The translations under genes and the position numbers were made by a program. This document shows positions 1 to 64,000 of a stretch of 64,000 nt of DNA, piece after piece. The DNA is from Natrononativus amylolyticus (GTDB lineage Archaea > Halobacteriota > Halobacteria > Halobacteriales > Natrialbaceae): positions 372,001 through 436,000 of the forward strand of contig NZ_CP101458.1 of NCBI RefSeq assembly GCF_024362525.1. The letters run 5' to 3'. The notes beneath the pieces are model-generated. The model made no database searches. It was not told the origin of the DNA and saw only the letters and a program-made list of their open reading frames with translations. Numbering within the stretch: the stretch's first letter is position 1; each line of letters opens with the position of its first letter.

Positions 1-29
1 GCTAACTAATTCGGCTAGCATTCATACCT

Positions 30-557
30 ATGGACATAAACCGCCACGATGCAAGCGGCACGAACGGTGCGATAAATGCGCAGAAAACCGCCTGGAAGCA
101 AACGATCGAGGAGATGGCCAATCTGGCCTCTAGTCTGGAAGCCGATGGCTGGGATGTCTGTGAGATTCCCGCTGGGCACACATCGGCGGAAACGCGGACC
201 CAGGGAGACTCAGATCGGTTTGGGCTCGTGTATGTAATTCCCGGAAACAAGGTCGAACCGTTCGAAAAGGCGTTCGTTGAGGGTGGATTCCCTCAGTACC
301 GCGTCTTCAAGCGGGATCTGACGGGGCGAACGTACCTCCTTACGCAGTTACTCGAACCGTCGAACGGGCGGGCGATCTTACTGGCAGGAAACGTCTCGAT
401 GTACGATCTCGCGACACTCGTGGATGTCGCTGTCGAAGAGGACGAGATGTACACGCACGTTCAGACGCTAGACACGACGCATATGGGAAGTTTCCGACAC
501 GACTCCTACGAGCACTTCTTTCCGAATCCGGAACGGTACAGTCAGCACCGCCGGTAA
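30..557 (+). CDS. conserved haloarchaeal hypothetical protein
   Basis: A 175-residue acidic soluble protein with no signal peptide or membrane segment. The N-terminal half is predicted helical (about residues 15-40), followed by alternating strands and helices and a charged C-terminal segment rich in His and acidic residues. The sequence resembles a family of uncharacterised haloarchaeal proteins, but I cannot name a function. It starts at an ATG 29 bases from the left window edge, so its upstream context is not visible. It converges with the minus-strand M23 peptidase gene that ends about 100 bases downstream. Coding reality is supported by haloarchaeal amino-acid composition and length; the function is unknown. 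Confidence 0.7.
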   Translation: MDINRHDASGTNGAINAQKTAWKQTIEEMANLASSLEADGWDVCEIPAGHTSAETRTQGDSDRFGLVYVIPGNKVEPFEKAFVEGGFPQYRVFKRDLTGRTYLLTQLLEPSNGRAILLAGNVSMYDLATLVDVAVEEDEMYTHVQTLDTTHMGSFRHDSYEHFFPNPERYSQHRR

Positions 558-655
558 CGCTCTTTCGAACAACACCTTCGCCGTGTGCATTGCCGGTTCG
601 GGTTTGAAATCGAGCACCGTTCAACGGTGAATTCCAAACGGATAGCGTGGGGTGG

Positions 656-2122
656 CTACGGCCGGGACGGGAAGTCGTTACGGTGTTCTGCATCCCGGAG
701 TGCCGGATACGGATCGTACCGAGGTCCGGCTGCCAACCCGACCGCATCGAAGTCCGAGGGCTGATCATCGCTCAGCAGTCCGGCGTTGTCCCGGATTTCG
801 AAGTGGAGGTGAGGGCCCGAGCCGGTGACGCCGGACTCGCCGAGCCAGCCGATGTGCTGGCCGCGCTCGACGGTGTCACCCGGCCCGAGCGTCCGGTCCT
901 CCTCCGGGTGGGGAGCGTAGGCTTGGTCGTGTGCCCCTTGTTCGTCGATTCCGAGGTGGAGATACCCGTACATGTACTTATCATCGTGTGAATCGACGTG
1001 GATCTGATACCCACCGCCGCTACCCGGCGTCATATCGACATGCGAATCCGGGTGGCCGGGCATCCAGTCACGGATGACTCCGCCTCGGGCTGCATACACC
1101 TTGGCACCCGCTACCGGGTATCCGTCTTCGTCTTCGTCACGTGGGAGATTCTGTACGGTTCCGTCATCTCCCCACTCCTCGTACATATCTACACCACGGT
1201 GAACGCGAGCCCCGCCATCGCGATGCTCGGCCCATCCATCCGGATACCAGATATCGCGTTTGTTCGCCGCGAGTGGGTGTGTGATCTCCTCCGGGAATGA
1301 CATGAAATCGAGCTCCGGATCGCGCTGAAGGGCCCAGAACGTTCTCGCAGAGGCCCGGGGCGGCGTATCCGGTGGCGTCTCGCCCGGTCGCCATTCTCCA
1401 GGATGGTTGGGAACGGCAATACCGATCTCCCAGACGACGATATCGGTCTCTTCTCCGTCAGCGCCGGGTACGAAAAGCCCAACGCCACCTTCGAGCGTGA
1501 CGTCGACATCGACCGGGCCGAGCGTCCACCCTCGCGGTTCACGCGCACCCCACTCCCAGACTCGTAGCCAAGCTTGGTCGTCAACGACGCGGAGTCGCTG
1601 GGCGATCTCGGTACCCGAATCGATCGCGTCTCCTGCGGCTCCTTTGATTGTCACTTCGGAATCGTACTGAGCGAGTCGGGCCTTTTCCGACGTCGAACTG
1701 CCGCCGAGGACACCGCTGTTCTCGTCATCTGAGGCGCGTGCGAGAAGTTTGAGTCGGTTCGTCAGTGAGGACGCCGCTTCGTTTCGCCACACGCAAAACA
1801 ACTCACAGTCGTCGACGTCGGGAACGCTTGTCAAACGCACGCCGTCTGTCCCGGTGCCACTCTTTTGCAGTCTGAGACAGCGTTCCGTTCCGTCGATTTC
1901 TCGCCGCATCTCTTCGTCGACATTCACCGACAGACCGTCTCCGGCGGTCGGGTACGCCGCCTCTACGTCTTCCGGCGTCGAGCCGATCGAATCTTCGCTG
2001 AATCCCCGAAAGTAGTGGTGTTGTGTCTCCGATGCGGCCACCGAAGTCGTTCCGGCCAGCGCGTAGGTGCCGGCAGCGATCGTTGATACGCCCATCATTT
2101 TGAGGAAGTGTCTTCGCTCCAT
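656..2122 (-). CDS. Tat-exported M23 family metallopeptidase (copy 1)
   Basis: 488 residues. The N-terminus has a twin-arginine motif (RRHFLK, residues 3-8) and a hydrophobic stretch to about residue 30, predicting Tat export. Residues about 35-240 look like a beta-sandwich (LamG or concanavalin-like) carbohydrate- or surface-binding domain. The C-terminal half is a LytM/M23 domain: the first zinc motif is HRGVD in the segment GGARVHRGVD, and the second is HLHFEIR after GSGPHLHF; YLHLG lies between. Family knowledge: M23 enzymes are zinc endopeptidases that cut glycine-containing peptides, classically peptidoglycan cross-links. Archaea lack murein, so the substrate must be foreign cell wall or other peptide. 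It is a paralogue of the protein at 9651-11030, and 120 bp of the catalytic part is identical in DNA. Confidence 0.9.
   Translation of the reverse strand: MERRHFLKMMGVSTIAAGTYALAGTTSVAASETQHHYFRGFSEDSIGSTPEDVEAAYPTAGDGLSVNVDEEMRREIDGTERCLRLQKSGTGTDGVRLTSVPDVDDCELFCVWRNEAASSLTNRLKLLARASDDENSGVLGGSSTSEKARLAQYDSEVTIKGAAGDAIDSGTEIAQRLRVVDDQAWLRVWEWGAREPRGWTLGPVDVDVTLEGGVGLFVPGADGEETDIVVWEIGIAVPNHPGEWRPGETPPDTPPRASARTFWALQRDPELDFMSFPEEITHPLAANKRDIWYPDGWAEHRDGGARVHRGVDMYEEWGDDGTVQNLPRDEDEDGYPVAGAKVYAARGGVIRDWMPGHPDSHVDMTPGSGGGYQIHVDSHDDKYMYGYLHLGIDEQGAHDQAYAPHPEEDRTLGPGDTVERGQHIGWLGESGVTGSGPHLHFEIRDNAGLLSDDQPSDFDAVGLAAGPRYDPYPALRDAEHRNDFPSRP
788..907. repeat. 120-bp perfect inverted repeat, arm 1
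   Basis: The 120 bases 788-907 are the exact reverse complement of 10785-10904. I compared them base by base and found no mismatch. Both arms encode the same part of the M23 catalytic domain, from PEEDRTLGPGD through HLHFEIRD. The genes diverge immediately outside the arms, including at silent positions. The arm is GC-richer than the sequence around it. This points to recent gene conversion between the two paralogues or a recently shared donor. Confidence 0.95.
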
Positions 2123-2290
2123 GACGGTACTTATAACATGCCACTATCAAGCTTAAATACAGTACCTGTTAAAGGAGGTTTATCATACTCTTCTGAGTAA
2201 TTATATCATAATAGATCTCGGTGTGGTGTAGCGTAGTGGAAGATCAGATCGCCTCTCGCACGATCGATGTGTAATAGACACGGAATCAGT
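2123..2290. promoter_or_regulatory. AT-rich upstream region of M23 copy 1
   Basis: 168 bases between two minus-strand genes. Just upstream of the M23 start, reading on the minus strand, there is a TATA-like TATTTAAG around 2145-2155 and a second ATAA-rich element nearer the ATG. The middle part is strongly AT-rich (several ATTATAT-like runs). A promoter for the M23 gene is likely; I see no separate gene. Confidence 0.45.
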
Positions 2291-2707
2291 TCAGACTCCT
2301 ATACCGAGCACTCGTTCCATCAGAAACGAAACCAGAAGCAGCCACACGCTCGCGATGTATAATTTCACCCCCGTAGGAAGTCGGACCGAATCGTCATCAT
2401 ACCACTTCAGCGGCGGCAGACGGTTGAGTCTCCGTTGCAGATTCGGGCCGCTCCGCCGATCCAACTCGATCCGCTTTTCCGTTCGCTTCGAGCCCCACTT
2501 CTTCGGCGTCCGTGGCCAGAGTAGCACGGTCGCGTAGCCGATCAATAACCACGCGAGGACGAACAACCACGCTTTCACGACCTCCGGATGCGCCCCGAAG
2601 GGAATACTCAACACAACCGCTAGTCCAATTCCGATAAGAGTTATCGCTATCGTGTACACGGAGGCATCTAGCCCCATGACGAACCAGCGATTGGGAGTTT
2701 CGGACAT
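2291..2707 (-). CDS. small membrane protein, unknown function
   Basis: 138 residues with three predicted membrane segments, at about residues 12-35, 42-62 and 113-135. A positively charged cytoplasmic loop (residues 65-105, rich in Arg and Lys) lies between the second and third. The topology is typical of small haloarchaeal membrane proteins of unknown function. It lies between the peptide-transporter operon and M23 copy 1 on the same strand, about 150 bases downstream of the last ATPase gene, so it may belong to the same transcript. No catalytic motif is visible. It might be an accessory subunit of the transporter or simply an unrelated neighbour. Confidence 0.65.
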   Translation of the reverse strand: MSETPNRWFVMGLDASVYTIAITLIGIGLAVVLSIPFGAHPEVVKAWLFVLAWLLIGYATVLLWPRTPKKWGSKRTEKRIELDRRSGPNLQRRLNRLPPLKWYDDDSVRLPTGVKLYIASVWLLLVSFLMERVLGIGV

Positions 2708-2859
2708 TCGTTCTCACCCACCCGTCCGAGCGATCTCGCTCGTCATCTCCCTACCAGTAGTTTAATTCGACCGATATGTGTTTCGATCATCGTGTTCGCC
2801 CTCGAGGACGAGACAGATCAGGATGCCGTATTTCCTCTTCTCGCGCAGGAAGAGTGTCG

Positions 2860-4197
2860 TCAGTCATCTGCGGCGATGATCGTTTCATAGAACGCCCCCG
2901 GCTCCCGGTAATCCTCGTCGTGCCGGTGACAGTGGCTCACTCGACCTTCGCTACCGATGTCGCGCGCTTCGGGGTTGGTGCGGTCGCACACGCTTCCGAA
3001 CTGTTCGCGTAAGTATGTGCGCGCATCCTCTTCTTCTCCGTTCTCAAGCAACGACATCGCGTGATCGACGTGTTCGGCGATGGCGGGGTCTACACGTCGA
3101 TCGCCGAACAGTTCCTCTCGCAGGTCCGAAACGCCGTCCATTCTGGAATCCCGACCGAGCAGTTCGCGAGCGCGATCGAAGAGCGACTGATCGACATAGG
3201 ATCGCTCGCGGAGTATGTTTCGGAACATCTCGACCCGTGTCCACAGGTCGTCATCGACATCGCGATATCGATCCGGGCGTATCTTCATCGGACAGCGAGT
3301 CGTAAACGGACAGCCCCTCGGTGGATGACGCGGGCTTGGCGGGGTACCCCGGAGCGTAATTCGGTCTTTTTCGACGGTGGGATCGGGCTCCGGAATCGCC
3401 GACAGCAACGAGTGGGTGTACGGATTGGCGGGCTCTTGGAACAGTTCTTCGGTCGGTCCGACTTCCATAACGTTACCGAGGTACATGACCGCCACTCGAT
3501 CACAGATGTGACGCACCACGCTGAGGTCGTGGGCGATAAACAAGTACGTGAGGTCGAACTCGTCCTGAAGATCCGTTAGCAGATTGAGTATCTTCGCTTG
3601 AACGGATGCATCGAGTGCGCTCACCGGCTCGTCCAAAATGATGAATTCGGGCTCGAGTGCGAGTGCACGAGCGATCCCGATACGCTGCCGTTGTCCGCCA
3701 CTGAACTGGTGCGGATATCGGTAGTAGTGGTTTTCTCGGAGTCCGACGGTCTCGAGCAGGTTTCGAACGCGGTTTCTCCGCTCCCGCGGTGTCTTCCACT
3801 CGTGGACGTCCAACGGCTCGCGGATGATGCTGCCAACGGTCATCCGCTCGTTGAGACTCGAGTTCGGATCCTGAAACACCATCTGCGTTCGCCGTCGCCA
3901 CTGTTTGAGGTCCTCTTTTTCCAGGGACGTGATGTTAGTGCCGTCGAACAGAATCTCGCCGTCTGTTACTGTTTCAAGCTGGATCAGCGTTCGTCCGAGC
4001 GTGGTCTTTCCACAGCCGCTTTCGCCGACGAGGCCGAGCGTTTCGCCCCGCTCAATCTCCAGCGTGACACCGTCGACCGCTTTGACCGGCGTTGCGCCGA
4101 AGAAACCACCCTCTTCGTAGTATGTCTTCAACTCGTTGATTTCGACCAGCGGGTCGTCAACCGTTCTCCCCCGCCGCTTCAGGCGTTCACGACTCAT
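2860..4197 (-). CDS. oligopeptide ABC transporter ATP-binding protein (DppF/OppF type) with inserted C-terminal domain
   Basis: 445 residues. Walker A GESGCGKTT, signature FSGGQRQR and Walker B FIILDEPVSALD identify an ABC ATPase of the peptide family. After the nucleotide-binding domain comes the oligopeptide-transporter C-terminal domain with GCPFTTRCP. The usual short stretch before the last two Cys residues is replaced by roughly 100 acidic, mostly helical residues (containing the LRE-ELFGD and LLENGEEEDA segments) before VCDRT and SHCHRH. The family is normally about 320-340 residues long, so this is unusually large. It overlaps the upstream DppD-type gene by 4 bases (ATGA), indicating translational coupling. 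It would pair with the other ATPase to power peptide import. Confidence 0.92.
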   Translation of the reverse strand: MSRERLKRRGRTVDDPLVEINELKTYYEEGGFFGATPVKAVDGVTLEIERGETLGLVGESGCGKTTLGRTLIQLETVTDGEILFDGTNITSLEKEDLKQWRRRTQMVFQDPNSSLNERMTVGSIIREPLDVHEWKTPRERRNRVRNLLETVGLRENHYYRYPHQFSGGQRQRIGIARALALEPEFIILDEPVSALDASVQAKILNLLTDLQDEFDLTYLFIAHDLSVVRHICDRVAVMYLGNVMEVGPTEELFQEPANPYTHSLLSAIPEPDPTVEKDRITLRGTPPSPRHPPRGCPFTTRCPMKIRPDRYRDVDDDLWTRVEMFRNILRERSYVDQSLFDRARELLGRDSRMDGVSDLREELFGDRRVDPAIAEHVDHAMSLLENGEEEDARTYLREQFGSVCDRTNPEARDIGSEGRVSHCHRHDEDYREPGAFYETIIAADD

Positions 4198-5279
4198 CGT
4201 TCACCTCGGTTCGAGTCAGAGGTGGTCTCCATCGGATTGCTTCGCTGACGATCGCGGTTCACATGTCTGTCTTCAGGATACAGCAGACACGCAGCGGCGT
4301 GATCGGTCGACTCACCGACCGAAACGAGCTCGGGGTGAACGGAACGGCATTCGTCAAACGCCTCGGGACAACGGGGGGCGAACCGACAGTACGCCGGTGG
4401 TTGATTCGGCGTGGGGACATCGCCCTCGATCGTCGTGAGTCGCTCTGCGCCAACATTTCGACTCGGGATACTGGCCAGTAACCCCTGCGTATACGGATGA
4501 CTCGGGTTCACGAAGAGGTCTTCGACCGGAGCTGATTCGACGATTTCTCCGGCGTACATTACGTTGACGCGGTCTGCAATCTCGGCGATAACGCCCATAT
4601 CGTGGGTGATAAACATGATGCTTAGATCTCGTTCGTCCTGAATTTCTGTGAGCAGTTCCAGTATTTGGGCCTGAATCGTGACGTCGAGGGCCGTCGTCGG
4701 CTCGTCACAGATCAACACGTCTGGCTTACACGCGAGCGCCATCGCGATAATCGCTCGCTGGCGCATGCCACCCGAGAACTGATGCGGGTACTCGTCAACT
4801 CGCCGCCGCGCATCTGGAATCCCGACTGACGCGAGAAGGTCGATCGCTTCGTCTTTGGCCGCGTTTCCTCGGAGCCCCTGGTGTAACCGGAGTGCTTCTT
4901 TGATTTGATTGCCTACCGTATACACGGGGTTGAGACTCGTCAACGGATCCTGGAACACCATCGCGATTTTTCCGCCACGGTACGAATGGTACTCCGCCTC
5001 GCTCTTGTCGGTCAACTCCTCTCCCTTGAACCTGATGCTACTCCCCTCAAGCACCCGGCCGGGCGAGTTGATGAGCCCCATGACCGAGCGAGCGGTGACG
5101 CTCTTTCCGGAGCCGCTCTCGCCGACGATTCCAACGGTTTCACCGGGGTAGATGTCGAAGCTCACACCGTCGACCGCACGGATCACCTCTTTTTCCGTGA
5201 AGAACGCAGTCTCTAACCCGCGAACCGAAAGCGTCGGCGCCTCTCCCGCTCGGTCACGCGTCGATTCTGGTGTCGCCAT
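4194..5279 (-). CDS. oligopeptide ABC transporter ATP-binding protein (DppD/OppD type)
   Basis: 361 residues from the ATG at 5279; a longer upstream frame overlaps the permease gene and is Arg-rich in the manner of out-of-frame sequence, so I reject it. Walker [10 protein letters not shown], signature FSGGMRQR and Walker [13 protein letters not shown] are intact. The C-terminal domain has Cys residues spaced C-x6-C-x6-C and a later C ([15 protein letters not shown], then AACLL), the pattern associated with an Fe-S cluster in Dpp ATPases. Start and stop overlap with neighbours (one base with the permease stop, 4 bases with the next ATPase), so the operon is tightly coupled. Confidence 0.93.
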
Positions 5280-6751
5280 CAGGCACCACCTCCTGCAGCA
5301 CCGGCTTGTGCCTCGTCGTGTGCGCTCGAGGCCTGACTCTGTGGGTCGATCGCGTCGCGGATGCCGTCGCCGAGGGCGTTGAACGCCGTGACGATCAGCA
5401 CGATACAGAATCCGGGCAAGAGCGAGATGTGCCACGAGGGACTCGCCACGTACGCTTGGCCGTAATCGATCGCCCGCCCCCACTCAGGAGTCGGCGCGTT
5501 CACGCCCAAACCGAGGAACGACAGTCCTGCGACGCCCACGATAACTCCGCCGAGACTCATCGACGAGTAGACGAGCAAATAGCCGAGAATGTACGGAAGC
5601 ATGTGTTTTTTCATCGTCGTTCCCGGCCCCTGCCCGTAGCTCTTCGCGGCGTCGATCCACTCCTGCTCTGCCACCTGAAACGCCGGCCCGCGCACCGATC
5701 GCCACAGCCCCGGCCAGCCGGTTGCCGCGAAAATCAGCGCGAGTATGAAGCCGCCGCTATAGATGTCTGCGAGCCACGTCCCGCCGAGAACGACCGAGAG
5801 CATGATGATCAGTAGCAGTCGCGGCATCGCCTGAACCGAATCACCAATGAGAACGACGCTGAGATCGATCCGGCCCTTATAGTACGCCGTTGCGAGCGCG
5901 AGAGAGGCCGCGATCACCCCTGCGAGCGTGATCGTTAAGATGCCGATCGCTAATGAGACCCGGGCGCCGAACGCCATAAACGTGAACAGGTCCTTCCCGT
6001 CGTGGAGTGTGCCGAACGGGGCAAACCTGTCGTAATCGTCATAACTCAGTGGGCCGACGTTATTTGGCCCGGCGCCTCGTGACACCGCCCCCTGATTCGC
6101 CTCACCGACGGTGATCGTCACTACGTTGCCAACCGACTCGTCGTAGTACTCCATCTGGTGACCGTACGGATTGTCTATATTCTCCGCGAAGGTCGTCGGA
6201 GCGAGCACCGGAGCGAAAAGCGCCATGACGAGGAACAGGATCACGATCACGAGTCCGAACTGGCCCCACCGGTGTGTTCGCATCCGGTTTATCATGTCGT
6301 CTCGCGGCGTCCAGTCTGCGTACCGGTACTCCGTTCGAAACAGCAGGTACCCCTTCCAGATCCAGAACACCCACACGAACGCGTACGCGTAGACGAGAAC
6401 GACGCGAATCGCCCATGCGGCCGCCGGTGAGAGTCCGAGGAATGTGCCTTGCCACCCCTCACCGGGAACATAATACCCCTGGTTCGGAACGGTCTCTTTC
6501 GAGAGCAGGACGGGGAGGTCTGCTATCCACTCTCCGGCGGCTAACAGGACGGAGACGCCTGGAACCACCAGGAGTGGCTCCCACGGGATCCGGGAGACGA
6601 CGCCGTCAGCGAACATCCCGAACTGCAGGGCGAAGAGGATCGACACGCCCACCAACCAGAACACCGCAGGGCCGGGGTTCGCTTTGATCCGCTCTCTCAG
6701 TGGCAAGATGTCGTCGTCGGCTGCCTCCGGTTCGAAGTTCGAGTCGTTCAT
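5279..6751 (-). CDS. oligopeptide ABC transporter permease (DppC type), long form
   Basis: 490 residues, well over the usual 280-320 for DppC. About the first 165 residues are an extension with three or four hydrophobic segments and a charged stretch (WTPRDDMINRMRTHRWGQFG) that precedes the normal DppC start. The core permease has the cytoplasmic EAA-like loop around the segment EWIDAAKSYGQGP and a C-terminal membrane segment ending in FNALGDGIRDAIDP, typical of peptide permeases. It overlaps the DppB-type gene by 4 bases and the DppD gene by one base. It should form the membrane channel with the other permease. Confidence 0.92.
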   Translation of the reverse strand: MNDSNFEPEAADDDILPLRERIKANPGPAVFWLVGVSILFALQFGMFADGVVSRIPWEPLLVVPGVSVLLAAGEWIADLPVLLSKETVPNQGYYVPGEGWQGTFLGLSPAAAWAIRVVLVYAYAFVWVFWIWKGYLLFRTEYRYADWTPRDDMINRMRTHRWGQFGLVIVILFLVMALFAPVLAPTTFAENIDNPYGHQMEYYDESVGNVVTITVGEANQGAVSRGAGPNNVGPLSYDDYDRFAPFGTLHDGKDLFTFMAFGARVSLAIGILTITLAGVIAASLALATAYYKGRIDLSVVLIGDSVQAMPRLLLIIMLSVVLGGTWLADIYSGGFILALIFAATGWPGLWRSVRGPAFQVAEQEWIDAAKSYGQGPGTTMKKHMLPYILGYLLVYSSMSLGGVIVGVAGLSFLGLGVNAPTPEWGRAIDYGQAYVASPSWHISLLPGFCIVLIVTAFNALGDGIRDAIDPQSQASSAHDEAQAGAAGGGA

Positions 6752-7767
6752 GCTGGCCCTCCTTCGTATCCGACGCGTGGATCGACTATCGTGTACAGCA
6801 GGTCCTGGATGATGTTGATGAACACCAGTAATAAGATGAAGACGAACATCAGTGAACCGACCAGTGGCAGATCACCCTGAATACACGCCTGGTAGAACAG
6901 GTATCCGAGGCCGTTGATCGCAAACACCGTTTCGACGAGAACGGAGCCACCGATCAGGAGAAACGCCTCGTACGTGATCACCGGGATGAGGGGAATGAGC
7001 GCGTTCCGGAAGATGTGTTTCCAGACGAGTAACCGTCCGGTCACGCCCTTTGCCTTGGCTGTTTCGACGTAATTCGAATTGATGGTTTCTAAGACAGCGG
7101 TGCGACCGATCCGCATCTCACTCCCCATCGACGCAGATCCGAGGACGATCGCCGCCGGCAACGTCATTTTCGTCACTATCAGAAACCCCTCGAGCGTCCA
7201 AAACTCACCCATCGGTGGGGGTGTTACAATCGGCGCTTCGACGATCCAGGACTGATAATCGAACCCGAAGAAGTATCGCTCGGAGTTCGTGAGGAGGCTA
7301 ACGAGAATGACTGCGAGCCAGAAATTCGGCATTGCACGCCAGACGATCCCGCCGAACGAGACGCCATAATCCCCCCAGGTGTTGGGGTGAAGCCCGGCGT
7401 AAAACCCGAGCGGGATCCCGATGAACAGCGAAATGACTACCGCCCAGAATCCGAGATAGATCGTTCGGGGGGCATACGAGAGAATCAGCGCGTTCGCATC
7501 CACACCGGGATGTAACACCCAGGACCGTCCCAGATCAAACGTAAAGAGACCGACCATGAAATCGATGTACTGCTCCCACAGCGGTTTGTGAAGCCCGAGT
7601 GACCGTTCGACCTCCGCATACGTCGCCGGGTCGGTTTCCTCGCCGACGATCGCAGAGGCCGGATCGACCGGCCCCATTCGAAGGGCGATGAACGTGATCG
7701 TTGTTGCGAACAGAACCACGGGGATCGAGAGGATGAGCCGTCGAAGGAAGTATCCCCAGCGGCTCAC
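6748..7767 (-). CDS. oligopeptide ABC transporter permease (DppB type)
   Basis: 339 residues with about six membrane segments. The N-terminus (RRLILSIPVVLFATTITFIALRM) and the EAA-like loop near NYVETAKAKGVTG are characteristic of DppB/OppB permeases, and the end IIQDLLYTIVDPRVGYEG is the family's usual C-terminus. It lies 130 bases downstream of the D-aminoacylase gene and overlaps the DppC-type gene by 4 bases. No gene for a periplasmic-type substrate-binding lipoprotein is present anywhere in the operon or beside it, which is unusual for a Dpp system. Confidence 0.93.
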   Translation of the reverse strand: MSRWGYFLRRLILSIPVVLFATTITFIALRMGPVDPASAIVGEETDPATYAEVERSLGLHKPLWEQYIDFMVGLFTFDLGRSWVLHPGVDANALILSYAPRTIYLGFWAVVISLFIGIPLGFYAGLHPNTWGDYGVSFGGIVWRAMPNFWLAVILVSLLTNSERYFFGFDYQSWIVEAPIVTPPPMGEFWTLEGFLIVTKMTLPAAIVLGSASMGSEMRIGRTAVLETINSNYVETAKAKGVTGRLLVWKHIFRNALIPLIPVITYEAFLLIGGSVLVETVFAINGLGYLFYQACIQGDLPLVGSLMFVFILLLVFINIIQDLLYTIVDPRVGYEGGPA

Positions 7768-7897
7768 GACCGGTCACCTCCGAGGGGAAGCCGGCCTGCG
7801 CTTCCGTACTCGGTCCGATCAGGCCCTTCAGGCCGACACCTGGGTTGCTTCTGGGTGTGCCTCCGGTCAGTCTCCGCGTCACGGCCGAGACCTCGCT

Positions 7898-9496
7898 TCA
7901 TCGAAGCGCCACCCCCGGTCGCGCCCCTGTGTGTGTTCCATCCTCGACGACGAACTCACCGTTTACCAGCACGTGCTCGATTCCAGTGGGGTACACGTCG
8001 GGCTCAACGAACGACCCACCCTGAGCGACTGTTTCCGGATCGAATACCGTGAGATCGGCACGGTTCCCCTCCTTGAGCAAACCCCGGTCGTGGAGACCCA
8101 ACCTGGCTGCAGGTTGCCCGGTCATCATGTGGACGGCTTCTTCGAGGGACAGAACCCCCTGTTCACGAACATAGCGTCCGAGAACCCGGGGAAACGTGCC
8201 GTAGGAGCGAGGGTGAGGAACCCCCTCGCCGAGCGGCCCATCGGGCTGCATCGAACTGCCGTCACTGCCGACCATCGTCAACGGGTGTTGCATCACCTCT
8301 TCGACGTCCTGCTCGCTCATACAGAAGTTCACGTGCTTGGTCCGGCTTCGATCCTCGATGAGAACGTCGATCATGATCTCTTCGGGTGACCGGGAAGAGG
8401 AATCCCGGTCGGCGAGTTCTCCGATCGACCACCCCTGGAGGTATTCGAGGTCGGGGTTTTGGACGTTCGTGATGAGAATATCGTGCCACGACCCCGCTCG
8501 CTCTGCGAGTTCTTTCCGGATACGTTCGCGCATCTCAGGGTCTTGCAGCCGTTCGAGGAGGGCGTCTGTGCCGCCGTCTTTCGCCCAGTTGGGCAGTCGG
8601 GCACTTAGACTGGTTGAGGAGGCGACGTAGGGGTACTGTTCGCACTGCACGTCGATGCCGTCGCGCTCGCGAGCGAGTTCCATCAGTCGGAGCGTGTACC
8701 GGATCTTCCCCCAGTTGGATTCGCCGACTGCTTTGTGGTGAGAGATCTGTACCGAAACTCCTGCGCGACGACCGATCTCGATTGCTTCTTCGACCGCCTC
8801 GATCAGGTCGTCTCCTTCGCTTCGCATATGTGTCGTGTAGAGCTTGCCGTGGTCGGCGGCGACAGTCGCGAGTTCGACGATCTCGTCCGTATTCGCAAAC
8901 GCTCCCGGCGTGTAGATGAGCCCTGTCGAAAGACCGACCGCTCCCTGCGAGAGCGCTTCGTCAACTATCGCTTTCATCTCTTCAAGCTCATTCTCGGTCG
9001 GGGCGCGATCTTCATACCCGAGAACGGCAGCCCGGGCGTTCTTGTGGCCAACGAGCGACCCAACGTTGAGTGATATCCCCTCAGCTTCCAGAAAATCGAG
9101 GTACTCCGCCATCGTCTCCCATTGACTCGGATCGACTGTTTCTCCTAATCCCCGGTACGAAAACCCGCCATCGACCGAGTCAGCAGCCTTTCCGTACCGA
9201 GGCGCAGTACTCGTCCCACAGTTTCCGACGATCTCGAGGGTGACTCCCTGTCGCACCTTGCTGTGTGCGTCCCGGTTTGCTGGCAGCGTAAAATCCGAGT
9301 GCGTGTGGATGTCGATAAACCCGGGTGAAATCGCCTTTCCTGACACATCGACCTCGATCTCTGCCTCCTCGGCTTCCGTTCCAACGGTCGTAATTATCTC
9401 GTTAGTCACAGAAACGTCGCCGGTGAACCACGGGGCCCCCGTTCCATCGACGATTCGAGCATTTCGAAAAATAATGTCAGGGCTCATCATGGTCAC
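7898..9496 (-). CDS. N-acyl-D-amino-acid deacylase (D-aminoacylase family)
   Basis: 532 residues of the amidohydrolase superfamily. The N-terminal metal motif GFIDIHTHSD and the D-aminoacylase signature GNCGTS are present, with later HMRSEGDD, QISHHKAVG and the catalytic-Asp region MVGSDGSSM. The length matches the family (480-540). The enzymes hydrolyse N-acyl-D-amino acids or related dipeptides, releasing free D-amino acids, in the cytoplasm. It is first in the operon with the peptide transporter, so it probably acts on imported substrates. Start choice is ambiguous by a few residues because of MTMMSPD; the third Met (MSPDIIF) is also possible. Related hydrolases (dihydroorotase or hydantoinase) are less likely given the GNCG motif. 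Confidence 0.88.
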   Translation of the reverse strand: MTMMSPDIIFRNARIVDGTGAPWFTGDVSVTNEIITTVGTEAEEAEIEVDVSGKAISPGFIDIHTHSDFTLPANRDAHSKVRQGVTLEIVGNCGTSTAPRYGKAADSVDGGFSYRGLGETVDPSQWETMAEYLDFLEAEGISLNVGSLVGHKNARAAVLGYEDRAPTENELEEMKAIVDEALSQGAVGLSTGLIYTPGAFANTDEIVELATVAADHGKLYTTHMRSEGDDLIEAVEEAIEIGRRAGVSVQISHHKAVGESNWGKIRYTLRLMELARERDGIDVQCEQYPYVASSTSLSARLPNWAKDGGTDALLERLQDPEMRERIRKELAERAGSWHDILITNVQNPDLEYLQGWSIGELADRDSSSRSPEEIMIDVLIEDRSRTKHVNFCMSEQDVEEVMQHPLTMVGSDGSSMQPDGPLGEGVPHPRSYGTFPRVLGRYVREQGVLSLEEAVHMMTGQPAARLGLHDRGLLKEGNRADLTVFDPETVAQGGSFVEPDVYPTGIEHVLVNGEFVVEDGTHTGARPGVALR

Positions 9497-9608
9497 AACT
9501 CCCAGGGTGACTACTAAAACCCCCCTCCTGACAAATTAGGGGCCGCTAACGCGCCGATTCCTGCCAAGCCGTCCGGTTTCTGGCGCTCCCGTGGCGGTAG
9601 GTAGGGTG

Positions 9609-9615
9609 TATAAAA
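9609..9615 (+). promoter_or_regulatory. TATA box of M23 copy 2
   Basis: TATAAAA lies 36-42 bases upstream of the ATG at 9651, with GAGGCGAG just before the start acting as a possible ribosome-binding site. It sits in the divergent gap shared with the D-aminoacylase operon. Confidence 0.6.
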
Positions 9616-9650
9616 CGGTCGCGCAGACTAGTGCCGGGTAGAGGCGAGAG

Positions 9651-11030
9651 ATGGATCGACGAACGCTACTGAAAATGGCGACCATACCCGCTGTTTTCGT
9701 CGGGGGCTACGCGGCCGTGACGCAGACTTCGCTCATCTTCGACGAGGAGGTCCCCGACCCTGCTTCCCAGTACTTTCACCCCCTCACGACTGACGCGGAC
9801 GGCGGCGATTCGGTGCCGGCTTCGTTCGAACGTGTGTTTTCGTCCGCCGACACCGAGCTGGACGTTGATCTCGATCACGCACGTCGTCGAGAGGACGCTG
9901 AAGAGTGCTTACGGCTTCGACGACACGGTGCCGGCACTACCGGCCTCCACTGGACCGATGTTCCTGCAACGGAATCCATCGAACTGTTCAGCGTCTGGCG
10001 AAGCGAACAGGACTCACCTGCCGTTAACCGGCTAAAATCCCTCGCCCTCATTTCGGACGATGAAGGCGCTGCCATCCTCGGCGGGATGGCAGACGACGCT
10101 CGAGGAACCATCGCCCAATTCGACTCTGATCGCACCGACCTCGATCGTAGCGACGAGGGGGCGATCAGGCCGCGAACGGCTATCGCCCACCGATTCCGAG
10201 TCGTGGATGATGCGGCGTGGCTTAAAATCTGGGAGTGGGGTGATCGTGAACCCCGTGAGTGGACACTCGGGCCCGTCCCAGTCGACCTCGAACATGCGGG
10301 TGGAGTAGGGTTACTCGCCCCCGGTGCCCCGGACGACGAAACCGAAATCGTCGTCTGGGAACTCGGCGCCGTCACGGACTGCTGTGAGTCACACCACTGG
10401 GCCCCGACTCGAGACCCCGAGTTGGATTTCATGTCCTATCCCGAGGAACTCACGCACCCGCTGCCAGTCGACGACCACGACATCTGGTATCCGGACGGCT
10501 GGGATGAAACGCGGGACGGTGGCTCGAGAATCCATCGTGCGGTTGACGCGTACGAAGACTGGCCCGATCCAGTCACGGGAGCGAAGGTGTACGCTGCGCG
10601 AAGCGGAACGATACGTGACTGGATGGCCGGCCATCCAGATTCTTCAGGTGGCACACCGATCACACCCGGGTCTGGTGGTGGGTATCAGATCCACATCGAC
10701 AGTCCGGATGGGAAGTACCGATACTGCTACCTGCACCTCGGCAACGACGAAGCGGGCGCCCACGAAGACGCGTTCGCCCCTCATCCGGAGGAGGACCGGA
10801 CGCTCGGGCCGGGTGACACCGTCGAGCGCGGCCAGCACATCGGCTGGCTCGGCGAGTCCGGCGTCACCGGCTCGGGCCCTCACCTCCACTTCGAAATCCG
10901 GGACCTCAGTGGGGCGCTAACCGATGACCAACCTTCCGATTTCGACGACCTGGGGAACACCATGGGGCCACGATACGATCCGTATCCACCGCTCAAAGAC
11001 GCCGAGCGACGACGAGACGTTCCCGGATAG
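9651..11030 (+). CDS. Tat-exported M23 family metallopeptidase (copy 2)
   Basis: 459 residues. RRTLLK at residues 3-8 followed by a hydrophobic stretch indicates Tat or similar export. Residues about 40-240 form the same beta-sandwich domain as in copy 1. The M23 domain has its zinc motif HRAVD in GGSRIHRAVD and the HLHFEIR motif near the C-terminus. It is a full-length paralogue of the protein at 656-2122, shorter by a linker. It is divergently transcribed from the D-aminoacylase and peptide transporter operon, so the two peptidases flank that operon. Inference: the exported endopeptidases release peptides that the transporter takes up. Confidence 0.9.
   Translation: MDRRTLLKMATIPAVFVGGYAAVTQTSLIFDEEVPDPASQYFHPLTTDADGGDSVPASFERVFSSADTELDVDLDHARRREDAEECLRLRRHGAGTTGLHWTDVPATESIELFSVWRSEQDSPAVNRLKSLALISDDEGAAILGGMADDARGTIAQFDSDRTDLDRSDEGAIRPRTAIAHRFRVVDDAAWLKIWEWGDREPREWTLGPVPVDLEHAGGVGLLAPGAPDDETEIVVWELGAVTDCCESHHWAPTRDPELDFMSYPEELTHPLPVDDHDIWYPDGWDETRDGGSRIHRAVDAYEDWPDPVTGAKVYAARSGTIRDWMAGHPDSSGGTPITPGSGGGYQIHIDSPDGKYRYCYLHLGNDEAGAHEDAFAPHPEEDRTLGPGDTVERGQHIGWLGESGVTGSGPHLHFEIRDLSGALTDDQPSDFDDLGNTMGPRYDPYPPLKDAERRRDVPG
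10785..10904. repeat. 120-bp perfect inverted repeat, arm 2
   Basis: Exact reverse complement of 788-907, inside the second M23 gene. The two arms face each other across about 9.9 kb that contains the whole peptide transporter operon, so recombination between them would invert that segment. Confidence 0.95.
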
Positions 11031-11126
11031 GCCTGTCGACGCGGTCGACCCAACTGACGAGGAGAACGGACAGCCTCCTGCGACGAGAACGTCCCAGATA
11101 ACTACTCACAGACAGAGCTGTCGATG

Positions 11127-11630
11127 TTAGTCGTCGTCACCAATCTCTTCGACGATAATCACGCCGGTCATCCCGTCGTCTTCGTGTGACTCGCACACGT
11201 ACTCGTACTCGCCAGCGATATCGAACATGAACTCAAACTCATCTCCCTCATCTAATGTTCCCGACCCCTCTTCCCAGGTGGCGTCCTCCGGAATATCGGT
11301 GGGTGTAACCGCATGTCCGTCCGAATCCCACACCCACTCGAATAGCGCTCCCTGTTCAACTGTTACCTCCTCTGGCTCAAAGACGTTCTCGCCATCGGGG
11401 CCAACGACGACCTCAGCATCCGCATCCCCGGTGAACTCGACTTCATCGTCCTCGCCCGTATCATCCGTTCTGCTTTCGTCTGTATCGTCCTCACCTGCAC
11501 CGCCCGCATCGTCTTCAGCGCTGGAATCGTCCGCTTGTCCTTCTGCATCGTCCGTACAACCTGCAATAGCTCCGATAACAGCTATAGAGAGCCCGGACAT
11601 CGTTCGCCGCCTGGTCAGTCTGCCTTGCAT
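11127..11630 (-). CDS. halocyanin-like blue copper lipoprotein
   Basis: 167 residues. The N-terminus RRRTMSGL plus a hydrophobic stretch ending in AIAGC gives a Tat signal with lipobox, so Cys25 is likely lipidated. A long Asp/Glu/Ser/Thr linker (about residues 26-65) spaces the domain from the membrane. The cupredoxin domain carries type 1 copper ligands: His in SDGHAV, then Cys, His and Met in YVCESHEDDGM. Haloarchaeal halocyanins are membrane-anchored electron carriers. The gene converges on M23 copy 2 and stands alone. The electron-transfer partner cannot be told from the context. Confidence 0.9.
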   Translation of the reverse strand: MQGRLTRRRTMSGLSIAVIGAIAGCTDDAEGQADDSSAEDDAGGAGEDDTDESRTDDTGEDDEVEFTGDADAEVVVGPDGENVFEPEEVTVEQGALFEWVWDSDGHAVTPTDIPEDATWEEGSGTLDEGDEFEFMFDIAGEYEYVCESHEDDGMTGVIIVEEIGDDD

Positions 11631-11639
11631 AAAAGAGCG

Positions 11640-12180
11640 ACTCTCAGGTCAATAAATAGTATGCGTACCTCATAATGGAGGGGTCCCGCCGGCTTTTCGG
11701 TCCCACCATGGCGGAGGTTCGAAGCCACGTCTTGCGGTTAACCTCACTAATCGGCATTTTCGACGAAGTTGGACGGTTCTGAGATTCACAGACTGTCCCT
11801 GATCTAGCCAGACACTTCCAGTATCGTCGTATCACCGGACTACTTTGGGGTCGACATCGGGAACGCGAAGCGTGATGTCGACCTCAGATTTCGGAGCAAT
11901 CACATCGGCCGACTGGTCGAAGTCGCAGGTCACAGGGTGGTCGAATGTCACCACTATGCAGGTTGGCTGAATAGAATGGATGCCGTGTCGGAATCACGAT
12001 ACGAATTGTTCGTATTTGGATCGTAGCCCTGCGAATCGCCCCTCGTGACCCCGACCCGATCGGGTAGGTACATTCGAGTACCGAGCCCTAGATGATGTAT
12101 TTATTGACTATTGCCCGAAATGGTGCCGATGAGGTGACAGTCAATTGAGGAGAAAACCCTAGATGGCTTCGAACCCGATG
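11640..12180. other. gene-poor stretch with possible degraded coding remnants
   Basis: About 540 bases without a clear gene, lower in GC. An inverted repeat GGTCGACATC / GATGTCGACC (11849-11858 and 11874-11883, 15-base loop) lies inside. On the minus strand 11832-11954 could encode a 40-residue acidic peptide (VVTFDHPVTCDFDQ start), and on the plus strand a 24-codon frame begins at 11708. Neither has a convincing ribosome-binding site or recognisable homology. The stretch is best viewed as eroded accessory DNA next to the integrase scar. Confidence 0.4.
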
Positions 12181-12182
12181 GA

Positions 12183-12389
12183 ATGCCCGTAACCGATCTC
12201 GAGGGACGCGTCCTGCACGATACCGAAGCCAACGAACTGCTCCGGGTCATCGAGACGACGCCGACCGAGGTGACCGTCCGCCCGATCGAGGGCGATGACT
12301 CCGACGAGACCACGGTTCGCGTCCACGGTGGGCGGGGACTCCGGTCGGGGGAATACATCGTGAAGTCGCCGGACGCAGAGTTCGAGTAG
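12183..12389 (+). CDS. small acidic hypothetical protein
   Basis: 68 residues, strongly acidic, predicted mostly beta (LLRVIETTPTEVTVRPIEG, TTVRVHGGRGL). It has a normal haloarchaeal composition and GC-rich third positions, unlike the opposite strand, which reads as Arg/Ser-rich shadow. I do not recognise the family. It lies in the scar region between the halocyanin gene and the broken integrase, so it could be a surviving piece of an integrated element or an independent small gene. Confidence 0.4.
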   Translation: MPVTDLEGRVLHDTEANELLRVIETTPTEVTVRPIEGDDSDETTVRVHGGRGLRSGEYIVKSPDAEFE

Positions 12390-12532
12390 CGACGCGTTCC
12401 CCGTCGAACCGAGGTCTCGAACCCGGAGCAGACGCCTCGAGTAGTGCCAATCTCGGGCGGCGGTCTCATGAAGAGGGCGACCGATACCGAAGACGTTCGA
12501 AGGAGGGCGATGGCAGAGCGGCTAGCTCGAGC

Positions 12533-12697
12533 GTGAACGGCGAATACACGCTTCGATCGGTCGAGGTGGCGACGAACGCGGCCACGAGATCGTATGAGAA
12601 CTACGTCGACGCATTCGAGGAAAGCGTGCGTCGGTACCTGCGGGAAGTCGGATACCCTGCCGAGCACGACTCCGAGAGCGGACTCGAGGCCCGATAG
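12533..12697 (+). CDS. small hypothetical protein, GTG start
   Basis: 54 codons from a GTG at 12533 that overlaps the stop of an 8-codon frame (ATG at 12510, preceded by GGAGG). The product has a helical segment with the sequence TRSYENYVDAFEESVRRYLREVGY and an acidic tail. The composition is haloarchaeal and the helix looks genuine, but no family is recognised. It could be a remnant of a longer gene. Confidence 0.35.
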   Translation: MNGEYTLRSVEVATNAATRSYENYVDAFEESVRRYLREVGYPAEHDSESGLEAR

Positions 12698-12919
12698 GTG
12701 AGTCGCCCATCGGTAGCCATGTGGGGTGCGCAGCGGTTCGACAGCAGCTACCCCGGTGACTCGACGTTCGAGTTCACGGTCGAGCGCTCTCTGCGGGCGT
12801 ACACGCCGCCATCAGGATTCGAGAGAACGGGTCGGAACCGAAGTTCGACCACAAAAAACGGGCACTGGCGTTCGGATAACGCGTCCGGATTCGATGAACG
12901 CCGCATCCGGTTCGCTTCG

Positions 12920-13429
12920 CTACCGACCGCGCTCGAACGCGACCGGGAATCGCGTCGCCAGAACGGCATCGGCATCGGCCTCGGCGATCCCCCAGTAGAC
13001 GAACCGGTACTCGCCCGAGAGGAGCGGCCGAAGGCGGGTGAACTGGTCTTCGATCTCGAAGCCGCGCGGATGGATCGAGAGGTCCCACGTCACCGCGTCG
13101 TCCGGGTCGAGGGTGACTCGGCCGGACGGTTCGTAAGCGTCGGGATTGCCGAAGAGCGTCACCCACTCGCGCTCGCCGACCCGCTGCTGGAGGGCGATCG
13201 GCTCCCGCCCCCAAACCGCGACTGGTTCCGGCCGGTCGTTTCGCAGTGCGATTCGGTAATCGGTGCGCAGGCCGTCCGGGTAGGTCGTCGTCTCGACGGT
13301 GAGACGCAGCGTCGAACCACCGGGGTCGATCGCCAGTTCGTCTTCCTCGAGTGGGTAGGTCCAGCAGTTGTTGGTAGTCCCGCGGTCTTATTCGGGGTTT
13401 CCCGTGTGAGAAGTCGCGGAGAGGTAGTC
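12920..13429 (-). pseudogene. 5'-truncated gene (beta-sandwich, probably surface protein)
   Basis: An open minus-strand frame of about 150 codons encodes an acidic, beta-rich sequence: TNNCWTYPLEEDELAI near the start, then TLRLTVETTTYPDG, EWVTLFGNPDAY and YRFVYWGIAEAD. It reads as a normal haloarchaeal domain, but there is no ATG or GTG at its beginning; the first in-frame GTG (13162) would remove half of the domain. The frame runs straight into the end of the broken integrase at 13430. I infer that the N-terminus, likely a signal or lipobox region, was lost when the element inserted or decayed. Confidence 0.6.
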
Positions 13430-13870
13430 TCAATCCGAATACTGGTGTCGCACTGGCAGTATCGTGGCGAGGTACTCGAGAATCGCCTCCGCGCGGTCGC
13501 GATCGAGCATCACGTCCCGCACGTTCTCCTTGTCCTTGAGGTCAGGCGAGAGCACCTTCTCGCTCAGATCGGGCTTCACGGCGTCGATCGTCTCGAGGAA
13601 GCGGACGAACACGCGAAGCGTGTCCATCTGGGTCTTCTCGGTGACGGGCGCGAGGCCGCTGTTGAAGTCGCGCCGCCAGAGGCGGAACTCATGGAGGTTG
13701 CGAACCGTGAGGTCGTTCAGGTTGTCGATCTCCTTCTCGTCGGTACACCAGCGCACGAAGTGGCCGAGCCGGGATCGGTGCGATCGGAGCGTCGCTTCGG
13801 TCACTTCGCGTCACCGATTATCGAGGCACAGTTCGAGAGCGTCATCTGGAGCGATGGGTTCGAGTTCATC
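13430..13870 (-). pseudogene. XerC/D-type tyrosine recombinase (integrase), N-terminal remnant
   Basis: The minus strand encodes the SAM-like core-binding domain of a haloarchaeal phage-type integrase: DELEPIAPDDALEL, then TLRSHRSRLGHFVRWC, EIDNLNDLTVRNLHEFRLWRRD and SPDLKDKENVRDVML. Three defects are visible. There is no start codon in frame before DELEPIAP. A TGA at 13811-13813 interrupts the frame between LDNR and REVTEATLR. The frame ends at RHQYSD before the catalytic domain, so the R-H-R-Y active site is missing. It is a clear pseudogene and marks an old integration. Confidence 0.85.
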
Positions 13871-14328
13871 GTGGTGCGTGGTTGGCTCGGCGTACCCGAA
13901 CGGAGGCCGATCGCGCGTCGCATCGGTGTCGTCGCGTTATTCCGGATCTGTGACGGGCCGGAAATTACCCCTTCTGCGCCCATCCTGCCGCGTGACACCC
14001 GGGAGCCACATGGCGGCGCCGACCTGCTTATGACACCATTCCCGTGCTCGAGGGAGTACATCACGCTGTGATATAACCGTGTACGAGAACTGGGGCCTAT
14101 TCGTCACCGGTCTCCGTAGCCACTCGAACAGCGGAAATTCGGAAACGATTCGGCCGAGGTTAAGGGCGATCTCACCTGATTATCGGTTTGGCTTCGAGGT
14201 CGCCGCATACACTGGTTGCCGAATCTACTACGAACCTGGTCGATTATTGCGACAGTTACCGTCGGTTCGCGAGCAGAGCGACTATCGTGGACCGACGTTG
14301 TTTTCGTCGCAGGCGTCGAACGTCGAGT

Positions 14329-14421
14329 ATGAACCTCCCACTGTATTCTACGGTCCTGCTGTTCGTCATCGTCGGCCTCTCCCTTCTCGCGTTATTGTAT
14401 ATTTCCCTCAACTGGGACTGA
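14329..14421 (+). CDS. possible 30-residue single-span membrane peptide
   Basis: ATG at 14329 opens 30 codons that encode a short polar start (MNLPLY), one hydrophobic span (TVLLFVIVGLSLLALLYIS) and a short NWD tail. It is followed after 98 bases by the CHAT-like gene. No strong ribosome-binding site is visible. The hydrophobic pattern is suggestive but a chance frame cannot be excluded. Confidence 0.3.
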   Translation: MNLPLYSTVLLFVIVGLSLLALLYISLNWD

Positions 14422-14519
14422 ACCCGATAGCCGTGAGGGAGTCCGCTCTCGCGGGTAGACTCGAGTCACCGGTGGGCGAACCGTGGAACCTATATTCCTA
14501 CAGTAGTTCCATACTGTCA

Positions 14520-16574
14520 ATGGCTGTGGATGTCGTTGATGAAGGACCGATCACCTTCACAGTAGACGACGCAACCATTCGCGTTCAGGATCGTATCGAA
14601 GGTCAAACCTTCCAGTTAGCTGCGTCCGGTGACCTATCACCCCAACCGGCTCTTACCGATCTGTTCGTATTTCCCGTCGATAGTGCAATCTCGATTACTA
14701 CGACGGAACTCGAACTCGATCCTCACTTTGATGCGTATATACGGGATGAAGATGGGACGCATCTCGGTGGATTCGAGATAGGTGAACAATCATTTTCCGT
14801 CGGAACGTACTTTATCGAATTGACTGGAAGGATGAAGATCTACCTTCGAATAAGTGATGCTGGATTTTCTGCAACGTGTTCGGACCTCTTCTCGAACGAT
14901 GCTTCACTCAATATCTCGTTCGATTCAGCGAGCACAGTTTCGGTCGGTGCCCGGTCCCTTCATACTCGTCCGCAAGATACCATTACAACCTCGAATGAAC
15001 CGGACGCGATGATGGAAGCGATCTCCTATCTTGGTTCCTCGATAAAAGAGTTCTCTTGTGAACGATCGTGGCCGTCAATTCGGGGACATCCCCCACTGAT
15101 TGAACTGAGCGATTCTCTCGAGATCCCTCCAGCACTTACCAAGCCCGAAACAGGCATAACGATCAGCGTACCTCCGACGCGTGCCGATATTTACCGAATC
15201 GCTCCGCTCGTTTTCTATCTCGGTGCTGACGTAGAACCCGGCGACCGAGCCGCAATTCACTTAGACAACGGATACACGGAACCGTTACGGTCATCACATC
15301 TCTCACTGGATGAATCAGTTGACCGTCTTCTCGACACATGTATACTTATGGACTCGTTAGTACGAATCGGCGGGTACTACACGTGTTCGCGCAGAGAATA
15401 TCGGGAACTTGCGCCCGAATTACCGTTCTATCCACCGAACCTGTACAGTGAATCTCTATCCGATCAACTCATCGAGTATCTAGAGGTCCCGTTTTCAGTT
15501 ATCGAACCGTATCTACCTGAAAGACCACTAACGACTGTTCTCCACTCTGGCGAATCCCACGTCAAATTCCTTCCGTACTTGTGCAACAAGCTTGCTAAGA
15601 TCCGCGTTGAGGAAGTAGAGACCGCAACGGAACTAGATACATCTCGAACACAACCGACGGCGACTCCTCACGGACACGTACCCGGTTCACCGGAATCCGC
15701 ATATCTCGTTCACGACTCGTTTATAAATTCCCTCTCAAACCGGCCCACGACCCAAGACCGGGCCAGATTCACGTTCATAATCTCTGAAAGAGGTAGGAGA
15801 GGGTTTCAGGAGTCCATCTCCGAACATCCGATGTACGTTACTGCAGACGAGGCTGTTTCGACGATCATAGACAAACCGACAAAACGAGAACTCAAACGAG
15901 TACTTACCGACGAGAGCGACTTCTTACATTGCGATTTAGCAGTCGTTGATGATGGGTTTGAATGCGTAGATGGTGTACTCCCGGTAGACGAAATCGAGAC
16001 CGTAAGCACCAAATTCATCTCGGTCAGTGGGTGTAACGAACCTGATATCGGCGTTTCGCTCGTTGAAAAAGGTGCGGTTGCCGGGATCTGCACAGCGAGT
16101 TCGCCGTCGTCTCTCGAACTGATTCGACTATCTGGTTATCTGAGACGAGGGTTCTCCCCTGCGATGAGTGCCCAGCTCGCAGAATTATCTGCGAGCACTT
16201 CGTATCGATTTTTCGGCGATCCGACGTATACAGTAGTGGCTAACGGATCCGGGCATCTTCCAGTCTGTATGAACGTCACCTCGACCGGACTTGATACTCA
16301 TTCGGTCGACATCTATTATCAACCTACCGACCGATACTGGATCGGGAGCACCTCTACCGTTTACGATGAGTCCTCTGCCGGATCCTATCAGCTATGTGGT
16401 TCTACGATCGAACAACCGCACTCCTACACTACACCTGAAATCGTCTCGTGTCTCGAGGACGATGATTTCGTTGTCAGACTCAATGGGAGTACGTACCACG
16501 GCGAAGTGCCTCCCTCGGAATCGCTAGTCCGAAACTCCGCTAGAAGTGTGCTCTCTGATTCCCAAAAACAATAA
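14520..16574 (+). CDS. large CHAT-like (caspase-like) protein, low GC
   Basis: 684 residues from the ATG at 14520. I chose this start because MAVDVVDEGPITFTVDD aligns with the start of the paralogue at 46947; the open frame extends further upstream but that part lacks similarity. The shared core includes RGHPPLIELSDSLEIPP and RIAPLVFYLGADV. The C-terminal third has the layout of a CHAT domain: FLHCDLAVVDDGFECVDGVL (His470), then a strand and SVSGCNEPDIGVSLVEKGAVAGI (Cys505). The usual GH after the first strand is missing, so catalysis is doubtful. CHAT domains are caspase-clan proteases found in signalling and defence. GC is much lower than in the paralogue (about 42-50% in lines I counted), suggesting transfer. 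Confidence 0.7.
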   Translation: MAVDVVDEGPITFTVDDATIRVQDRIEGQTFQLAASGDLSPQPALTDLFVFPVDSAISITTTELELDPHFDAYIRDEDGTHLGGFEIGEQSFSVGTYFIELTGRMKIYLRISDAGFSATCSDLFSNDASLNISFDSASTVSVGARSLHTRPQDTITTSNEPDAMMEAISYLGSSIKEFSCERSWPSIRGHPPLIELSDSLEIPPALTKPETGITISVPPTRADIYRIAPLVFYLGADVEPGDRAAIHLDNGYTEPLRSSHLSLDESVDRLLDTCILMDSLVRIGGYYTCSRREYRELAPELPFYPPNLYSESLSDQLIEYLEVPFSVIEPYLPERPLTTVLHSGESHVKFLPYLCNKLAKIRVEEVETATELDTSRTQPTATPHGHVPGSPESAYLVHDSFINSLSNRPTTQDRARFTFIISERGRRGFQESISEHPMYVTADEAVSTIIDKPTKRELKRVLTDESDFLHCDLAVVDDGFECVDGVLPVDEIETVSTKFISVSGCNEPDIGVSLVEKGAVAGICTASSPSSLELIRLSGYLRRGFSPAMSAQLAELSASTSYRFFGDPTYTVVANGSGHLPVCMNVTSTGLDTHSVDIYYQPTDRYWIGSTSTVYDESSAGSYQLCGSTIEQPHSYTTPEIVSCLEDDDFVVRLNGSTYHGEVPPSESLVRNSARSVLSDSQKQ

Positions 16575-16684
16575 CAGGATAACAATTCGCGCATTCCTCG
16601 TGCGTAGGCGCCAATCACTGAGTTACAGCATACGCAAGCCAAAGGACAAGGGAACCAACCGTGGTCCGACTTTTTGGATAACCG

Positions 16685-17437
16685 ATGGTCGAAGACGACG
16701 CCACTCAGAGAGGGGACGATGCTGACTCGAGCGAACCAACAACTGACAACTCGGCTCGACTGTTGCCAGACGGTGGTGAAGACGAGTCCGACGAGGAAAC
16801 GGAAGACGAAGAGGCCGACGAACCGGCAGACGACGAAGAAACGCAAGAAGAGGAGGAAACGGAGGACGAAGAGGCCGAAGAGGAGGAGGCGGACGAGGAA
16901 ACGGAAGACGCCGAGGAGGACGAGTCCGAAGAAAGCGAGGAAGACGCCGAGGAGGGTGCGGATCTCGTTCACCTCGACCTCGAGGGACTGTTCCTCGACG
17001 TGCTGGGTCTCGAGGTCGACCTGAACGAGGTCGTCCTCAACGTCTCCGCACAGCCGGGATCGAACCGACTGCTCGGCAATCTGCTGTCGGCGGTGTCGGG
17101 ACTACTCGACTCCGTCCCCGGGTCGCTGCTCGACGGCGCGAAGGACTCGATTCTCGGATTCCTCGGCGACCTATTCGGCGGTAGCGAGGACGAAGACGGC
17201 GAATCGGATGGCCCCGGTGCCGTTCGCAACGCGCTCTCCTCGATCGCAGAGCGGATCCGCGAGGCACTCACGAACGTGGTCCAGCAGCTGCCACTCGAGG
17301 AGATCATCGCCGGTGTCGTTCGGGAGCTGGTCAGCCAGTTGCTCGATAAACCGGCGTCGGCGATGGACGAGGTGACCGGCGACTCGGAGTCCGAAGAGTC
17401 CGAGGAAGACGAGCAGGAAGCGGAGGCCGAAGCATGA
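16685..17437 (+). CDS. acidic protein with hydrophobic LDLEGLFLDVLGLEVDL block (operon gene 1)
   Basis: 250 residues. Residues about 1-95 are a very acidic, low-complexity Glu/Asp tract. Then comes DLEGLFLDVLGLEVDLNEV and PGSNRLLGNLLSAVSGLLD, a hydrophobic block that recurs in many uncharacterised bacterial and archaeal proteins, followed by two amphipathic helices (SSIAERIREALTNVV, IIAGVVRELVSQLLD) and another acidic tail. There is no signal peptide. It heads a four-gene operon: its stop overlaps the next start by 4 bases. The function is unknown. The hydrophobic block might self-assemble or insert in membranes, while the acidic tracts keep it soluble in high salt; that is inference. Confidence 0.75.
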   Translation: MVEDDATQRGDDADSSEPTTDNSARLLPDGGEDESDEETEDEEADEPADDEETQEEEETEDEEAEEEEADEETEDAEEDESEESEEDAEEGADLVHLDLEGLFLDVLGLEVDLNEVVLNVSAQPGSNRLLGNLLSAVSGLLDSVPGSLLDGAKDSILGFLGDLFGGSEDEDGESDGPGAVRNALSSIAERIREALTNVVQQLPLEEIIAGVVRELVSQLLDKPASAMDEVTGDSESEESEEDEQEAEAEA

Positions 17438-17844
17438 GCGAGGAGTCGGTCGTCGACCGGCTCGATTATGAACAGATCGTCGAGGAGATCGACGTCGAGA
17501 ACATCCTCGAGGGAACCGAGTGGGAGGGCGCCGTCGACGACGAGCACCCGCTCGGCGAACAACTCGGCGGGAAGATCGGCGAGGTCGTCGGTCGGATGAT
17601 CGGCGAGGCGGTCGGCCAGATGCTCGGCGAGATGCTGATCCAGAAGATCCTCGAGAGCGGAGACGGTGAAGCCGACGATTCCGAATCTGACGAGGCGGAC
17701 GGCGACGCGGACGACGCCGACAGCGACGAGGAGGAAAGTGACGAGTCCGAGAACGGTGACGGAGAAAACGGTGAGGCCGAGGACGACGAGAGCGACGAGG
17801 AGTCCGACGACGACGAAGACGACCAGGACGATGACTCGGAGTGA
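17434..17844 (+). CDS. acidic glycine-zipper protein (operon gene 2)
   Basis: 136 residues. An N-terminal helix (ESVVDRLDYEQIVEEIDVENIL) is followed by a regular glycine zipper from about residue 44: Gly recurs every fourth position in LGGKIGEVVGRMIGEAVGQMLGE. The C-terminal half is a Glu/Asp/Ser tract. Glycine zippers let helices pack closely and occur in membrane channels, pore-forming toxins and oligomers. The start overlaps the stop of gene 1 (ATGA). It looks paralogous to the next protein in N-terminal helix plus zipper arrangement. No family or function is recognised. Confidence 0.8.
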   Translation: MSEESVVDRLDYEQIVEEIDVENILEGTEWEGAVDDEHPLGEQLGGKIGEVVGRMIGEAVGQMLGEMLIQKILESGDGEADDSESDEADGDADDADSDEEESDESENGDGENGEAEDDESDEESDDDEDDQDDDSE

Positions 17845-17883
17845 GCCCGTCGGGGTGACGCTCCGGCCTGCGAGGTGGTCGCC

Positions 17884-18636
17884 GTGAGCGAGCAGTCGAC
17901 GCTCAAGGAGCTCGTGGTCGAGGAGGTCAGCGAGCAGGTCAGTGTCGAGGCGCTGCTCGGCGACGACAGCCTCGAGGACAGCATCGACGCCAGCGAGATC
18001 GGTTCGTCCGTCGGTGGCGAGTTCGGCGCCCGCATCGGCCGGGCGGTCGGTGCGTCGATCGGCCGCGAGGTCCACGAGACCGTCGAAGCGGGAGTCGAGG
18101 CGGGTAAACAGCCTCGCGAGATCGGCGGCGAACTGAAGGGCGCCGTCGCGGACGGAACCGTCAACGCGTTCAGCGGCGGCGACGGGCGGCAAGCGCTCGA
18201 GTCGATGCTTCGTCCGCTCGCCGACGACGACGGGCTCGGCGAGGAACTCGTAGAAACCGAGGCCGTTCCGGGGATCGGTTCGGACGAGGCGGACGACGAA
18301 TCGTCGGAAGGAGACGGAGCGGACGACGAAGACGAAACCGAGGAAGCGACCGAAGATGGGGAGAAAGACGACGAAACGGCGGCCGACGACGAACCGGAGG
18401 AGCCGCCGGGCGAACTCGAGGAGGAGCCGTCGGTCGAGGACCTCGAGAACCTGCGCCGGGAGACGCTCGAGGACTTCCTCGAGGTCATGTCCTACCGCGA
18501 TCTTCAGTCGATCGCGAAACAGGTCGACGTGAAAGCGAACCTGAGCCACGAGGAGATGACCGAGCGGATCGTCGAGACGGTGACGGACGGCGAATCGGAC
18601 GACGAGAGCGACGAATCGGCCGAGGGCGACTCATGA
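17884..18636 (+). CDS. acidic glycine-zipper protein with C-terminal helical domain (operon gene 3)
   Basis: 250 residues from a GTG at 17884, chosen because VSEQST matches the MSE starts of its neighbours; a GTG at 17875 is also possible. An N-terminal helix (LKELVVEEVSEQVSVEALL) leads to a glycine zipper (IGSSVGGEFGARIGRAVGASIGREV), as in gene 2. An acidic tract follows, then a folded C-terminal helical segment, LENLRRETLEDFLEVMSYRD to MTERIVETV, which resembles SAP or Rho-N-like three-helix modules. Those modules often bind nucleic acid, but the match is only by eye. The last four bases overlap the start of gene 4. Confidence 0.75.
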   Translation: MSEQSTLKELVVEEVSEQVSVEALLGDDSLEDSIDASEIGSSVGGEFGARIGRAVGASIGREVHETVEAGVEAGKQPREIGGELKGAVADGTVNAFSGGDGRQALESMLRPLADDDGLGEELVETEAVPGIGSDEADDESSEGDGADDEDETEEATEDGEKDDETAADDEPEEPPGELEEEPSVEDLENLRRETLEDFLEVMSYRDLQSIAKQVDVKANLSHEEMTERIVETVTDGESDDESDESAEGDS

Positions 18637-19406
18637 GCGAGGAGCTACACGACCGTATCGAAAGCGTTCTCGAGGACGCGGAGTCGCGCCTCGAGTCGCT
18701 TCCGGACGACGACGATGCGGAGTGGTCGGAACTGCTCGAGGACGAGGACAACCCGCTGCGTGAGGCAGCCGACGAGGCGGCGGCGCTGATCGACGACACG
18801 GACTCCGAATCGCTGCTCGAGGCGCTCTCGCTGACCTCGCTGCCCGACGGGAGCGAGCCGGAGTCGATCCCGCAGGCGATCGCCGAGGGCGACTCCGAGA
18901 AGGTCGAGACGCTGCAGGCGCTCACCCGCCTGTCGAAGCTCTCGGATAGCTGGGATGGCGACGACGAGAGCGCGCTCGAGGACCGCTTCGAGGACGTCCG
19001 CGAGACGCTGGCGGCACCGACGGACGAGGGCGAAGGCGCCGACGAGTCGTCGACCGACGAATCCGCCGACGCCGAGGACGACGGGCTCGACGTCGGGGAG
19101 TCGATCCAGTCGGCGATGTCCGATGCCTTCGACGGCTTCGGGGACGAGTTCCGCGAGGCGAAGACCCAGCTCGAGGGGCTCGTCGGAGACGACGAGGAAG
19201 CCAGCGGCGAAACGGAGGACGAGGAGACAGACGACGAGGACGAAGGCGATGACGGTGAGGACGGGCTCCTCGGCGGTACGGAGTCCTCGGGGTCGACGCG
19301 GCACTCGACGGTCGCACCCTCGCCGTCGAAACGGGCCGATATGAAGGGCGTCAAGCGTCACTCGACGATGCCCGACCGCGACAGCCGCTCGGGGATGGGG
19401 AACTGA
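18633..19406 (+). CDS. acidic helical protein with basic C-terminal tail (operon gene 4)
   Basis: 257 residues. The N-terminal two-thirds are acidic helices (ELHDRIESVLEDAESRLESL; SLLEALSLTSLPDG; TLQALTRLSKLSDSW; IQSAMSDAFDGFGDEFREAKTQLEGL). After an acidic linker the C-terminus switches to a basic, His/Ser-rich tail with a near repeat: RHSTVAPSPSKRADM and KRHSTMPDRDS. Such a charge switch is rare in haloarchaeal cytoplasmic proteins and could be a binding or cleavage motif. The start overlaps gene 3 by four bases. Function is unknown. Confidence 0.75.
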   Translation: MSEELHDRIESVLEDAESRLESLPDDDDAEWSELLEDEDNPLREAADEAAALIDDTDSESLLEALSLTSLPDGSEPESIPQAIAEGDSEKVETLQALTRLSKLSDSWDGDDESALEDRFEDVRETLAAPTDEGEGADESSTDESADAEDDGLDVGESIQSAMSDAFDGFGDEFREAKTQLEGLVGDDEEASGETEDEETDDEDEGDDGEDGLLGGTESSGSTRHSTVAPSPSKRADMKGVKRHSTMPDRDSRSGMGN

Positions 19407-19603
19407 GACGATCTGCTGTACCGATGGGCCGGCCAACTCGCTAACTGTCTCTGCGGGTGCGCCGGACCTGACGTGCGGGAGTCCGAACAACTCCCCGCGC
19501 GCCGTAACCCCGAGCGCAGACCGTGTAGCTCTGGGGCTTGCACGCTGTCGGGACGTCGACGGCGCCCGGGCGTACCTCTCAAACGGTGTGACTGAACCAG
19601 ACG

Positions 19604-19609
19604 TTTATA
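19604..19609 (+). promoter_or_regulatory. TATA box of predicted small transcript
   Basis: TTTATA lies 24-29 bases before the ATG at 19633, which is the spacing expected for a leaderless haloarchaeal transcript starting at or next to that ATG. Confidence 0.5.
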
Positions 19610-19629
19610 CGTACGGCCGACGACGGTAC

Positions 19630-19790
19630 CGAATGACCAGGGACAGGGACTGGTCACCACGGCGTGTCGAGTCGTCGAGTGTCGTTTTCTCTAGTAGCCT
19701 CTGAAAGTCAGTACACACCTGCTCGCGCAGGCTCGCCCGAAGCCGGCCCCACCGCGCCGGTTTCGGGCGTCGCGTGCGAGCAGTGTGTAA
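19630..19790 (+). ncRNA. candidate small RNA or micro-gene transcript
   Basis: A TATA box at 19604-19609 predicts a start near 19630. The only frame from there is 23 residues (ATG 19633 to TGA 19704). Eight bases after the stop begins a long hairpin. Promoter, short body and terminator-like structure together suggest an independent transcript of about 160 bases. Whether the RNA or the peptide matters is not clear. Confidence 0.35.
19712..19789. repeat. long imperfect inverted repeat (hairpin)
   Basis: The left arm runs TACACACCTGCTCGC, then CGCCCGAA and GCCGGC; the right arm runs GCCGG, TTTCGGGCG and GCGAGCAGTGTGTA. The arms of about 35 bases pair with only a few mismatches or bulges around a short loop near 19750. 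It may be a terminator, a structured RNA or a small MITE-like element. Confidence 0.7.
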
Positions 19791-19905
19791 ACCCGTGTCT
19801 GTTGTTACTATACCGTACCCGTATCGAACCGGTTCGTTCTCGAGTCCGCCAGCCGCACGGCTCCGTGTCGCTCCGGCCTCGAAACAAACTCGGCACCGTG
19901 GATCG

Positions 19906-20322
19906 CTACTCGTGGAGGTGCGATCGGTATCCCTTCGGCTCGAACCCGCGCCGGCAGATGACGCGCTTCCGGCCGACGGTGATCGCGCTGATCTGGTTAT
20001 CAGCTTCCATCTCGTCGATGATCGCCGCCAGGTGATCGCCCGACCAGCCCGTCTCCTCGACGATCGTCGACTCGTCTACTCGCCCACCACGTTTTACGAG
20101 CAGCCGGAGGATCTTGTCTTCGTCGGGGATGTCGTTTTCGTCGACGCCGTACTCGACTTGTTCTGCGTAGCTCAACGTTTCGTTCGCGCCGTCTGACCCG
20201 CCTGCGTCGCCTTCGGACGTCGGTTCGGCCTCGAGATCCGCAGTCGCGGTCCCGGCCGACTTCGACCGCCAGAGCGACGAGAGTCGGGTCCACAGTGTAT
20301 TCAATACCATCTTGTCAGTCAC
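19906..20322 (-). CDS. winged-helix transcriptional regulator
   Basis: 138 residues. The first half is an acidic low-complexity linker with a hydrophobic N-terminal segment (MVLNTLWTRLSSLW). The C-terminal 65 residues form a winged helix: EDKILRLLVKRGGRVDESTIVEETGWSG is the helix-turn-helix and ITVGRKRVICRRG the wing. The domain resembles the C-terminal domain of the protein at 27799-28905 (DERIRQLLLQSGGRMKQTDIVAETDWS), of the kind haloarchaea fuse to sensor domains. It could be a membrane-associated regulator if the N-terminal helix inserts. Targets are unknown. Met at 20310 is an alternative start. Confidence 0.75.
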   Translation of the reverse strand: MTDKMVLNTLWTRLSSLWRSKSAGTATADLEAEPTSEGDAGGSDGANETLSYAEQVEYGVDENDIPDEDKILRLLVKRGGRVDESTIVEETGWSGDHLAAIIDEMEADNQISAITVGRKRVICRRGFEPKGYRSHLHE

Positions 20323-20477
20323 CGTCCAGGGAGACTATCTCCAGTTGGACGCGCTCCTACCTTGATCTTATGCATCGGATGTTATATGTTTGTACCGTCG
20401 CGTCCACGGTCCGGGTTCGGCGCGCGGGTCAATAGCGATGGCCCTGCCATTCGCAAGCACCGCCACGCCGTCCGGCC

Positions 20478-20708
20478 TCACAGCCGGTCGCGAACGGTCC
20501 GGACGAGTCCGTCGACGTCGAACTCGTCGTCGGCCTTGTCGAAGACGACCTCGCCGTCGACCCGCACGACGAACACCCCGTGGTCGCCCGTCCGGAGGGT
20601 GACGGCCTCGAGGCGGTCGCCGAAGCTCTGCAACAGGGCGTACTGGACCGCCTGCGCTCGCTCGAGGAAGCCACACGGAACACAGTACTCGATTTCGACG
20701 GAGGTCAC
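20478..20708 (-). CDS. SelT/SelW/SelH (Rdx) family thioredoxin-like protein
   Basis: 76 residues from a GTG at 20708. VEIEYCVPCGFLERAQ is the Rdx-family start with the CxxC redox pair where animal members carry selenocysteine; GVFVVRVDGEVVFDK is the conserved second half. Reading the minus strand, a TTTA-containing TATA-like element about 25 bases upstream of this GTG fits a leaderless start. An upstream ATG (20762) would add 18 Ala/Gly-rich residues and is less likely. The members are thought to act in thiol redox reactions; the partner is unknown. Confidence 0.8.
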   Translation of the reverse strand: MTSVEIEYCVPCGFLERAQAVQYALLQSFGDRLEAVTLRTGDHGVFVVRVDGEVVFDKADDEFDVDGLVRTVRDRL

Positions 20709-20762
20709 GCCCGCCGATTGGGCGCCCGCGGATAAATCCGTCCGGGTGCCGGCGAACGGCAC

Positions 20763-21572
20763 TCAGCGACCCGCGCCGACGGCGTCGTGGTAGCGGTCGA
20801 CGAGCCGGTCGAGCGCCTCGTGGCGGTGGGTCGTGTGCGGCGCGGTGAGCGGGGAGACGCTGATCCGCCCCTCGGCGACCGTCCGCCGGTCGGTCCCCTC
20901 GGGATCGGGGATCGCCTCGGGGTCCATCTCCTCCCAGACGCGGTCGTGGAGGACGACGGCGTCGCCGTTGCGAACCGCGTCCATCTCGTAGCGCCGCGAG
21001 GGCTGCGTGATCGTGATCGGGGCGGGCTCGTCGCCGGGCACCGGCGCGTTCACGTTGAGGTACGCCGCCTCCTCGAAGACGCCGCTCTCGAGGGCGTGTT
21101 CGGTGAGAAACGCCGTCGCGCGGACGGCCTCGGCGTACTCCTCGGGGGCCATCTCGACCTCGTGGAACGCGAGGTCGCCGGTGGGGACGTACAGCGAAGC
21201 CGCGATCGCGGGAACGCCGAAGAACGCCGCCTCGACCGCCGCGCTGATCGTTCCGGAGCGCCCGAGCACGTACTCCCCGAGGTTCGCGCCCTTGTTACAG
21301 CCGGAGACGACGATGTCGGGAACCGGTCCGAGCTCGGCGAGACCCGCTACCACGCAGTCGGCGGGCGTCCCCCCGATGGCGTAGCCGAGTTCGTGTTCGG
21401 TGACGTCCACCTCGTGGGAGATCGATCGGCCGACCGCGCTCTGGTCGTTCGCCGGGGCGACGACGGTGACGTTGCCGACCGCCGTCAGCGCCTCGTACAG
21501 CGCGCGAATGCCGGTGCTCTCGATCCCGTCGTCGTTCGTCAGGAGGATCTCGAGATCGTCGCGTTCGTCCAT
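20763..21572 (-). CDS. surE: 5'/3'-nucleotidase SurE
   Basis: 269 residues. The start ILLTNDDGIES carries the metal-binding Asp pair, VSGCNKGANLGEYVLGRSGT is the SurE signature with the active-site Asn and Ser, and YAIGGTPADCVVAGL is also conserved. SurE is a metal-dependent survival-protein phosphatase that removes phosphate from nucleoside monophosphates in the cytoplasm. It follows the Rsm22-type methyltransferase gene on the same strand after about 43 bases. Confidence 0.95.
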   Translation of the reverse strand: MDERDDLEILLTNDDGIESTGIRALYEALTAVGNVTVVAPANDQSAVGRSISHEVDVTEHELGYAIGGTPADCVVAGLAELGPVPDIVVSGCNKGANLGEYVLGRSGTISAAVEAAFFGVPAIAASLYVPTGDLAFHEVEMAPEEYAEAVRATAFLTEHALESGVFEEAAYLNVNAPVPGDEPAPITITQPSRRYEMDAVRNGDAVVLHDRVWEEMDPEAIPDPEGTDRRTVAEGRISVSPLTAPHTTHRHEALDRLVDRYHDAVGAGR

Positions 21573-21615
21573 ACCCTCCCGTGGGAGACCGGTGCGAAAA
21601 GGTCACCGCTTCCCC

Positions 21616-23115
21616 TCAGGCGAGGCGGTCGACGATCGTCTCCTCGTCGACGATCAGGTTGTACGCCCCCTCGTCGTCGTTCCAGAGCACCAGCGCCTGC
21701 TCGAAGCCGAGCACGGCGCCGTAGTCGGCCTCGAGCAGCGGGCGGTTGAGCGCCGTCTCCCGGGTGCAGACGGCGTACTGGTCGACCCGCTCGCTGCCGT
21801 CGCTGATCTTGAACAGCGGGTTTCGGTCCGGCGCGGGATCGACGCTCGCGCCGTCACCGCTCAGCGAGTGGCTGAGTTTGGCGGCGACCAGGTCGACGCG
21901 GTTCGTGACGTGTGCCTCCATCTCGGCCATCTTCGCCCACCGGCCGGAGTCGAGTTCGAGGTCGACGTAGCGGGCGCCGTCGAGGCGGAGCAACGAGTAG
22001 GAAAACTGCACGTCGACGTTGACGAACTCGCCCGGCTCGTGGTCGTCGTGGGTCGCCGCCCCGTCGAGTCGTCGCTGAAACGACGGCACCGCGAGATCCG
22101 GTCTGACGTCGAACGACCAGCCCCGATCCGTCGGCGTCTCGCCGGGCCAGAGGCGCACCGTCGGGCCGTAGACGGTCACGGACCGGGCGTCCCGTTCCGC
22201 CTCCTCGTCCGGCGAAGCGGGGATCGACCGACCCTCGAGGGCGCGCTCGAGTTCGCGCAGTTGAATGCTGGTTTGTTTGTCCGCCGGCGCCATCGCGAGC
22301 ACCGTTCCGTCGGCCGCGAGCGCCCCGAGGTAGCGCTCGAGGACGGCCTCGGGGTCCGCGAGTTCGCTCAGGACGTTACAGGCGAGGACGAGGTCGAACC
22401 CCTCGCTGGCGTCGCCGCGCCCGACGGAGTGGGGGTCGAACGCCTCCGCGGTCGTCCGGTGCACCGTCGCGTGGACGTTCGGACCGGCCTCGCCGAGCAG
22501 CGCCTCGAGGACGTCGGCGCCGGCCCCCGGCTCGACCGCGTGGTACTCCACGAGCGCGTCTTCCGGGAGGTACTCGAACAGTCCCAGCGCGGGGCCGCCG
22601 ACGCCCGCACCCACGTCGAGGACGCGCAGCCGCCGGCCGAGCAGCCCCCGCTCGGCGAGGTCCTCGAGGGCGTACTGGACCGCCGCGAAGTACGCCGGCA
22701 GGTGGTAGATCGCGTAGCCGGCGGCGACGTCGGCGTCGTACTCGACCGCCCGCCCGTCGAAGTAACGCGTCTTGAACCGCCGGATCGCCGAGCGGAGCAG
22801 ATCGCCGGAGGCGTCCTCGTACCAGGAGGGGCCGTACCGGTCTGCGAGCAGCTCCTCGAGCCGGTTCGCGTAGCGGTCGGGTAGGGCCTCGACCGGCGTC
22901 CGACCCGGCGCCACCGGCTCGTCGCCGGCCGGAACGAACGTCCCGTCCTCGCGTTCGACCAGTCCGAGCGACACCGCCTCCTCGCGTAAGAGCTGTCGGA
23001 CGACGGCCGGGTGGGGCGTCCCCTCGACGTACTCGCAGATCTCCTCGGGGTCGACCGGGCGCACGTTTCGGAGGTACTTCGCGTTCGAGCGGACGGCCTC
23101 CCGGCGGTCGGTCAC
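21616..23115 (-). CDS. Rsm22-family methyltransferase-like protein
   Basis: 499 residues. The centre has a Rossmann methyltransferase motif (RVLDVGAGVGGPALG) preceded by YAIYHLPAYFAAVQYALEDL, as in the mitochondrial small-ribosome-subunit Rsm22 family, and followed by DLVLACNVLSEL. The first 100 residues look like a helical or winged-helix domain specific to haloarchaea. The Rsm22 family is linked to ribosome assembly and carries SAM-binding motifs. The Cys-rich Zn/Fe-S motif of some members is not obvious here. Start overlaps the tyrA stop by 4 bases. Confidence 0.8.
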   Translation of the reverse strand: MTDRREAVRSNAKYLRNVRPVDPEEICEYVEGTPHPAVVRQLLREEAVSLGLVEREDGTFVPAGDEPVAPGRTPVEALPDRYANRLEELLADRYGPSWYEDASGDLLRSAIRRFKTRYFDGRAVEYDADVAAGYAIYHLPAYFAAVQYALEDLAERGLLGRRLRVLDVGAGVGGPALGLFEYLPEDALVEYHAVEPGAGADVLEALLGEAGPNVHATVHRTTAEAFDPHSVGRGDASEGFDLVLACNVLSELADPEAVLERYLGALAADGTVLAMAPADKQTSIQLRELERALEGRSIPASPDEEAERDARSVTVYGPTVRLWPGETPTDRGWSFDVRPDLAVPSFQRRLDGAATHDDHEPGEFVNVDVQFSYSLLRLDGARYVDLELDSGRWAKMAEMEAHVTNRVDLVAAKLSHSLSGDGASVDPAPDRNPLFKISDGSERVDQYAVCTRETALNRPLLEADYGAVLGFEQALVLWNDDEGAYNLIVDEETIVDRLA

Positions 23116-23873
23116 TCGCCGTCACCCCGGCTCGCGGCCGCCGCGACCTGCTCGCCCGCCCGTCTGTACAGCGACTCGAACGCCTCGCCCTCGGCCGCCG
23201 CGAGCGACGACGCCGCCGCCGAAACGTCCTCGGCGCCGTCGAACGTCCGCTGGATGTCCGCGTACACCCGGGGGGTTCCGCCGGTGACCTGCCCGGCGAG
23301 TGCGAGCAGTTCGTCGTAGATCGGGGTCCCGAACCCCTCCGGAACCGGGTCGGCCGCCAGCGCGAACGCCAGAACGGCGGTGTGAGTCGCCGCCTGTACC
23401 GTCTCCATCGCCTCGTCGTGTTCGGCGGCGGTCGTCTCGAGGAGTTCGTTCCCCCGCGACTCGATGTCCTCGAGGAGTCCCTCGACTACCGGTCCGGACC
23501 GGGCGCGGACGACGGCGACCGTTCCGGGGGCCCGCTCGGGGGCGAACAGCGGGTGGAGGCTCGCGCGCTCGAGGTCGGGCGCCGCCTCGGCCATCGCGGC
23601 CAGCGGCGCCCCCATCACCCCCGAGACGTCGAGAACCGCCCGTTCCGCGCGCCCGACGTGGCTCTCGACGCTCGTCTCGATCTGGGACATCGGAACGGCG
23701 AGACAGACCGCGTCGTAGCGCCGGTCTCCCTCGAGGGCGTCGACGGCTCCGCCGACGGCGTCTGCGGCCTCGGCGGCGACGTCGGGGTCGACGTCGGCGA
23801 ACGTCGCCCTCGCGTCGGTCGCGCGCGCGAACCACCGACCCATCGATCCGGCCCCGACGATCAGTACGTCCAT
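23112..23873 (-). CDS. tyrA: prephenate dehydrogenase
   Basis: 253 residues from the ATG at 23873 (MDVLIVGAGSMGRW); an upstream Met at 23918 would add 15 residues that do not fit the Rossmann start. The NAD(P) motif GAGSMG, the acidic ribose-binding residue in FADVD, and the prephenate dehydrogenase segment DVSGVMGAP and SLHPLFAPE are present. It oxidatively decarboxylates prephenate to 4-hydroxyphenylpyruvate in tyrosine synthesis. It is shorter than bacterial TyrA, as usual in archaea. Its partner pathway genes aroA and aroC lie 7-9 kb away. Confidence 0.88.
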   Translation of the reverse strand: MDVLIVGAGSMGRWFARATDARATFADVDPDVAAEAADAVGGAVDALEGDRRYDAVCLAVPMSQIETSVESHVGRAERAVLDVSGVMGAPLAAMAEAAPDLERASLHPLFAPERAPGTVAVVRARSGPVVEGLLEDIESRGNELLETTAAEHDEAMETVQAATHTAVLAFALAADPVPEGFGTPIYDELLALAGQVTGGTPRVYADIQRTFDGAEDVSAAASSLAAAEGEAFESLYRRAGEQVAAAASRGDGE

Positions 23874-23946
23874 TGGCGGTACGTATCCGCCCGCGTCGCA
23901 AAAGGAGTTCGATACCACGGACCGGCGCCGCTCGCCGCCGGGGCCC

Positions 23947-25368
23947 TCACCCGCTGCTCTGCTCGACGAAGGTGACGCCGTCGATCGTAAAGCGGGCGCC
24001 CCCGGGATCGCTGGCGTCGACCTCCCAGCCGTGTGCGGAGATGATCCGGTCGACGATGGTCAACCCGAGACCGGTCCCGTTCTCGGCGGTCGTATACCCC
24101 GACTCGAAGACGGCCCCGGGGTCGTCGGGTCCGATCCCGGGCCCGTCGTCCTCGACGTAGATGCCGCCGTCGGTGAGTCCGACGCGGACCGTCACCTCCG
24201 GGCCGACGTGTTCGATCGCGTTCTCGAACAGGTTCTTGAACACCTCCGTCAGCGGCCCCGGTTTCGCCAGCACTTCTCGATCGAGTTCATCCGTCTCGAG
24301 GGTCGCGGTCGACGGCGCCACCTGCTCCCAGGCCTCCTGGACGATCTCCTCGAGATCGGTCGGTTTCACCTCGCCGGTGGTGCGTCCGCGGCGAGCGACC
24401 GAGAGCAGTTCGTCGATCATTTCCTCCATCCGGACGAGCGCGTCGTCGACCTGTCCGAAGGCGTCGTCGTCGCCCTGACGCGCCATGTTCAGATACACCT
24501 GGGCGATGCCGAGCGGATTTCGCAGCTCGTGAGCGAGCATGCTCGCGAACTCGTCGAGGCGCTTGTTCTGTTCTTTGAGTTCGCGCTCGCGCCGCTCGCG
24601 GTCGGTGACGTCGTGGAGGAGACACAGCGCGGCGTCGTCGGCCGCCGCCGTCGAGACGGTCGCCGTGCTCACCTCCGCGTACCGCCGGCCGCCGGAGACG
24701 GGGTGATACTGGACGGTCCGCGTCTGGCCCTCCGCGCGGTCGTCGACCATCGACGCCAGCAGTTCGTCCGTCGTCTCCGAGGGGAAGACGGCACAGTCCT
24801 CGAGGCCCATCCCGAGCGCCTCGGGTCGAGAGAGGCTGGTCAGCCGGCAGAACGCGTCGTTGACGTCCTGTATCCGACCAGCGTCGTCTACGACGAACAC
24901 CGGGTCGGGAGCGGTTTCGAACAGCGACCGAAAGCGCTGTTCGCTGTGGCGCTTTTGCTGATCCAGCTCCGTCGAGAGCTGGCGGCGGCGCAACAGCCCG
25001 TCGATCCGGGCCTTCAGCACCGTCTTCTGGAGCGGGACCACCGCAACCTCGTCGATCAGCTCCCAGGTCGCCGCGACGCGCTCGGTCTCCTCGCCCGACG
25101 CGAGCATGAGGTACGGCAGAAACCGCGGCGCGTCCCGGCACTTGCGGTCGGCCAGCCGATCCCGGTGGCGGACGAACGACCGCTCGTCGACGACGCACAG
25201 ATCGAACCCGTCGTCGATCGCGTCGCTCGAGGTGACGACCGTCCCGCCGTAGGTCTCACGCAGCCAGTCGACGAGAAGCGTCCGATCGCGCCCGTGTTCG
25301 ATCAGGACGAGTACTCTGCCGACGCCCGTCTCGAACTTCGACCCACCCGATGTCGTGTTTCTCGTCAT
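23947..25368 (-). CDS. PAS-domain sensor histidine kinase
   Basis: 473 residues. Residues 15-130 resemble a degenerate response-receiver domain (VLVLIEHGRDRTLLVDWL; VVPLQKTVLKARIDGLL) without a clear phospho-acceptor. Residues about 140-255 form a PAS domain (FRSLFETAPDPVFVVDDAGRI). A coiled linker leads to the dimerisation H-box with His280 in FASMLAHELRNPLG, then an ATPase domain with LFENAIEHV (N box) and EDDGPGIGPDD. There are no membrane spans, so sensing is cytoplasmic. It lies 23 bases downstream of the KaiC-like gene and is probably cotranscribed. Confidence 0.92.
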   Translation of the reverse strand: MTRNTTSGGSKFETGVGRVLVLIEHGRDRTLLVDWLRETYGGTVVTSSDAIDDGFDLCVVDERSFVRHRDRLADRKCRDAPRFLPYLMLASGEETERVAATWELIDEVAVVPLQKTVLKARIDGLLRRRQLSTELDQQKRHSEQRFRSLFETAPDPVFVVDDAGRIQDVNDAFCRLTSLSRPEALGMGLEDCAVFPSETTDELLASMVDDRAEGQTRTVQYHPVSGGRRYAEVSTATVSTAAADDAALCLLHDVTDRERRERELKEQNKRLDEFASMLAHELRNPLGIAQVYLNMARQGDDDAFGQVDDALVRMEEMIDELLSVARRGRTTGEVKPTDLEEIVQEAWEQVAPSTATLETDELDREVLAKPGPLTEVFKNLFENAIEHVGPEVTVRVGLTDGGIYVEDDGPGIGPDDPGAVFESGYTTAENGTGLGLTIVDRIISAHGWEVDASDPGGARFTIDGVTFVEQSSG

Positions 25369-25391
25369 CAGTCATGTTCCCCGTACCACGG

Positions 25392-26861
25392 TCATCGACT
25401 GACTTCGCGTCCGGTGTTCTCGTCGTCGATCCACCGCGGCTGTCCGCTCAGGATTCCGCGAAGCTCGGTCAGCGGCTCGCCGACTTTGAGGCCGTGACTC
25501 GAGATTTCGAACTCCCGGAGCGTGCGCTCGAAGTCGCTCGTCCGCTTTTTCAACACGCCGGTCGCCTTGCGCATCTCGCCGTTGATCTCGAGGTGGCGGA
25601 GGATGAGGATGTTGTCGGCGAGGTAGCTCAGGTTCCGTTTCGTCGCCTCGAATTCGCCGGTGACCGCGCCGACCTCCTCGATGAAGATGACGGTGACGCC
25701 GGCGTTTTTCAGGTATCGGCCGAGCGTGTGTAGCTTCCGGACGAGGTCGGGGTCGGCGCCGCGAAGCGAGAGTCGATAGCCGTCGATGCCGTCGATCATG
25801 ACGATCTTCGTGTCGTTCTCCTCGACGTCCTCCCTGACGAGTTGTGCGAACTCCTGGGCGGACTTGTCGAGCGGTTCGATCTCCCTGATCCCGAGCCGGC
25901 CCTGTTCGGCCATCTGCTTGACCGGCATGTTGATCTTCTCGGCCCGCTCGAAGAGCGTGCGCTTCGTCTCCTCGAACATGTAGATCGTCGACCGCTCGCC
26001 CCGGCCGGCGGCCTCCTTGAGGAACTGCGTGCCGGTCGTCGTCTTGCCGACGCCCGTCGGCCCGCTGATGATCGTGACGGTTCCCCGCTCCAGCCCGCCG
26101 TTGAGCATCTCGTCGACCTCGGGAACGCCGAACGGGAGCGTCTCGTCGGGGACCTCCTGGACGTTCGAACTCGGCACCAGTTCGGGATAGACCGAGGCGC
26201 CGTCGTCGCGGATCCGCAGCGTGTGCTTTCCGCCCCGAACCCCGGAACCCCGGAACTTGGGGATCGTGATCGACCGGCCGTACTGGGTTCGCTCGAGCTG
26301 GATGGTGCCGTCGGTCAGAAACTGCAGGTCGTCGTCCGACGTCGACTCCGTGTTCTGTGAGGTGAAGACGACGGTGGCACCGTTCTCTTTGAGAAACCGC
26401 ATGAACGAGATGACCTGCTGGCGGAACTGGAACTCGTCGGAGGTGATGTGTCGAAGCCGCGTCACCGGGTCGATGAAAACCCGATCCGGCGAGAGCGACT
26501 CGACGCGCTCGGTGATCTCCTCGGTTACCGACTCCTTTTCGACCTCGTTCGGCTCGAAGATGTCGTAGGTCTGCTTCTCGACGAAGACGTCGGAGTCGGG
26601 GCTCAGGTCCAGAAAGTTGACGCCCTCGAGATCGATTCCGACGGTCGCGGCGTTGCGCTTGATATCCGTCTCGGTCTCTTCTAAGTTGACGTAGAGGGTG
26701 GTTTCGTCGTTTTCGACCCCCTTTTCGAGGTACTGGCTGCCGAGAATCGACTTTCCGGTGCCGGGGTCGCCCCGAATGAGGTAGCTCCGGCCGGGTATCA
26801 GCCCGCCACGAATAATGTCGTCCAAGCCGTCGGTACCGGTCGAGATACGCTCGTCGGTCAT
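25392..26861 (-). CDS. KaiC-like double-domain RecA-family ATPase
   Basis: 489 residues from MTDERIST at 26861. Two RecA-type domains are present: the first has Walker A GDPGTGKS (residues 31-38) with the catalytic pair in NLEETE, the second GPTGVGKTT (267-275) with MFEETK and Walker B IVMIDGID. This is the KaiC/RAD55/GvpD family; haloarchaeal members are signalling ATPases that associate with histidine kinases. The double-domain form is closest in layout to cyanobacterial KaiC, but KaiA and KaiB are absent here. A clock role should not be assumed. Neighbours on both sides are signalling proteins on the same strand. Confidence 0.9.
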   Translation of the reverse strand: MTDERISTGTDGLDDIIRGGLIPGRSYLIRGDPGTGKSILGSQYLEKGVENDETTLYVNLEETETDIKRNAATVGIDLEGVNFLDLSPDSDVFVEKQTYDIFEPNEVEKESVTEEITERVESLSPDRVFIDPVTRLRHITSDEFQFRQQVISFMRFLKENGATVVFTSQNTESTSDDDLQFLTDGTIQLERTQYGRSITIPKFRGSGVRGGKHTLRIRDDGASVYPELVPSSNVQEVPDETLPFGVPEVDEMLNGGLERGTVTIISGPTGVGKTTTGTQFLKEAAGRGERSTIYMFEETKRTLFERAEKINMPVKQMAEQGRLGIREIEPLDKSAQEFAQLVREDVEENDTKIVMIDGIDGYRLSLRGADPDLVRKLHTLGRYLKNAGVTVIFIEEVGAVTGEFEATKRNLSYLADNILILRHLEINGEMRKATGVLKKRTSDFERTLREFEISSHGLKVGEPLTELRGILSGQPRWIDDENTGREVSR

Positions 26862-26927
26862 ACTTCTGATTGACTGTGGATTTTTTTCCACAGTGCATAT
26901 GCGTATCGGTGCGCCGTGGCGCCGGCC

Positions 26928-27491
26928 TCAACTCTTGAGTTCGAAGAACTCCGCACGCAGGTCGTCGTCGTCGAGCTGTTCGGTCGCGTCGGAGACGTTC
27001 TCGTACAGGGCGTCGAGTTGCTTTTTGAGCTGCTGGTACTCCGCGTGGTCTTCGAGCTCCGAACGGGTCTTCTTCGCCTCGAGCGTCCCCTTCTTCGAGG
27101 CGAGTGCGAGCAGCTCCTGCATCTGGTCGTCGTACTCCGACCGACGAAGCAGCGTCTCGACGGTCTCGAGGAGGCGGTCGGCCTCCGAAACCGGCTTGAC
27201 GAGGTAGGTGTCGTACCCCAACTCGAGAATATCGAAGCTCGGCTCGACCGCAGAGACCATCGCGACGCGACAGTCGTATCCCCGCTCGCGGACCGTCTCG
27301 AGAACCTCGTCGCCGGAGATTCCCGGCATCCGACGGTCGAGCAACACGACGTCGATTGAATCGTCCATCAGTTCGAGCGCCTGCTCTCCGTCGTACGCGG
27401 TTTTTACAGTGTACTCCTCGGAAAGCCACTGGGCGTGGGCATCGGCGATAGCTGGCTCGTCGTCGACGACGAGAACGGTCGGATCTGACAT
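26928..27491 (-). CDS. HalX-domain response regulator
   Basis: 187 residues from MSDPTVLVVDDEP at 27491. The receiver domain has the acidic pocket VVDDEP, phospho-acceptor Asp52 in VLLDRRMPG, Ser/Ala and the conserved Lys in TYLVKPVSEAD. The C-terminal 65 residues (YDDQMQELLALASKKGTLEAKK) are a HalX domain, a haloarchaea-specific helical module common on such regulators. No DNA-binding domain is visible, so it likely works through protein contacts. Directly upstream of the KaiC-like gene. Confidence 0.93.
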   Translation of the reverse strand: MSDPTVLVVDDEPAIADAHAQWLSEEYTVKTAYDGEQALELMDDSIDVVLLDRRMPGISGDEVLETVRERGYDCRVAMVSAVEPSFDILELGYDTYLVKPVSEADRLLETVETLLRRSEYDDQMQELLALASKKGTLEAKKTRSELEDHAEYQQLKKQLDALYENVSDATEQLDDDDLRAEFFELKS

Positions 27492-27798
27492 ACGTGCTGG
27501 GTTCGGTTCGACCACTGACGCTCTGCTGGCCGAACTGATTTAACAGTATGTCCATCATATGCCGCGGTATTTAATTGCTTCTATCTACCCACCCTCGTGG
27601 ACACCTCACGACCTCGAGCGCTTCTCGATACTCTCACTGTGGCGATACGTCCTGACACCGGAGAGTCGATCGAGAACCGTGGAAATACGGCTCTACAGAC
27701 TTTCTCACCGCCAACTTCCTCGTCTGATAGAAAAAACTCCGACGTATGTACTATTAACCATACTGTAGCGAACGCTGATACTCTCCGGGTCGCGGTGC

Positions 27799-28905
27799 TC
27801 AGTTCGTCGCTTCCTCGTACGGCGAGTCGGCCGCGTCGGGCTCGTACCCGCTCAGGAAGACGAGGTTGCCCCGGCCGATCTGGAAGCGGGTGATCATCCC
27901 CTTCTCTTCCATGGCGGAGAGTTTCCTGCTGACCGACGACCGGGACCAGTCGGTCTCCGCGACGATGTCGGTCTGTTTCATCCGGCCGCCGCTCTGGAGA
28001 AGGAGCTGACGAATCCGCTCGTCGTCGGTGAGCAACATCTCGTCGTCGATCCCGTCGGTTGCCGCGTTCGACTCGTCGGCTGCGGACTGGTCGGCGTCGG
28101 CGTCGGTGCTGTCAGCCGTCGCGTCGCCGGTGAACAGTCCCCGGACGCGGGAGACGACCTGTTCGAGGGCGGACGTGCCCTTCTCGGTTTCCGCCGAGGC
28201 CGAATCGGTAGTCGTCGAGCCCGCGTCGGACTCGTGCCCGACCGACTCGGCGCCAGCAGGCGACGGCGTCGGCGGCGTCTCGCGGGTGCGTTCGGGGTTG
28301 GCGCCGGGCGAGGAGATGGCCCACTCGCCGTCTTCGATTTCGACGACGACGTCGAACAGTACCTTGAGCGTGTTCAGCGTCTCCTGATCGTGGAGGTCGG
28401 GATCGGCCTGGTAGTAGCCGGTTGCCCCGGTCGCCGTGACTTTGTGGGTGAGGATGTGGAGATAGCGGAAGACGGTGTCGAAGTCGACGTACTCGAGCAG
28501 GACCGTCAGCGTCTGTACCGATAGCACGGTTCGCCGGTCGGTGCTGGCCCACTCGTCGAACCGCTGGCCGACGGGCGCGATGATCTCCATCGGATCGCGT
28601 GGATCGACCGCTTGCGCTTCGACCGACCGGGAGAGGTTCTCCTCGAGTTCCTCGACGGACGACTGCATCTGTCCGGCGTGGATAAACGAGAGACCGGCGG
28701 GAAGCTCGCCCGCCTTCGATCGCCAGTCTTCGACCCACAGGTGTGGCGGCTGCGTGTACGTCACCGCGAGCAGGTTCATCTCCTCGGGCGGCGTCGCCGA
28801 AACGAGCTCGATGAAGCTGTGGCTTCCGGTGGGCGTCAGCGGGGCCAAAACGAGCACGTTCGAAGCGTCTTCGAGGTGATCGCGTAGTAGCTCAGACGTA
28901 TTCAT
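27799..28905 (-). CDS. DUF7504-type sensor with C-terminal winged helix
   Basis: 368 residues. Residues about 1-205 look like a RecA/KaiC-related fold without a P-loop (ASNVLVLAPLTPTGSHSF; LLAVTYTQPPHLWV; TVLSVQTLTVLLEYVDFDTVFRYLHIL), the pattern of the haloarchaeal DUF7504 family. An acidic Ser/Thr/Asp linker follows (about 205-300), then a winged helix (DERIRQLLLQSGGRMKQTDIVAETDWSR) with a wing ending in FLSGYEP. It probably binds DNA in response to a signal passed through the N-terminal domain. Same strand as the kinase and KaiC-like genes; the 283-base gap to HalX carries its own AT-rich control region. Confidence 0.75.
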   Translation of the reverse strand: MNTSELLRDHLEDASNVLVLAPLTPTGSHSFIELVSATPPEEMNLLAVTYTQPPHLWVEDWRSKAGELPAGLSFIHAGQMQSSVEELEENLSRSVEAQAVDPRDPMEIIAPVGQRFDEWASTDRRTVLSVQTLTVLLEYVDFDTVFRYLHILTHKVTATGATGYYQADPDLHDQETLNTLKVLFDVVVEIEDGEWAISSPGANPERTRETPPTPSPAGAESVGHESDAGSTTTDSASAETEKGTSALEQVVSRVRGLFTGDATADSTDADADQSAADESNAATDGIDDEMLLTDDERIRQLLLQSGGRMKQTDIVAETDWSRSSVSRKLSAMEEKGMITRFQIGRGNLVFLSGYEPDAADSPYEEATN

Positions 28906-29177
28906 TCCGACGGTGTGGGCGTCCGTTTGGACGATCCGTTCGATTCGTTACTCATGGCTTGGGTGCCTACGGATTATTAATCTACTGTTCACACCCGACG
29001 CTCGCCCGGCGTCCGTGTGCTCGCGTTCGGGTTCGCCGCTTCTCCATCCGGTCTCAGGGCTCCCTCACCCCACACGATCCGTTCCAATATATAATACGAT
29101 GGTCTTCGCCAGCATAATGTGTATGTATTATATTTAATGGTATTTATATACTTCTGGCCGAAAACGCCAGCGATACC
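28906..29177. promoter_or_regulatory. AT-rich intergenic region
   Basis: Upstream of the gene starting at 28905, a TTAATAAT element lies near 28975 on the minus strand, at a plausible promoter distance. Bases 29085-29150 are unusually AT-rich with repeated TATTATAT-like words and lie behind the stop of the M24 peptidase gene. No gene is visible. Confidence 0.4.
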
Positions 29178-30365
29178 TCACTCGTCGGCCGGCGAAGGGG
29201 TGATCGAGACGGGGTACTCCGTCAGGTTCTCGTACCCGTTCTCGGTGACGGCGACGAGGTCTTCGATTCGGACGCCGCCGACCGCGGGATCGTAAATTCC
29301 CGGCTCGATCGTGATCACGTGGCCCGCCTCGAGTTCGTCGCCGCGCGGGGAGATACTCGGCTGCTCGTGGATGTCCAGCCCGACGCCGTGGCCGGTGCTG
29401 TGGATGAATCCCGTCTCCGTTGCCGGGTCGCTCCGCAACGTCTCGTAGCCGGCCTCCTCGATCACGTCGCAGGCCGCGTCGTGGACGTCTGCACCGGTGA
29501 CACCGGCCTCGACCGTCCGGAGGGCGGCTTCGAACGCCTCGCGGGTGACGTCGTAGCGCCGGCGGACCTCCTCGCTCGGTTCTCCGCGGACGAACGTCCG
29601 GGTCATGTCCCCGTAGTACTTCGTCTCCTTGTCCCGCGGGAAGATGTCGATCACGATCGGCGAGTCAGCCTCGAGCGGCCCGCTGCCGCGGTCGTGGGGG
29701 TCTGCGCCCTGCTCGCCGCCGGCGACGATCGTCTCGTCGAGCGCGCAGCCGTGGCGCAACAGCGTGAGCTCGATCGCCTCCGTGACGCGCTCGCTGGTCA
29801 CCACCTCCCCGTCGAGGACCAGCACGCCGTCGTCGATCTCCGCCCGCGCGAGCATGTCCTCGGCGACGGCCATCGCCGCCTCGTTCGCCGCCTGCGTCTC
29901 CCTGACGTACTCGATCTCCTCGGCGGTCTTGATCGAGCGGATATCGGCGACGACGCCCTCGGTCTCGACGGTGACCTCGAGACCCTGCTCGCGGAGGCCG
30001 TCGGCCGTTCCGGTCGGAAAGTTCCGCGGTACCGCAACGGATCCGACGTCGTGGTCGTCGAGGAACGCCGCGAGTCCGCGAGCTTTCCCCTCGTAGGCGC
30101 CGTACTCGGCTTGCAGCGACGGCAGGTCGTACGTCGACGTGCGCGTCACCGAGTCCGCGCTGGCCTCCTTTTCGGCCCGACCGTACTCGAGGCCGGATAC
30201 CAGCAGGTGGACGCCGTCGTCGGTGACGAGCGTCTGGTAGGCGTCGGGGGCGGCGAAACCGGAGACGTACCGCTGGTCCGAATCCGAGGCGTCGTCGTCG
30301 ATGAGATAGCCGTCAACGCCGTTTTCGGCGATCGCGTCGCGAAGCGATGAGAGATCGACGTTCAT
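29178..30365 (-). CDS. pepQ: M24 family Xaa-Pro peptidase
   Basis: 395 residues. The C-terminal pita-bread domain has the five metal ligands: Asp in VIDIFPRD, Asp in GDMTRTF, His in HSTGHGVGLDIHE, Glu in TIEPGIYDP and Glu in GGVRIEDLV. The N-terminal creatinase-like domain (ENGVDGYLIDD) is also present. These enzymes cleave Xaa-Pro dipeptides or N-terminal Xaa-Pro bonds in the cytoplasm. The choice between dipeptidase and aminopeptidase cannot be made from sequence alone. Divergent from aroA. Confidence 0.88.
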   Translation of the reverse strand: MNVDLSSLRDAIAENGVDGYLIDDDASDSDQRYVSGFAAPDAYQTLVTDDGVHLLVSGLEYGRAEKEASADSVTRTSTYDLPSLQAEYGAYEGKARGLAAFLDDHDVGSVAVPRNFPTGTADGLREQGLEVTVETEGVVADIRSIKTAEEIEYVRETQAANEAAMAVAEDMLARAEIDDGVLVLDGEVVTSERVTEAIELTLLRHGCALDETIVAGGEQGADPHDRGSGPLEADSPIVIDIFPRDKETKYYGDMTRTFVRGEPSEEVRRRYDVTREAFEAALRTVEAGVTGADVHDAACDVIEEAGYETLRSDPATETGFIHSTGHGVGLDIHEQPSISPRGDELEAGHVITIEPGIYDPAVGGVRIEDLVAVTENGYENLTEYPVSITPSPADE

Positions 30366-30469
30366 GAACGGGTCTGTGCATGGCGGCTACATAATTACGA
30401 GGATTGCGGAACGAGGTACGATTGACCACCATCGGTAGCGGTATAGGGTGGCCGACCCACACCCCGAGC

Positions 30470-31765
30470 ATGCACGTTACGATCTCGCCGTCGAGCGTCC
30501 GCGGGGCGGTCCGCGCGCCGCCGTCGAAGAGCTACACACACCGGGCGATCCTCGCGTCGGGGTACGCCCCCGGTGCGACCGTTCACGACCCGCTCTGGAG
30601 CGCCGATACGCGCGCGACCGCCCGCGCCGTCGACCTGTTCGGCGGCGACGTCTCCCGAATCGACGACCGCCTCGAGATCGACGGCTTCGACGGTCGGCCG
30701 TCGGTCCCGGTGGACGTCATCGACTGCGCCAACAGCGGGACGACGATGCGGCTGGTCACCGCGACGGCCGCGCTGGCTGACGGGACGACCGTGCTCACCG
30801 GTGACGACTCGCTTCGCTCGCGCCCGCAGGGCCCGCTGCTCGAGGCGATCGCCGATCTCGGCGGCCGGGCCCGGAGCACCCGGGGGAACGGTCAGGCGCC
30901 GCTGGTCGTCACCGGTCCGATCGAGGGCGGTACGGTGTCGATCCCGGGCGACGTCTCCTCGCAGTACGTCACGGCGCTGTTGATGGCCGGCGCGGTGACC
31001 GAGGAGGGCCTCGAGATCGCCCTCGAGACGGCGCTCAAATCGGCGCCCTACGTCGACATCACCCTCGAAGTGCTCGCGGCGTTCGGCGTCGAGGCTCGCC
31101 GAACCGAGTCCGGCTTCGCGGTCGCGGGCGGCCAGCGGTACGATCCGGTCGGCGGCGAGTACCGCGTCCCCGGCGACTTCTCGTCGATCTCGTACCTCGC
31201 GGCGATGGGCGCCGTCGCGGCCACAGACGGCGAGGCGGTGCGGATCGAGGGCGCCTACCCCAGCGCACAGGGCGACAGCGCCATCCTCGAGGTGCTCGAG
31301 CGGATGGGCGCCGACGTCGAGTGGGACCGGGAGGCGGGCGTCGTCTCGGTTTCCCGGAGCGATCTCGAGGGCATCGAGGTCTCAGTCGAGGACACGCCGG
31401 ACCTGCTGCCGACGATCGCCGTCCTCGGCGCGGTGGCCGACGGTGAGACGCGGATCACGAACGCCGAACACGTTCGCTACAAGGAGACCGATCGCGTGCG
31501 CGCGATGGCGGAGGAGCTCGGAACGCTGGGCGTCGAGACGACGGAGGAACGCGACAGTCTGACGGTCCACGGCGGCGAGTCGACGCTTTCGGGCGCGACG
31601 GTCGACGGCCGCGGGGACCACCGGATCGTCATGTCACTCGCCGTCGCGGGGCTCGTCGCCGACGGGGAGACGACGATCCGGGGGGCGGACCACGTCGACG
31701 TCTCGTTTCCCGACTTCTTCGACGTCCTCGAGGGAGTGGGGGGATCGCTCGAGCGTCACGACTGA
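30470..31765 (+). CDS. aroA: 3-phosphoshikimate 1-carboxyvinyltransferase (EPSP synthase)
   Basis: 431 residues from the ATG at 30470 ([12 protein letters not shown]); the frame is open 66 bases further up but those residues do not belong to the family. [13 protein letters not shown], the active-site [17 protein letters not shown], and [17 protein letters not shown] are the EPSP synthase landmarks. It transfers enolpyruvate from PEP to shikimate 3-phosphate in the pathway to chorismate. aroC follows after 101 bases on the same strand. Confidence 0.96.
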
Positions 31766-31866
31766 GCCCCGCCGCGGCCGTAAACGTCGGCGCGAGGCGA
31801 CGGGTTCGCGCCTGATTTTGCACCGATCCTGCACCCATAAGTGTGCGCGTCTCCGAGGGGCAGCCA

Positions 31867-33021
31867 ATGAACGGCAACCGCTTCGGTCGCCTCTTCCAGG
31901 TGACCACGTTCGGCGAGAGCCACGGCGAGGCGATGGGCTGTACCGTCTCGGGGTGTCCCGCCGGTCTCGAGCTCACGGAAGACGATATCCAGGCCGATCT
32001 CGACCGGCGCAAGCCCGGCCAGTCGATGATCACGACCAGCCGCGGCGAGCCGGACTCGGTCTCGATCAAGTCCGGCGTCCAGGACGGCTACACGACGGGA
32101 ACGCCGATCGGAATGGTCATCGAGAACAAGGACGCCCGCTCGGGCAAGTACGAACCCTTCATCACCGCGCCGCGGCCGAGCCACGGCGACTTCACCTACT
32201 CCGCGAAGTTCGGCACACGAAACTGGGGCGGCGGCGGCCGCTCGTCGGCCCGCGAGACGGTCAACTGGGTCGCTGCGGGGGCCATCGCGAAGAAGTTGCT
32301 CGCCCTCCAGGGCGTCGACCTCAAAGCGCACGTCAACCAGATCGGCGACGTCTGCGCCCCCGAGGTGAGCTTCGAGGAGATACTCGAGTACAGCGAGGAG
32401 AACGACGTCCGGTGTGCCCACCCCGACACCGCCGAGCGGATGCAGGAGCTGATCGCGGAGTACCAGGAGGAAGGTGACTCCATCGGCGGCAGCATCTACT
32501 TCGAGGCCCGCGGGGTGCCCGTGGGACTGGGTGCGCCCCGATTCGACTCGCTCTCGGCCCGCCTCGGCCAGGCGATGATGGCGGTTCCCGCGACGACGGC
32601 GTTCGAGTTCGGCCTCGGGCGCGAGGCCGCCGAGTGGACCGGCAAGGAGCGAAACGACGACTGGGAGTTCGGCCCGGACGGCGAGCCGAAACCCGTCGAG
32701 AACGACCACGGCGGCATCCAGGGCGGCATCAGCTCCGGCGAGCCGATCTACGGCGAGGTCACCCTCCACGCGCCGACGTCGATCCCGAAAGAACAGCAAA
32801 CCGTCGACTGGGAGACCGGCGAGGTCGTCGACGACGCGCAGGTGATCGGCCGCCACGACCCGGTGTTGCCGCCGCGGGGCGTTCCCGTCGTCGAGGCGAT
32901 GCTGGCGCTCACCCTCGTCGACTTCACCCTGCTCTCCGGGCGGCTCAACCCCGATCGCGTCGACGGAAACCCCGGTGAGTACGACACCGACTACCACCCG
33001 AGTAACCCGGCCAACGAGTAG
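31867..33021 (+). CDS. aroC: chorismate synthase
   Basis: 384 residues from the ATG at 31867 (MNGNRFGRLFQVTTFGESHG); a GTG eight codons upstream is less typical. GESHG, the substrate- and flavin-binding regions RPSHGDFTYSAKFGTRNWGGGGRSSARET and GGIQGGISSGEP are conserved. It eliminates phosphate from EPSP to form chorismate using reduced FMN. It sits directly behind aroA, and the two probably share a transcript. Confidence 0.96.
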   Translation: MNGNRFGRLFQVTTFGESHGEAMGCTVSGCPAGLELTEDDIQADLDRRKPGQSMITTSRGEPDSVSIKSGVQDGYTTGTPIGMVIENKDARSGKYEPFITAPRPSHGDFTYSAKFGTRNWGGGGRSSARETVNWVAAGAIAKKLLALQGVDLKAHVNQIGDVCAPEVSFEEILEYSEENDVRCAHPDTAERMQELIAEYQEEGDSIGGSIYFEARGVPVGLGAPRFDSLSARLGQAMMAVPATTAFEFGLGREAAEWTGKERNDDWEFGPDGEPKPVENDHGGIQGGISSGEPIYGEVTLHAPTSIPKEQQTVDWETGEVVDDAQVIGRHDPVLPPRGVPVVEAMLALTLVDFTLLSGRLNPDRVDGNPGEYDTDYHPSNPANE

Positions 33022-33228
33022 CGTCGACGCCGGCCCCTGACGGGGATCGTGCGTACCGCGGTGTACAATTTCCAATCAATTTTCTATGCATGTTCGCCAG
33101 CGGAGACGTTCGACGGCGCAAGGACGTTCATCCTTCACGAAAGATTCTTGGTAATCTATAGCAAAGGCTTTAGGTTCGGTGGGGCAAAATTCCGGATACC
33201 GCTGGCCTACCAGGGCCACACCCTACCT
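33022..33228. promoter_or_regulatory. promoter region of korAB
   Basis: 207 bases without a gene, lower in GC than the flanks. AAAGGCTTTAGG near 33160-33175 is a candidate TATA-region about 60 bases before the korA start, with other AT-rich words upstream. No terminator-like hairpin is evident for aroC. Confidence 0.4.
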
Positions 33229-35136
33229 ATGAGCGACGATGAACTTATCTGGCGAATCGCAGGCGGTTCCGGAGACGGGATCGACTCGACGAGCCAGAAC
33301 TTCGCGAAAGCGCTGATGCGCTCGGGGCTGGACGTCTTTACTCACCGCCACTATCCGTCACGGATTCGCGGCGGCCACACCTACGTCGAGATCCGCGCAG
33401 CAGGGCACGAGGTACAGTCACGGGGCGACGGCTACAACTTCCTCCTCGCGCTGGGCGATTCCTTCGCCCGGAACCCGAAGGAAGAAGCCTACTACGGCAA
33501 CGAGGAGATCAAGCCGCTCTCGGAGAACTTAGACGAACTCCGCGAGGGCGGCATCATCGTCTACGACGAGGGGCTGCTCGGCGAGGAGGACGTCGCAGAG
33601 CTCGACCTCGAGGAGCGCGCCGAGGAGAACGACTGGCACGTCTTCCCGCTCGACCTGCGCTCGCTCGCCAAAGAACACGGCCGCGAGGTCATGCGCAACA
33701 CCGCGGGCGTGGGCGCGACCGCGGCGCTGCTCGAGATGGACCTCGCTCACATCGAGGATCTGATGGAAGACGCCATGTCCGGGGACGTCCTCGAGGCGAA
33801 CCTGGACATCCTTCACGAGGCCCACGACACGGTCGCCGAGGAGTACGACTTCGAGCACGACCTGCGCGTGCCGACGGGCGAACACGACGACGAGCAGGCG
33901 CTGCTGTCGGGGTCGAACGCGATCGCCTACGGCGCCCTCGACGCCGGCTGTCGCTTCATCGCCGGCTACCCGATGACCCCGTGGACCGACGTGTTCACGA
34001 TCATGTCCCAGAACCTGCCCGAGATCGGCGGAATCTCCGAGCAGGTCGAGGACGAGATCGCTGCGGCCGCGCTCGCGGTGGGTGCGAGCCACGCCGGCGC
34101 GAAGGCCATGTCCGGCTCCTCCGGCGGCGGTTTCGCGCTGATGAGCGAACCGCTCGGTCTGGCGGAGATGACCGAGACGCCGATCGTGTTGCTCGAGTCG
34201 ATGCGCGCCGGTCCCTCGACGGGGATGCCGACGAAACCCGAGCAGGGCGACCTCGAGTTCACCCTCTACACGAGCCAGGGCGACTCCTCGCGGGTCGTCT
34301 TCGCGCCGGGGAACGTCGAGGAGGCCTACGAGCAGACCCGACTGGCGTTCCACATCGCCTACGAGTACCAGATCCCCTCGATCATCATATACGACCAGAA
34401 GCTCTCCGGCGAGAACACGAACGTCGACGTAAGCTTCTTCGACCGCGAGCCCGCGCCGGATCTGGGCTCGACCCTGACTGAAGAGGAGCTCGCGGAGGCC
34501 GCCCACGACGCCTCCGGGAAGTTCCACCGCTTCCAGCACGAGCCCGACGGCGACAACCACGTCAGCCCGCGCTCGCTGCCGGGTCAGCAGGGCGGTCGCT
34601 ACCTCGCGACGGGTAACGAACACACCCCCGCCGGCCACATCAGCGAGGACCCCGACAACCGGGTCTTCCAGATGGAACGGCGGATCCAGAAGCTCGAGTC
34701 GATCCGCGAGGAACTCGACGACGAACACGAGTCGAACCAGACCTACTTCGGCGACGAGACGGCCGACTTCGGCATCATCACCTGGGGCTCCTCTCAGGGT
34801 GTCGTCGTCGAGGCCGTCGAGCGCCTGAACGAGCAAGGACACGCGGTAAAGGGCATCGGCGTCTCCGACATGATGCCGTTCCCCGAGAGCGAGATGGTCG
34901 AGTTCATCGAGAGCGTCGACCAGGCGATGGTCGTCGAGATGAACGCCACCGCCCAGTTCCGCGGCCTGATCCAGAAGGAACTCGGTCGCTACGGCGACAA
35001 GCTCACGAGTCTGCTCAAGTACAACGGCAACCCGTTCGAACCGGCGGAGATCGTCGAGGGCTACGAACTGAACGTCAACGGCTCGGACGAGGAACCGAGC
35101 GCACAGGTTCGCATCGAACCCGCAGCAGGTGACTAA
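33229..35136 (+). CDS. korA: 2-oxoacid:ferredoxin oxidoreductase, fused gamma-alpha subunit
   Basis: 635 residues from MSDDELIWRIAGGSGDG at 33229; the open frame extends 60 codons upstream but the extra part is AT-rich and unlike the family. Residues 1-190 are the gamma domain (GSGDGIDSTSQNFAKAL; SRIRGGHTYVEIR), then the alpha domain starts at about residue 215 (SGSNAIAYGALDAGCRFIAGYPMTP), with a C-terminal transketolase-like domain (FGIITWGSSQGVVVEAVERL). With KorB it decarboxylates a 2-oxoacid, probably 2-oxoglutarate, and reduces ferredoxin. Haloarchaea use this complex in place of the NAD-linked dehydrogenase. korB starts two bases after the stop. Confidence 0.93.
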   Translation: MSDDELIWRIAGGSGDGIDSTSQNFAKALMRSGLDVFTHRHYPSRIRGGHTYVEIRAAGHEVQSRGDGYNFLLALGDSFARNPKEEAYYGNEEIKPLSENLDELREGGIIVYDEGLLGEEDVAELDLEERAEENDWHVFPLDLRSLAKEHGREVMRNTAGVGATAALLEMDLAHIEDLMEDAMSGDVLEANLDILHEAHDTVAEEYDFEHDLRVPTGEHDDEQALLSGSNAIAYGALDAGCRFIAGYPMTPWTDVFTIMSQNLPEIGGISEQVEDEIAAAALAVGASHAGAKAMSGSSGGGFALMSEPLGLAEMTETPIVLLESMRAGPSTGMPTKPEQGDLEFTLYTSQGDSSRVVFAPGNVEEAYEQTRLAFHIAYEYQIPSIIIYDQKLSGENTNVDVSFFDREPAPDLGSTLTEEELAEAAHDASGKFHRFQHEPDGDNHVSPRSLPGQQGGRYLATGNEHTPAGHISEDPDNRVFQMERRIQKLESIREELDDEHESNQTYFGDETADFGIITWGSSQGVVVEAVERLNEQGHAVKGIGVSDMMPFPESEMVEFIESVDQAMVVEMNATAQFRGLIQKELGRYGDKLTSLLKYNGNPFEPAEIVEGYELNVNGSDEEPSAQVRIEPAAGD

Positions 35137-35138
35137 TC

Positions 35139-36071
35139 ATGAGTGCATTCAACGCAATCGGAGAAGAACGCGAGATCGACCGTGACGAGTTCACGCCCGG
35201 TCTCGAGCCCCAGCCGACCTGGTGTCCGGGCTGTGGTGACTTCGGCGTCTTAAAGGCGCTGAAGCAGGCCCTCCCGGAGATCGGCAAGACGCCCGACGAG
35301 GTGCTCACCGTCACCGGGATCGGCTGTTCGGGCAAGCTGAACAGCTACCTCGAGACGTACGGCTTCCACACGATCCACGGCCGCTCGCTGCCCGTGGCCC
35401 GCGCCGCCAAACTCGCCAACGACGGCCTCGAAGTCATCGCCGCGGGCGGCGACGGCGACGGCTACGGCATCGGTGGCAACCACTTCATGCACACGGCTCG
35501 GGAGAACCACGACATCACCTACATCGTGTTCAACAACGAGGTCTTCGGCCTGACGAAGGGCCAGACCTCGCCGACGAGCCCGAAGGGCCACAAGTCGAAG
35601 ACGACGCCCCACGGCAACGCCAAGTCGCCGATCCGGCCGCTCTCGCTCGCGCTGACGTCGGGTGCGACCTACATCGCCCGCACCGCGGCGGTGAACCCGA
35701 ACCAGGCCAAGGAGATCATCAAGGAGGCCATCGAGCACGACGGCTTCGCCCACATCGACTTCCTGACCCAGTGTCCGACCTGGAACAAAGACGCCCGCCA
35801 GTACGTCCCCTACGTCGACGTCCAGGAGTCCGACGACTACGACTTCGACGTCCACGACCGCCAGGAGGCCCAGGAGATGATGTTCGAGACGGAGAACGCC
35901 CTCCACGAGGGCACCGTCCTCACCGGCCGGTACTTCGTCGACGAGCGCCCGTCCTACCAGGAACAGAAGAAGGAACTGGGCGAGATGCCCGAGGAGCCGC
36001 TGGCGGAGCGCTACTTCGACGACGACTACGAGTGGGAGCGCAGCTACGACCTGCTCGAGCGTCACAAGTAA
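35139..36071 (+). CDS. korB: 2-oxoacid:ferredoxin oxidoreductase, beta subunit
   Basis: 310 residues. WCPGCGDFGVLKAL and GIGCSGKL supply conserved Cys residues, and GGDGDGYGIGGNHFMHTAREN through VFNNEVFGLTKGQTSPTS is the thiamine-diphosphate-binding motif. The beta subunit holds thiamine diphosphate and the Fe-S cluster and works with the gamma-alpha protein. The gene follows korA with a two-base gap. The product is similar in length to known haloarchaeal KorB/PorB; the substrate (2-oxoglutarate or pyruvate) is not decided by sequence alone, though the TSPTSPKG region is of the Kor type. Confidence 0.93.
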   Translation: MSAFNAIGEEREIDRDEFTPGLEPQPTWCPGCGDFGVLKALKQALPEIGKTPDEVLTVTGIGCSGKLNSYLETYGFHTIHGRSLPVARAAKLANDGLEVIAAGGDGDGYGIGGNHFMHTARENHDITYIVFNNEVFGLTKGQTSPTSPKGHKSKTTPHGNAKSPIRPLSLALTSGATYIARTAAVNPNQAKEIIKEAIEHDGFAHIDFLTQCPTWNKDARQYVPYVDVQESDDYDFDVHDRQEAQEMMFETENALHEGTVLTGRYFVDERPSYQEQKKELGEMPEEPLAERYFDDDYEWERSYDLLERHK

Positions 36072-36204
36072 CCGCCGCCGGATCTCGATTCGATTTTATC
36101 GGTGCAGGGGCTCGAGAGCGGCTGGTTTCGGTTTCCTCGAGCGGTCGGATTCATTCACTTGACCGGCCCCGACGGGTGCTCGAGTCGTAGGCGGGTGGGC
36201 GGAT

Positions 36205-37059
36205 CTACGAGAGTCTCTCATCGAAGAACTCGACGATCTCGTCGGCGTAGGCCTCGGGCTCTACCCAGGCACCCATGTGTCCGGCCCCGTCGATCTCTCG
36301 TACGACGGTGTCTGCAACGTGTTCATCGATATAGCGCATGCTCTCAGTGAACCATGGCCAGGTCGCGTCCGATTGTGAGCCGTACAGGATCAAGACCGGC
36401 GCCGTAATCTGCTGGAGCGTCGATGGGTCGGTTGGGCTGAGATCGTCGGTCTGATCGAGTAGCTGGAGCAGGACCGGCACGTACGTTGCGCAGGCCTCGA
36501 GGTAGCCGGATTCCGACAGTGCGGCCATTTCGCGGTCGGTGGTCCACTCCGTCATCCAGTCCCGCGCCGCTTCGACCAGCTCGTCCGCCGCGGCCAACTC
36601 GGCCATGCGTTCGACCGCATCGTGTAAGCGCGCCTCGTCCTCTTCGCTGAGCGTCTCGAACGCGAGCGGATCGCAGGCTGCGACGGCGGCGACCGCCTCG
36701 CTGCGCGCTGCGGCACCGAGTGCGAAGAGGGCTCCTCCCGACCCTCCCGCCAGTCCCACCGGTTCGCCGATGCTCTCTACGAACGCCGTGACGTCCTCCA
36801 CGCAGCGCGCAACCGACTGGGTCGGGTGATCGTCGCTCGACCCCCGGCCGCGCGTGCTCATCAGGTAGCAGGTGAATCGGTCGCTGAGGAACGGCGCCGC
36901 GGCGCCCCAGTCGAGCACGCCGTCGCCCAGACCGGCGTGAACGAGCACGAGCGGTAGCCCGTTCCCGTGTACGCGGCCGGCTATCTGGGTGCCATCGTTC
37001 GAAACGGCCCGGTGGATTCTCGTCTCCTCGCCCGTGTCCGGTGGTGATCCTGTTCCCAT
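36205..37059 (-). CDS. alpha/beta-fold hydrolase
   Basis: 284 residues. The hydrolase core is clear: GLPLVLVHAGLGD (oxyanion region), nucleophile Ser in GLAGGSGGALFALG, acid in a strand after APVLILYGSQSD, and the catalytic His in EIDGAGHMGAWVEP near the C-terminus. There is no signal peptide. The substrate is unknown; members include esterases, haloperoxidase-like and C-C hydrolases. The gene stands alone, converging on korB. Confidence 0.88.
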   Translation of the reverse strand: MGTGSPPDTGEETRIHRAVSNDGTQIAGRVHGNGLPLVLVHAGLGDGVLDWGAAAPFLSDRFTCYLMSTRGRGSSDDHPTQSVARCVEDVTAFVESIGEPVGLAGGSGGALFALGAAARSEAVAAVAACDPLAFETLSEEDEARLHDAVERMAELAAADELVEAARDWMTEWTTDREMAALSESGYLEACATYVPVLLQLLDQTDDLSPTDPSTLQQITAPVLILYGSQSDATWPWFTESMRYIDEHVADTVVREIDGAGHMGAWVEPEAYADEIVEFFDERLS

Positions 37060-37360
37060 GGCTGAACCTCGAATTTCTAAGAGCGTGCGTCGGTGCAGTG
37101 CACAGTATCCGCCCGCCGGTACCGAGGAACGCTCTTCTGAAGTAGGCCGTGGTGCATGTTAACATTTTCCATTGGGGGAGGGGAGGATAGCGCTGCTATC
37201 GTCATCAACAGGACGAGATACACGGTACGAGTCGACCGCTCCGCCGCTGGTGTTCGTCCCTCACGATACTCCTCGCGCCGATGACCGGGCTCTGGCCGGT
37301 TCATCCTTCCGTCGACGTCTACCTGTTCGTCCGGGCCACGGCCCGGACGGTCGACCTGAC
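37060..37360. other. 300-base gap between hydrolase and membrane protein genes
   Basis: I see no gene in either strand. It contains AT-rich promoter-like words upstream of the hydrolase start (TTAACATTTTCC near 37158) and a hairpin next to the stop of the membrane protein gene (separate entry). Confidence 0.4.
37329..37348 (-). terminator. hairpin downstream of the membrane protein gene
   Basis: GTCCGGGCC, two bases, then GGCCCGGAC form a perfect nine-base-pair hairpin 13 bases beyond the stop of the minus-strand gene at 37361. A transcription end or mRNA-stabilising role is plausible. Confidence 0.5.
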
Positions 37361-37711
37361 TCAGGCGTCCTCGTTGCCCTCGCGTTTCTGCCGAAAGCTC
37401 GAGTGGACGGGCCACCCTCGAGCGAAGAGCTTCGAGAGGTACGCCAGCACGAACAGGGTGACGATGAGCGCGCCGAGGGCGGTCGGGTGCCAGCCGAACA
37501 GCATCTCCCGGACCGCGTACGCGATGACGATGCCACCCATCAGGAGGGCGGTTCCGCCGGCCCAGCGGGCGACGTAGCGATCGTCGACCGACTCGTCGTA
37601 GTTCGAGTGGAGATCGACCCGCCCTCGGATCGCGATGAGGTAGCCGAGATAGCAGATCGCGAGGCCACAAACCAGCCAGACCCCGCCGCTGACGAGGGAG
37701 TAGTCGACCAT
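37361..37711 (-). CDS. small membrane protein, unknown function
   Basis: 116 residues with three predicted membrane segments, at about residues 8-28, 50-68 and 75-95, and a charged loop and C-terminal tail (SFRQKREGNEDA). The arrangement resembles small SdpI/DUF3784-like haloarchaeal membrane proteins, but no conserved motif can be assigned. The gene is divergent from the Lrp regulator gene 137 bases away. Confidence 0.65.
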   Translation of the reverse strand: MVDYSLVSGGVWLVCGLAICYLGYLIAIRGRVDLHSNYDESVDDRYVARWAGGTALLMGGIVIAYAVREMLFGWHPTALGALIVTLFVLAYLSKLFARGWPVHSSFRQKREGNEDA

Positions 37712-37848
37712 CGGCCGAGAGTGGGGACAGCGGGAGAATAAGTCCGACGATCACGTGTAGCGACCCCGCGGACGTATCGGCTGGCGAACCAGTACCGGTC
37801 GTTTTCGAATACAAAAGATATTTTCCCGGCGGGGAAAGAGATACCGTC

Positions 37849-38277
37849 ATGAGCAGTCAGTCGACGGAGGATCGCATCCTCGAGGTGTTAGAGGAGGATG
37901 CTCAGGCCTCGTACGCGGAGATCGCGACGCGGGCCGACGTCTCCAAGCCGACGGTCAGGAAGTACATCAAACAGCTCGAGGACGACGGCGTCATCGTCGG
38001 CTACTCCGCCGACGTCGATCCGAAGAAGCTCTCGAGTCAGACCATCGCGCTCGTCGGGATCGACGTCGCCAGCGAGCGCTACGTCGAGGCGACGAAGGCG
38101 CTCAAGGACTTAGAGGAGGTCGAGGCGCTGTACAGCTCGAGCGGCGACCACATGCTGATGGCCGAGGTCCGCGCCGAGAACGGCGACGCCCTCGGCGAGA
38201 TCATCTCGGACGAGATTCTCGAAATCCATGGCGTCACTGCCGCTCACCCCTCGTTCTTGCAGGAACGTCTGAAGTAA
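37849..38277 (+). CDS. Lrp/AsnC family transcriptional regulator
   Basis: 142 residues. The N-terminal winged HTH (EDRILEVLEEDAQASYAEIATRADVSKPTVRKYIKQLEDDGVI) is followed by a RAM ligand-binding and oligomerisation domain (IALVGIDVASERYVEATKALKDLEEVEALYSSSGDHMLMAEVRAEN). Such regulators sense amino acids. AT-rich words (AAAAGATATTTTCC near 37813-37826) upstream of the ATG suggest a promoter. The gene stands alone, and the target is not apparent. Confidence 0.92.
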   Translation: MSSQSTEDRILEVLEEDAQASYAEIATRADVSKPTVRKYIKQLEDDGVIVGYSADVDPKKLSSQTIALVGIDVASERYVEATKALKDLEEVEALYSSSGDHMLMAEVRAENGDALGEIISDEILEIHGVTAAHPSFLQERLK

Positions 38278-38390
38278 CCGGTTGAAGCGTCCGGGAGTCA
38301 CCACCCCCGCCGGCCGACGCTGTCGACCGACCGTCGCCGCCGACCTCCGCCCGACGGACGGGCTTTCTATCCCGGCCGCGTATCCAGGGT

Positions 38391-38843
38391 ATGTATCGGT
38401 CCCTCCTCGTCGGAACCGACGGAAGCGCGACCGCCGCCGAAGCGACCGCCCACGCGATCGAACTCGCGAGCCACCTCGAGATTCCGCTGCACGTAGTCGC
38501 CGTCGTCGAAACGCGAACGGCGTACGACACCGACATCGTCGAGCCAGCGGAGGCCACGCGGCGACTGCACGAGCGCGCCGATACGGCGCTGACGGCGGCC
38601 GCCGGGACGGCGAGCGATGCCGGCGTGTCGACCGAAACCGCCGTTCGGACGGGGGTTCCCCACGAGGAGCTTCTGGCGTACGCCGACCAGCGAGGGGTGT
38701 CGATGCTCGTCGTCGGGGCGCGCGGACGATCGTCGTTCAGACGTGCGCTCCTCGGGAGCACCGCAGACGCACTCGTTCGGCTATCCTCGATTCCCGTGCT
38801 CGTCGTCGGGGGTTCGGGCGAGAACGGCGAGAGTGAGGGGTAG
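38391..38843 (+). CDS. universal stress protein UspA family
   Basis: 150 residues with the Usp fold. The start MYRSLLVGTDGSATAAEA and the ATP-binding loop GARGRSSFRRALLGSTADAL with following SSIPVLVVG are typical. In between, the family's helical cap is present. These proteins bind ATP or AMP and respond to stress. The next two plus-strand genes, a broken UspA-like gene and a Usp-tailed antiporter, are related. Confidence 0.92.
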   Translation: MYRSLLVGTDGSATAAEATAHAIELASHLEIPLHVVAVVETRTAYDTDIVEPAEATRRLHERADTALTAAAGTASDAGVSTETAVRTGVPHEELLAYADQRGVSMLVVGARGRSSFRRALLGSTADALVRLSSIPVLVVGGSGENGESEG

Positions 38844-38917
38844 GGACGGCCACCATCGTCTCTCACGAACCGTTCGGAAGCCGAACTTTTACCATCGTTC
38901 TCGGTGCAGACGACTGC

Positions 38918-39347
38918 ATGACGTTTCTCGTCCCGTTCGACGGATCGGCGCTTGCCGGCACCGCCCTCGAGCGAGCCACGACGTACGGCGAAGCGACGGG
39001 AACGGCCGTGGTCGCTCCGGACGCATCGGACGTACGCGCGCGACTGCGGCTGGCTCCTCGAGGACGAGCGGTTCGATCACGACCGAGTCCAGGAGCGAAC
39101 GCGCAAGCGAGTCGCCGAGATCGCGCCGGCGGCGGCGTTTCGCTCGTCGGTCGTCGACTCGGCGGAGCCGACTGTCACGCCGCGGACAACCGCCGTTCGC
39201 GAAATCAAGCGCGTCGCCGCGGTTGTCTTCGTCGGCACCGAGAACGCGGGCTCGGTCGTCGCGCCGGACTCGAGCATCGGCGGCCCCGTGGCGAACGACC
39301 CCCAGTCCGACGTGTACGTCGTCCGGAACGCGGAGCGATCCGGATGA
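38918..39347 (+). pseudogene. UspA-like gene with frameshift
   Basis: The start MTFLVPFDGSALAGTALERA in one frame and the end CGWLLEDERFDHDRVQERTR to FVGTENAGSVVAPDSSIGGPVANDPQSDVYVV in another are parts of the same small haloarchaeal Usp-like family. The switch lies near 39020-39050, where several residues expected between the two halves are also missing. Together they cover one gene of about 140 codons. It is either a real pseudogene or a sequencing error; the next gene starts 27 bases after its stop. Confidence 0.7.
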
Positions 39348-39373
39348 CGGACGCACGCCAGGATGGCTGATCG

Positions 39374-41464
39374 ATGCGCTCGATGGCCCGCCGGATCGCG
39401 GTGGCTGACGGGGGCGACACCTCTCCGGCGGTAGCCGTCGGACTGCCCGTCGAGGATCCGATCCTCATCTTCGGGCTGGCGATGATCGTCTTTCTGACGG
39501 CGCCGCTGCTCTTCCAGCGCTATCGGCTCCCCGGTATCGTCGGCGTCCTTCTCGTCGGTGCGGCTGTCGGCCCCAACGGGTTCGCCGTCCTCGAGCGCGA
39601 CGCGACCATCGTCCTCCTGGGCGAAGTCGGACTGGTCTACCTGATGTTCGTCGCGGGTCTCGAGATCAACCTGAACCGGTTTCTCGAGTACCGGAATCGG
39701 AGCCTCGTTTTCGGGCTCCTCTCGTTCGTCGTTCCGCAGGCCGTCGGTACCGTCGTCGGGACGGCGGTGCTCGGACTTTCGCTTCCGGCGGCGCTGCTGT
39801 TCGCGGCGATCTTCGCCTCACACACGCTCTTAGCGTATCCGGTCGTGAACTCGTTGGGGATCAGAGACGACGAGAGCGTCACCGTCACGGTCGGCGGCAC
39901 GATCGTCACCGACACGCTCGCGTTGCTCGTCCTCGCGGTGGTGATCGCCGCCGACGGCGGCGACATCGGCGGCCGGTTCTGGCTCGAGCTGTTCGGCGGA
40001 CTGGCCCTGTTCTTCGCCGGCGTCTGGCTCGTCGTTCCCCGGATCGGCCGCTGGTTCTTTCGGGCCGTCGACGAGGAGAGCTACTTCGATTTCCTGTTCG
40101 TGATGGCCGTGCTGTTCGTCTGCGCCTACCTCGCGGAGGTCGCCCGCGTCGAACCCATCATCGGAGCGTTTCTCGCGGGACTCGTTCTCAACCGCCTCGT
40201 CCCCCGGAGCGGGCCGCTGATGAATCGCATCGAGTTCGTCGGCAACGCGCTGTTCATCCCCTTCTTCCTGCTCTCGGTCGGGATGCTCGTCGACGTCCGC
40301 GTCCTGACGGCGGGCCTCGAGGTGCTCGCTATCGCGACGGCGTTCGTCGTCCTCGTCGTGATCACGAAGTACGTCGCGGCGTGGCTCACCGCCGAGCTGT
40401 ACGACTACTCGCACGATCAAGCCGTGACGATGTTCGGCCTCTCGCTGGGCCAGGCCGCCGCCGCGCTCGCGATCGTCCTGATCGGCTTCGAGGCGGAGCT
40501 GTTCGGCGAGGCCATGCTCAACGCCGTCATCGTCCTCATCCTCGTGGCGAGTGTCCTCAGCCCCAGCGTCGTAGACCGCGCGGGGCGGGCGCTCGCGCGG
40601 ACCCGCGACCGCCAGGCGTACGATCCGAGCGACGTCCCTCAGCGCGTCCTGATCCCGTTCTCCCGGCACTCGGAGTACCGCGAACGGCTGCTCGACCTCG
40701 GATTGCTCGTCCGCGAGGAGCGCTCGCTCGAGCCCCTGTACACCCTGACCGTCGCCCGACCCGCGGCCGACACGGAGGCCGAACTCGCGGCGATCGAAGC
40801 CGACCTCGCGGAGACGGAGGCGTACACCGCCGGCGCCGACGTCCCCGTCCGGTCACAGACGCGGATCGAGCAGAACGTCGCCTCGGGAATCGTCCGGGCG
40901 GTCCTCGAGAACCGGATCACGACGCTGATCATCGGCTGGGACGGGGCCGCGTCGCGACGCCAGCGAGTGTTCGGCGACGTGATCGACCGGGTGCTCACCC
41001 GGACCAGGCAGCTTGTGCTCGTCGCCCGCGTTCGTGAACCCCTGAACACGACGGAACGGATAGTTCTCGTCCTTCCGCCGGCGATAGCGCACAACGAGGG
41101 CTTCGCCGAGGCTGTCCACACGATCGAGGGCGTGGCCGAGCAGGTCGGCGCCTCGATTCGTATCGTCGTCGTCGACGGCGATCCCGAAGCCTACGAGCGA
41201 CGGTTCGCGGACGTCGGTCTCGAGGTTCCCGCGACGTTCGAGGGTGCCCCGTCCTACGACGCCGTCGTCGAGGAACTGGACGGATCGGTGGCGAGAACGG
41301 ATCTCGTCGTGGCGATGAGCGCCCGCCGGGACGCGGTCGGCTGGCAGCCGGCGCTCCAGACGTTCCCCAAGCGGATTTCGGGACTCACGGACGGGAACTT
41401 CCTCGTGGTCTATCCCGCCAGCGGGGGGCGCTCGGACGACCGGCAGTTCCTGCGGTTCAGGTGA
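39374..41464 (+). CDS. CPA2-family cation:proton antiporter with Usp-like C-terminal domain
   Basis: 696 residues. About twelve membrane segments fill residues 28-400; FQRYRLPGIVGVLLVGAAVGPNG, GEVGLVYLMFVAGLEINL and FLLSVGMLVD are hallmarks of KefB/NapA-type exchangers. The following 280 residues hold two Usp-like nucleotide-binding domains (VPQRVLIPFSRHSEYRE; RIVLVLPPAIAHNEGF). The exchanger uses the proton gradient to move Na+ or K+, with the tail probably sensing a nucleotide. The first in-frame Met used (39374) may not be the true start by a few residues. Downstream stop overlaps the opposite-strand gene by 8 bases. Confidence 0.9.
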   Translation: MRSMARRIAVADGGDTSPAVAVGLPVEDPILIFGLAMIVFLTAPLLFQRYRLPGIVGVLLVGAAVGPNGFAVLERDATIVLLGEVGLVYLMFVAGLEINLNRFLEYRNRSLVFGLLSFVVPQAVGTVVGTAVLGLSLPAALLFAAIFASHTLLAYPVVNSLGIRDDESVTVTVGGTIVTDTLALLVLAVVIAADGGDIGGRFWLELFGGLALFFAGVWLVVPRIGRWFFRAVDEESYFDFLFVMAVLFVCAYLAEVARVEPIIGAFLAGLVLNRLVPRSGPLMNRIEFVGNALFIPFFLLSVGMLVDVRVLTAGLEVLAIATAFVVLVVITKYVAAWLTAELYDYSHDQAVTMFGLSLGQAAAALAIVLIGFEAELFGEAMLNAVIVLILVASVLSPSVVDRAGRALARTRDRQAYDPSDVPQRVLIPFSRHSEYRERLLDLGLLVREERSLEPLYTLTVARPAADTEAELAAIEADLAETEAYTAGADVPVRSQTRIEQNVASGIVRAVLENRITTLIIGWDGAASRRQRVFGDVIDRVLTRTRQLVLVARVREPLNTTERIVLVLPPAIAHNEGFAEAVHTIEGVAEQVGASIRIVVVDGDPEAYERRFADVGLEVPATFEGAPSYDAVVEELDGSVARTDLVVAMSARRDAVGWQPALQTFPKRISGLTDGNFLVVYPASGGRSDDRQFLRFR

Positions 41465-41981
41465 GCGCTCCCTCGAGGCGGCCGACCCCGAGCGAGGCGA
41501 GGGTAATCATCCAGACGGGAACGGCCATCAGCGTCAGGACGAAGACGATGTGGGCGCCGGGAGACGCCTCGATTGTCACCGGCAGGAGGAGCAAGACCGG
41601 CAGACCGAAGAGCACCGCGAGCGGCGTCAGAACGGACTGGAGGAGGTCCGGACCGAGGTCTGCGAGGGCGGGAAGCGCCCAGAGTGCGAGCAGCGCCGCT
41701 TCGACGGCGAAGACGGCGAGTGTCCGGTCGTCCGGCTCGAACACCCACCGGCGCAGGCGGTTCGGGCGGGTAGCAAGGAAGCGACGGTGCAGCGCCGAGA
41801 GGGAGACGCCGAGGACGAGGGCGACTGCCACCCCGGCGCCGAGTGCGCCCAGGATCAGTTCGGGGGAGGGCTCGAGGCGAGGCGGGAGTACGTCGCTCGT
41901 GAGGTTCCGATTGGCGTACCAGACCATCGGGAACAGGAACGCGAAGAACGGGACGACCATCCCGCGTACGACGGGGTGCAC
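41457..41981 (-). CDS. membrane protein, unknown function
   Basis: 174 residues with four predicted membrane spans (about 5-22, 43-65, 88-110, 116-132 and a weaker one near 145-165). The linkers carry Arg-rich cytoplasmic loops (HRRFLATRPNRLRRW). The composition is hydrophobic and haloarchaeal; I do not recognise a family. Its end converges with the antiporter gene with an 8-base overlap. A role in ion transport is possible but purely from proximity. Confidence 0.65.
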   Translation of the reverse strand: MHPVVRGMVVPFFAFLFPMVWYANRNLTSDVLPPRLEPSPELILGALGAGVAVALVLGVSLSALHRRFLATRPNRLRRWVFEPDDRTLAVFAVEAALLALWALPALADLGPDLLQSVLTPLAVLFGLPVLLLLPVTIEASPGAHIVFVLTLMAVPVWMITLASLGVGRLEGALT

Positions 41982-42129
41982 GATCTCACATCATTCTCCC
42001 AACCCATACAGTTACCGATCCGTCATATCGGATGCAGTGATCGAAGTGACCGGTTCGAACGCTTCGGTGGTCCCGATGGCCCGCGCCGTAGGCGAAGTCG
42101 ATAAACCGCACCCGTTCTAACCTCCTCCC

Positions 42130-43005
42130 ATGCAAGCGCTGGTCATCGTGGCCCACGGCTCGCACCTGAGTCCGGGATCGGCACAGCCGACGTACGACCA
42201 CGCGGACACGATCCGCGAGGCGGGCGCCTTCGACGAGGTCCGCGAGGCGTTCTGGAAGGAAGAGCCCTCGTTTCGCGAGGTGCTTCGAACCCTCGAGTCC
42301 GAGGAGGTGTTCGTCGTCCCCCTGTTCATCAGCGAGGGATACTTCACCGAAACGGTGATCCCACGGGAGCTCCGCCTCGAGGGGTGGGACCCCGAGAAGT
42401 GGGACTCCGACGGCACCGACGCCTCCGAGGTGACCCTCGAAGCCGGCGACGTCGAGAAGACGGTCCACTACTGCGGGCCGGTCGGCACCCACGACGCGAT
42501 GACCGATGTGATCGTCAGGCGCGCCGAGAGCGTCACCGGCGATCCGGGGGTCGGCGAGGGGTTCGGCCTGGCGGTCGTCGGCCACGGCACCGAGCGAAAC
42601 GAGAACAGCGCGAAGGCCATCGAGTATCACACCGAACGCATCCGCGAGCGGGGCCGGTTCGACGAGGTCGAGGCGCTGTTCATGGACGAAGAGCCCGAAG
42701 TCGACGACGTCACCGACTTTTTCGAGAGCGACGACGTGGTCGTCGTCCCGCTGTTCGTCGCCGACGGCTTTCACACCCAGGAGGATATCCCCGAGGACAT
42801 GGGGTTAACCGACGACTACCGCACCGGCTGGGACGTCCCCGGCGAGGTCGACGGCACCCGGATCTGGTACGCCGGCGCCGTCGGCACCGAGGCGCTGCTG
42901 GCCGACGTCCTCCTCGAGCGGGCGGCCGACGCGGGCGCCGACGTCGGCGACGCCATCGAGCGCGTGCGCGAGCAGACCGGCGGGACGCCGCTTGCGGGTG
43001 ACTGA
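42130..43005 (+). CDS. cbiX: sirohydrochlorin cobaltochelatase-like protein CbiX, two-domain
   Basis: 291 residues made of two CbiX-type repeats. The first starts LVIVAHGSHLSPGS with VFVVPLFISEGYF, the second GLAVVGHGTERNENS with VVVVPLFVADGFHTQ. His in the HGS and HGT loops are metal-binding candidates. These chelatases insert cobalt or iron into tetrapyrroles, the first for cobalamin synthesis, the second for sirohaem or haem. It starts the pair with the DR2241-type gene, which begins one base after its stop. Confidence 0.9.
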   Translation: MQALVIVAHGSHLSPGSAQPTYDHADTIREAGAFDEVREAFWKEEPSFREVLRTLESEEVFVVPLFISEGYFTETVIPRELRLEGWDPEKWDSDGTDASEVTLEAGDVEKTVHYCGPVGTHDAMTDVIVRRAESVTGDPGVGEGFGLAVVGHGTERNENSAKAIEYHTERIRERGRFDEVEALFMDEEPEVDDVTDFFESDDVVVVPLFVADGFHTQEDIPEDMGLTDDYRTGWDVPGEVDGTRIWYAGAVGTEALLADVLLERAADAGADVGDAIERVREQTGGTPLAGD

Positions 43006-43006
43006 A

Positions 43007-44161
43007 ATGGACGCACAGACGAACGCAGACGACCTGATCGAAGCGGCCGCCGACGGGGTCGAGTTCGACGGCCTCCGGCTCGAGGCGCGCGACGACGGCT
43101 ACCTGTTCGAGACGCCGACGCTCCGCCGGACCGGCCTCTCGGGCGAGGAGCTCCGGCGCACGCTCGCCGAGTTCTCGGCGCACGTCGACAACTGGCGGTT
43201 CTGGCGCGGGGTCGGCGGCGAGGGGACCGCCCGACGGGCGTTTCTACGGTGGTGTGAGCGCGCCCCGCTCGAGGACGTCGCCGCGACCCCCCCGGAGCAC
43301 CCGAGTCTCGGAGCCCCCATCGAAGACGTTCCGGACCGCTACGAGGCGCTCGAGTCGGGTATCGAACGAACGTGGGGCGAACTGCACGTCACGACGCGCC
43401 TCGACGGCGAGGCGACGGCGGGTGCGGCCGACGCCGGTACACGCACGTACCGCGTCTCTCACGTCGACGACGCGGGGGTGGCCGCGACCGGCCTCGAGTC
43501 CTCCCGCGATCCCCGGGAGGCCCGAACGATCGCCACGTACGACGAGACGGGGCGCTACCGGCCGCTGAAGACCGCGCCAACCCTCCCCGACGGCTGGGTG
43601 TTTCCCGCCCTCTCCGCAGCGGAACTCCACCGACTCGTCGGAATCTTCTACCCCGCTACGGTCGCCAACTGGCACCGCGAACTCCGCGGGAACCTGGACG
43701 TCGACCACTGGCTCGAGACCGCAGAGCGCCAGACCGGCATCTACGACGTCGTCGACGAACTCCCTCGGGAGGCCCTCGAGTGGCTCACCGAGGCCTGCTG
43801 CGTCGACTCGCAGTGTCTGAAACGGCGGGAGTGGCAGTACGAGGCGGGCGACGAGATCGCAGTCGACGGCGGCGACGGCCCGTTCCCCTGCCGGGAGCCC
43901 TGCTCGCTCGTCATCTCCGCGGCGCGCAAGTGGGCGATCCTCGAGTCCGAGAGCGAGAAGACCTGGGAGTTCGAGCTGACGACCAGCGAGAAGAACCAGC
44001 TCGAGGCGCTGCTCGACGCCGTCGCCGACGGCCGGATCGACGAGATCCGCGAGGCGGACCTGAACGACGGCGCGAACCGCTACCGGGCGCGGTACCTGCG
44101 GGCCAAACGGGTCGACGAGGACGGGAACCTCTGTGGCGTCGACTCGAGCCAAGACGACTGA
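43007..44161 (+). CDS. DR2241-type Fe-S protein
   Basis: 384 residues from MDAQTNADD at 43007. The first half is an alpha/beta stabilising domain. The second half contains EACCVDSQCLKRREW and then FPCREPCSLVISAARKW, four-plus Cys that match the 4Fe-4S domain of the DR2241 family. The family sits behind CbiX in haloarchaea and related bacteria and is thought to help tetrapyrrole metalation. The one-base gap from cbiX indicates a shared message. Biochemical function is not established to my knowledge. Confidence 0.85.
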   Translation: MDAQTNADDLIEAAADGVEFDGLRLEARDDGYLFETPTLRRTGLSGEELRRTLAEFSAHVDNWRFWRGVGGEGTARRAFLRWCERAPLEDVAATPPEHPSLGAPIEDVPDRYEALESGIERTWGELHVTTRLDGEATAGAADAGTRTYRVSHVDDAGVAATGLESSRDPREARTIATYDETGRYRPLKTAPTLPDGWVFPALSAAELHRLVGIFYPATVANWHRELRGNLDVDHWLETAERQTGIYDVVDELPREALEWLTEACCVDSQCLKRREWQYEAGDEIAVDGGDGPFPCREPCSLVISAARKWAILESESEKTWEFELTTSEKNQLEALLDAVADGRIDEIREADLNDGANRYRARYLRAKRVDEDGNLCGVDSSQDD

Positions 44162-44250
44162 GCGGACGCCGGTCTCGAGAACTGTCGCTTAGTCCGGCGG
44201 CGTGGCCGTCTGTCGATACGTGAACCGGCGGCTGTGAACAGACGCGCCCG

Positions 44251-44820
44251 CTACCGAGTCAAGAGCGCGGCGGCCGCGACGATGCCGACCGCGGCGATCA
44301 GAAAGCCGACGAAACCGGCGAGCCCGCCGATGACGATCGCCATCGCCGCCGCGATCGCCAGCGCGACGAGCCCCAGCGCGACGACGCCGAGTACGGCCGG
44401 ATCGACGCCCGCGACGGCGTCGTTCGACGGGCTCGTTCGTTCGGGCGTCGGTTGCTGGGGCTCCGCCAGGCGCTCGTCGACCTCGACTTTCGGGCCGCCC
44501 GGCAGCACCGTCACCCGGATTCGCACCGTCGACGCCCCGTACGCCGTCGAAACCTCGAGTCGGCCCCGGACCTCCCGCGGAACGTCGCCGACGGTGATCG
44601 GGACGTACGTCTTCTCGTCGGGTTCGACGTAGTAGTTCGGCTGTTCGATTCTGGCCGCTCGCTCCAGGTCGTCGGTGAGCCGACAGTGGACGTGAGCGGG
44701 GCCGCCGTGGCTCTCGAGGACGAGTTCGAACGAGTCGCGCACCTCGAGGTCGGTGACGTCGGCCTCGATGGCGCCGGTCTCGTTGCGGTTGACCGCGACG
44801 GTGACTTCCTCCCCCGGCAC
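44251..44820 (-). CDS. membrane-anchored beta-domain protein (DUF7524-like)
   Basis: 189 residues. The first 120 are a soluble beta-rich domain (EVTVAVNRNETGAIEADVTDLEV; STVRIRVTVLPGGPKVEVD), followed by a Pro/Ser linker and two hydrophobic C-terminal helices (VLGVVALGLVALAIAAAMAIVIGG; VGFLIAAVGIVAAAALL). The beta domain should therefore be anchored by its C-terminus. The layout is that of the haloarchaeal DUF7524 family. No catalytic residues are obvious. The Trm112 gene lies 7 bases upstream on the same strand. Confidence 0.7.
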   Translation of the reverse strand: MPGEEVTVAVNRNETGAIEADVTDLEVRDSFELVLESHGGPAHVHCRLTDDLERAARIEQPNYYVEPDEKTYVPITVGDVPREVRGRLEVSTAYGASTVRIRVTVLPGGPKVEVDERLAEPQQPTPERTSPSNDAVAGVDPAVLGVVALGLVALAIAAAMAIVIGGLAGFVGFLIAAVGIVAAAALLTR

Positions 44821-44827
44821 GGTTCTC

Positions 44828-45025
44828 TCAGGCGGGCGTCTCTTCGCGCATGTCCGGGGGGAGGAGGTTCGGAATGCCGTCTTCGATCGGATAGCGCTCG
44901 CCGCACTCGCTGCAGACGAGCGTTCCCGAGACGACCTCGTCGGTCTCGTCGTACTCGGCGCCCTCGAGTTCGAGATCGTGTTTGTCGAGTGGGCAGCACA
45001 GAATCTCCAGCAGCGACTCCTTCAT
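44828..45025 (-). CDS. Trm112-family methyltransferase activator
   Basis: 65 residues from MKESLLEILCCP at 45025. CCPLDKHDL near the start and VCSECGERYPIEDGIPNLLPPD near the end are the Trm112 motifs; in both places Cys residues form the zinc knuckle. Trm112 is the obligate activator of several SAM methyltransferases, including Trm9. A Trm9-like gene lies at 56191-56826 in this window. Upstream Met residues at 45052 are in a less conserved region. Very short minus-strand neighbour to the DUF7524-like gene. Confidence 0.9.
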   Translation of the reverse strand: MKESLLEILCCPLDKHDLELEGAEYDETDEVVSGTLVCSECGERYPIEDGIPNLLPPDMREETPA

Positions 45026-45280
45026 AATAGCAAGGGCAACGTCATCCAGCAAAAGCGTTCGGAAACGGAGCCGAAACAGTCCGCTGGGGCGCTGGTCTCT
45101 GCTCGGGGAGTGCCGTCACACCCAAGGCGGTTGCCGACAATAGGTCAGCTGAACGACTCATCACGATCGCTATCACTGTCACCTCAACCAGTATGTCCAC
45201 TCCCACACTCGCCTGTATCGTCACACACGCACCTCCCGATTCGTTCGAGCCCCGTCGGCGTGATCGAGCGTGATTCGCCG

Positions 45281-46885
45281 ATGAACGAACGGGCAGCCGA
45301 CCGTGTCGGCCGACTCCGCGAAACGACGGCCGAACTGAACGCCTGCGAATCGATCCAGGCGGTCTACGATCTCGCGGTCGCCGCCGCCGAGCGTCTCATC
45401 GAGTTCGACGCCAGCATCCTCTGTACGGTCGACGACGGCGTGTTCGTCCCACGAGCGGTAAACGTCCAGCAACTCGTTCCCAGCGACCCGCTCTCTGTCG
45501 AGGACGGCATCGCCGGCCTCACCGTTCAAAACGACCGGAGCTACGTGATCGACGACCTCGAGACGGAACCCGATGCACGGGCCACGAGCGGGGGGTACCG
45601 ATCGACGCTGTCGATCCCGCTGGCTGGTACCGGCCAGTCCGAACCCCGTGGTGTCTTTCAGTGCCACGCCACGGAGCCGGACGCCTTCTCGGAGGCCGAC
45701 CGGGAGTTCGGCCAACTGCTCGTCGCGATGCTCTCGAGTACGCTCCGTCGACTCCGGTCGGAGGCGGCGCTGAACGAGGAGCGTGACCAGTTCATCGCCC
45801 TCTTCGAGAACGTTCCCGATCCAGCGGTGCAGTACCGGATAACCGACGGCACCCATCGTATCGACGCGGCCAACTCGGCGTTCATCCGCGTGTTCGGCTA
45901 CGACGTGGATCGGATGGCCGACGACGCACTCGAGGACGTCCTGTTCTCCGAACCCAGCGATAGCGAGCGGCCCGAACTCGCCACGACCGACGACGTGAGT
46001 CGGCGAACCGACGTCGAGGTCGTTCGCGAAACGGCGACCGGCCCCCGTCCGTTCTTGCTCCGAAACGTCCCGGTCGCGACCGGCGACGGCACGACCCGCG
46101 GCTATCTCATCTACACCGATCTCACCGCACTGAAACAACGAGAGCGCGAACTCGAGCGCAAGAACGAGCGCCTCGATCAGTTCGCCGGAATCGTTGCACA
46201 CGACCTGCGAAACCCGCTGAACGTCGCGAACGGCTATCTCGAACTCATTCGCACGGAGTACCCCGACGAACCCGAGACGCTGGCCGAAGTCGCAGATGCA
46301 CACGAGCGGATGGAACGGCTCATCGACGACCTCCTCGTGCTGGCCCGCAATTCGGACGACGGCAGCCCTGACACCCTTCGTGTACCACTCGAGACGATCG
46401 CTCGGCAAGCGTGGCAGGGCGTCGAGACGACGGCGGCGACGCTCGACGTCAGCGTCGACGGGCGGATCGAGGCCGATCCCGACCGTCTGCGTCGGCTGTT
46501 CGAGAACCTGTTTCGGAACAGTCTCGAACACGGATCGGTGTCCGAGGGCGGACCCATCGACGACCACGGCCGCGAGAGCGAGAGTGGTAGTCGATCGCCT
46601 CTTTCGATTCGTGTGCTGGCGATTGCGGACGGGTTCGCCGTCGAAGACGACGGACCGGGGATCCCGACCGAACACCGGGACGACGTGTTCGACTCCGGCT
46701 ACACCGTTTCGAACGGCTCGACCGGTCTCGGCCTCGCGATCGTCCGCCAAATCGCCGACGGACACGGCTGGCAGGTCGAACTCACGGAGGAGACGAGTGG
46801 CGGTGCGCGATTCGAGTTCACGAACGTCGAGGCGACGTGGACGACCGCGACGCCGACACGGCGGCCTCGCGGAGGGTCACAATGA
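45281..46885 (+). CDS. GAF-PAS sensor histidine kinase
   Basis: 534 residues from MNERAADRVG at 45281; the frame stays open upstream but has no similarity there. Residues 15-160 form a GAF domain (IQAVYDLAVAAAERLIEFDASILC), residues 168-290 a PAS domain (FIALFENVPDPAVQYRI), then the dimerisation H-box with His307 in FAGIVAHDLRNPLN, then the ATPase domain (LFENLFRNSLEHG; EDDGPGIPTEH). There is no membrane span. The CHAT-like gene follows by 61 bases with its own strong GGAGG site, so the two probably share a transcript. Likely, the kinase controls or reports on the CHAT-like protein. Confidence 0.92.
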   Translation: MNERAADRVGRLRETTAELNACESIQAVYDLAVAAAERLIEFDASILCTVDDGVFVPRAVNVQQLVPSDPLSVEDGIAGLTVQNDRSYVIDDLETEPDARATSGGYRSTLSIPLAGTGQSEPRGVFQCHATEPDAFSEADREFGQLLVAMLSSTLRRLRSEAALNEERDQFIALFENVPDPAVQYRITDGTHRIDAANSAFIRVFGYDVDRMADDALEDVLFSEPSDSERPELATTDDVSRRTDVEVVRETATGPRPFLLRNVPVATGDGTTRGYLIYTDLTALKQRERELERKNERLDQFAGIVAHDLRNPLNVANGYLELIRTEYPDEPETLAEVADAHERMERLIDDLLVLARNSDDGSPDTLRVPLETIARQAWQGVETTAATLDVSVDGRIEADPDRLRRLFENLFRNSLEHGSVSEGGPIDDHGRESESGSRSPLSIRVLAIADGFAVEDDGPGIPTEHRDDVFDSGYTVSNGSTGLGLAIVRQIADGHGWQVELTEETSGGARFEFTNVEATWTTATPTRRPRGGSQ

Positions 46886-46946
46886 CGGCGAGACGGCGGT
46901 GGCGGTGTCCGGACGGCGACGAGCCGAGAGACGGAGGAGGTCTCTG

Positions 46947-49040
46947 ATGGAGGCCGACCTCGTCGAGTACGAACTGTCCGGGACGACACTTTACGTCTCC
47001 GACGTCGGCGGAACCTCCATCAGCTTCGATCTCACCGGCTGGGATCGACTGTCAGACCCCCTGCCGTTCGACGAGCCGATCGACACGAGGGTCGTCGGCC
47101 GGCTCTCGAAGCTCCGCTACGATCTCGAGAACGTGGTAACCGTCCGCCGCCTCGACGGCGACATCCCCACACCGGATGGAACCGGCTCCCGAACGAGTCA
47201 CGAGATCGTCACCGAATCCGACACGACACTCTCGCTTCCCGGCGGCTCGTACTTTCTCCAGATCGAATCCGACATCCTCGTTCGCGTTCGGTTCGATGGC
47301 GAGGCAACGATCCGGAATCAGGCCACTGGCTCGCTCTCGATCTCGTTTCCTCACCCCACCGCAGTGACGTTCGGGTTCACGACCACGATGGGCTATCCCC
47401 GCCACGAGCTAACGATCGAACCGACGACCGGGTCGTTCGCCACCGCGCTCTCACACCTCCCGGCGACGATCCGGACGACCAGCCCGGATCGGGTCCACCG
47501 TCCGTACCGCGGGCATCCCCCGCTGCTCGAGATCGGCAGCGAGACGGCGATTCCCGACGCCGTTCGGGAACAACGGACGGACACCGGCATCGAGTTCGTC
47601 GTCCCGGACCGGTGGGAGTCGCTGTTCACCGTCGCGCCACTCGCCTATTACCTCGGCGCGACGGTCCGCACGGCCGACGGGGCGGACTCGACACCGTTGC
47701 TTCGCGCACCTGCCGTCGACTTCGCCCACGAGTTTTCGAACCTGCCGGCGTTCCGGGCAGAGACGACCGCGTTCCTCGCACGGACGTTCTTTTTCGACAT
47801 GCTGGCGTGTTGTTTCGGCCCCGACGATCCGACCCTCCTCGAGCACGACCGACTCGAGGCCGACGGCATCGACCTGACAGACTGTGCGGACGCGTCGATC
47901 GCCGAACGGGTCCTGACCTACCACGAGCTTCCGTCGAGCCTGGTCGACGAACTGGTTCCGGAATGGCCCTACCGAATGACGGTTCCCCCGTCCCCGGAGT
48001 ACGCCCCGACGGTTCCACACCTGCTCTGTGATCTGGCCGTCATCGACGCCGCCACCGGCAGGAACGAGACGAACGGGACCGACCGCGGCGCGTCCGCTCA
48101 GACGCAGGGAGGGGCGCTCGCGACGCTCGGCCGAACGAAACCGATCCGCGGTGCGGTCGGAACGCCTGGCGTCGACAGCCAGTTTTCGGCGCTTCCGGCC
48201 GCGTACGCGAACCGGCTGACCTACCTCGAGCGCGAGCGGGAGGCGGTGTCGGCTGCCGTCGTCTTCGCCGGCCAGGCGTCCGACGCTGATCGAACGCGAA
48301 TCGTCGACAGCTACCGCCGACGCGGCCGACGGCTGTCGCTCACCGTCGACCGATACGACGATCCGTCTCGAGACGAACTCGCCGACCTGCTCGAGAACGG
48401 CGTGGAGCTCCTCCACTACGTCGGCGACTCTGACGGGACAGGACTCGTGTGTGCCGACGGCGTTCTCGAGCCAGAGAGCCTCACGAGGAGTCGCACCCAG
48501 CTGGCCCAGCTCGACGCCCCGAACACCCACGATGTCGGAGCCGAACTCGTCGAACTCGGGAGCGTCGCGACCGTGAGCCGGGGGGACGCGTACCGATCGG
48601 CCGCCAGTGACGACGCGGTGACCGGGACGACCGGAACGACGATCGGTGAACTGGTACTGTACGGCCAGAGCCTCGCGACGGCACACGCTCTCGAGGCGAT
48701 CTGTGCCGACTCCGGCGTGTACGAACAGGGAGACAGCCGGGTGATCGGCGACGGTACGCACCGGTTTCTGTCGAAGTGGCGACCGAGTCACATCTGCGTA
48801 CTGACGCCCAAAGACCGGGGCGTTCGGAGCACGATTCTCTCGTTCCCCGTCGATCCGGTCGGTTCCCACTGGGTTCCCGTCTGGCACCCGGAGAAACGCC
48901 TGATGCCGGCGACGATCCGTTTCGACGTCGAGCCCGACGAACTCGCCGAGTACGTCTCGAGCAGCACCGTGCCGATCTTCTACGACGGAACGCTCTACTG
49001 GATGGAAGACCACGGCCGCCTCCTCTATCCGGTCACGTAG
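46947..49040 (+). CDS. CHAT-like (caspase-like) protein, paralogue of 14520-16574
   Basis: 697 residues from the ATG at 46947, preceded by GGAGGAGG at 46932-46939. The same blocks as in the first copy occur: RGHPPLLEIGSETAIPD and TVAPLAYYLGATV. The C-terminal CHAT-like part shows LLHYVGDSDGTGLVCADGVL (His490) with GD where active members have GH, and AQLDAPNTHDVGAELVELG, where Pro525 replaces the expected Cys. It is therefore likely a catalytically dead caspase-clan domain used as a scaffold or sensor. The N-terminal two-thirds are unique beta-rich sequence. GC is high (about 68% in one counted line), unlike the first copy. Cotranscribed with a histidine kinase. Confidence 0.7.
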   Translation: MEADLVEYELSGTTLYVSDVGGTSISFDLTGWDRLSDPLPFDEPIDTRVVGRLSKLRYDLENVVTVRRLDGDIPTPDGTGSRTSHEIVTESDTTLSLPGGSYFLQIESDILVRVRFDGEATIRNQATGSLSISFPHPTAVTFGFTTTMGYPRHELTIEPTTGSFATALSHLPATIRTTSPDRVHRPYRGHPPLLEIGSETAIPDAVREQRTDTGIEFVVPDRWESLFTVAPLAYYLGATVRTADGADSTPLLRAPAVDFAHEFSNLPAFRAETTAFLARTFFFDMLACCFGPDDPTLLEHDRLEADGIDLTDCADASIAERVLTYHELPSSLVDELVPEWPYRMTVPPSPEYAPTVPHLLCDLAVIDAATGRNETNGTDRGASAQTQGGALATLGRTKPIRGAVGTPGVDSQFSALPAAYANRLTYLEREREAVSAAVVFAGQASDADRTRIVDSYRRRGRRLSLTVDRYDDPSRDELADLLENGVELLHYVGDSDGTGLVCADGVLEPESLTRSRTQLAQLDAPNTHDVGAELVELGSVATVSRGDAYRSAASDDAVTGTTGTTIGELVLYGQSLATAHALEAICADSGVYEQGDSRVIGDGTHRFLSKWRPSHICVLTPKDRGVRSTILSFPVDPVGSHWVPVWHPEKRLMPATIRFDVEPDELAEYVSSSTVPIFYDGTLYWMEDHGRLLYPVT

Positions 49041-49100
49041 GAAGCGCGGTGGGCGGGCTCGACGAAACGGGCGCAACGACCGAAGACAGCGTTTTCGTGG

Positions 49101-50507
49101 CTACTCGTACGGGTTCTCGAGGACGACCGTCTCCTCGCGGCCGGGACCGACGCCGACGGCGTAGATCGGCGCCTCGAGTTCGTCTGCGACGTACTCGAGG
49201 TAGGTGCGGGCGTTCTCGGGGATCGCCTCGTACCCCTCGCTCGCGACGTCGGCCCAGTCGACCTCGGGCCAGCCGTCGAACGTCCGGAAGGTTGCCTCAC
49301 ACCGCCCCCACTTCTCGGTGGTTGGCGGCATGGTGAGCAGCTCCTCGCCCTCGTACTCGTAGGCGTGGCCGACCTTCACCTCGTCCAGACCCGCGAGGAC
49401 GTCGACGTGGTTGATCGCGAGGCCGGTGAAGCCGCTCGCGCGCGCGGCGTGGCGCAGCATCGGCATGTCGAGCCAGCCGACCCGGCGCGGGCGGCCGGTG
49501 ACGGTGCCGTACTCGCCGCCCTCGTCGCGAATGTAGGTGGCGAGGACCTCCTCATCGGCGGGCGCGTTCCCGTCATAGTCGGGCGTCTGGCCTTCGACGC
49601 CGCCGAGTTCCGTCGGGAGCGGACCCGTCCCGACCCGCGAGAGGTACGCCTTCACGATCCCGATGACCTCCCCCTGGCCCACGACGGTCGGACCGAGACC
49701 GGTGCCGACGGTCGCGCCACCCGCCGTCGGGTTCGAGGAGGTCACATAGGGGTAGATCCCGTGGTCGATGTCGATCGAGGTCCCCTGGGCGCCCTCGAGC
49801 ATCACGTTCTCGCCCGCGTCGATCCGCTCCTGGAGGAAGGTGCCGCAGTCGACGGTCATCCCCTCCGCGGCGAGGCGCTCGCCGTACTCGCGGTAGGTCT
49901 CGTAGAGGTGGTCGACGTCGAACCCCTCGCCCACCTCCGCGCCGTCGGACTCGTCCGACGAGCCTCCGTTCGCGTCGCTCACGGAAACCCCGAAGACGTC
50001 CTCCGCGAGGGCCCGCTTCTGGGGGACGACGTACTCGAGGCGCTCGCGCAGGACCTCGGGCTCGAGGAGGTCGCCGATGCGGATGCCCCGGCGGCCCATC
50101 TTGTCCTCGTAGGTCGGCCCGATGCCGCGCTTCGTGGTGCCCGCCGCGAGGTCCTGCTTCTCGTCCTCCTCGATCCCGTCGAGCACGCGGTGGTACGGGA
50201 GGATGACGTGGGCGCGCTCTGCGACGCGGACGTCGGGCTCGAGGCCGCGCTCGCGGAGTTTGTCGATCTCAGAAAAGAGCGTCTCGGGGTTGACGACACA
50301 GCCGTTGCCGAGGACGCCGATCTTCCCCCGAACCGCGCCGGAGGGGACGAGCGACAGTTTGTACTTCTCGCCGTCGTGGACGACGGTGTGTCCGGCGTTG
50401 TCGCCGCCCTGGTAGCGCGCGACGACGTCGGCCGCGTCGCCGTAGAGGTCGACGACGCCGCCCTTACCTTCGTCGCCGAGTTGAGACCCGACGATTGTGA
50501 CGGTCAT
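49101..50507 (-). CDS. purA: adenylosuccinate synthetase
   Basis: 468 residues from MTVTIVGSQLGDEGKGG at 50507, the standard N-terminus with the P-loop GDEGKG. QGGDNAGHTVV, TTKRGIGPTYEDK and GAQGTSIDIDHGIYPYVTSSNP are all conserved. It joins aspartate to IMP using GTP in AMP synthesis. A Gly/Ser/Asp-rich insert (about 16 residues) near residue 200 is typical of halophile enzymes. Its C-terminus faces the CHAT-like gene (60-base gap). Confidence 0.95.
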   Translation of the reverse strand: MTVTIVGSQLGDEGKGGVVDLYGDAADVVARYQGGDNAGHTVVHDGEKYKLSLVPSGAVRGKIGVLGNGCVVNPETLFSEIDKLRERGLEPDVRVAERAHVILPYHRVLDGIEEDEKQDLAAGTTKRGIGPTYEDKMGRRGIRIGDLLEPEVLRERLEYVVPQKRALAEDVFGVSVSDANGGSSDESDGAEVGEGFDVDHLYETYREYGERLAAEGMTVDCGTFLQERIDAGENVMLEGAQGTSIDIDHGIYPYVTSSNPTAGGATVGTGLGPTVVGQGEVIGIVKAYLSRVGTGPLPTELGGVEGQTPDYDGNAPADEEVLATYIRDEGGEYGTVTGRPRRVGWLDMPMLRHAARASGFTGLAINHVDVLAGLDEVKVGHAYEYEGEELLTMPPTTEKWGRCEATFRTFDGWPEVDWADVASEGYEAIPENARTYLEYVADELEAPIYAVGVGPGREETVVLENPYE

Positions 50508-50823
50508 AACAGGGCCGGGTTCATGCCGGGCCGATAAACCGATTACGGTCTGGCGGAGTCGGAAACCGACTATGTATCCACGTGTGTGCACATCTGAATC
50601 CGTACGTTCGGTCGCATGTGTCCGAACGTGGGTAGTTGCGCCGGTGACGTCGGTCGCGCGCTGTCGCTCAGTTCGTTCGACGGCCTCGAGCGGGGGTCGG
50701 GGCGATACCCCTTCTGCAATCCGAAGCGTTAACTACTGGCACGAACTACCCCCGAGTTGACAGTGGTTCCGTCACCGCCCATGAGTAACTTTTAAAGGGT
50801 GGAAAGACAAGTTAACAAATGCC
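50508..50823. other. divergent intergenic region of purA and HTH gene
   Basis: 316 bases. The only element I can define is the TATA box of the small HTH gene (50790-50796). The rest carries no gene I can support; the region must also hold the purA promoter. Confidence 0.4.
50790..50796 (+). promoter_or_regulatory. TATA box of the small HTH gene
   Basis: TTTTAAA ends 28 bases before the ATG at 50824, correct spacing for a haloarchaeal promoter with almost no leader. A short overlapping ATG-CCA-TGA (50819-50827) lies directly in front of the start. Confidence 0.55.
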
Positions 50824-51129
50824 ATGATAGACCGACTTGAGAAGGAAGTCGATATGCTGGAACGACATCTGCAGGTCCTGAAGATGGTTATCGAGAACGA
50901 GCCCATCGGGATCGTCAAGATGTCCAACGAGACGGGATACCCACACCACAAAGTTCGGTACTCCCTGCGGGTTCTCGAGGAAGAGAACCTCATCGAGCCC
51001 TCCAGTCAGGGTGCGATCAAGACCGAGCGCACCGTGGAGTTCGTCGACGAACTCGACGGCAAGATCGACGAGATCATCGACAAGCTCGAGGGAATGAAGA
51101 TCGAAGACGTCGCCGAGATCGAAGGCTAA
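50824..51129 (+). CDS. small winged-helix regulator
   Basis: 101 residues. A coiled N-terminal helix (MIDRLEKEVDMLERHLQVLKMV) leads into a helix-turn-helix (GIVKMSNETGYPHHKVRYSLRVLEEENLIEPSSQGA) and a C-terminal dimerising helix (VDELDGKIDEIIDKLEGMK). It resembles a predicted regulator strongly conserved in haloarchaea. Its high conservation suggests a house-keeping role. It stands alone, converging (one-base gap) with the next gene. Confidence 0.85.
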   Translation: MIDRLEKEVDMLERHLQVLKMVIENEPIGIVKMSNETGYPHHKVRYSLRVLEEENLIEPSSQGAIKTERTVEFVDELDGKIDEIIDKLEGMKIEDVAEIEG

Positions 51130-51130
51130 T

Positions 51131-53377
51131 CTAGAGTTCGGGAACGGTCATGTGGAAGCCGCCCGACCGCGCCTCCACGAGACACAGGTGATAGCCTCCC
51201 TGTTTTCGCGACAGCGTCACGTAACTCAGCTTCGAGCTGCGGCTGAGAAAGCCCCCTGACGTCGCCTCCTCGGTGACCTCGAGTGCACCCGGCTCGAAGT
51301 AACTCGAGGTGACGACCACCGCCGCGCCGAGGTCCGGATAGTTCGCCTTGACAGCCGAGGCGTCTTCTTCCATCTCGGCGAGCATCTCACGGGTCGCCGG
51401 CTCGCGCGAATCGTTGATGTTCGCGACGATCAGCGGGTTCCCCATCTTGTCGAAGGCGACGACGTCGAAGCTGACGGCGTCGGGAACGTCGTCGGTGGCG
51501 TCGTCGGCCAGCGAGATCGTCGCGTCGAGTTCCGTCCGGTCGATCCACGGGATCGAGTCGTAGAGGTCCGCGAGCGCGTCGGCGCGCCCCGTATCGCGGA
51601 TCTCGTACAGCAGGGTCTCCGTGAGCCAGTCGACGAACTGGAACTCCATCGAGTCGGTGAGAAACTCCTCGTAGGGCTGGCCGACGACCGAGACGTCCGC
51701 CGCGTCGAACCCGGTGTGGTGCTCGAGCTGGAGGTTCTCCGCCACCTCCTCCCTGTCGGCCTGACCCTCGTGGGCCCGCTCGAGGGTGGGTCGGCTCTTC
51801 GAGGCGTACCGGACGAACAAGTTCGTCTCGGCCAGCGCCTCCCGCGGGGAGAGCTGGGTCCGTCGGTCGGGGTCGGCGTCCGACCCCGAACCGGCGTCGC
51901 CGAGCGCCGACTCGAGCTCCGTGATCTTCGTCCGAAGGCGCTCGACGGTCGCCGTCAGCTCCTGGTTCTCCGCGCGGACGCGGTCGCGCTCGGTCTCGAG
52001 TGCCTCGGCCCGCTCGTGCAGGGCGCGCCGGCGGCGCTCGAGCTCCTCGACGCGCTGGGTGAGCTGGTCGATCGTGTCCTCCCGCTCGAGCATGTCCGAC
52101 TCGAGGGCGTCCTCTGAGTCCGGACTCCCTCCAGTTCGATCGGCCGTCGCGTCCGCCGCGGTCGGAGACTCCTCGCGCTCCCGGTCGGGGCGCGTGATCG
52201 ACTGCGGCTGCATCCCGACCCGGCGGGACGGGGTTCGACCGCCCGCGGCCGAGTCGGTCGTCCGCTCGGGGTCGATCGAGGGGATGTTCCGCGTCTGTCG
52301 CCACTGGGCCTCCTGCTCGAGTCGACGCTCGTAGTCGCCGTCGCCGCCGGCGGAGGCGTCGTCCGCCACCCCGCCAGCGTCCTCGTCGTCGCTCGAGTCC
52401 TCTTCGACGTCCTCCCACGCGCCGCCCTCGGTGAGCTTTTCGGCGGCCGCGCTGACGGCTTCGGGCGACGTATCGCTGGCCGGGGGTCGCTCGTCGCGCG
52501 CCGAGTCCGTCGATTCGCCCTCGTCACCGTCCGGTTCGGAGGGGCGCTCGTCGGTCGATTCCGCGGGTTCGATCTCGGCTTCGTCGGCCGCCCCCGCCGG
52601 CTCGTCGGTGATCCCCGGCGTCGGCGGCTCCGTGGCCCCCTCACCGCTGTCCGTGATTCCCGGCGCGTCGGGTTCCGCCTCGGGCCGCTCCGGTGGCGTC
52701 TCGTCCGCCCCGTCGGTCGGCTCGGTCACGGCTGTTGAGTCGGTCGTCCCGTCGTCCGGCGGCGATTCTACCGTCTCGGCGTCGGCGGGCGATCCGGCCG
52801 CGCCAGCGGCGTCGGCGGACGGCTCCGCGCCGCTCGCGCTCGTCTCGCCGCCGGTCGGAACGTCCGTTACCTCGATGTCGACGTCGATCACCTCGTAGAT
52901 GCCGACCTCCTCGGCGGCGCGTTCGAACGCCTCGTCGCCGGTCAACAGCCGCTCGGCGTTGCCGATGTAGGCGGCGGCCATCCGTCGGCCGCCGTAGTAG
53001 ACGGCGTAGTAATCGCCGCTGAGGACGCGCTCGCTCAGTTCGATGTAGCCGGTGAACGAGCCGTCCTGAAGCGTCCGGTCGACTTCCGTCAGGGGCGTTT
53101 CGTTCGTGTAGTACTTCGCTCGCGTCTCGCCGCCCTGGCTCACCATCGTACAGAGCAGCGGAAGCGCCGGATCGGGCGCGGCGTAAGCGGTGCCGGCCGC
53201 GTCCTCGAACGCCTCGAGGTCGCCGTCGATGACGCCGACGATACGGCCGTTGAGCATGAACAGCCACGTGTTTCCGGCCGTGACCGCTCCCGAAAAGCCG
53301 CCGTCCGCGAGGTCGGAGAGCTCGTCGTAGCCCCCCGCGAACTGGCGGGAGTCCCACTGAGTGACGCGCTCTTGCAT
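51131..53377 (-). CDS. long coiled-coil protein with conserved N- and C-domains, unknown function
   Basis: 748 residues from MQERVTQWDS at 53377. An N-terminal domain of about 170 residues is globular (SGAVTAGNTWLFMLNGRIVGVID; GSFTGYIELSERVLSGDYYAVYYGGRRMAAAYIG). A long Ser/Thr/Asp/Glu linker with an unusual Pro content follows (175-400), then a coiled coil (IDQLTQRVEELERRRRALHERAEALETERDRV). The last 200 residues are a second folded domain (VSFDVVAFDKMGNPLIVANIN), whose D-x-N-P-L strand is reminiscent of nuclease-fold proteins without an obvious catalytic triad. Haloarchaeal DUF7527 proteins have this layout, as far as I can recall. Function unknown. Confidence 0.65.
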   Translation of the reverse strand: MQERVTQWDSRQFAGGYDELSDLADGGFSGAVTAGNTWLFMLNGRIVGVIDGDLEAFEDAAGTAYAAPDPALPLLCTMVSQGGETRAKYYTNETPLTEVDRTLQDGSFTGYIELSERVLSGDYYAVYYGGRRMAAAYIGNAERLLTGDEAFERAAEEVGIYEVIDVDIEVTDVPTGGETSASGAEPSADAAGAAGSPADAETVESPPDDGTTDSTAVTEPTDGADETPPERPEAEPDAPGITDSGEGATEPPTPGITDEPAGAADEAEIEPAESTDERPSEPDGDEGESTDSARDERPPASDTSPEAVSAAAEKLTEGGAWEDVEEDSSDDEDAGGVADDASAGGDGDYERRLEQEAQWRQTRNIPSIDPERTTDSAAGGRTPSRRVGMQPQSITRPDREREESPTAADATADRTGGSPDSEDALESDMLEREDTIDQLTQRVEELERRRRALHERAEALETERDRVRAENQELTATVERLRTKITELESALGDAGSGSDADPDRRTQLSPREALAETNLFVRYASKSRPTLERAHEGQADREEVAENLQLEHHTGFDAADVSVVGQPYEEFLTDSMEFQFVDWLTETLLYEIRDTGRADALADLYDSIPWIDRTELDATISLADDATDDVPDAVSFDVVAFDKMGNPLIVANINDSREPATREMLAEMEEDASAVKANYPDLGAAVVVTSSYFEPGALEVTEEATSGGFLSRSSKLSYVTLSRKQGGYHLCLVEARSGGFHMTVPEL

Positions 53378-53490
53378 GCGCGAGTCCATACATCAACAAG
53401 CGGGATACGAACCAAATACGTTTCGTCTATCTGGACCACCACGTCAGAGAACCGATCGTCGCGACGGCGCACCTGGGAACGGCCGCCCGG

Positions 53491-53769
53491 TCAGATCTTC
53501 GATTCGGCGTCGTCGGCGAGCTCCTGCATCCGCTTGCCGATGCGGCCGGCGCTCGAGAACTCGTCTTCGCTCATGGCGTTGGCCAGGGCGTTGCCGAGGA
53601 CGAAGACGGCGTGCTTGTGCTCGCTCTTGGATTTGTGGACGTGCGAGGGATCGACGTCGAGCTGTCGGTAGGGTTCGAAGAGGTCGTCCGGAACGTCCTC
53701 GCGCTCGGAGAAGTACTCCATAATTATCACGAGTTCCTCGTGGAGTTCGAGGAGTTCGTCCTTGTGCAT
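53491..53769 (-). CDS. UPF0058 family protein
   Basis: 92 residues, almost all helical: LLELHEELVIIMEYFSERE, then DVDPSHVHKSKSEHKHAVFVLGNALANAM with a His-rich motif typical of the family. UPF0058 is an archaeal family with a metal-binding-like His cluster but no known function. The gene follows the coiled-coil protein gene upstream on the same strand. Confidence 0.88.
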   Translation of the reverse strand: MHKDELLELHEELVIIMEYFSEREDVPDDLFEPYRQLDVDPSHVHKSKSEHKHAVFVLGNALANAMSEDEFSSAGRIGKRMQELADDAESKI

Positions 53770-53992
53770 GTGCCCGTCTATGAACGGTTGTGATTTAAGA
53801 TTTGTGTGGCGCTCGCTCGCATCGTTCGGCGTCTCTCACGATCTTCCCGGCGACGTTGGACCGACGGCGATAGTACCACTGTACGTCCGCCGCGAACTCG
53901 CGTCGAGTGCGGCCCGCGCGGGAACCCACCTGCCAGCGGCGTAAAACTCGTTTCGGCGGTTACTATATACCGTCCTCGCCTCGAGAGCACGT

Positions 53993-54346
53993 ATGTCCGG
54001 AATCGTCTTCTTCGGTACGACGGCGCTCGCGGAGACCGTCGCGTTCTACGTCGACGAGGTCGGCGCAGCGGTGTGGCTCGAGCAACCCGACTGTACGATC
54101 TGTCGTTACGACAATCTGCTGTTCGGCTTCTGTGAGCGCGACCGCGCGGAGACCGACGGAATCCTCACGTTCGTCCTCGAGAGCGCCGACGCGGTCGACG
54201 ACGCGTACGATCACCTCGAGGCACACGCCGTCGAGGAACCACACGAGAACCCGCGTTACGAGATCTACCAGTTCTTCGCCGAGGACCCGGAGGGCCGAAC
54301 CGTCGAGTTCCAGACGTTCCGCCACGAGACCCCGGCGATCGAGTGA
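53993..54346 (+). CDS. VOC superfamily (glyoxalase-like) protein
   Basis: 117 residues with the paired beta-alpha-beta-beta-beta fold of VOC proteins: GIVFFGTTALAETVAFYVDEVGAAVWLEQP at the start and FFAEDPEGRTVEFQTF at the end. The Glu in TVEFQ sits where VOC metal ligands do. Members include glyoxalase, dioxygenases and antibiotic-binding proteins; no substrate can be assigned. Converges with the Fbp ATPase gene by a one-base gap. Confidence 0.8.
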   Translation: MSGIVFFGTTALAETVAFYVDEVGAAVWLEQPDCTICRYDNLLFGFCERDRAETDGILTFVLESADAVDDAYDHLEAHAVEEPHENPRYEIYQFFAEDPEGRTVEFQTFRHETPAIE

Positions 54347-54347
54347 G

Positions 54348-55487
54348 CTACGCGCGCTGGTCGGCGGGGAACCAGGCCAGTTCGTGATCGGCGGTGACGC
54401 GGACGGCGACCCGTTCGTCGAGGTCGATCCGGTCGGAGTGGTTGTGCATACACTCGATGACGTCGCCGCTCTCGAGTTCGACCCGGTAGAGCACCGTGGG
54501 GCCGAGATACCGCCGGTAGACGACGCGGCCGTCGGCTTCGCCGGGGGTGGTCGGGTACGCGGTCACGTCGTCGGGACGGACGAGGAGGTCGATCGCGGTG
54601 CCGTCGTACTCCGCGACGAGGCCGTGGACGTCTTCACGAAGGACGCGACCGAGAGCGGTGTCGACGTGATCGCCGTGTACCCGCCCCGAGAGGAAGCTGG
54701 CGTGACCGAGAAAGCCCGCGACGAACCGCGATTCGGGCTGCTGGAAGACGCGCTCGGGCGGATCGATCTGTTCGATGTCGCCGTCGTTCATCACGGCGAC
54801 CCGATCGGAGATCGAGAGCGCCTCCTCCTGGTCGTGAGTGACCGAGATCGCGGTGACGCCCGCCTCCTTGATGATCCGGCGAACCTCCTCGCGCATCTCC
54901 ACGCGGAGGTCGACGTCGAGGTTCGAGAAGGGCTCGTCGAGCAACAGCATCTCCGGCTCGGGCGCCAGCGAGCGGGCGAGGGCGACTCGCTGTTGCTGGC
55001 CGCCCGAGAGCTCGTCGGGGTAGTCCTCGCCGTGATCCGAGAGCCCGACGAGGTCGAGCAGTTCGTCGACTCGCGCCTCCCGCTCGTCGTCGGGCCACTC
55101 CCGCAGGCCGAAGGCGACGTTCTCGCGGGCCGTGAGGTGCGGAAACAGCGCGAACTCCTGGAAGACGACGCCGACGCCGCGGGACTCGGGCGCGACGAAG
55201 TTGCTCTCGTCGGCGACCGGCCGGCCCTCGAGACGGATCATGCCCGCGTCGGGCTTCTCGAGGCCCGCGATCAGCCGCAACGTCGTCGTCTTCCCGCAGC
55301 CGGAGGGACCCAGAAGCGTGAGAATCTCCCCATCGCGAACCGCGAGCGAGAGGTCGGGGATCACCCGTTCGCTCCCGTAGTGTTTCGCGACCCCCTCGAG
55401 TTCGAGGACGACGTCGGTCGCCGTCGATTCTCGCCTCCCCTCGTCGACCGTCGTCGTGCGTAGTTGTCCCTTCGCCATCGTCGACAT
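54348..55487 (-). CDS. Fbp/Pot-type ABC transporter ATP-binding protein, orphan
   Basis: 379 residues. Walker A GPSGCGKTT (60-68), signature LSGGQQQR, Walker B MLLLDEPFSNLD and switch His in SVTHDQEEAL identify an ABC ATPase of the iron, thiamine and polyamine import class, with a C-terminal TOBE-like regulatory domain (VRPDDVTAYPTTP). A DtxR-type iron box lies in the promoter (separate entry), so iron import is likely. No permease or binding protein is adjacent. Two Met residues (MSTMAK) offer alternative starts. Confidence 0.9.
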   Translation of the reverse strand: MSTMAKGQLRTTTVDEGRRESTATDVVLELEGVAKHYGSERVIPDLSLAVRDGEILTLLGPSGCGKTTTLRLIAGLEKPDAGMIRLEGRPVADESNFVAPESRGVGVVFQEFALFPHLTARENVAFGLREWPDDEREARVDELLDLVGLSDHGEDYPDELSGGQQQRVALARSLAPEPEMLLLDEPFSNLDVDLRVEMREEVRRIIKEAGVTAISVTHDQEEALSISDRVAVMNDGDIEQIDPPERVFQQPESRFVAGFLGHASFLSGRVHGDHVDTALGRVLREDVHGLVAEYDGTAIDLLVRPDDVTAYPTTPGEADGRVVYRRYLGPTVLYRVELESGDVIECMHNHSDRIDLDERVAVRVTADHELAWFPADQRA

Positions 55488-55512
55488 CCGGCAGAGACCG
55501 GTGTTCGTCTAG

Positions 55513-55528
55513 TTTAGGTGGGCCTAAA
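55513..55528 (-). promoter_or_regulatory. DtxR/SirR-type iron box
   Basis: TTTAGG-TGGG-CCTAAA is a palindrome (arms TTTAGG and CCTAAA, four-base spacer) that matches the archaeal DtxR-family metal-repressor box pattern TTAGGnnnnCCTAA. It lies 26-41 bases upstream of the ABC ATPase start. On the minus strand a TATA-like CTATAAGT follows at 55531-55538, so the repressor would cover the transcription start. Confidence 0.75.
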
Positions 55529-55569
55529 ACACTTATAGATACCGGTTTCTGACACCTACAGTCGGGGCC

Positions 55570-56040
55570 TCAGAGCTCGACGCCGCTCGGGATGAGGCTG
55601 TGCTGGCGAAGCAGGCTCCCCTCGTCGTCGTAGACGAGGAACGTCCGTTTCTCGTAGGTCGTCAGCCGGTCGCCGTCGAGGAGGATGTCGACGACGTACC
55701 GGCCCTCGTCGTCGGAGTCGCTCTCGCCGTAGCGCCGGGCCGCCCGGATGAACGTGAGGACGTCCGCGGCGTCCTCGTTGAGTTCGAGCACGAAGTCGCC
55801 CGTGACTCGGTCGGTCACGCTGACGACGCCGGCGACGTCCTCCTCGAGGGGGCCCTGGAGACGCAGGGCGACGTCGGTCTCCGACGCCTCGAGGAGGTCG
55901 CCCTCGGGAGCGGTGAGGCGGTCGCGAAGTATCGCCGACGGGCCGGTGAACTCGATCGATACCGACGGCTTCCGGGGCTCGCCGTCGGTTTCGACCCAGT
56001 CGACGTTGCGGACGGTCAGCGTGAAGTGCTCGCGCCTCAT
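55570..56040 (-). CDS. hypothetical protein (DUF5793-like)
   Basis: 156 residues from MRREHFTLTVRNVDWVE at 56040. It is acidic and mostly beta: FVLELNEDAADVLTFI, DILLDGDRLTTYEKRTFLVYDDEG and SLIPSGVEL at the end. No signal, membrane span or catalytic motif. The N-terminus resembles haloarchaeal DUF5793. It lies between the iron-regulated ATPase gene and the divergent Trm9-like gene, 82 bases beyond the ATPase start. Confidence 0.7.
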   Translation of the reverse strand: MRREHFTLTVRNVDWVETDGEPRKPSVSIEFTGPSAILRDRLTAPEGDLLEASETDVALRLQGPLEEDVAGVVSVTDRVTGDFVLELNEDAADVLTFIRAARRYGESDSDDEGRYVVDILLDGDRLTTYEKRTFLVYDDEGSLLRQHSLIPSGVEL

Positions 56041-56190
56041 TACGTATCCGTTGATTGGGACCCCTGGGGTATGAACGTAACGCCACCGGAGACGAGGCTG
56101 TGCGCTTCGTCGACGCCGTCGACTCGGGACCGCCGACTCCAGTCGCCGTCCGGTGAGAACGCTTTTACACCGGGCCGGCGAGCACTCGCC

Positions 56191-56826
56191 ATGAACCGTC
56201 GGGCGGACGTCCGCGACACCTACGACCGGATCGCCGCACACTTCGCCTCGACGCGGGAGTACGCCTGGCCCGAAGTCGAGTCGTTTCTGGAGGGGCGGAC
56301 GGGATCGGTCGGACTCGACCTCGGCTGTGGCAACTGTCGCCACGCCGAGTTGCTCGCCGCCCGCTGTGACCGCGTCGTCGGCCTCGACGTGAGCCGGGGC
56401 CTCCTCGAGGCCGGCCGGGCGCGGGCCGCCGACCGGGAGTTCGCGGTGTCCCTGCTCCAGGGTGACGCGGCGGCGCTTCCCCTCCGGGAGGGCGCGGTCG
56501 GTCTGGCGGTGTACGTCGCGACGCTGCACCACCTTCCGACGCGCGAGGATCGTCTCTCGAGTCTGAACGAACTCGCCCGGGTTCTCGCCGCCGACGGCGC
56601 GGGGCTGGTCAGCGCCTGGAGCACGGCTCACGACCGGTTCGACCGCGACGACGGCTTCGACACGACCGTCGAGTGGACGCTGCCCGGCGGCGAGACGGTC
56701 GACCGGTTCTACCACATCTACGCGCCCGAGGAGTTCGTGGCCGACCTCGAGGCGAGCGAGCTGGTCCTCGAGGAGTGGGAGCTCTCGAGCGGAAACTGCT
56801 ACGCCGTCGTCGGCGGCGAGGAGTGA
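56191..56826 (+). CDS. Trm9-like tRNA wobble-uridine methyltransferase
   Basis: 211 residues from MNRRADVRDTYDRIAAHFASTR at 56191. The SAM motif is VGLDLGCGNCRHAELL, followed by VVGLDVSRGLLEAGR and AVYVATLHHLPTREDRLSSLNELARVL. The N-terminal YDRIAAHFASTR, GCGNCRH, and the HHL segment are shared with Trm9/ABH8-type tRNA carboxymethyluridine methyltransferases. In yeast, Trm9 needs Trm112; a Trm112-like gene lies at 44828-45025. A general methyltransferase is the alternative. Confidence 0.75.
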   Translation: MNRRADVRDTYDRIAAHFASTREYAWPEVESFLEGRTGSVGLDLGCGNCRHAELLAARCDRVVGLDVSRGLLEAGRARAADREFAVSLLQGDAAALPLREGAVGLAVYVATLHHLPTREDRLSSLNELARVLAADGAGLVSAWSTAHDRFDRDDGFDTTVEWTLPGGETVDRFYHIYAPEEFVADLEASELVLEEWELSSGNCYAVVGGEE

Positions 56827-56948
56827 GCGACACCGCCGCGATTCGTCCCCCGCCGTCGACGAGCGATTCGCCCGACGGGTCGGTGGCGATCGCCTCGAGC
56901 GGACCAAAAAGGAAGACCCTTAAACGAGGAGCGAAAACTCGGAGATGC

Positions 56949-57019
56949 GCGCGGATGGTCTAGTGGCAGGACCTGAGCCTTCCAAGCTCATGGCCCGGGT
57001 TCAAATCCCGGTCCGCGCA
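56949..57019 (+). tRNA. tRNA-Gly (anticodon TCC)
   Basis: The cloverleaf is complete. The seven-base acceptor stem is GCGCGGA with TCCGCGC. The anticodon stem is TGAGC/GCTCA around the loop CTTCCAA, giving TCC, which reads GGA codons. The T arm is CCGGG-TTCAAAT-CCCGG. The discriminator base is A and no CCA is encoded. The 3' end is duplicated downstream as a 25-base direct repeat. Confidence 0.95.
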
Positions 57020-57020
57020 T
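56996..57020 (+). repeat. att-like direct repeat within tRNA-Gly (copy 1)
   Basis: The last 24 bases of tRNA-Gly plus one flanking T, matching 57120-57144 exactly. Confidence 0.85.
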
Positions 57021-57054
57021 TCCTGCGGCGAACAATACCGTGAGCCGCAGGAAT
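57019..57054. terminator. perfect hairpin after tRNA-Gly
   Basis: ATTCCTGCGGC (57019-57029) and GCCGCAGGAAT (57044-57054) form an 11-base-pair perfect stem with a 14-base loop, starting on the last tRNA base. It may be a terminator, a processing signal or a recombination site left from integration. Confidence 0.55.
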
Positions 57055-57119
57055 CGTGTTAGGGATTTGAAGCACGCGAGTCGCAGCGTCCGAACGGGGT
57101 GAGGACGACCGTCTCGCCT

Positions 57120-57144
57120 CGGGTTCAAATCCCGGTCCGCGCAT
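57120..57144 (+). repeat. att-like direct repeat of tRNA-Gly 3' end (copy 2)
   Basis: Exact 25-base copy of 56996-57020, from the T arm to the acceptor end. About 100 bases lie between the copies. This is the footprint expected after integration into a tRNA gene and loss of most of the element. A partial inverted copy, AGGGATTTGAA, lies at 57061-57071. Confidence 0.85.
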
Positions 57145-57199
57145 ATTTCACGCGAGCAGACCCACGAACGCGTAGCGACGGCGTTCGAGTCCCCGTCGA

Positions 57200-57913
57200 T
57201 CAACCGTATCTCTCGCGTACGTACTCGAGGATTTCGGCCACGAACCCGGGGTCGTACGTCCAGAACCCGGCGTAGGCGCCCGGTTCGCGCTCCCTGGCGA
57301 GGAGGGCACACGACTGCAGGTCGTCGCTGCCGCCGTCGTACGCCAGCAGCCAGTGTGTTCCGATCTCCTCGCTCGCGTGGACTCGTACGGTCGCGTCCGG
57401 GATCGCCGACGGCGCCCGGTCGGCCCGACAGTGGACGGTGACGCCGAGGTCGGTTTCCCGGCTCAGGCGGTCGTACACCGGCACCTGCGACTCGAGGGCG
57501 CCGGGGCGCTGGAAGCCGGCGACGAGCGTCCCGGTGCCGACTCGCCAGGCCCGGTTTTCGATCTCGCGGCTCGTCGCGAGAAGCTGGCGGCGATCGAGCG
57601 TATACCAGAGCGTATCGTCGAGGACCTCGAGCAGGGTGCAGTACCCCGCGCCGATCAGGCCGTCGTCCCACGGACGGTAGATCGGCGGCTCGAGGAACTC
57701 GCGGAGCTCCCGGAAGCCGATCGAGGAGACGAACTCGCCGTCGGCTCGGATGACGAGAAAGCCGTCGCTCGAGACCGACGGCAGCGACCGGGTGCGGAGA
57801 GAGACCGCACGGGTCGAAAACAGTTCGGCGACGTCGGGGTCGTCCGCCGCCGTGTAGAGGACGAGTTCGGGCCGGTTTTCTTCGACGCGTTCGAGAAAGT
57901 CGCGAAGCGCCAT
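57200..57913 (-). CDS. DICT sensory domain protein
   Basis: 237 residues. FSTRAVSLRTRSLPSVSSDGFLVIRADGEFVSSIGF through RRQLLATSREIENRAWRVGTGTLVAGFQ is a DICT domain, a module found with diguanylate cyclases, histidine kinases and HTH proteins in cyanobacteria and haloarchaea. No output domain is fused. The wHTH gene just upstream on the same strand is the likely partner. The ligand is unknown. A second alpha/beta segment completes the C-terminus. Confidence 0.85.
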   Translation of the reverse strand: MALRDFLERVEENRPELVLYTAADDPDVAELFSTRAVSLRTRSLPSVSSDGFLVIRADGEFVSSIGFRELREFLEPPIYRPWDDGLIGAGYCTLLEVLDDTLWYTLDRRQLLATSREIENRAWRVGTGTLVAGFQRPGALESQVPVYDRLSRETDLGVTVHCRADRAPSAIPDATVRVHASEEIGTHWLLAYDGGSDDLQSCALLAREREPGAYAGFWTYDPGFVAEILEYVRERYG

Positions 57914-57928
57914 CGGGCTACTGCCCCG

Positions 57929-58327
57929 TCATCCGTGGGCGACCCCCGTTTCGACCGCACACGCCCTGTCGATGAACGCCCGCGTCGTCGGCGAGAGCGC
58001 CTCGAGCGAGACGGTTCCGTTCTCGGTGCGGACGAGGCCCGCCTCGACCAGCGCGGGTACGTGGCGGTGTCTGAGAGTGAGCAGTACGTGATCGCGCACT
58101 CGCCGACTCGCCATCCCGTAGGCCGTGGCCCGGGTCCAGCCCGCGACGACGTCCGCGAGTTCGTCGACCGAAACGGTGCGGTGCTCGAGCAGGAAGTAGA
58201 GCGCGTACCGGCGGTCCCGGTTCCGGAGGGCGGTGAACAGCTCGTCCATCGAGTCGGCGCCCCGGTCGCGGTCGTGGCTGTCGCCGTGCGGAGGGCGGTC
58301 ATCCCCCGAGTGTTCGTCCCCACCCAT
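57929..58327 (-). CDS. winged-helix protein (DUF7344-like)
   Basis: 132 residues with an acidic, His-rich N-terminal tail (GGDEHSGDDRPPHGDSHDRDRG) and a winged helix: MDELFTALRNRDRRYALYFLLEHRTVSVDELADVVAG with VRDHVLLTLRHRHVPALVEAGLV. This matches haloarchaeal DUF7344 regulators. It is probably cotranscribed with the DICT-domain gene that follows (15-base gap), suggesting a split sensor and DNA-binding pair. Confidence 0.8.
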   Translation of the reverse strand: MGGDEHSGDDRPPHGDSHDRDRGADSMDELFTALRNRDRRYALYFLLEHRTVSVDELADVVAGWTRATAYGMASRRVRDHVLLTLRHRHVPALVEAGLVRTENGTVSLEALSPTTRAFIDRACAVETGVAHG

Positions 58328-58390
58328 CGTTCATCGGGTACGTAAGCGCGAGCAGCGGGTTAGCTATTACGCTGTGAGTGCAGGCCCGGC

Positions 58391-58942
58391 TCACTCCTCG
58401 AGGGTGTCGTCGGTCGGCCGGTCGGTGAGGTCGATCGTGACGGCGAACACGGCGCCCATAACCGTTCCGAAGACGAGGTGACCCACCATGCTCTCGACGG
58501 CGATCGTGGGGAACTCCCCCGCAGCAGCGGTTCCCAGCGCGGCCGTCCAGACGGGGAGGACGAGCACCGGCAGTACCGCCCAGATGAGGAGTCCGAACGC
58601 GAATCCGGCGCCGACGATTCGGAGCATGACGTTCGTCCTGGAGATCGCCTCCGTCTCGACGTCGGCCTGTAACACGCCGAGGACGAGCTCGCGGGTGACG
58701 AGGAACGCGAAGACGACGCCGAGCACCGCGCCGTGGGCGACGTGGATCCCCCAGCCGACGACGCCGGTGGGCTCGAGCCCGTAGATCGCCGGAATCGCGG
58801 CCGCGACGATCTCCGGGTCGAACAGCCACATCACGATGCCGAAGCCGACGGCACCGACCGCTCCGGCGACGGCGCCGCCGATCGGCCAGCCGACGCGACT
58901 CCTGATTCCGAACGTGGTCACGTGTTCTGACTCGGTGCTCAT
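58391..58942 (-). CDS. membrane protein, unknown function
   Basis: 183 residues from MSTESEHVTT at 58942. Four hydrophobic segments (GGAVAGAVGAVGFGIVMWLF; IHVAHGAVLGVVFAFLV; VLRIVGAGFAFGLLIWAVLPVLVLPVW; GHLVFGTVMGAVFAVTI) make an integral membrane protein with Gly-rich spans and short loops. It resembles haloarchaeal DUF6789-type proteins. Function unknown. Confidence 0.7.
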   Translation of the reverse strand: MSTESEHVTTFGIRSRVGWPIGGAVAGAVGAVGFGIVMWLFDPEIVAAAIPAIYGLEPTGVVGWGIHVAHGAVLGVVFAFLVTRELVLGVLQADVETEAISRTNVMLRIVGAGFAFGLLIWAVLPVLVLPVWTAALGTAAAGEFPTIAVESMVGHLVFGTVMGAVFAVTIDLTDRPTDDTLEE

Positions 58943-59058
58943 CGTGCGAGTATCTACCACGGTGGGCGGGAAAAACGTTCGTCCGAAACGAATCGGTGTC
59001 CCGATCCCGCGCCGCCGAGAAGGAAGCGGCTTAGTGGACGGCCGTCGGACGGTACCGC

Positions 59059-59610
59059 GTGGAGATCGACGTACTGGGCTGGCCGCCGGACGGGCCGACG
59101 CTCCGCCTCGACCACGAGCGGTTCAGCTACGCCGGGAAGTTCGTCATGTCGAACACCGGGAAGGCGGTCGCCCGAGACGGCGGCGAGATCGTCGCGGCGG
59201 TCGCGTTCAACGAGGACCGGACCGACGCGGAGCGCCTCTGGCTCCGGTACGTCACCGTCGCACGCGAGCGCCGCGGCGAGGGGATCGGCCCCCGGCTGAT
59301 CGCGGTCGTCCGCGACCGCGCCGTCGCGCGCGGCTACGGGCGCCTCCGGATCGCGGTGAACAACCCTTACGCCTACGAGGCGCTGTCGCGAGTTGGATTT
59401 CGGTACACCGGCGAGACGACGGGGATCGCGGAGCTGATCCTCGAGTTCCGGGCTGACGAGAGCGGGCGGGCGAGCGGCGCCGGTCGGGCCATCGATCCCG
59501 ACCGCTACCGGGAGGGTCTCGCGGCGTTTCGCGGTCGGGACCTCTCCGAGGAGGAACGGACGTTCCTCGAGAACTACCTCGAGCGCGGCCCGCCGACGCG
59601 ACTCGAGTAG
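59059..59610 (+). CDS. GNAT family N-acetyltransferase
   Basis: 183 residues, GTG start at 59059. The acetyl-CoA binding motif VTVARERRGEGIGPRLIAVVRDRAVARGYGRLRIAVNNPYAYEALSRVGF is standard GNAT (motif A with R-x-x-G-E-G, motif B). The N-terminus is an unusual FVMSNTGKAVARDGG strand. A C-terminal helical extension of about 45 residues ends in FRGRDLSEEERTFLENYLERG. The acceptor is unknown. It is 42 bases ahead of the FEN-1 gene and may share its transcript. Confidence 0.88.
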   Translation: MEIDVLGWPPDGPTLRLDHERFSYAGKFVMSNTGKAVARDGGEIVAAVAFNEDRTDAERLWLRYVTVARERRGEGIGPRLIAVVRDRAVARGYGRLRIAVNNPYAYEALSRVGFRYTGETTGIAELILEFRADESGRASGAGRAIDPDRYREGLAAFRGRDLSEEERTFLENYLERGPPTRLE

Positions 59611-59652
59611 GAAGCCAACGATTCAAATCCGGTACCCCCCAATAGGCCCACA

Positions 59653-60630
59653 ATGGGTAACGCAGCACTGCGAGAGATCGCCGTCATCGAGGAGATTCCG
59701 TTCGCGGACGTCGAGGGGGTCGTCGCCGTCGACGCGCACAACTGGCTCTATCGCTACCTGACGACGACCGTCAAGTGGACCTCGAGTTCGAAATACACCA
59801 CGCCCGACGGGACCGAAGTCGCGAACCTGATCGGGATCGTCCAGGGGCTGCCGAAGTTCTTCGAACACGACGTGGTGCCGGTGATGGTGTTCGACGGCGG
59901 CCCCTCCGAGCTCAAGGCCGACGAGATCGACGCCCGCCGCGAGCAGCGCGCGAGCTACGAGGAACAGCTCGCGGTCGCCCGCGAGGAGGGCGACGAGATC
60001 GCGATCGCCCAGCTCGAGTCGCGCACCCAGCGGCTGACGCCGACGATTCAGGAGACGAGCCGCGAACTCCTTCGCTTGCTCGACGTCCCCATCGTGGAGG
60101 CGCCCGCCGAGGGCGAGGCGCAGGCGGCGCACATGGTCCGTCGGGGCGACGCCGACTACGTCGGTTCCGAGGACTACGACGCGCTCTTGTTCGGCGCCCC
60201 GCTCACGCTGCGCCAGCTCACCAGCAAGGGGGACCCCGAACTGATGGATCTCGAGGCGACGCTCGCCCACCACGAGCTGACGCTGGAACAGCTGATCGAC
60301 GCCGCGATCCTGATCGGCACCGACTTCAACGAGGGGGTCCACGGCATCGGCCCGAAGACCGCGATCTCGGCGATTTCCGAGCACGGCGACCTCTGGAGCG
60401 TTCTCGAAGCGCGCGGCGAACACATCGAGTACGCCGACCGGGTTCGCCAGCTGTTCCGGGACCCGAACGTGACCGACGACTACGACCTCGAGACGAGCCT
60501 CGAGCCGGACCTCGAAGCGGCGCGCGCCTACGTGACCGACGAGTGGGGCGTCGACGCCGACGAGGTCGAGCGGGGGTTCGAGCGGGTCGACGAGAGCGTT
60601 ACCCAGACGGGGCTCGACCGGTGGACGTAG
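59653..60630 (+). CDS. fen: flap endonuclease 1
   Basis: 325 residues. The XPG N-region ([15 protein letters not shown]), the arch, and the I-region ([34 protein letters not shown]) with its acidic metal ligands are present, as is the H3TH ([22 protein letters not shown]). The C-terminus TQTGLDRWT is a PIP-box that binds the sliding clamp. It removes 5' flaps during Okazaki fragment processing and repair. The start [10 protein letters not shown] is the usual haloarchaeal N-terminus. Confidence 0.95.
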
Positions 60631-60866
60631 CAGGCGGCGCACGAGTGTGGCGGTCGTTCCCGTTCGCGTCGGGAGGCCGGTGACTGCGGCGGTCGAGCCG
60701 ACGAGTCGAAGCGCGGCGATGGCTGCGGCTATGGACGGACGAACACCGACGTGAAAACCGACTCCGGAGGGGAGTCCGGACCGGAAACCGGGTCGAATCC
60801 AGTCCGCAGTTAACAGGCCCATAATAACTTACGTCGCTCGAGTATCCGGACTCGGGGTGACAACCC

Positions 60867-61181
60867 ATGTCCCAAGAGCCAGAAGGCGGCCGAAGCCGTG
60901 ACTCTGCTCGATCGGAACAACCCCCGGAAGACCGGCGACGCGAGCCGCGCTTCGCTCCCGGAGCGTGGATGGCGTCGACTGCGATGCAGACGATCGTGGC
61001 CATCGTCGGCCTCGTCGTCGTCCTCTTCGCAGTCGGTCAGGCACTCGGTGCCGACCTGCTCGGGATGCTCGCTAACGCGCTCGCGACACAGACCGGCCAG
61101 TGGTTGGCAGTGGCGTTCATCGCGCTGCTCGTGGTCGGTGCAGCGATGCGAGCGATGGCGTTCACCCGCGCTCGCTGGTAA
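60867..61181 (+). CDS. small two-span membrane protein, unknown function
   Basis: 104 residues. The N-terminal 35 residues are hydrophilic and charged (SRDSARSEQPPEDRRREPRF). Two hydrophobic segments follow: MQTIVAIVGLVVVLFAVGQALG and WLAVAFIALLVVGAAMRAMAF. The start is preceded by CATAATAACTTA near 60820-60832, a promoter-like AT-rich stretch. No family recognised. Confidence 0.65.
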   Translation: MSQEPEGGRSRDSARSEQPPEDRRREPRFAPGAWMASTAMQTIVAIVGLVVVLFAVGQALGADLLGMLANALATQTGQWLAVAFIALLVVGAAMRAMAFTRARW

Positions 61182-61243
61182 CTCCGGTTGACGTTGTCTC
61201 GCCCCTTTTTAGCGCGGCTCCGACGGCGAGTCCCGACTCCCGG

Positions 61244-62386
61244 TTAGTCCCGTTCTCGCGTCGGGAGCGCACGCTGTACCTGCTCGACCGCGCCCCTGAC
61301 GTCCCCGATCGCGGAGTGGTAGCCGACGCCGACGGTCGTCTTCACCGCGTTCGCGGCCCTCCCGCGGAGGACGCTCGAGCCGACCTGCGCGACGGCGTCG
61401 TCGCCGACGCTGACGATCCAGCCGGGCGACTCGAAGGTAAAGCGCTCGAGGCGTGGCTCGAACAGCCCGCCCTCGCGCTCGTACTCGACGAGCCGCGAGA
61501 GGTTCTCGGCGGCGGTGCGGGCCTCGCGGACGGCCGCCTGGGCGCTCGCGGGCACCGCCTGGCCGTGGGCGTCGACGACGCGGACGGCGTCGCCGAGGGC
61601 GAAGGCGTGGTCGGCGAGCCGGAGGTCGCTTCGGACGGTCGGCCGTTCACGGGCCATCGCCCCCGAGCCGGCGATGCCGCCGGCCCAGACGAACGCGTCA
61701 TGTGGGTACGTCGTCCCGCTCTCGCACGCGATCCGCTCTGGGTCCGCGTCGACGACCGTTTCGCCGGTCTGCACCTCGACGCCGGCGTCGAGCAGCGCCG
61801 CCTCGAGCGCGCGCCGAAAGTTCGCGGGGAACTGCGGGGCGACCTCGTCGTACTGCTCGAGCAGCGTCACCGTCGCCTCGCTTCCCGCCTCGCGAGCCAG
61901 CGCGGCGAGTTCGCCCGCGACCTGCACCCCCGAGAGGCCGGCGCCGCCGACGACCAGCCGTGGCTCCTCGGTCTCGAGTGCGTCGAGCGTTTGCGCTCGG
62001 ATTCGCTCTGCGTGCTCGAGGCGTTTGAGCGGGAGCGCGTGCTCGCGAACGCTCTCGAGGCCGTAGAAGGCGGTTTCGGCCCCGAGACAGATCGCACAGT
62101 AGTCGTACTCGAGGTCGCCGGCCGCACAGACGACCCGTCGTCCCTCGCGGTCGATTTCTTCGACGCGTGCCACCCGGAGGTCGGCCCGCTCGAGGAGATC
62201 CCGCAGCGGCAGGCTGATCTCCCCGGCGACTGCGGGCCGCCGGATCACCCGGTGGAGTTCGTGCTGGACGAGGTGATTCGGCGACTCGTTGACGAGCGTG
62301 ATCTCGACGTCTTCTGGGAGTTCACGCTCGAGCAACCGGGTCAGCGTCAGACCCGCGTAGCCGGCGCCGAGAACCGCGACGTGCAT
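61244..62386 (-). CDS. type II NADH dehydrogenase (NDH-2) family flavoprotein
   Basis: 380 residues from MHVAVLGAGYAGLTLTRLLE at 62386; the frame is open upstream but the extra part is Arg-rich and unlike the family. The first FAD-binding GxGxxG is GAGYAGL, the second NAD-binding motif is LVVGGAGLSGVQVAGEL, and the family's FAD pyrophosphate region ALGDAVRVVDAHGQAVP is present. It carries electrons from NADH to quinone without pumping. Relation to sulfide:quinone reductase cannot be excluded, but the paired Cys of SQR is missing. Confidence 0.85.
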   Translation of the reverse strand: MHVAVLGAGYAGLTLTRLLERELPEDVEITLVNESPNHLVQHELHRVIRRPAVAGEISLPLRDLLERADLRVARVEEIDREGRRVVCAAGDLEYDYCAICLGAETAFYGLESVREHALPLKRLEHAERIRAQTLDALETEEPRLVVGGAGLSGVQVAGELAALAREAGSEATVTLLEQYDEVAPQFPANFRRALEAALLDAGVEVQTGETVVDADPERIACESGTTYPHDAFVWAGGIAGSGAMARERPTVRSDLRLADHAFALGDAVRVVDAHGQAVPASAQAAVREARTAAENLSRLVEYEREGGLFEPRLERFTFESPGWIVSVGDDAVAQVGSSVLRGRAANAVKTTVGVGYHSAIGDVRGAVEQVQRALPTRERD

Positions 62387-62722
62387 GGGTTGGGGTAGGG
62401 ACTCGAGGGATAAAGGTGTAAGCGGCAAACCGACTCGAGCAATTCGTGGCCGAGAGCGCGGTCGCCGCTCCCGCGGCGATTCGCGCGAGCCGGGGAAGGG
62501 CAGGCGGCTCACAACTCGCCGCGAACTGACGAGCTGCGCCAGCCGTGAGTCTGTGAGTGAGCGGCTTTTTGGTCGAGATTTTTGCGCGAGTGGTGAGCGG
62601 AGCGAACCCGAGCGGAAAAAGGTCGGAGTGAGTGCTTTTGCTCGAGCTTTTGCCGAGTGACGGCAGGCTGTGCGACAGCGTCGCTGTCGTCAGCCTGCCA
62701 GAACGCAGAGTAAAAGGTCGTT
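62387..62722. other. intergenic region with hairpin and GAGCGA-type repeats
   Basis: 336 bases with no gene. It holds runs such as GCTTTTTGGTCGAGATTTTTGC and GAGCGGAGCGAACCCGAGCGGAAAAAGG, the sort of short-repeat sequence scattered between genes in several haloarchaeal chromosomes. A strong hairpin lies at its right end. Confidence 0.5.
62662..62699. terminator. strong hairpin behind phosphomevalonate decarboxylase
   Basis: GGCAGGCTG (62662-62670) pairs with CAGCCTGCC (62691-62699), and inside it GACAGCG pairs with CGCTGTC, giving a two-part stem of about 16 base pairs. It sits 24 bases beyond the stop of the minus-strand gene and could end its transcript. Confidence 0.55.
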
Positions 62723-63709
62723 TTAGAACAGGTGGTCGTCCTCGCCCTCGAGGAGCTTCGCCGGGCCGCCGACGCCCCACGTGGTCGTGGAAACGCCGCA
62801 GTCCGAAACCGCCTCCTCGACGCGCTCGGCGTGTTCCTCGGTGGTGTTGACGTAGACGCTCGCGCCGGTGTCAGTCGAGAAGTACACCGGAATCCCCTCC
62901 TGCTCGCGGAGTTCGCGAACCGTGTTGAAGATCGCCAGGGTGGCGGGCTGCCAGTAGACCCAGCCCTCGGGGCCGGTCATCGTCGTTGCGGCCAGCGAGA
63001 GCGAGTCGTGCTCGGCGAGTTCGAAGGCGCCCTCGAAGTCGTCGTTTCGGAGGTGGTCGCGCATCTCCGCGATCTGGCCGTGGATGTGGGCGTTTCGCGC
63101 CTGGAACATGTGGCTCTCTGCGGCCTCGTCGTGGGCGTCCTCGGTGTTCTTGTGGTAGGGGACGAGTCCGACGACGATCTTGAGCTCCTCGTGGAGGTTC
63201 GTCGGCACCCGGCGGGAGCGACAGTCCTCGTCGTTCAGGCCGGTGTAGAGCTGGGAGAACGCGCCGGTGACGGCTCTGGCGGCGGAGGCGGAGCCCACGC
63301 GGGCGATGGTCGAGATGTCCTGGAGCGAGGCGTCGAGGTCGGCGGCCTCGGCGAGCGCGCGGGCGGCGGCGGCGAAGCCCGACGAGGAGGAGCCCAGGCC
63401 GACGTTCGAGGGGAAGCTGTTCTCGCTCTCGACCCGGACCGGGTAGACGGTGTGGGCGGCGTCGGACATCCCGCGGGCCTTTTCGACCACCGCCTCGAGC
63501 CGATCGAAGGCGCGGCCCTCGAGCTCCTCGCCGTCGACGACGTAGACGTCCTGGTCGTACTCCATCGAGAACTCGACGGTGGTCCGGGTGTGACTCGGCG
63601 CGGTGCAGACGCTGATGCTGTCGTGGTAGGGGAGTCGCTCGATGTCGTCGCGCATCCCGTGGTACTTCACGAGACCCTGAATCGGGTGGGCCATCGCCGT
63701 CGCTTTCAT
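62723..63709 (-). CDS. mvaD: phosphomevalonate/diphosphomevalonate decarboxylase
   Basis: 328 residues from MKATAMAHPIQGLVKYHGM at 63709. The GHMP kinase-fold ATP motif is ENSFPSNVGLGSSSSGFAAAARALAEAA, and PIQGLVKYHG is the mevalonate pathway decarboxylase start. In haloarchaea this enzyme makes isopentenyl phosphate from phosphomevalonate in the modified mevalonate pathway that supplies ether lipids. The choice between phosphomevalonate and diphosphomevalonate as substrate is not readable here, so the gene symbol follows the common name. The next gene, divergent and partial, is endonuclease III. Confidence 0.92.
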   Translation of the reverse strand: MKATAMAHPIQGLVKYHGMRDDIERLPYHDSISVCTAPSHTRTTVEFSMEYDQDVYVVDGEELEGRAFDRLEAVVEKARGMSDAAHTVYPVRVESENSFPSNVGLGSSSSGFAAAARALAEAADLDASLQDISTIARVGSASAARAVTGAFSQLYTGLNDEDCRSRRVPTNLHEELKIVVGLVPYHKNTEDAHDEAAESHMFQARNAHIHGQIAEMRDHLRNDDFEGAFELAEHDSLSLAATTMTGPEGWVYWQPATLAIFNTVRELREQEGIPVYFSTDTGASVYVNTTEEHAERVEEAVSDCGVSTTTWGVGGPAKLLEGEDDHLF

Positions 63710-63824
63710 ACCCCCACAGGTGAGTGACGGCCGCTTAAAGGTCACGGGATGTGAGTCTCGAGCCGGCGGGCGAGACCGCGCGGAACCGAACGCCTGAAAT
63801 GGACACTCTCACAACAGAGTCGCC

Positions 63825-64000
63825 ATGGGAACGCCACGCGAGAGCCGCGCGGAGCAGGCCGAGGAGATCGTCGACCGCCTCGAGGCGGAGTACCCCGACT
63901 CGACGATCTCGCTTCGGTACTCGAACCGACTCGAACTCCTGATCGCCGTCATCCTCTCGGCGCAGTGTACTGACGAGCGAGTGAACACGGAGACGCGCGA
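63825..64000 (+). CDS. nth: endonuclease III (partial, continues past right edge)
   Basis: The ATG at 63825 opens a frame that runs through the window end (58 full codons seen). MGTPRESRAEQAEEIVDRLE, YSNRLELLIAVILSAQCTDERVNTETR matches the N-terminal helical domain of endonuclease III, with the SAQCTDERVN signature. It is a DNA glycosylase and AP lyase for oxidised pyrimidines with a C-terminal 4Fe-4S cluster that lies outside this window. Confidence 0.92.
   Translation, partial: MGTPRESRAEQAEEIVDRLEAEYPDSTISLRYSNRLELLIAVILSAQCTDERVNTETR

Follow-up and report, generated by a model that had tools for sequence, protein, structure and literature searches.

The window analysed here, a stretch of 64,000 nucleotides from the haloarchaeon Natrononativus amylolyticus, carries a gene for a histidine kinase (P0001) followed by a gene for a CHAT-like protein (P0002), and the spacing given in the preliminary description, a GAF-PAS kinase ending 61 nt before the CHAT-like gene, agrees with both the open reading frame coordinates and the Pfam domains (Table 1). 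The open frame of the kinase extends upstream to 44753, so that its start is putative, and GAF_2, PAS_8, HisKA and HATPase_c are all matched above the Pfam cut-offs. With HisKA, HATPase_c and the H-box histidine present, P0001 is a soluble two-component-type histidine kinase. The H-box motif HDLRNPL is kept in all 42 linked kinases used for comparison, and the looser pattern, HD followed by L or I and then by P three or so residues on, in 64/64 kinases of the kinase tree described below.

Table 1. Features of the kinase/pseudo-CHAT locus, with positions in the window
Feature	Position	Strand	Remark or basis
DUF7524 gene, fixed on the upstream side of clade A pairs	44254..44820	-	
Histidine kinase P0001, 534 aa	45281..46885	+	stop TGA 46883-46885
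Domain borders of P0001			GAF residues 23-154; PAS about 171-284; HisKA 298-357; HATPase_c 399-514
Phospho-acceptor His307, H-box AHDLRNPL	46199..46201	+	sequence
Intergenic gap kinase-partner, 61 nt	46886..46946	+	74% G+C
Shine-Dalgarno (SD) site GGAGGAGG of P0002	46933..46940	+	6 nt 5' of ATG
Pseudo-CHAT protein P0002, 697 aa	46947..49040	+	ATG at 46947, stop at 49040
Predicted caspase/CHAT-fold part of P0002, residues about 339-610	47961..48776	+	AlphaFold2 model, structure matches
Asp494 in place of catalytic His (HYVGD vs HYIGH)	48426..48428	+	family alignment
Asp523-Ala-Pro525 in place of Asn-Ala-Cys; Cys to Pro, Asn to Asp	48513..48521	+	family alignment
Tyr694-Pro695, C-terminal YP tail of the kinase-linked clade	49026..49031	+	
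Adenylosuccinate synthetase (purA), fixed on the downstream side of clade A pairs	49101..50591	-	

As had been noted earlier, no response regulator gene adjoins the pair: the nearest receiver domain lies 17.8 kb off, at window positions 27159-27476, and a receiver near the pair is likewise absent in 3/3 genomes, comprising the window's genome and those of the closest relatives' pairs (G022, G004). The whole genome yields 11 receiver matches versus 32 HATPase_c matches, and P0002 itself has no Pfam match to the receiver domain PF00072. Orphan histidine kinases are common, many haloarchaeal sensor kinases having no adjacent response regulator, and the lack of one does not remove P0001 from the family.

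The identity of P0002 is less apparent from domain databases. It has no significant match in Pfam or NCBIfam; the CHAT model PF12770 does not match it, and matches 2/14 family members weakly (best E 0.0073). No model of PADLOC-DB matches it and its filing as a known defence system was dropped, an absence which does not exclude defence. Full-length homology and a common tree nevertheless place P0002 in a haloarchaeal CHAT-like family of about 690 aa, which is present in 54/61 genomes and gives seven matches in its own genome, corresponding to six genes (two matches share one gene). Most family members contain the motifs HYIGHCE and LNACGS, of which HYIGH and LNACGS, judging by the family alignment and by comparison with CHAT proteins, presumably form the CHAT-type His-Cys dyad. 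The same alignment reads HYVGDSD and LDAPNT in P0002, which is thus without both presumed catalytic residues, His and Cys. The window contains one more member of the family, a highly divergent one at 14520-16574 on the plus strand (L006), with the motifs HCDLAVV and VSGCNE, the His being gone and the Cys kept, and with no kinase within 1 kb.

The fold was assigned by comparing an AlphaFold2 model of P0002 (pLDDT 78.3, pTM 0.77) by Foldseek, with a best E of 7e-5, and by VIA-align. In this model P0002 has a caspase/CHAT fold, matching gingipain R (Z 15.8, 233 residues, 2.9 Å), the transmembrane anti-sigma factor DdvA (Z 14.9, 213 residues, 3.7 Å), SAVED-CHAT (Z 14.8, 168 residues, 2.7 Å), separase (Z 14.6, 205 residues, 4.3 Å) and TPR-CHAT (Z 9.7-12.2). 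The model of a dyad-intact member, L053 (pLDDT 81.9, pTM 0.78), also matches caspase-fold proteins, for example SAVED-CHAT (Z 17.9, 171 residues, 2.4 Å), while the sequences of solved structures, when searched with a profile of the intact family, yielded nine chance matches, to MHC class II chains, and nothing useful. The designation 'CHAT-like' in the preliminary description therefore holds for the predicted fold and fails for the His-Cys dyad, the loss of which had gone unseen. The dyad-intact family shares with P0002 the full-length architecture, about 30% identity and the predicted fold, but differs in keeping His and Cys, in having no kinase neighbour and in being without the YP tail.

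Kinase linkage, defined as a kinase within 1.5 kb and on the same strand as a family member, was compared with the state of the dyad in 144 distinct members in which both motif places were readable, duplicates having been removed. A kinase was found near 0/96 dyad-intact members and, by the strict rule, near 41/48 dyad-lost members, in a total that is biased because many pseudo members were reached through the kinase search, and for which Fisher p-values overstate the association, the members being related to one another. On inspection six further dyad-lost members sit in kinase clusters (L130 twice, L134, L214/L165, L167, L227), the rule having missed tandem copies (L130, L167, L227) and kinase frames overlapping the partner (L130, L134, L214/L165), such that L006 is the single dyad-lost member without a kinase (1/48). 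Among kinase-linked members the Cys is lost in all and the His in all but one. The same division appears in a protein-driven subset free of the kinase-search bias (the best 80 of 287 relatives, at 79 loci, with 78 distinct members), where 7/7 dyad-lost and 0/71 intact members have a kinase. A profile of the pseudo-CHATs was also run against 392 genomes of the order, as another search starting from the protein, with the best two candidates per genome scored. Here seven places of at least 682 bits occurred in genomes not taken from the kinase search, and 7/7 adjoin a kinase, although two of them duplicate genes already known (L049, L050), to which three others are closely related. Kinase-CHAT fusion proteins were absent among the open reading frames of the loci examined. 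At one locus (L130, in G010) three tandem pseudo-CHAT genes are followed by one kinase.

The preliminary description had named conservation of the pair as a check, its absence counting against the proposed link, and the adjacency is indeed kept across genera, as against about 30 kinases in the whole genome by HATPase_c matches, and is for this reason more than chance. In a quick tree of 80 partner rows, the 46 pseudo rows, which leave out L006, lie on one side of a branch with an SH-aLRT of 100, and the kinase-linked pseudo-CHATs are by this tree one clade with an apparent single origin. Of the 64 rows of the kinase tree, 23 belong to clade A, the group that includes the window's kinase, which has a support of 100; the second linked set, termed clade B, comprises 19 rows and is not one clade; between A and B lie, with weaker support, 20 solo relatives of P0001 having no partner beside them, and two distant kinases complete the tree. 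The solo kinases imply that the kinase can manage without a linked partner. Kinase and partner distances are strongly correlated, with a Mantel r of 0.89 for 42 pairs, 0.87 after thinning to 35 pairs, 0.93 within clade A and 0.75 within clade B, none of 2000 permutations being as high in any test, though species relatedness is still contained in these distances. Likewise, in six genomes with both groups (G000, G010, G077, G078, G142, G143) A kinases adjoin A partners and B kinases adjoin B partners. Kinase and partner make up an ancient module and co-evolve. The window's own genome holds a second pair, of clade B (L138), on the 241-kb contig C3 with a gap of 32 nt.

The arrangement of the two genes has several signs of an operon. 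Among 35 distinct loci with the kinase 5' of the partner, 14 overlap by 4 nt (ATGA-type) and the others have gaps of -1 to 179 nt, a range which includes that of the window. In the window no A/T-rich promoter-like stretch is seen on inspection of the gap; around the pair an Rfam search gave no match, a scan with bacterial models, uninformative for archaea, gave no promoter-like site, and a similarly uninformative bacterial scan gave 2 terminator-like sites versus 1.9 expected by chance. An SD-like site precedes the partner in 17/35 loci with the kinase upstream, in 0/6 with the kinase downstream and in 1/96 solo intact members. In haloarchaea such sites are typical of internal cistrons, and so the strong GGAGG of P0002, correctly noted earlier as its own, speaks for and not against a shared transcript. 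Upstream of some clade B partners (L131, L166, L167), at about 30 nt, a GTATA-like stretch occurs, and these partners may have their own promoter and be separately transcribed.

Loss of the dyad has not been followed by decay. In 8/9 close pairs the pseudo-CHAT dN/dS is 0.14-0.30, similar to that of the kinase, with about 0.6 in the pair L219/L220, and by these ratios the pseudo-CHATs are evidently under purifying selection. Within the clade G31-W32-D33 (GWD) is conserved at 100, 96 and 93%, R52 at 98%, P137 at 98%, R279 at 100%, D523 at 91% (plus 3/46 Glu) and Y694-P695 at 91 and 98%. Two positions ahead of the lost Cys, 45/46 pseudo rows carry an acid (Asp or Glu), as against Asn in 93/93 intact rows, the latter leaving out three divergent intact paralogues (L140-L142), and a Pro third from the C-terminal end occurs in 45/47 pseudo versus 2/96 intact members. 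The GWD motif, the YP tail and this acid are pseudo-clade features which the intact relatives lack.

Functional coupling of the kinase and the CHAT-like gene is supported by these sequence comparisons, because the pair is conserved, an ATGA-type overlap or SD site is frequent and the two trees agree. In this respect the preliminary proposal of a kinase feeding a caspase-like effector survives; the cutting effector does not. The observations suggest that a former protease has been recruited as a non-cutting signalling partner, and we consider that the kinase and a dedicated pseudoenzyme probably constitute one signalling module, with the partner as its non-catalytic third component. The pseudo-CHAT would derive from the dyad-intact haloarchaeal CHAT-like family and would bind its own kinase, candidate surfaces being the GWD motif, the YP tail and the ex-active-site pocket; it would then set or pass on kinase activity without cutting proteins, so that the two-component pathway would have a third component, and any final response regulator would be encoded elsewhere. 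Such a partner would provide a concrete, testable signalling route for kinases without an adjacent regulator. The family is also a clear example of a caspase fold from which a clade lacking the dyad arose a single time, in association with a new partner gene.

Other relations between the two proteins can be envisaged. One is that the pseudo-CHAT, controlled by the kinase, forms complexes with paralogues that keep the dyad and holds them in check, much as inactive caspase homologues in animals restrain active ones. The window's genome does contain three such paralogues (L140-L142) and the family is near-universal in relatives, but intact members are frequent whether or not a pseudo form is present, such that co-occurrence says little, and most intact genes lie at an unlinked locus; this arrangement seems unlikely. 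A second is that the output of the pathway is the pseudo-CHAT, which would take the phosphoryl group from the kinase at its acidic former active site (Asp523, with Asp or Glu at 494) and so replace a receiver. In the P0002 model Asp494 comes just after one strand and a later strand ends with Asp523, and the almost invariant acid before the lost Cys, an Asp or Glu at the His position in 31/46 pseudo rows, the lack of receivers near the pair and their low number in the genome would all accord with such a function. However, in 15/46 pseudo rows the His position lacks an acid, and we know of no precedent for a pseudo-CHAT as phosphoryl acceptor, and we regard this possibility as rather unlikely. 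If true, a dead caspase-fold protein, phosphorylated where acids at neighbouring strand ends took the place of the protease site, would have become a response regulator, and the phosphorylated pseudo-CHAT would be the output of the pathway.

It is quite improbable that the adjacency is no more than conserved synteny without functional coupling. The clade A locus is fixed, with DUF7524 in 17/17 and purA in 15/17 loci, and part of its adjacency is consequently vertical inheritance. Against this, clade B pairs are maintained in different surroundings, including the separate 241-kb contig of the window's genome, the pair persists where the kinase lies downstream of the partner (L132, L135, L162, L163, L168), and the two trees are coupled. 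Finally, activation of a caspase-like protease effector by the kinase, as first proposed, is rejected as extremely improbable: despite the predicted fold and the existence of dyad-intact relatives, P0002 has other residues in place of both His and Cys, and none of the kinase-linked members retains the Cys.

Known systems resemble the pair only in part. SAVED-CHAT and TPR-CHAT/Csx29 are proteases of defence systems, and CspC of C. difficile belongs to another protease family than P0002. The SAVED-CHAT filament (8tl0) and TPR-CHAT/Csx29 (Craspase) have the caspase-like fold in common with the P0002 model, whereas P0002 is without the dyad and without a PADLOC match. DdvA (8rw5, 8rot; Z 14.9 and 14.8 to P0002) has a caspase-like part within a signalling regulator, but is bacterial, membrane-bound and, by its entry title, acts on a sigma factor. 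In the accessible part of PMC6636752, CspC is a dead protease serving as a signalling node in spore germination, a pseudoprotease in signalling as proposed for P0002, but with no kinase partner. The available text of an archaeal two-component census (PMC5847659) contains haloarchaeal PAS/GAF kinases, and the words CHAT and caspase are absent from it. No description of a kinase/pseudo-CHAT pair was found in the literature searched, which included the accessible parts of PMC5847659, PMC6944256 and PMC6636752 and lay mostly outside subscription papers.

The genomic surroundings of the different groups have their own regularities. Dyad-intact members lie mostly between genes for serine hydroxymethyltransferase (SHMT; 68/71) and a TbsP-like transcription regulator (66/71), for example at L072. 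A radical-SAM-like gene adjoins 7/18 clade B pairs (L182, L163, L135 and others), and a replication-factor-C-like (RFC-like) AAA gene adjoins 13/14 solo kinase relatives (L143-L148, L183 and others).

Follow-up and report, generated by a model that had tools for sequence, protein, structure and literature searches.

A pseudo-CHAT protein of Natrononativus amylolyticus and its linkage to a GAF-PAS sensor histidine kinase

The 64,000-nucleotide window of Natrononativus amylolyticus analysed in this work (contig NZ_CP101458.1, positions 372,001 to 436,000) carries two protease-like genes, here called P0001 and P0002, and raises the question of what such proteins do when their catalytic residues are altered. 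The original prediction, based only on the letters, described them as divergent CHAT-like paralogues that might be pseudo-proteases used for sensing or as decoys, or enzymes with shifted catalytic residues. It had located both genes exactly, since 46947-49040 and 14520-16574 are each an open reading frame (Table 1). A BLASTP comparison of P0001 with P0002 gave an E value of 2e-23, with 23% identity over about 470 columns, and the match was also obtained in a search of the organism's own genome (E 2.6e-19); judged by their sequences, the two are divergent paralogues whose likeness goes beyond chance. The common start attributed to them holds weakly, as the first 95 residues or so can be aligned solely through the family profile. 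They are, moreover, not proteins of one kind, being the outcome of two independent losses and lying in different neighbourhoods.

Table 1. Features of the two pseudo-CHAT loci; positions are those of the window unless given as residues
Feature	Description	Position	Strand	Basis
Partner kinase	sensor histidine kinase with GAF-PAS-HisKA-HATPase domains, 61 bp upstream of P0001	45281..46885	+	Pfam, adjacency, co-divergence
P0001	pseudo-CHAT protein, 697 aa, clade P-I	46947..49040	+	open frame, AlphaFold, PDB matches, tree
P0001 part	N-terminal, beta-rich	residues ~1-146
P0001 part	middle, alpha/beta	residues ~150-370
P0001 part	linker	residues ~371-411
P0001 part	CHAT/caspase-fold domain	residues ~415-600
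P0001 part	C-terminal extension	residues ~601-697
Codon Asp494	catalytic His column, end of strand 488-492	48426..48428	+	His in 167/167 intact members (213-member alignment), DSSP
Codon Cys502	Cys of GLxC.DG motif, kept in 210/213 members, intact and dead	48450..48452	+	alignment
Codon Asp523	column Asn in 167/167 intact, Asp/Glu in 39/40 P-I	48513..48515	+	alignment
Codon Pro525	catalytic Cys column, just past strand 519-523	48519..48521	+	alignment, DSSP
purA	adenylosuccinate synthetase, convergent downstream neighbour of P0001	49101..50591	-	Pfam
P0002	pseudo-CHAT paralogue, 684 aa, clade P-II, independent loss, without adjoining histidine kinase	14520..16574	+	open frame, alignment, tree
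Codon Ala474	catalytic His column of P0002	15939..15941	+	alignment
Codon Cys505	catalytic Cys column of P0002, kept by it alone among five P-II	16032..16034	+	alignment

The fold was addressed with predicted structures. The AlphaFold model of P0001, built together with 37 relatives, reached a pLDDT of 79 and a pTM of 0.83, and its best match in the PDB was the activated filament of SAVED-CHAT (8tl0, E 7e-7), followed by gingipain (2e-4), separase (4e-3) and then caspases. The model of an intact relative (pLDDT 85) matched 8tl0 at 4e-8, separase at 1e-5 and caspase-7 at 6e-4. Both predicted structures display the arrangement of a caspase fold, with the His position after strand 3 and the Cys position after strand 4; DSSP places Asp494 of P0001 after strand 488-492 and Pro525 after strand 519-523, and these two residues would sit where the caspase fold puts His and Cys. 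The CHAT-shaped C-terminus that had been proposed is borne out by these structural matches and by intact relatives that reach the Pfam CHAT profile, and the C-terminal third of the predicted P0001 structure does carry a caspase fold.

Searches with single sequences, of Pfam, NCBIfam and PADLOC with both proteins and of the PDB with P0001, returned nothing significant. The CHAT profile PF12770 matched neither P0001 nor P0002 even at E 10, so that the Pfam cut-off was not reached, and it matched 11 of 17 intact members (best E 1.2e-5), two intact members scoring 16 bits where the cut-off is 24. Haloferax volcanii, one of the control genomes, was not registered by PF12770, a profile that barely registers intact members (E 0.086 in the own genome). 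Peptidase_C14 had no match in P0001, P0002 or the 17 intact members, Peptidase_C25 was touched by two intact members (best E 0.026), and no PADLOC model of known anti-phage defence matched either protein at E 10. A profile search of the PDB with A1 gave a single, non-significant match (Ripcord, E 0.39), and the N-terminal two-thirds matched nothing in any of these searches. P0001 is therefore CHAT-like by predicted fold and descent, and by its residues not a CHAT protease.

As shown by the alignment of 213 family members, His and Cys are both present in 167, both missing in 43 and present singly in three, namely P0002, which keeps the Cys, and two others that keep the His; the intact fraction is inflated, because close to half of the intact set was gathered in a scan with patterns including 'FFLNACGS', and the dead members were collected by searches without that pattern. 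The residues to which attention had been drawn, Cys505 of P0002 and Pro525 of P0001, fall with the same numbers into the Cys column of this alignment, and the Gly-His of the His strand is indeed kept by neither protein; the catalytic dyad is absent from P0001 (Asp494/Pro525) and incomplete in P0002 (Ala474/Cys505). The dead members are gathered in the tree into two clades (support 0.997 and 1.0), with one further member standing alone (L220), which is a third, single loss. Clade P-I comprises 40 members, including P0001 and another paralogue of the same genome (C3:32317), and clade P-II comprises five, including P0002. Only three changes of label are needed on this tree, against at least 35 with shuffled labels, and each clade comes out as monophyletic whether the tree is built from all columns, from those outside the catalytic region or from the N-terminal ones alone (support 0.985-1.0). 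Since intact relatives exist outside the class (three out of four found there), the dyad is ancestral, and therefore P0001 and P0002 represent two independent losses. With the dyad missing in 40 of 40 P-I and five of five P-II members, the designation as pseudo-proteases appears well founded; P0001 would accordingly be non-proteolytic, although the absence of the canonical dyad leaves some room in principle for other chemistry.

The former active site of the P-I proteins has itself been remodelled. At the Asn of 'LNAC', which intact members keep without exception two positions ahead of the catalytic Cys, 36 of the 40 P-I members have Asp and three have Glu; of the five P-II members, one is acidic at this column. 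Of the 40, 26 also carry an acidic residue at the His column. The residues that replaced the dyad vary among P-I members, being D, E, N, R, S, P or T at 494 and P, T, A, F, S or R at 525. No His or Cys in the 213-member alignment is conserved in P-I alone, and therefore the proposal of shifted catalytic residues finds no support. The Cys of the GLxC.DG motif is kept in intact and dead members, and therefore its role is probably independent of the dyad. Pairwise dN/dS values ranged from 0.14 to 0.47 in P-I and from 0.06 to 0.25 in intact members (about 0.24 vs 0.12), which means that the P-I genes are constrained by purifying selection and evolve about twice as fast as the intact ones.

What distinguishes P-I from the rest of the family is its neighbour. 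The frame of the kinase adjoining P0001 is open from 44753, and its start at 45281 was inferred from orthologues. Among the members with enough flank to judge, a histidine kinase on the same strand adjoins 26 of 29 P-I genes, none of 142 intact genes and none of five P-II genes, and the three P-I exceptions are copies in tandem arrays in which another copy adjoins a kinase. The kinase lies upstream in 20 cases and downstream in six; with varied sites and either gene order represented, the pairing does not come down to a single conserved block of synteny. The Fisher value for the adjacency (1e-27) is not a true probability and overstates the case, because most of the 142 intact loci are one syntenic orthologue; the other intact clade, found at varied sites, likewise has no adjoining kinase. 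The domain scan recovered GAF-PAS-HisKA-HATPase in nine of nine partner kinases. When the P0001 kinase was searched in 18 genomes, its closest match in most P-I genomes adjoined a P-I gene, and the second-best kinase of its own genome (3e-111; the next, 7e-55) adjoins the other P-I paralogue, C3:32317; a few kinases of the same type were seen away from any P-I gene (e.g. G002:C53:235760 and G006:C1:612439). Distance matrices of kinases and pseudo-CHAT proteins were correlated with an r of 0.93 over 37 pairs, a value that includes shared species history and that none of 5000 permutations reached, and the paralogous modules of a genome tend to be matched by ones from other genomes and not by one another. 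Conserved adjacency and co-divergence, as looked for in a two-component partner, are thus both found for P0001 and are not found for P0002. The suggested use in sensing gains ground in this way for P0001, indirectly and through its linkage to a sensor kinase. At one locus (L197, genome G030), three dead P-I copies stand in tandem and are bordered on one side by a histidine kinase gene.

The loss of the dyad in P-I, together with the near-constant kinase adjacency, suggests that a dead protease was reused as a signalling partner. Therefore, we hypothesize, with a probability of roughly 55%, that P0001 is the non-proteolytic partner of the adjoining kinase, a catalytically dead member of the CHAT family that derives from one loss event at the root of P-I and has since formed a two-gene module. 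An ancestor with intact His and Cys would have lost the dyad once at that point, and the pseudo-CHAT gene would afterwards have been inherited together with that of a GAF-PAS sensor histidine kinase. The kinase would sense a signal, and the pseudo-CHAT protein may use its retained fold and the acidic remnant of its active site to bind either the kinase or a target, adjacency alone being no proof of such binding, and may tune or relay the kinase output, the signal presumably running in that direction. P0002 stands for another pseudo-CHAT lineage, which arose independently and has no kinase beside it.

It is also conceivable, but rather unlikely, that P0001 acts as a decoy or dominant-negative regulator of intact CHAT paralogues of the same cell, comparable to c-FLIP for caspase-8, and binds these proteases or else their substrates or partners, and that the kinase merely controls its level or state. 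The same genome does encode three paralogues with an intact dyad, P0001 retains the fold and the Cys of GLxC.DG, and pseudo-caspase regulators, in which both residues are lost and the scaffold is kept, are a known outcome of evolution. Nevertheless, a decoy leaves unexplained the near-total adjacency of P-I genes to kinases, absent in P-II and in intact members, and its most obvious target, the class-wide syntenic intact copy, has been lost from this genome. A more elaborate reading, which we regard as a very long shot, turns the former protease pocket into an acidic site resembling a receiver, at which a divalent metal would be bound or phosphoryl taken over from the partner kinase. The replacement of the invariant Asn by an acidic residue at the end of a central strand, in 39 of 40 P-I members against none of 167 intact ones, the acidic His column in 26 of 40, the lack of this Asn change in four of the five kinase-free P-II members and the HisKA and HATPase domains of the partner kinases all speak in its favour; however, position 494 is not acidic throughout, the change from Asn to Asp may merely fill an emptied site, and the argument comes down to one conserved column plus adjacency. 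With a similarly slim chance, a caspase-fold protease domain would have become a two-component output partner, whose pocket, once the dyad was gone, acquired a fixed Asp523 and would now take up a signal, perhaps phosphoryl, from the adjoining GAF-PAS kinase.

That P0001 might still be an enzyme, by means of shifted residues such as His490 with Cys502 or of a hydrolytic acidic site, is highly improbable. His490 and Cys502 are each found in 38 of 40 P-I members, and Asp or Glu is fixed at 523, but intact members conserve the first two just as strongly, so that neither is a catalytic residue newly acquired by the dead clade; there is no conserved His or Cys peculiar to P-I, and the varied replacements at 494 and 525 are unlike a new active site. 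Decay of old CHAT proteases into pseudogenes, as the missing catalytic residues and the roughly doubled rate of P-I could be read, was rejected, given that the frames are open, that dN/dS is well below 1, that the 40 members, spread over several genomic sites, belong to a single old clade and that an acidic residue is fixed at 523.

The family to which these proteins belong is widespread. A first scan of contigs with P0001 alone found no relative, and a profile scan with intact members succeeded. All 125 genomes from the taxonomic family of N. amylolyticus contain at least one member, and so do 317 of the 341 genomes sampled from Halobacteria (93%); outside Halobacteria, matches in the sampled phylum were confined to four genomes, all of one family (L262-L265). 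One of these non-haloarchaeal relatives (L263) is without the dyad, a further independent loss. Record titles place intact members in Natronococcus, Natrinema, Halorussus, Haladaptatus and many other genera, and plasmid copies are mostly annotated as hypothetical, with one named 'CHAT domain-containing' and one 'caspase family'; neither phage records nor IMG/VR yielded relatives of the intact form. The own genome (3.99 Mb) holds six paralogues, four of them outside the window. The intact 'HY.GH...N[AG]C' pair is present in three of these four (C1:1828386, C1:2213939 and C2:602688-604532), and P0001, P0002 and C3:32317 are without it. The main intact clade occupies a fixed site, where glyA is present at 92 of the 95 loci and tbsP at 91. 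In the own genome, folD and glyA directly adjoin tbsP at that site (L195, C1:1650443-1664877); the organism has lost the class-wide syntenic intact copy and has kept three other intact and three dead paralogues. Across the class, the main intact gene stands between glyA, on the opposite strand, and tbsP (L067-L166, e.g. L087 8001-10094), and a functional link to the TbsP regulator is possible.

Dead caspase folds kept as regulators have precedents in eukaryotes, such as c-FLIP, which regulates caspase-8, the pseudo-metacaspases and other pseudo-caspases. P0001 resembles these in its dead caspase fold and differs from them in having no death domains and in its link to a two-component kinase. 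Compared with CHAT proteins proper (PF12770; caspase fold, clan CD), such as the SAVED-CHAT/CalpL-like proteases of type III CRISPR systems, TPR-CHAT (Craspase) and HetF, P0001 shares the C-terminal caspase fold by prediction, and intact family members have their His and Cys in the same places. P0001 and P0002, however, give no PF12770 match and miss the dyad, no TPR or SAVED domain was detected, the N-terminal two-thirds are different, and P0001 pairs with a histidine kinase instead of a CRISPR system. Similar in kind are the bacterial pseudo-orthocaspases, which likewise form recurrent clades with a caspase fold and without the His-Cys dyad; they belong to the p20/C14 type and come for the most part from alphaproteobacteria and cyanobacteria, and the accessible part of the survey of prokaryotic caspase homologues reports no kinase link for them (PMC6426788). 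The survey describes archaeal caspase homologues as scarce and pseudo-caspases as absent among them, with no pseudo-variant in 93 archaeal p20 sequences (PMC6426788). Neither 'CHAT' nor 'caspase' appears in the census of archaeal two-component systems (PMC5847659), and within a partial coverage of the literature no paper joining CHAT domains with haloarchaea or with archaeal two-component systems was directly on the topic; the tie of P-I to GAF-PAS histidine kinases is new here.

Haloferax volcanii has been reported to possess strong caspase-like activity, for which the responsible gene has not been assigned (PMC3615174). A caspase-fold family present in 93% of the sampled haloarchaeal genomes, mostly called hypothetical where annotation was seen, offers in its intact members concrete, class-wide candidates for such activity, a question that can be tested by deletion, whereas P0001 is predicted to be inactive. 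Both P-I and P-II have lost the dyad, but a sensor kinase is linked to P-I alone; the two dead clades thus provide a natural comparison, in which the proposed reuse of a protease fold for signalling becomes tractable.

The surroundings of the two genes deserve a brief description. P0002 is flanked on one side by a short integrase-like frame at 13430-13804 (-), with a Phage_int_SAM_1 match (E 3e-4) below the cut-off, and on the other, at 16685-17844 (+), by two very acidic proteins whose family was not recognised; the site is possibly the edge of an old mobile element. The purA gene seems to stand beside some P0001 orthologues in other genera as well (e.g. L008 and L010, where an out-of-frame purA-like reading was noted by eye), and the P-II gene of genome G008 (L224) also seems to lie near purA, recognised in an antisense frame, like P0001 of P-I.
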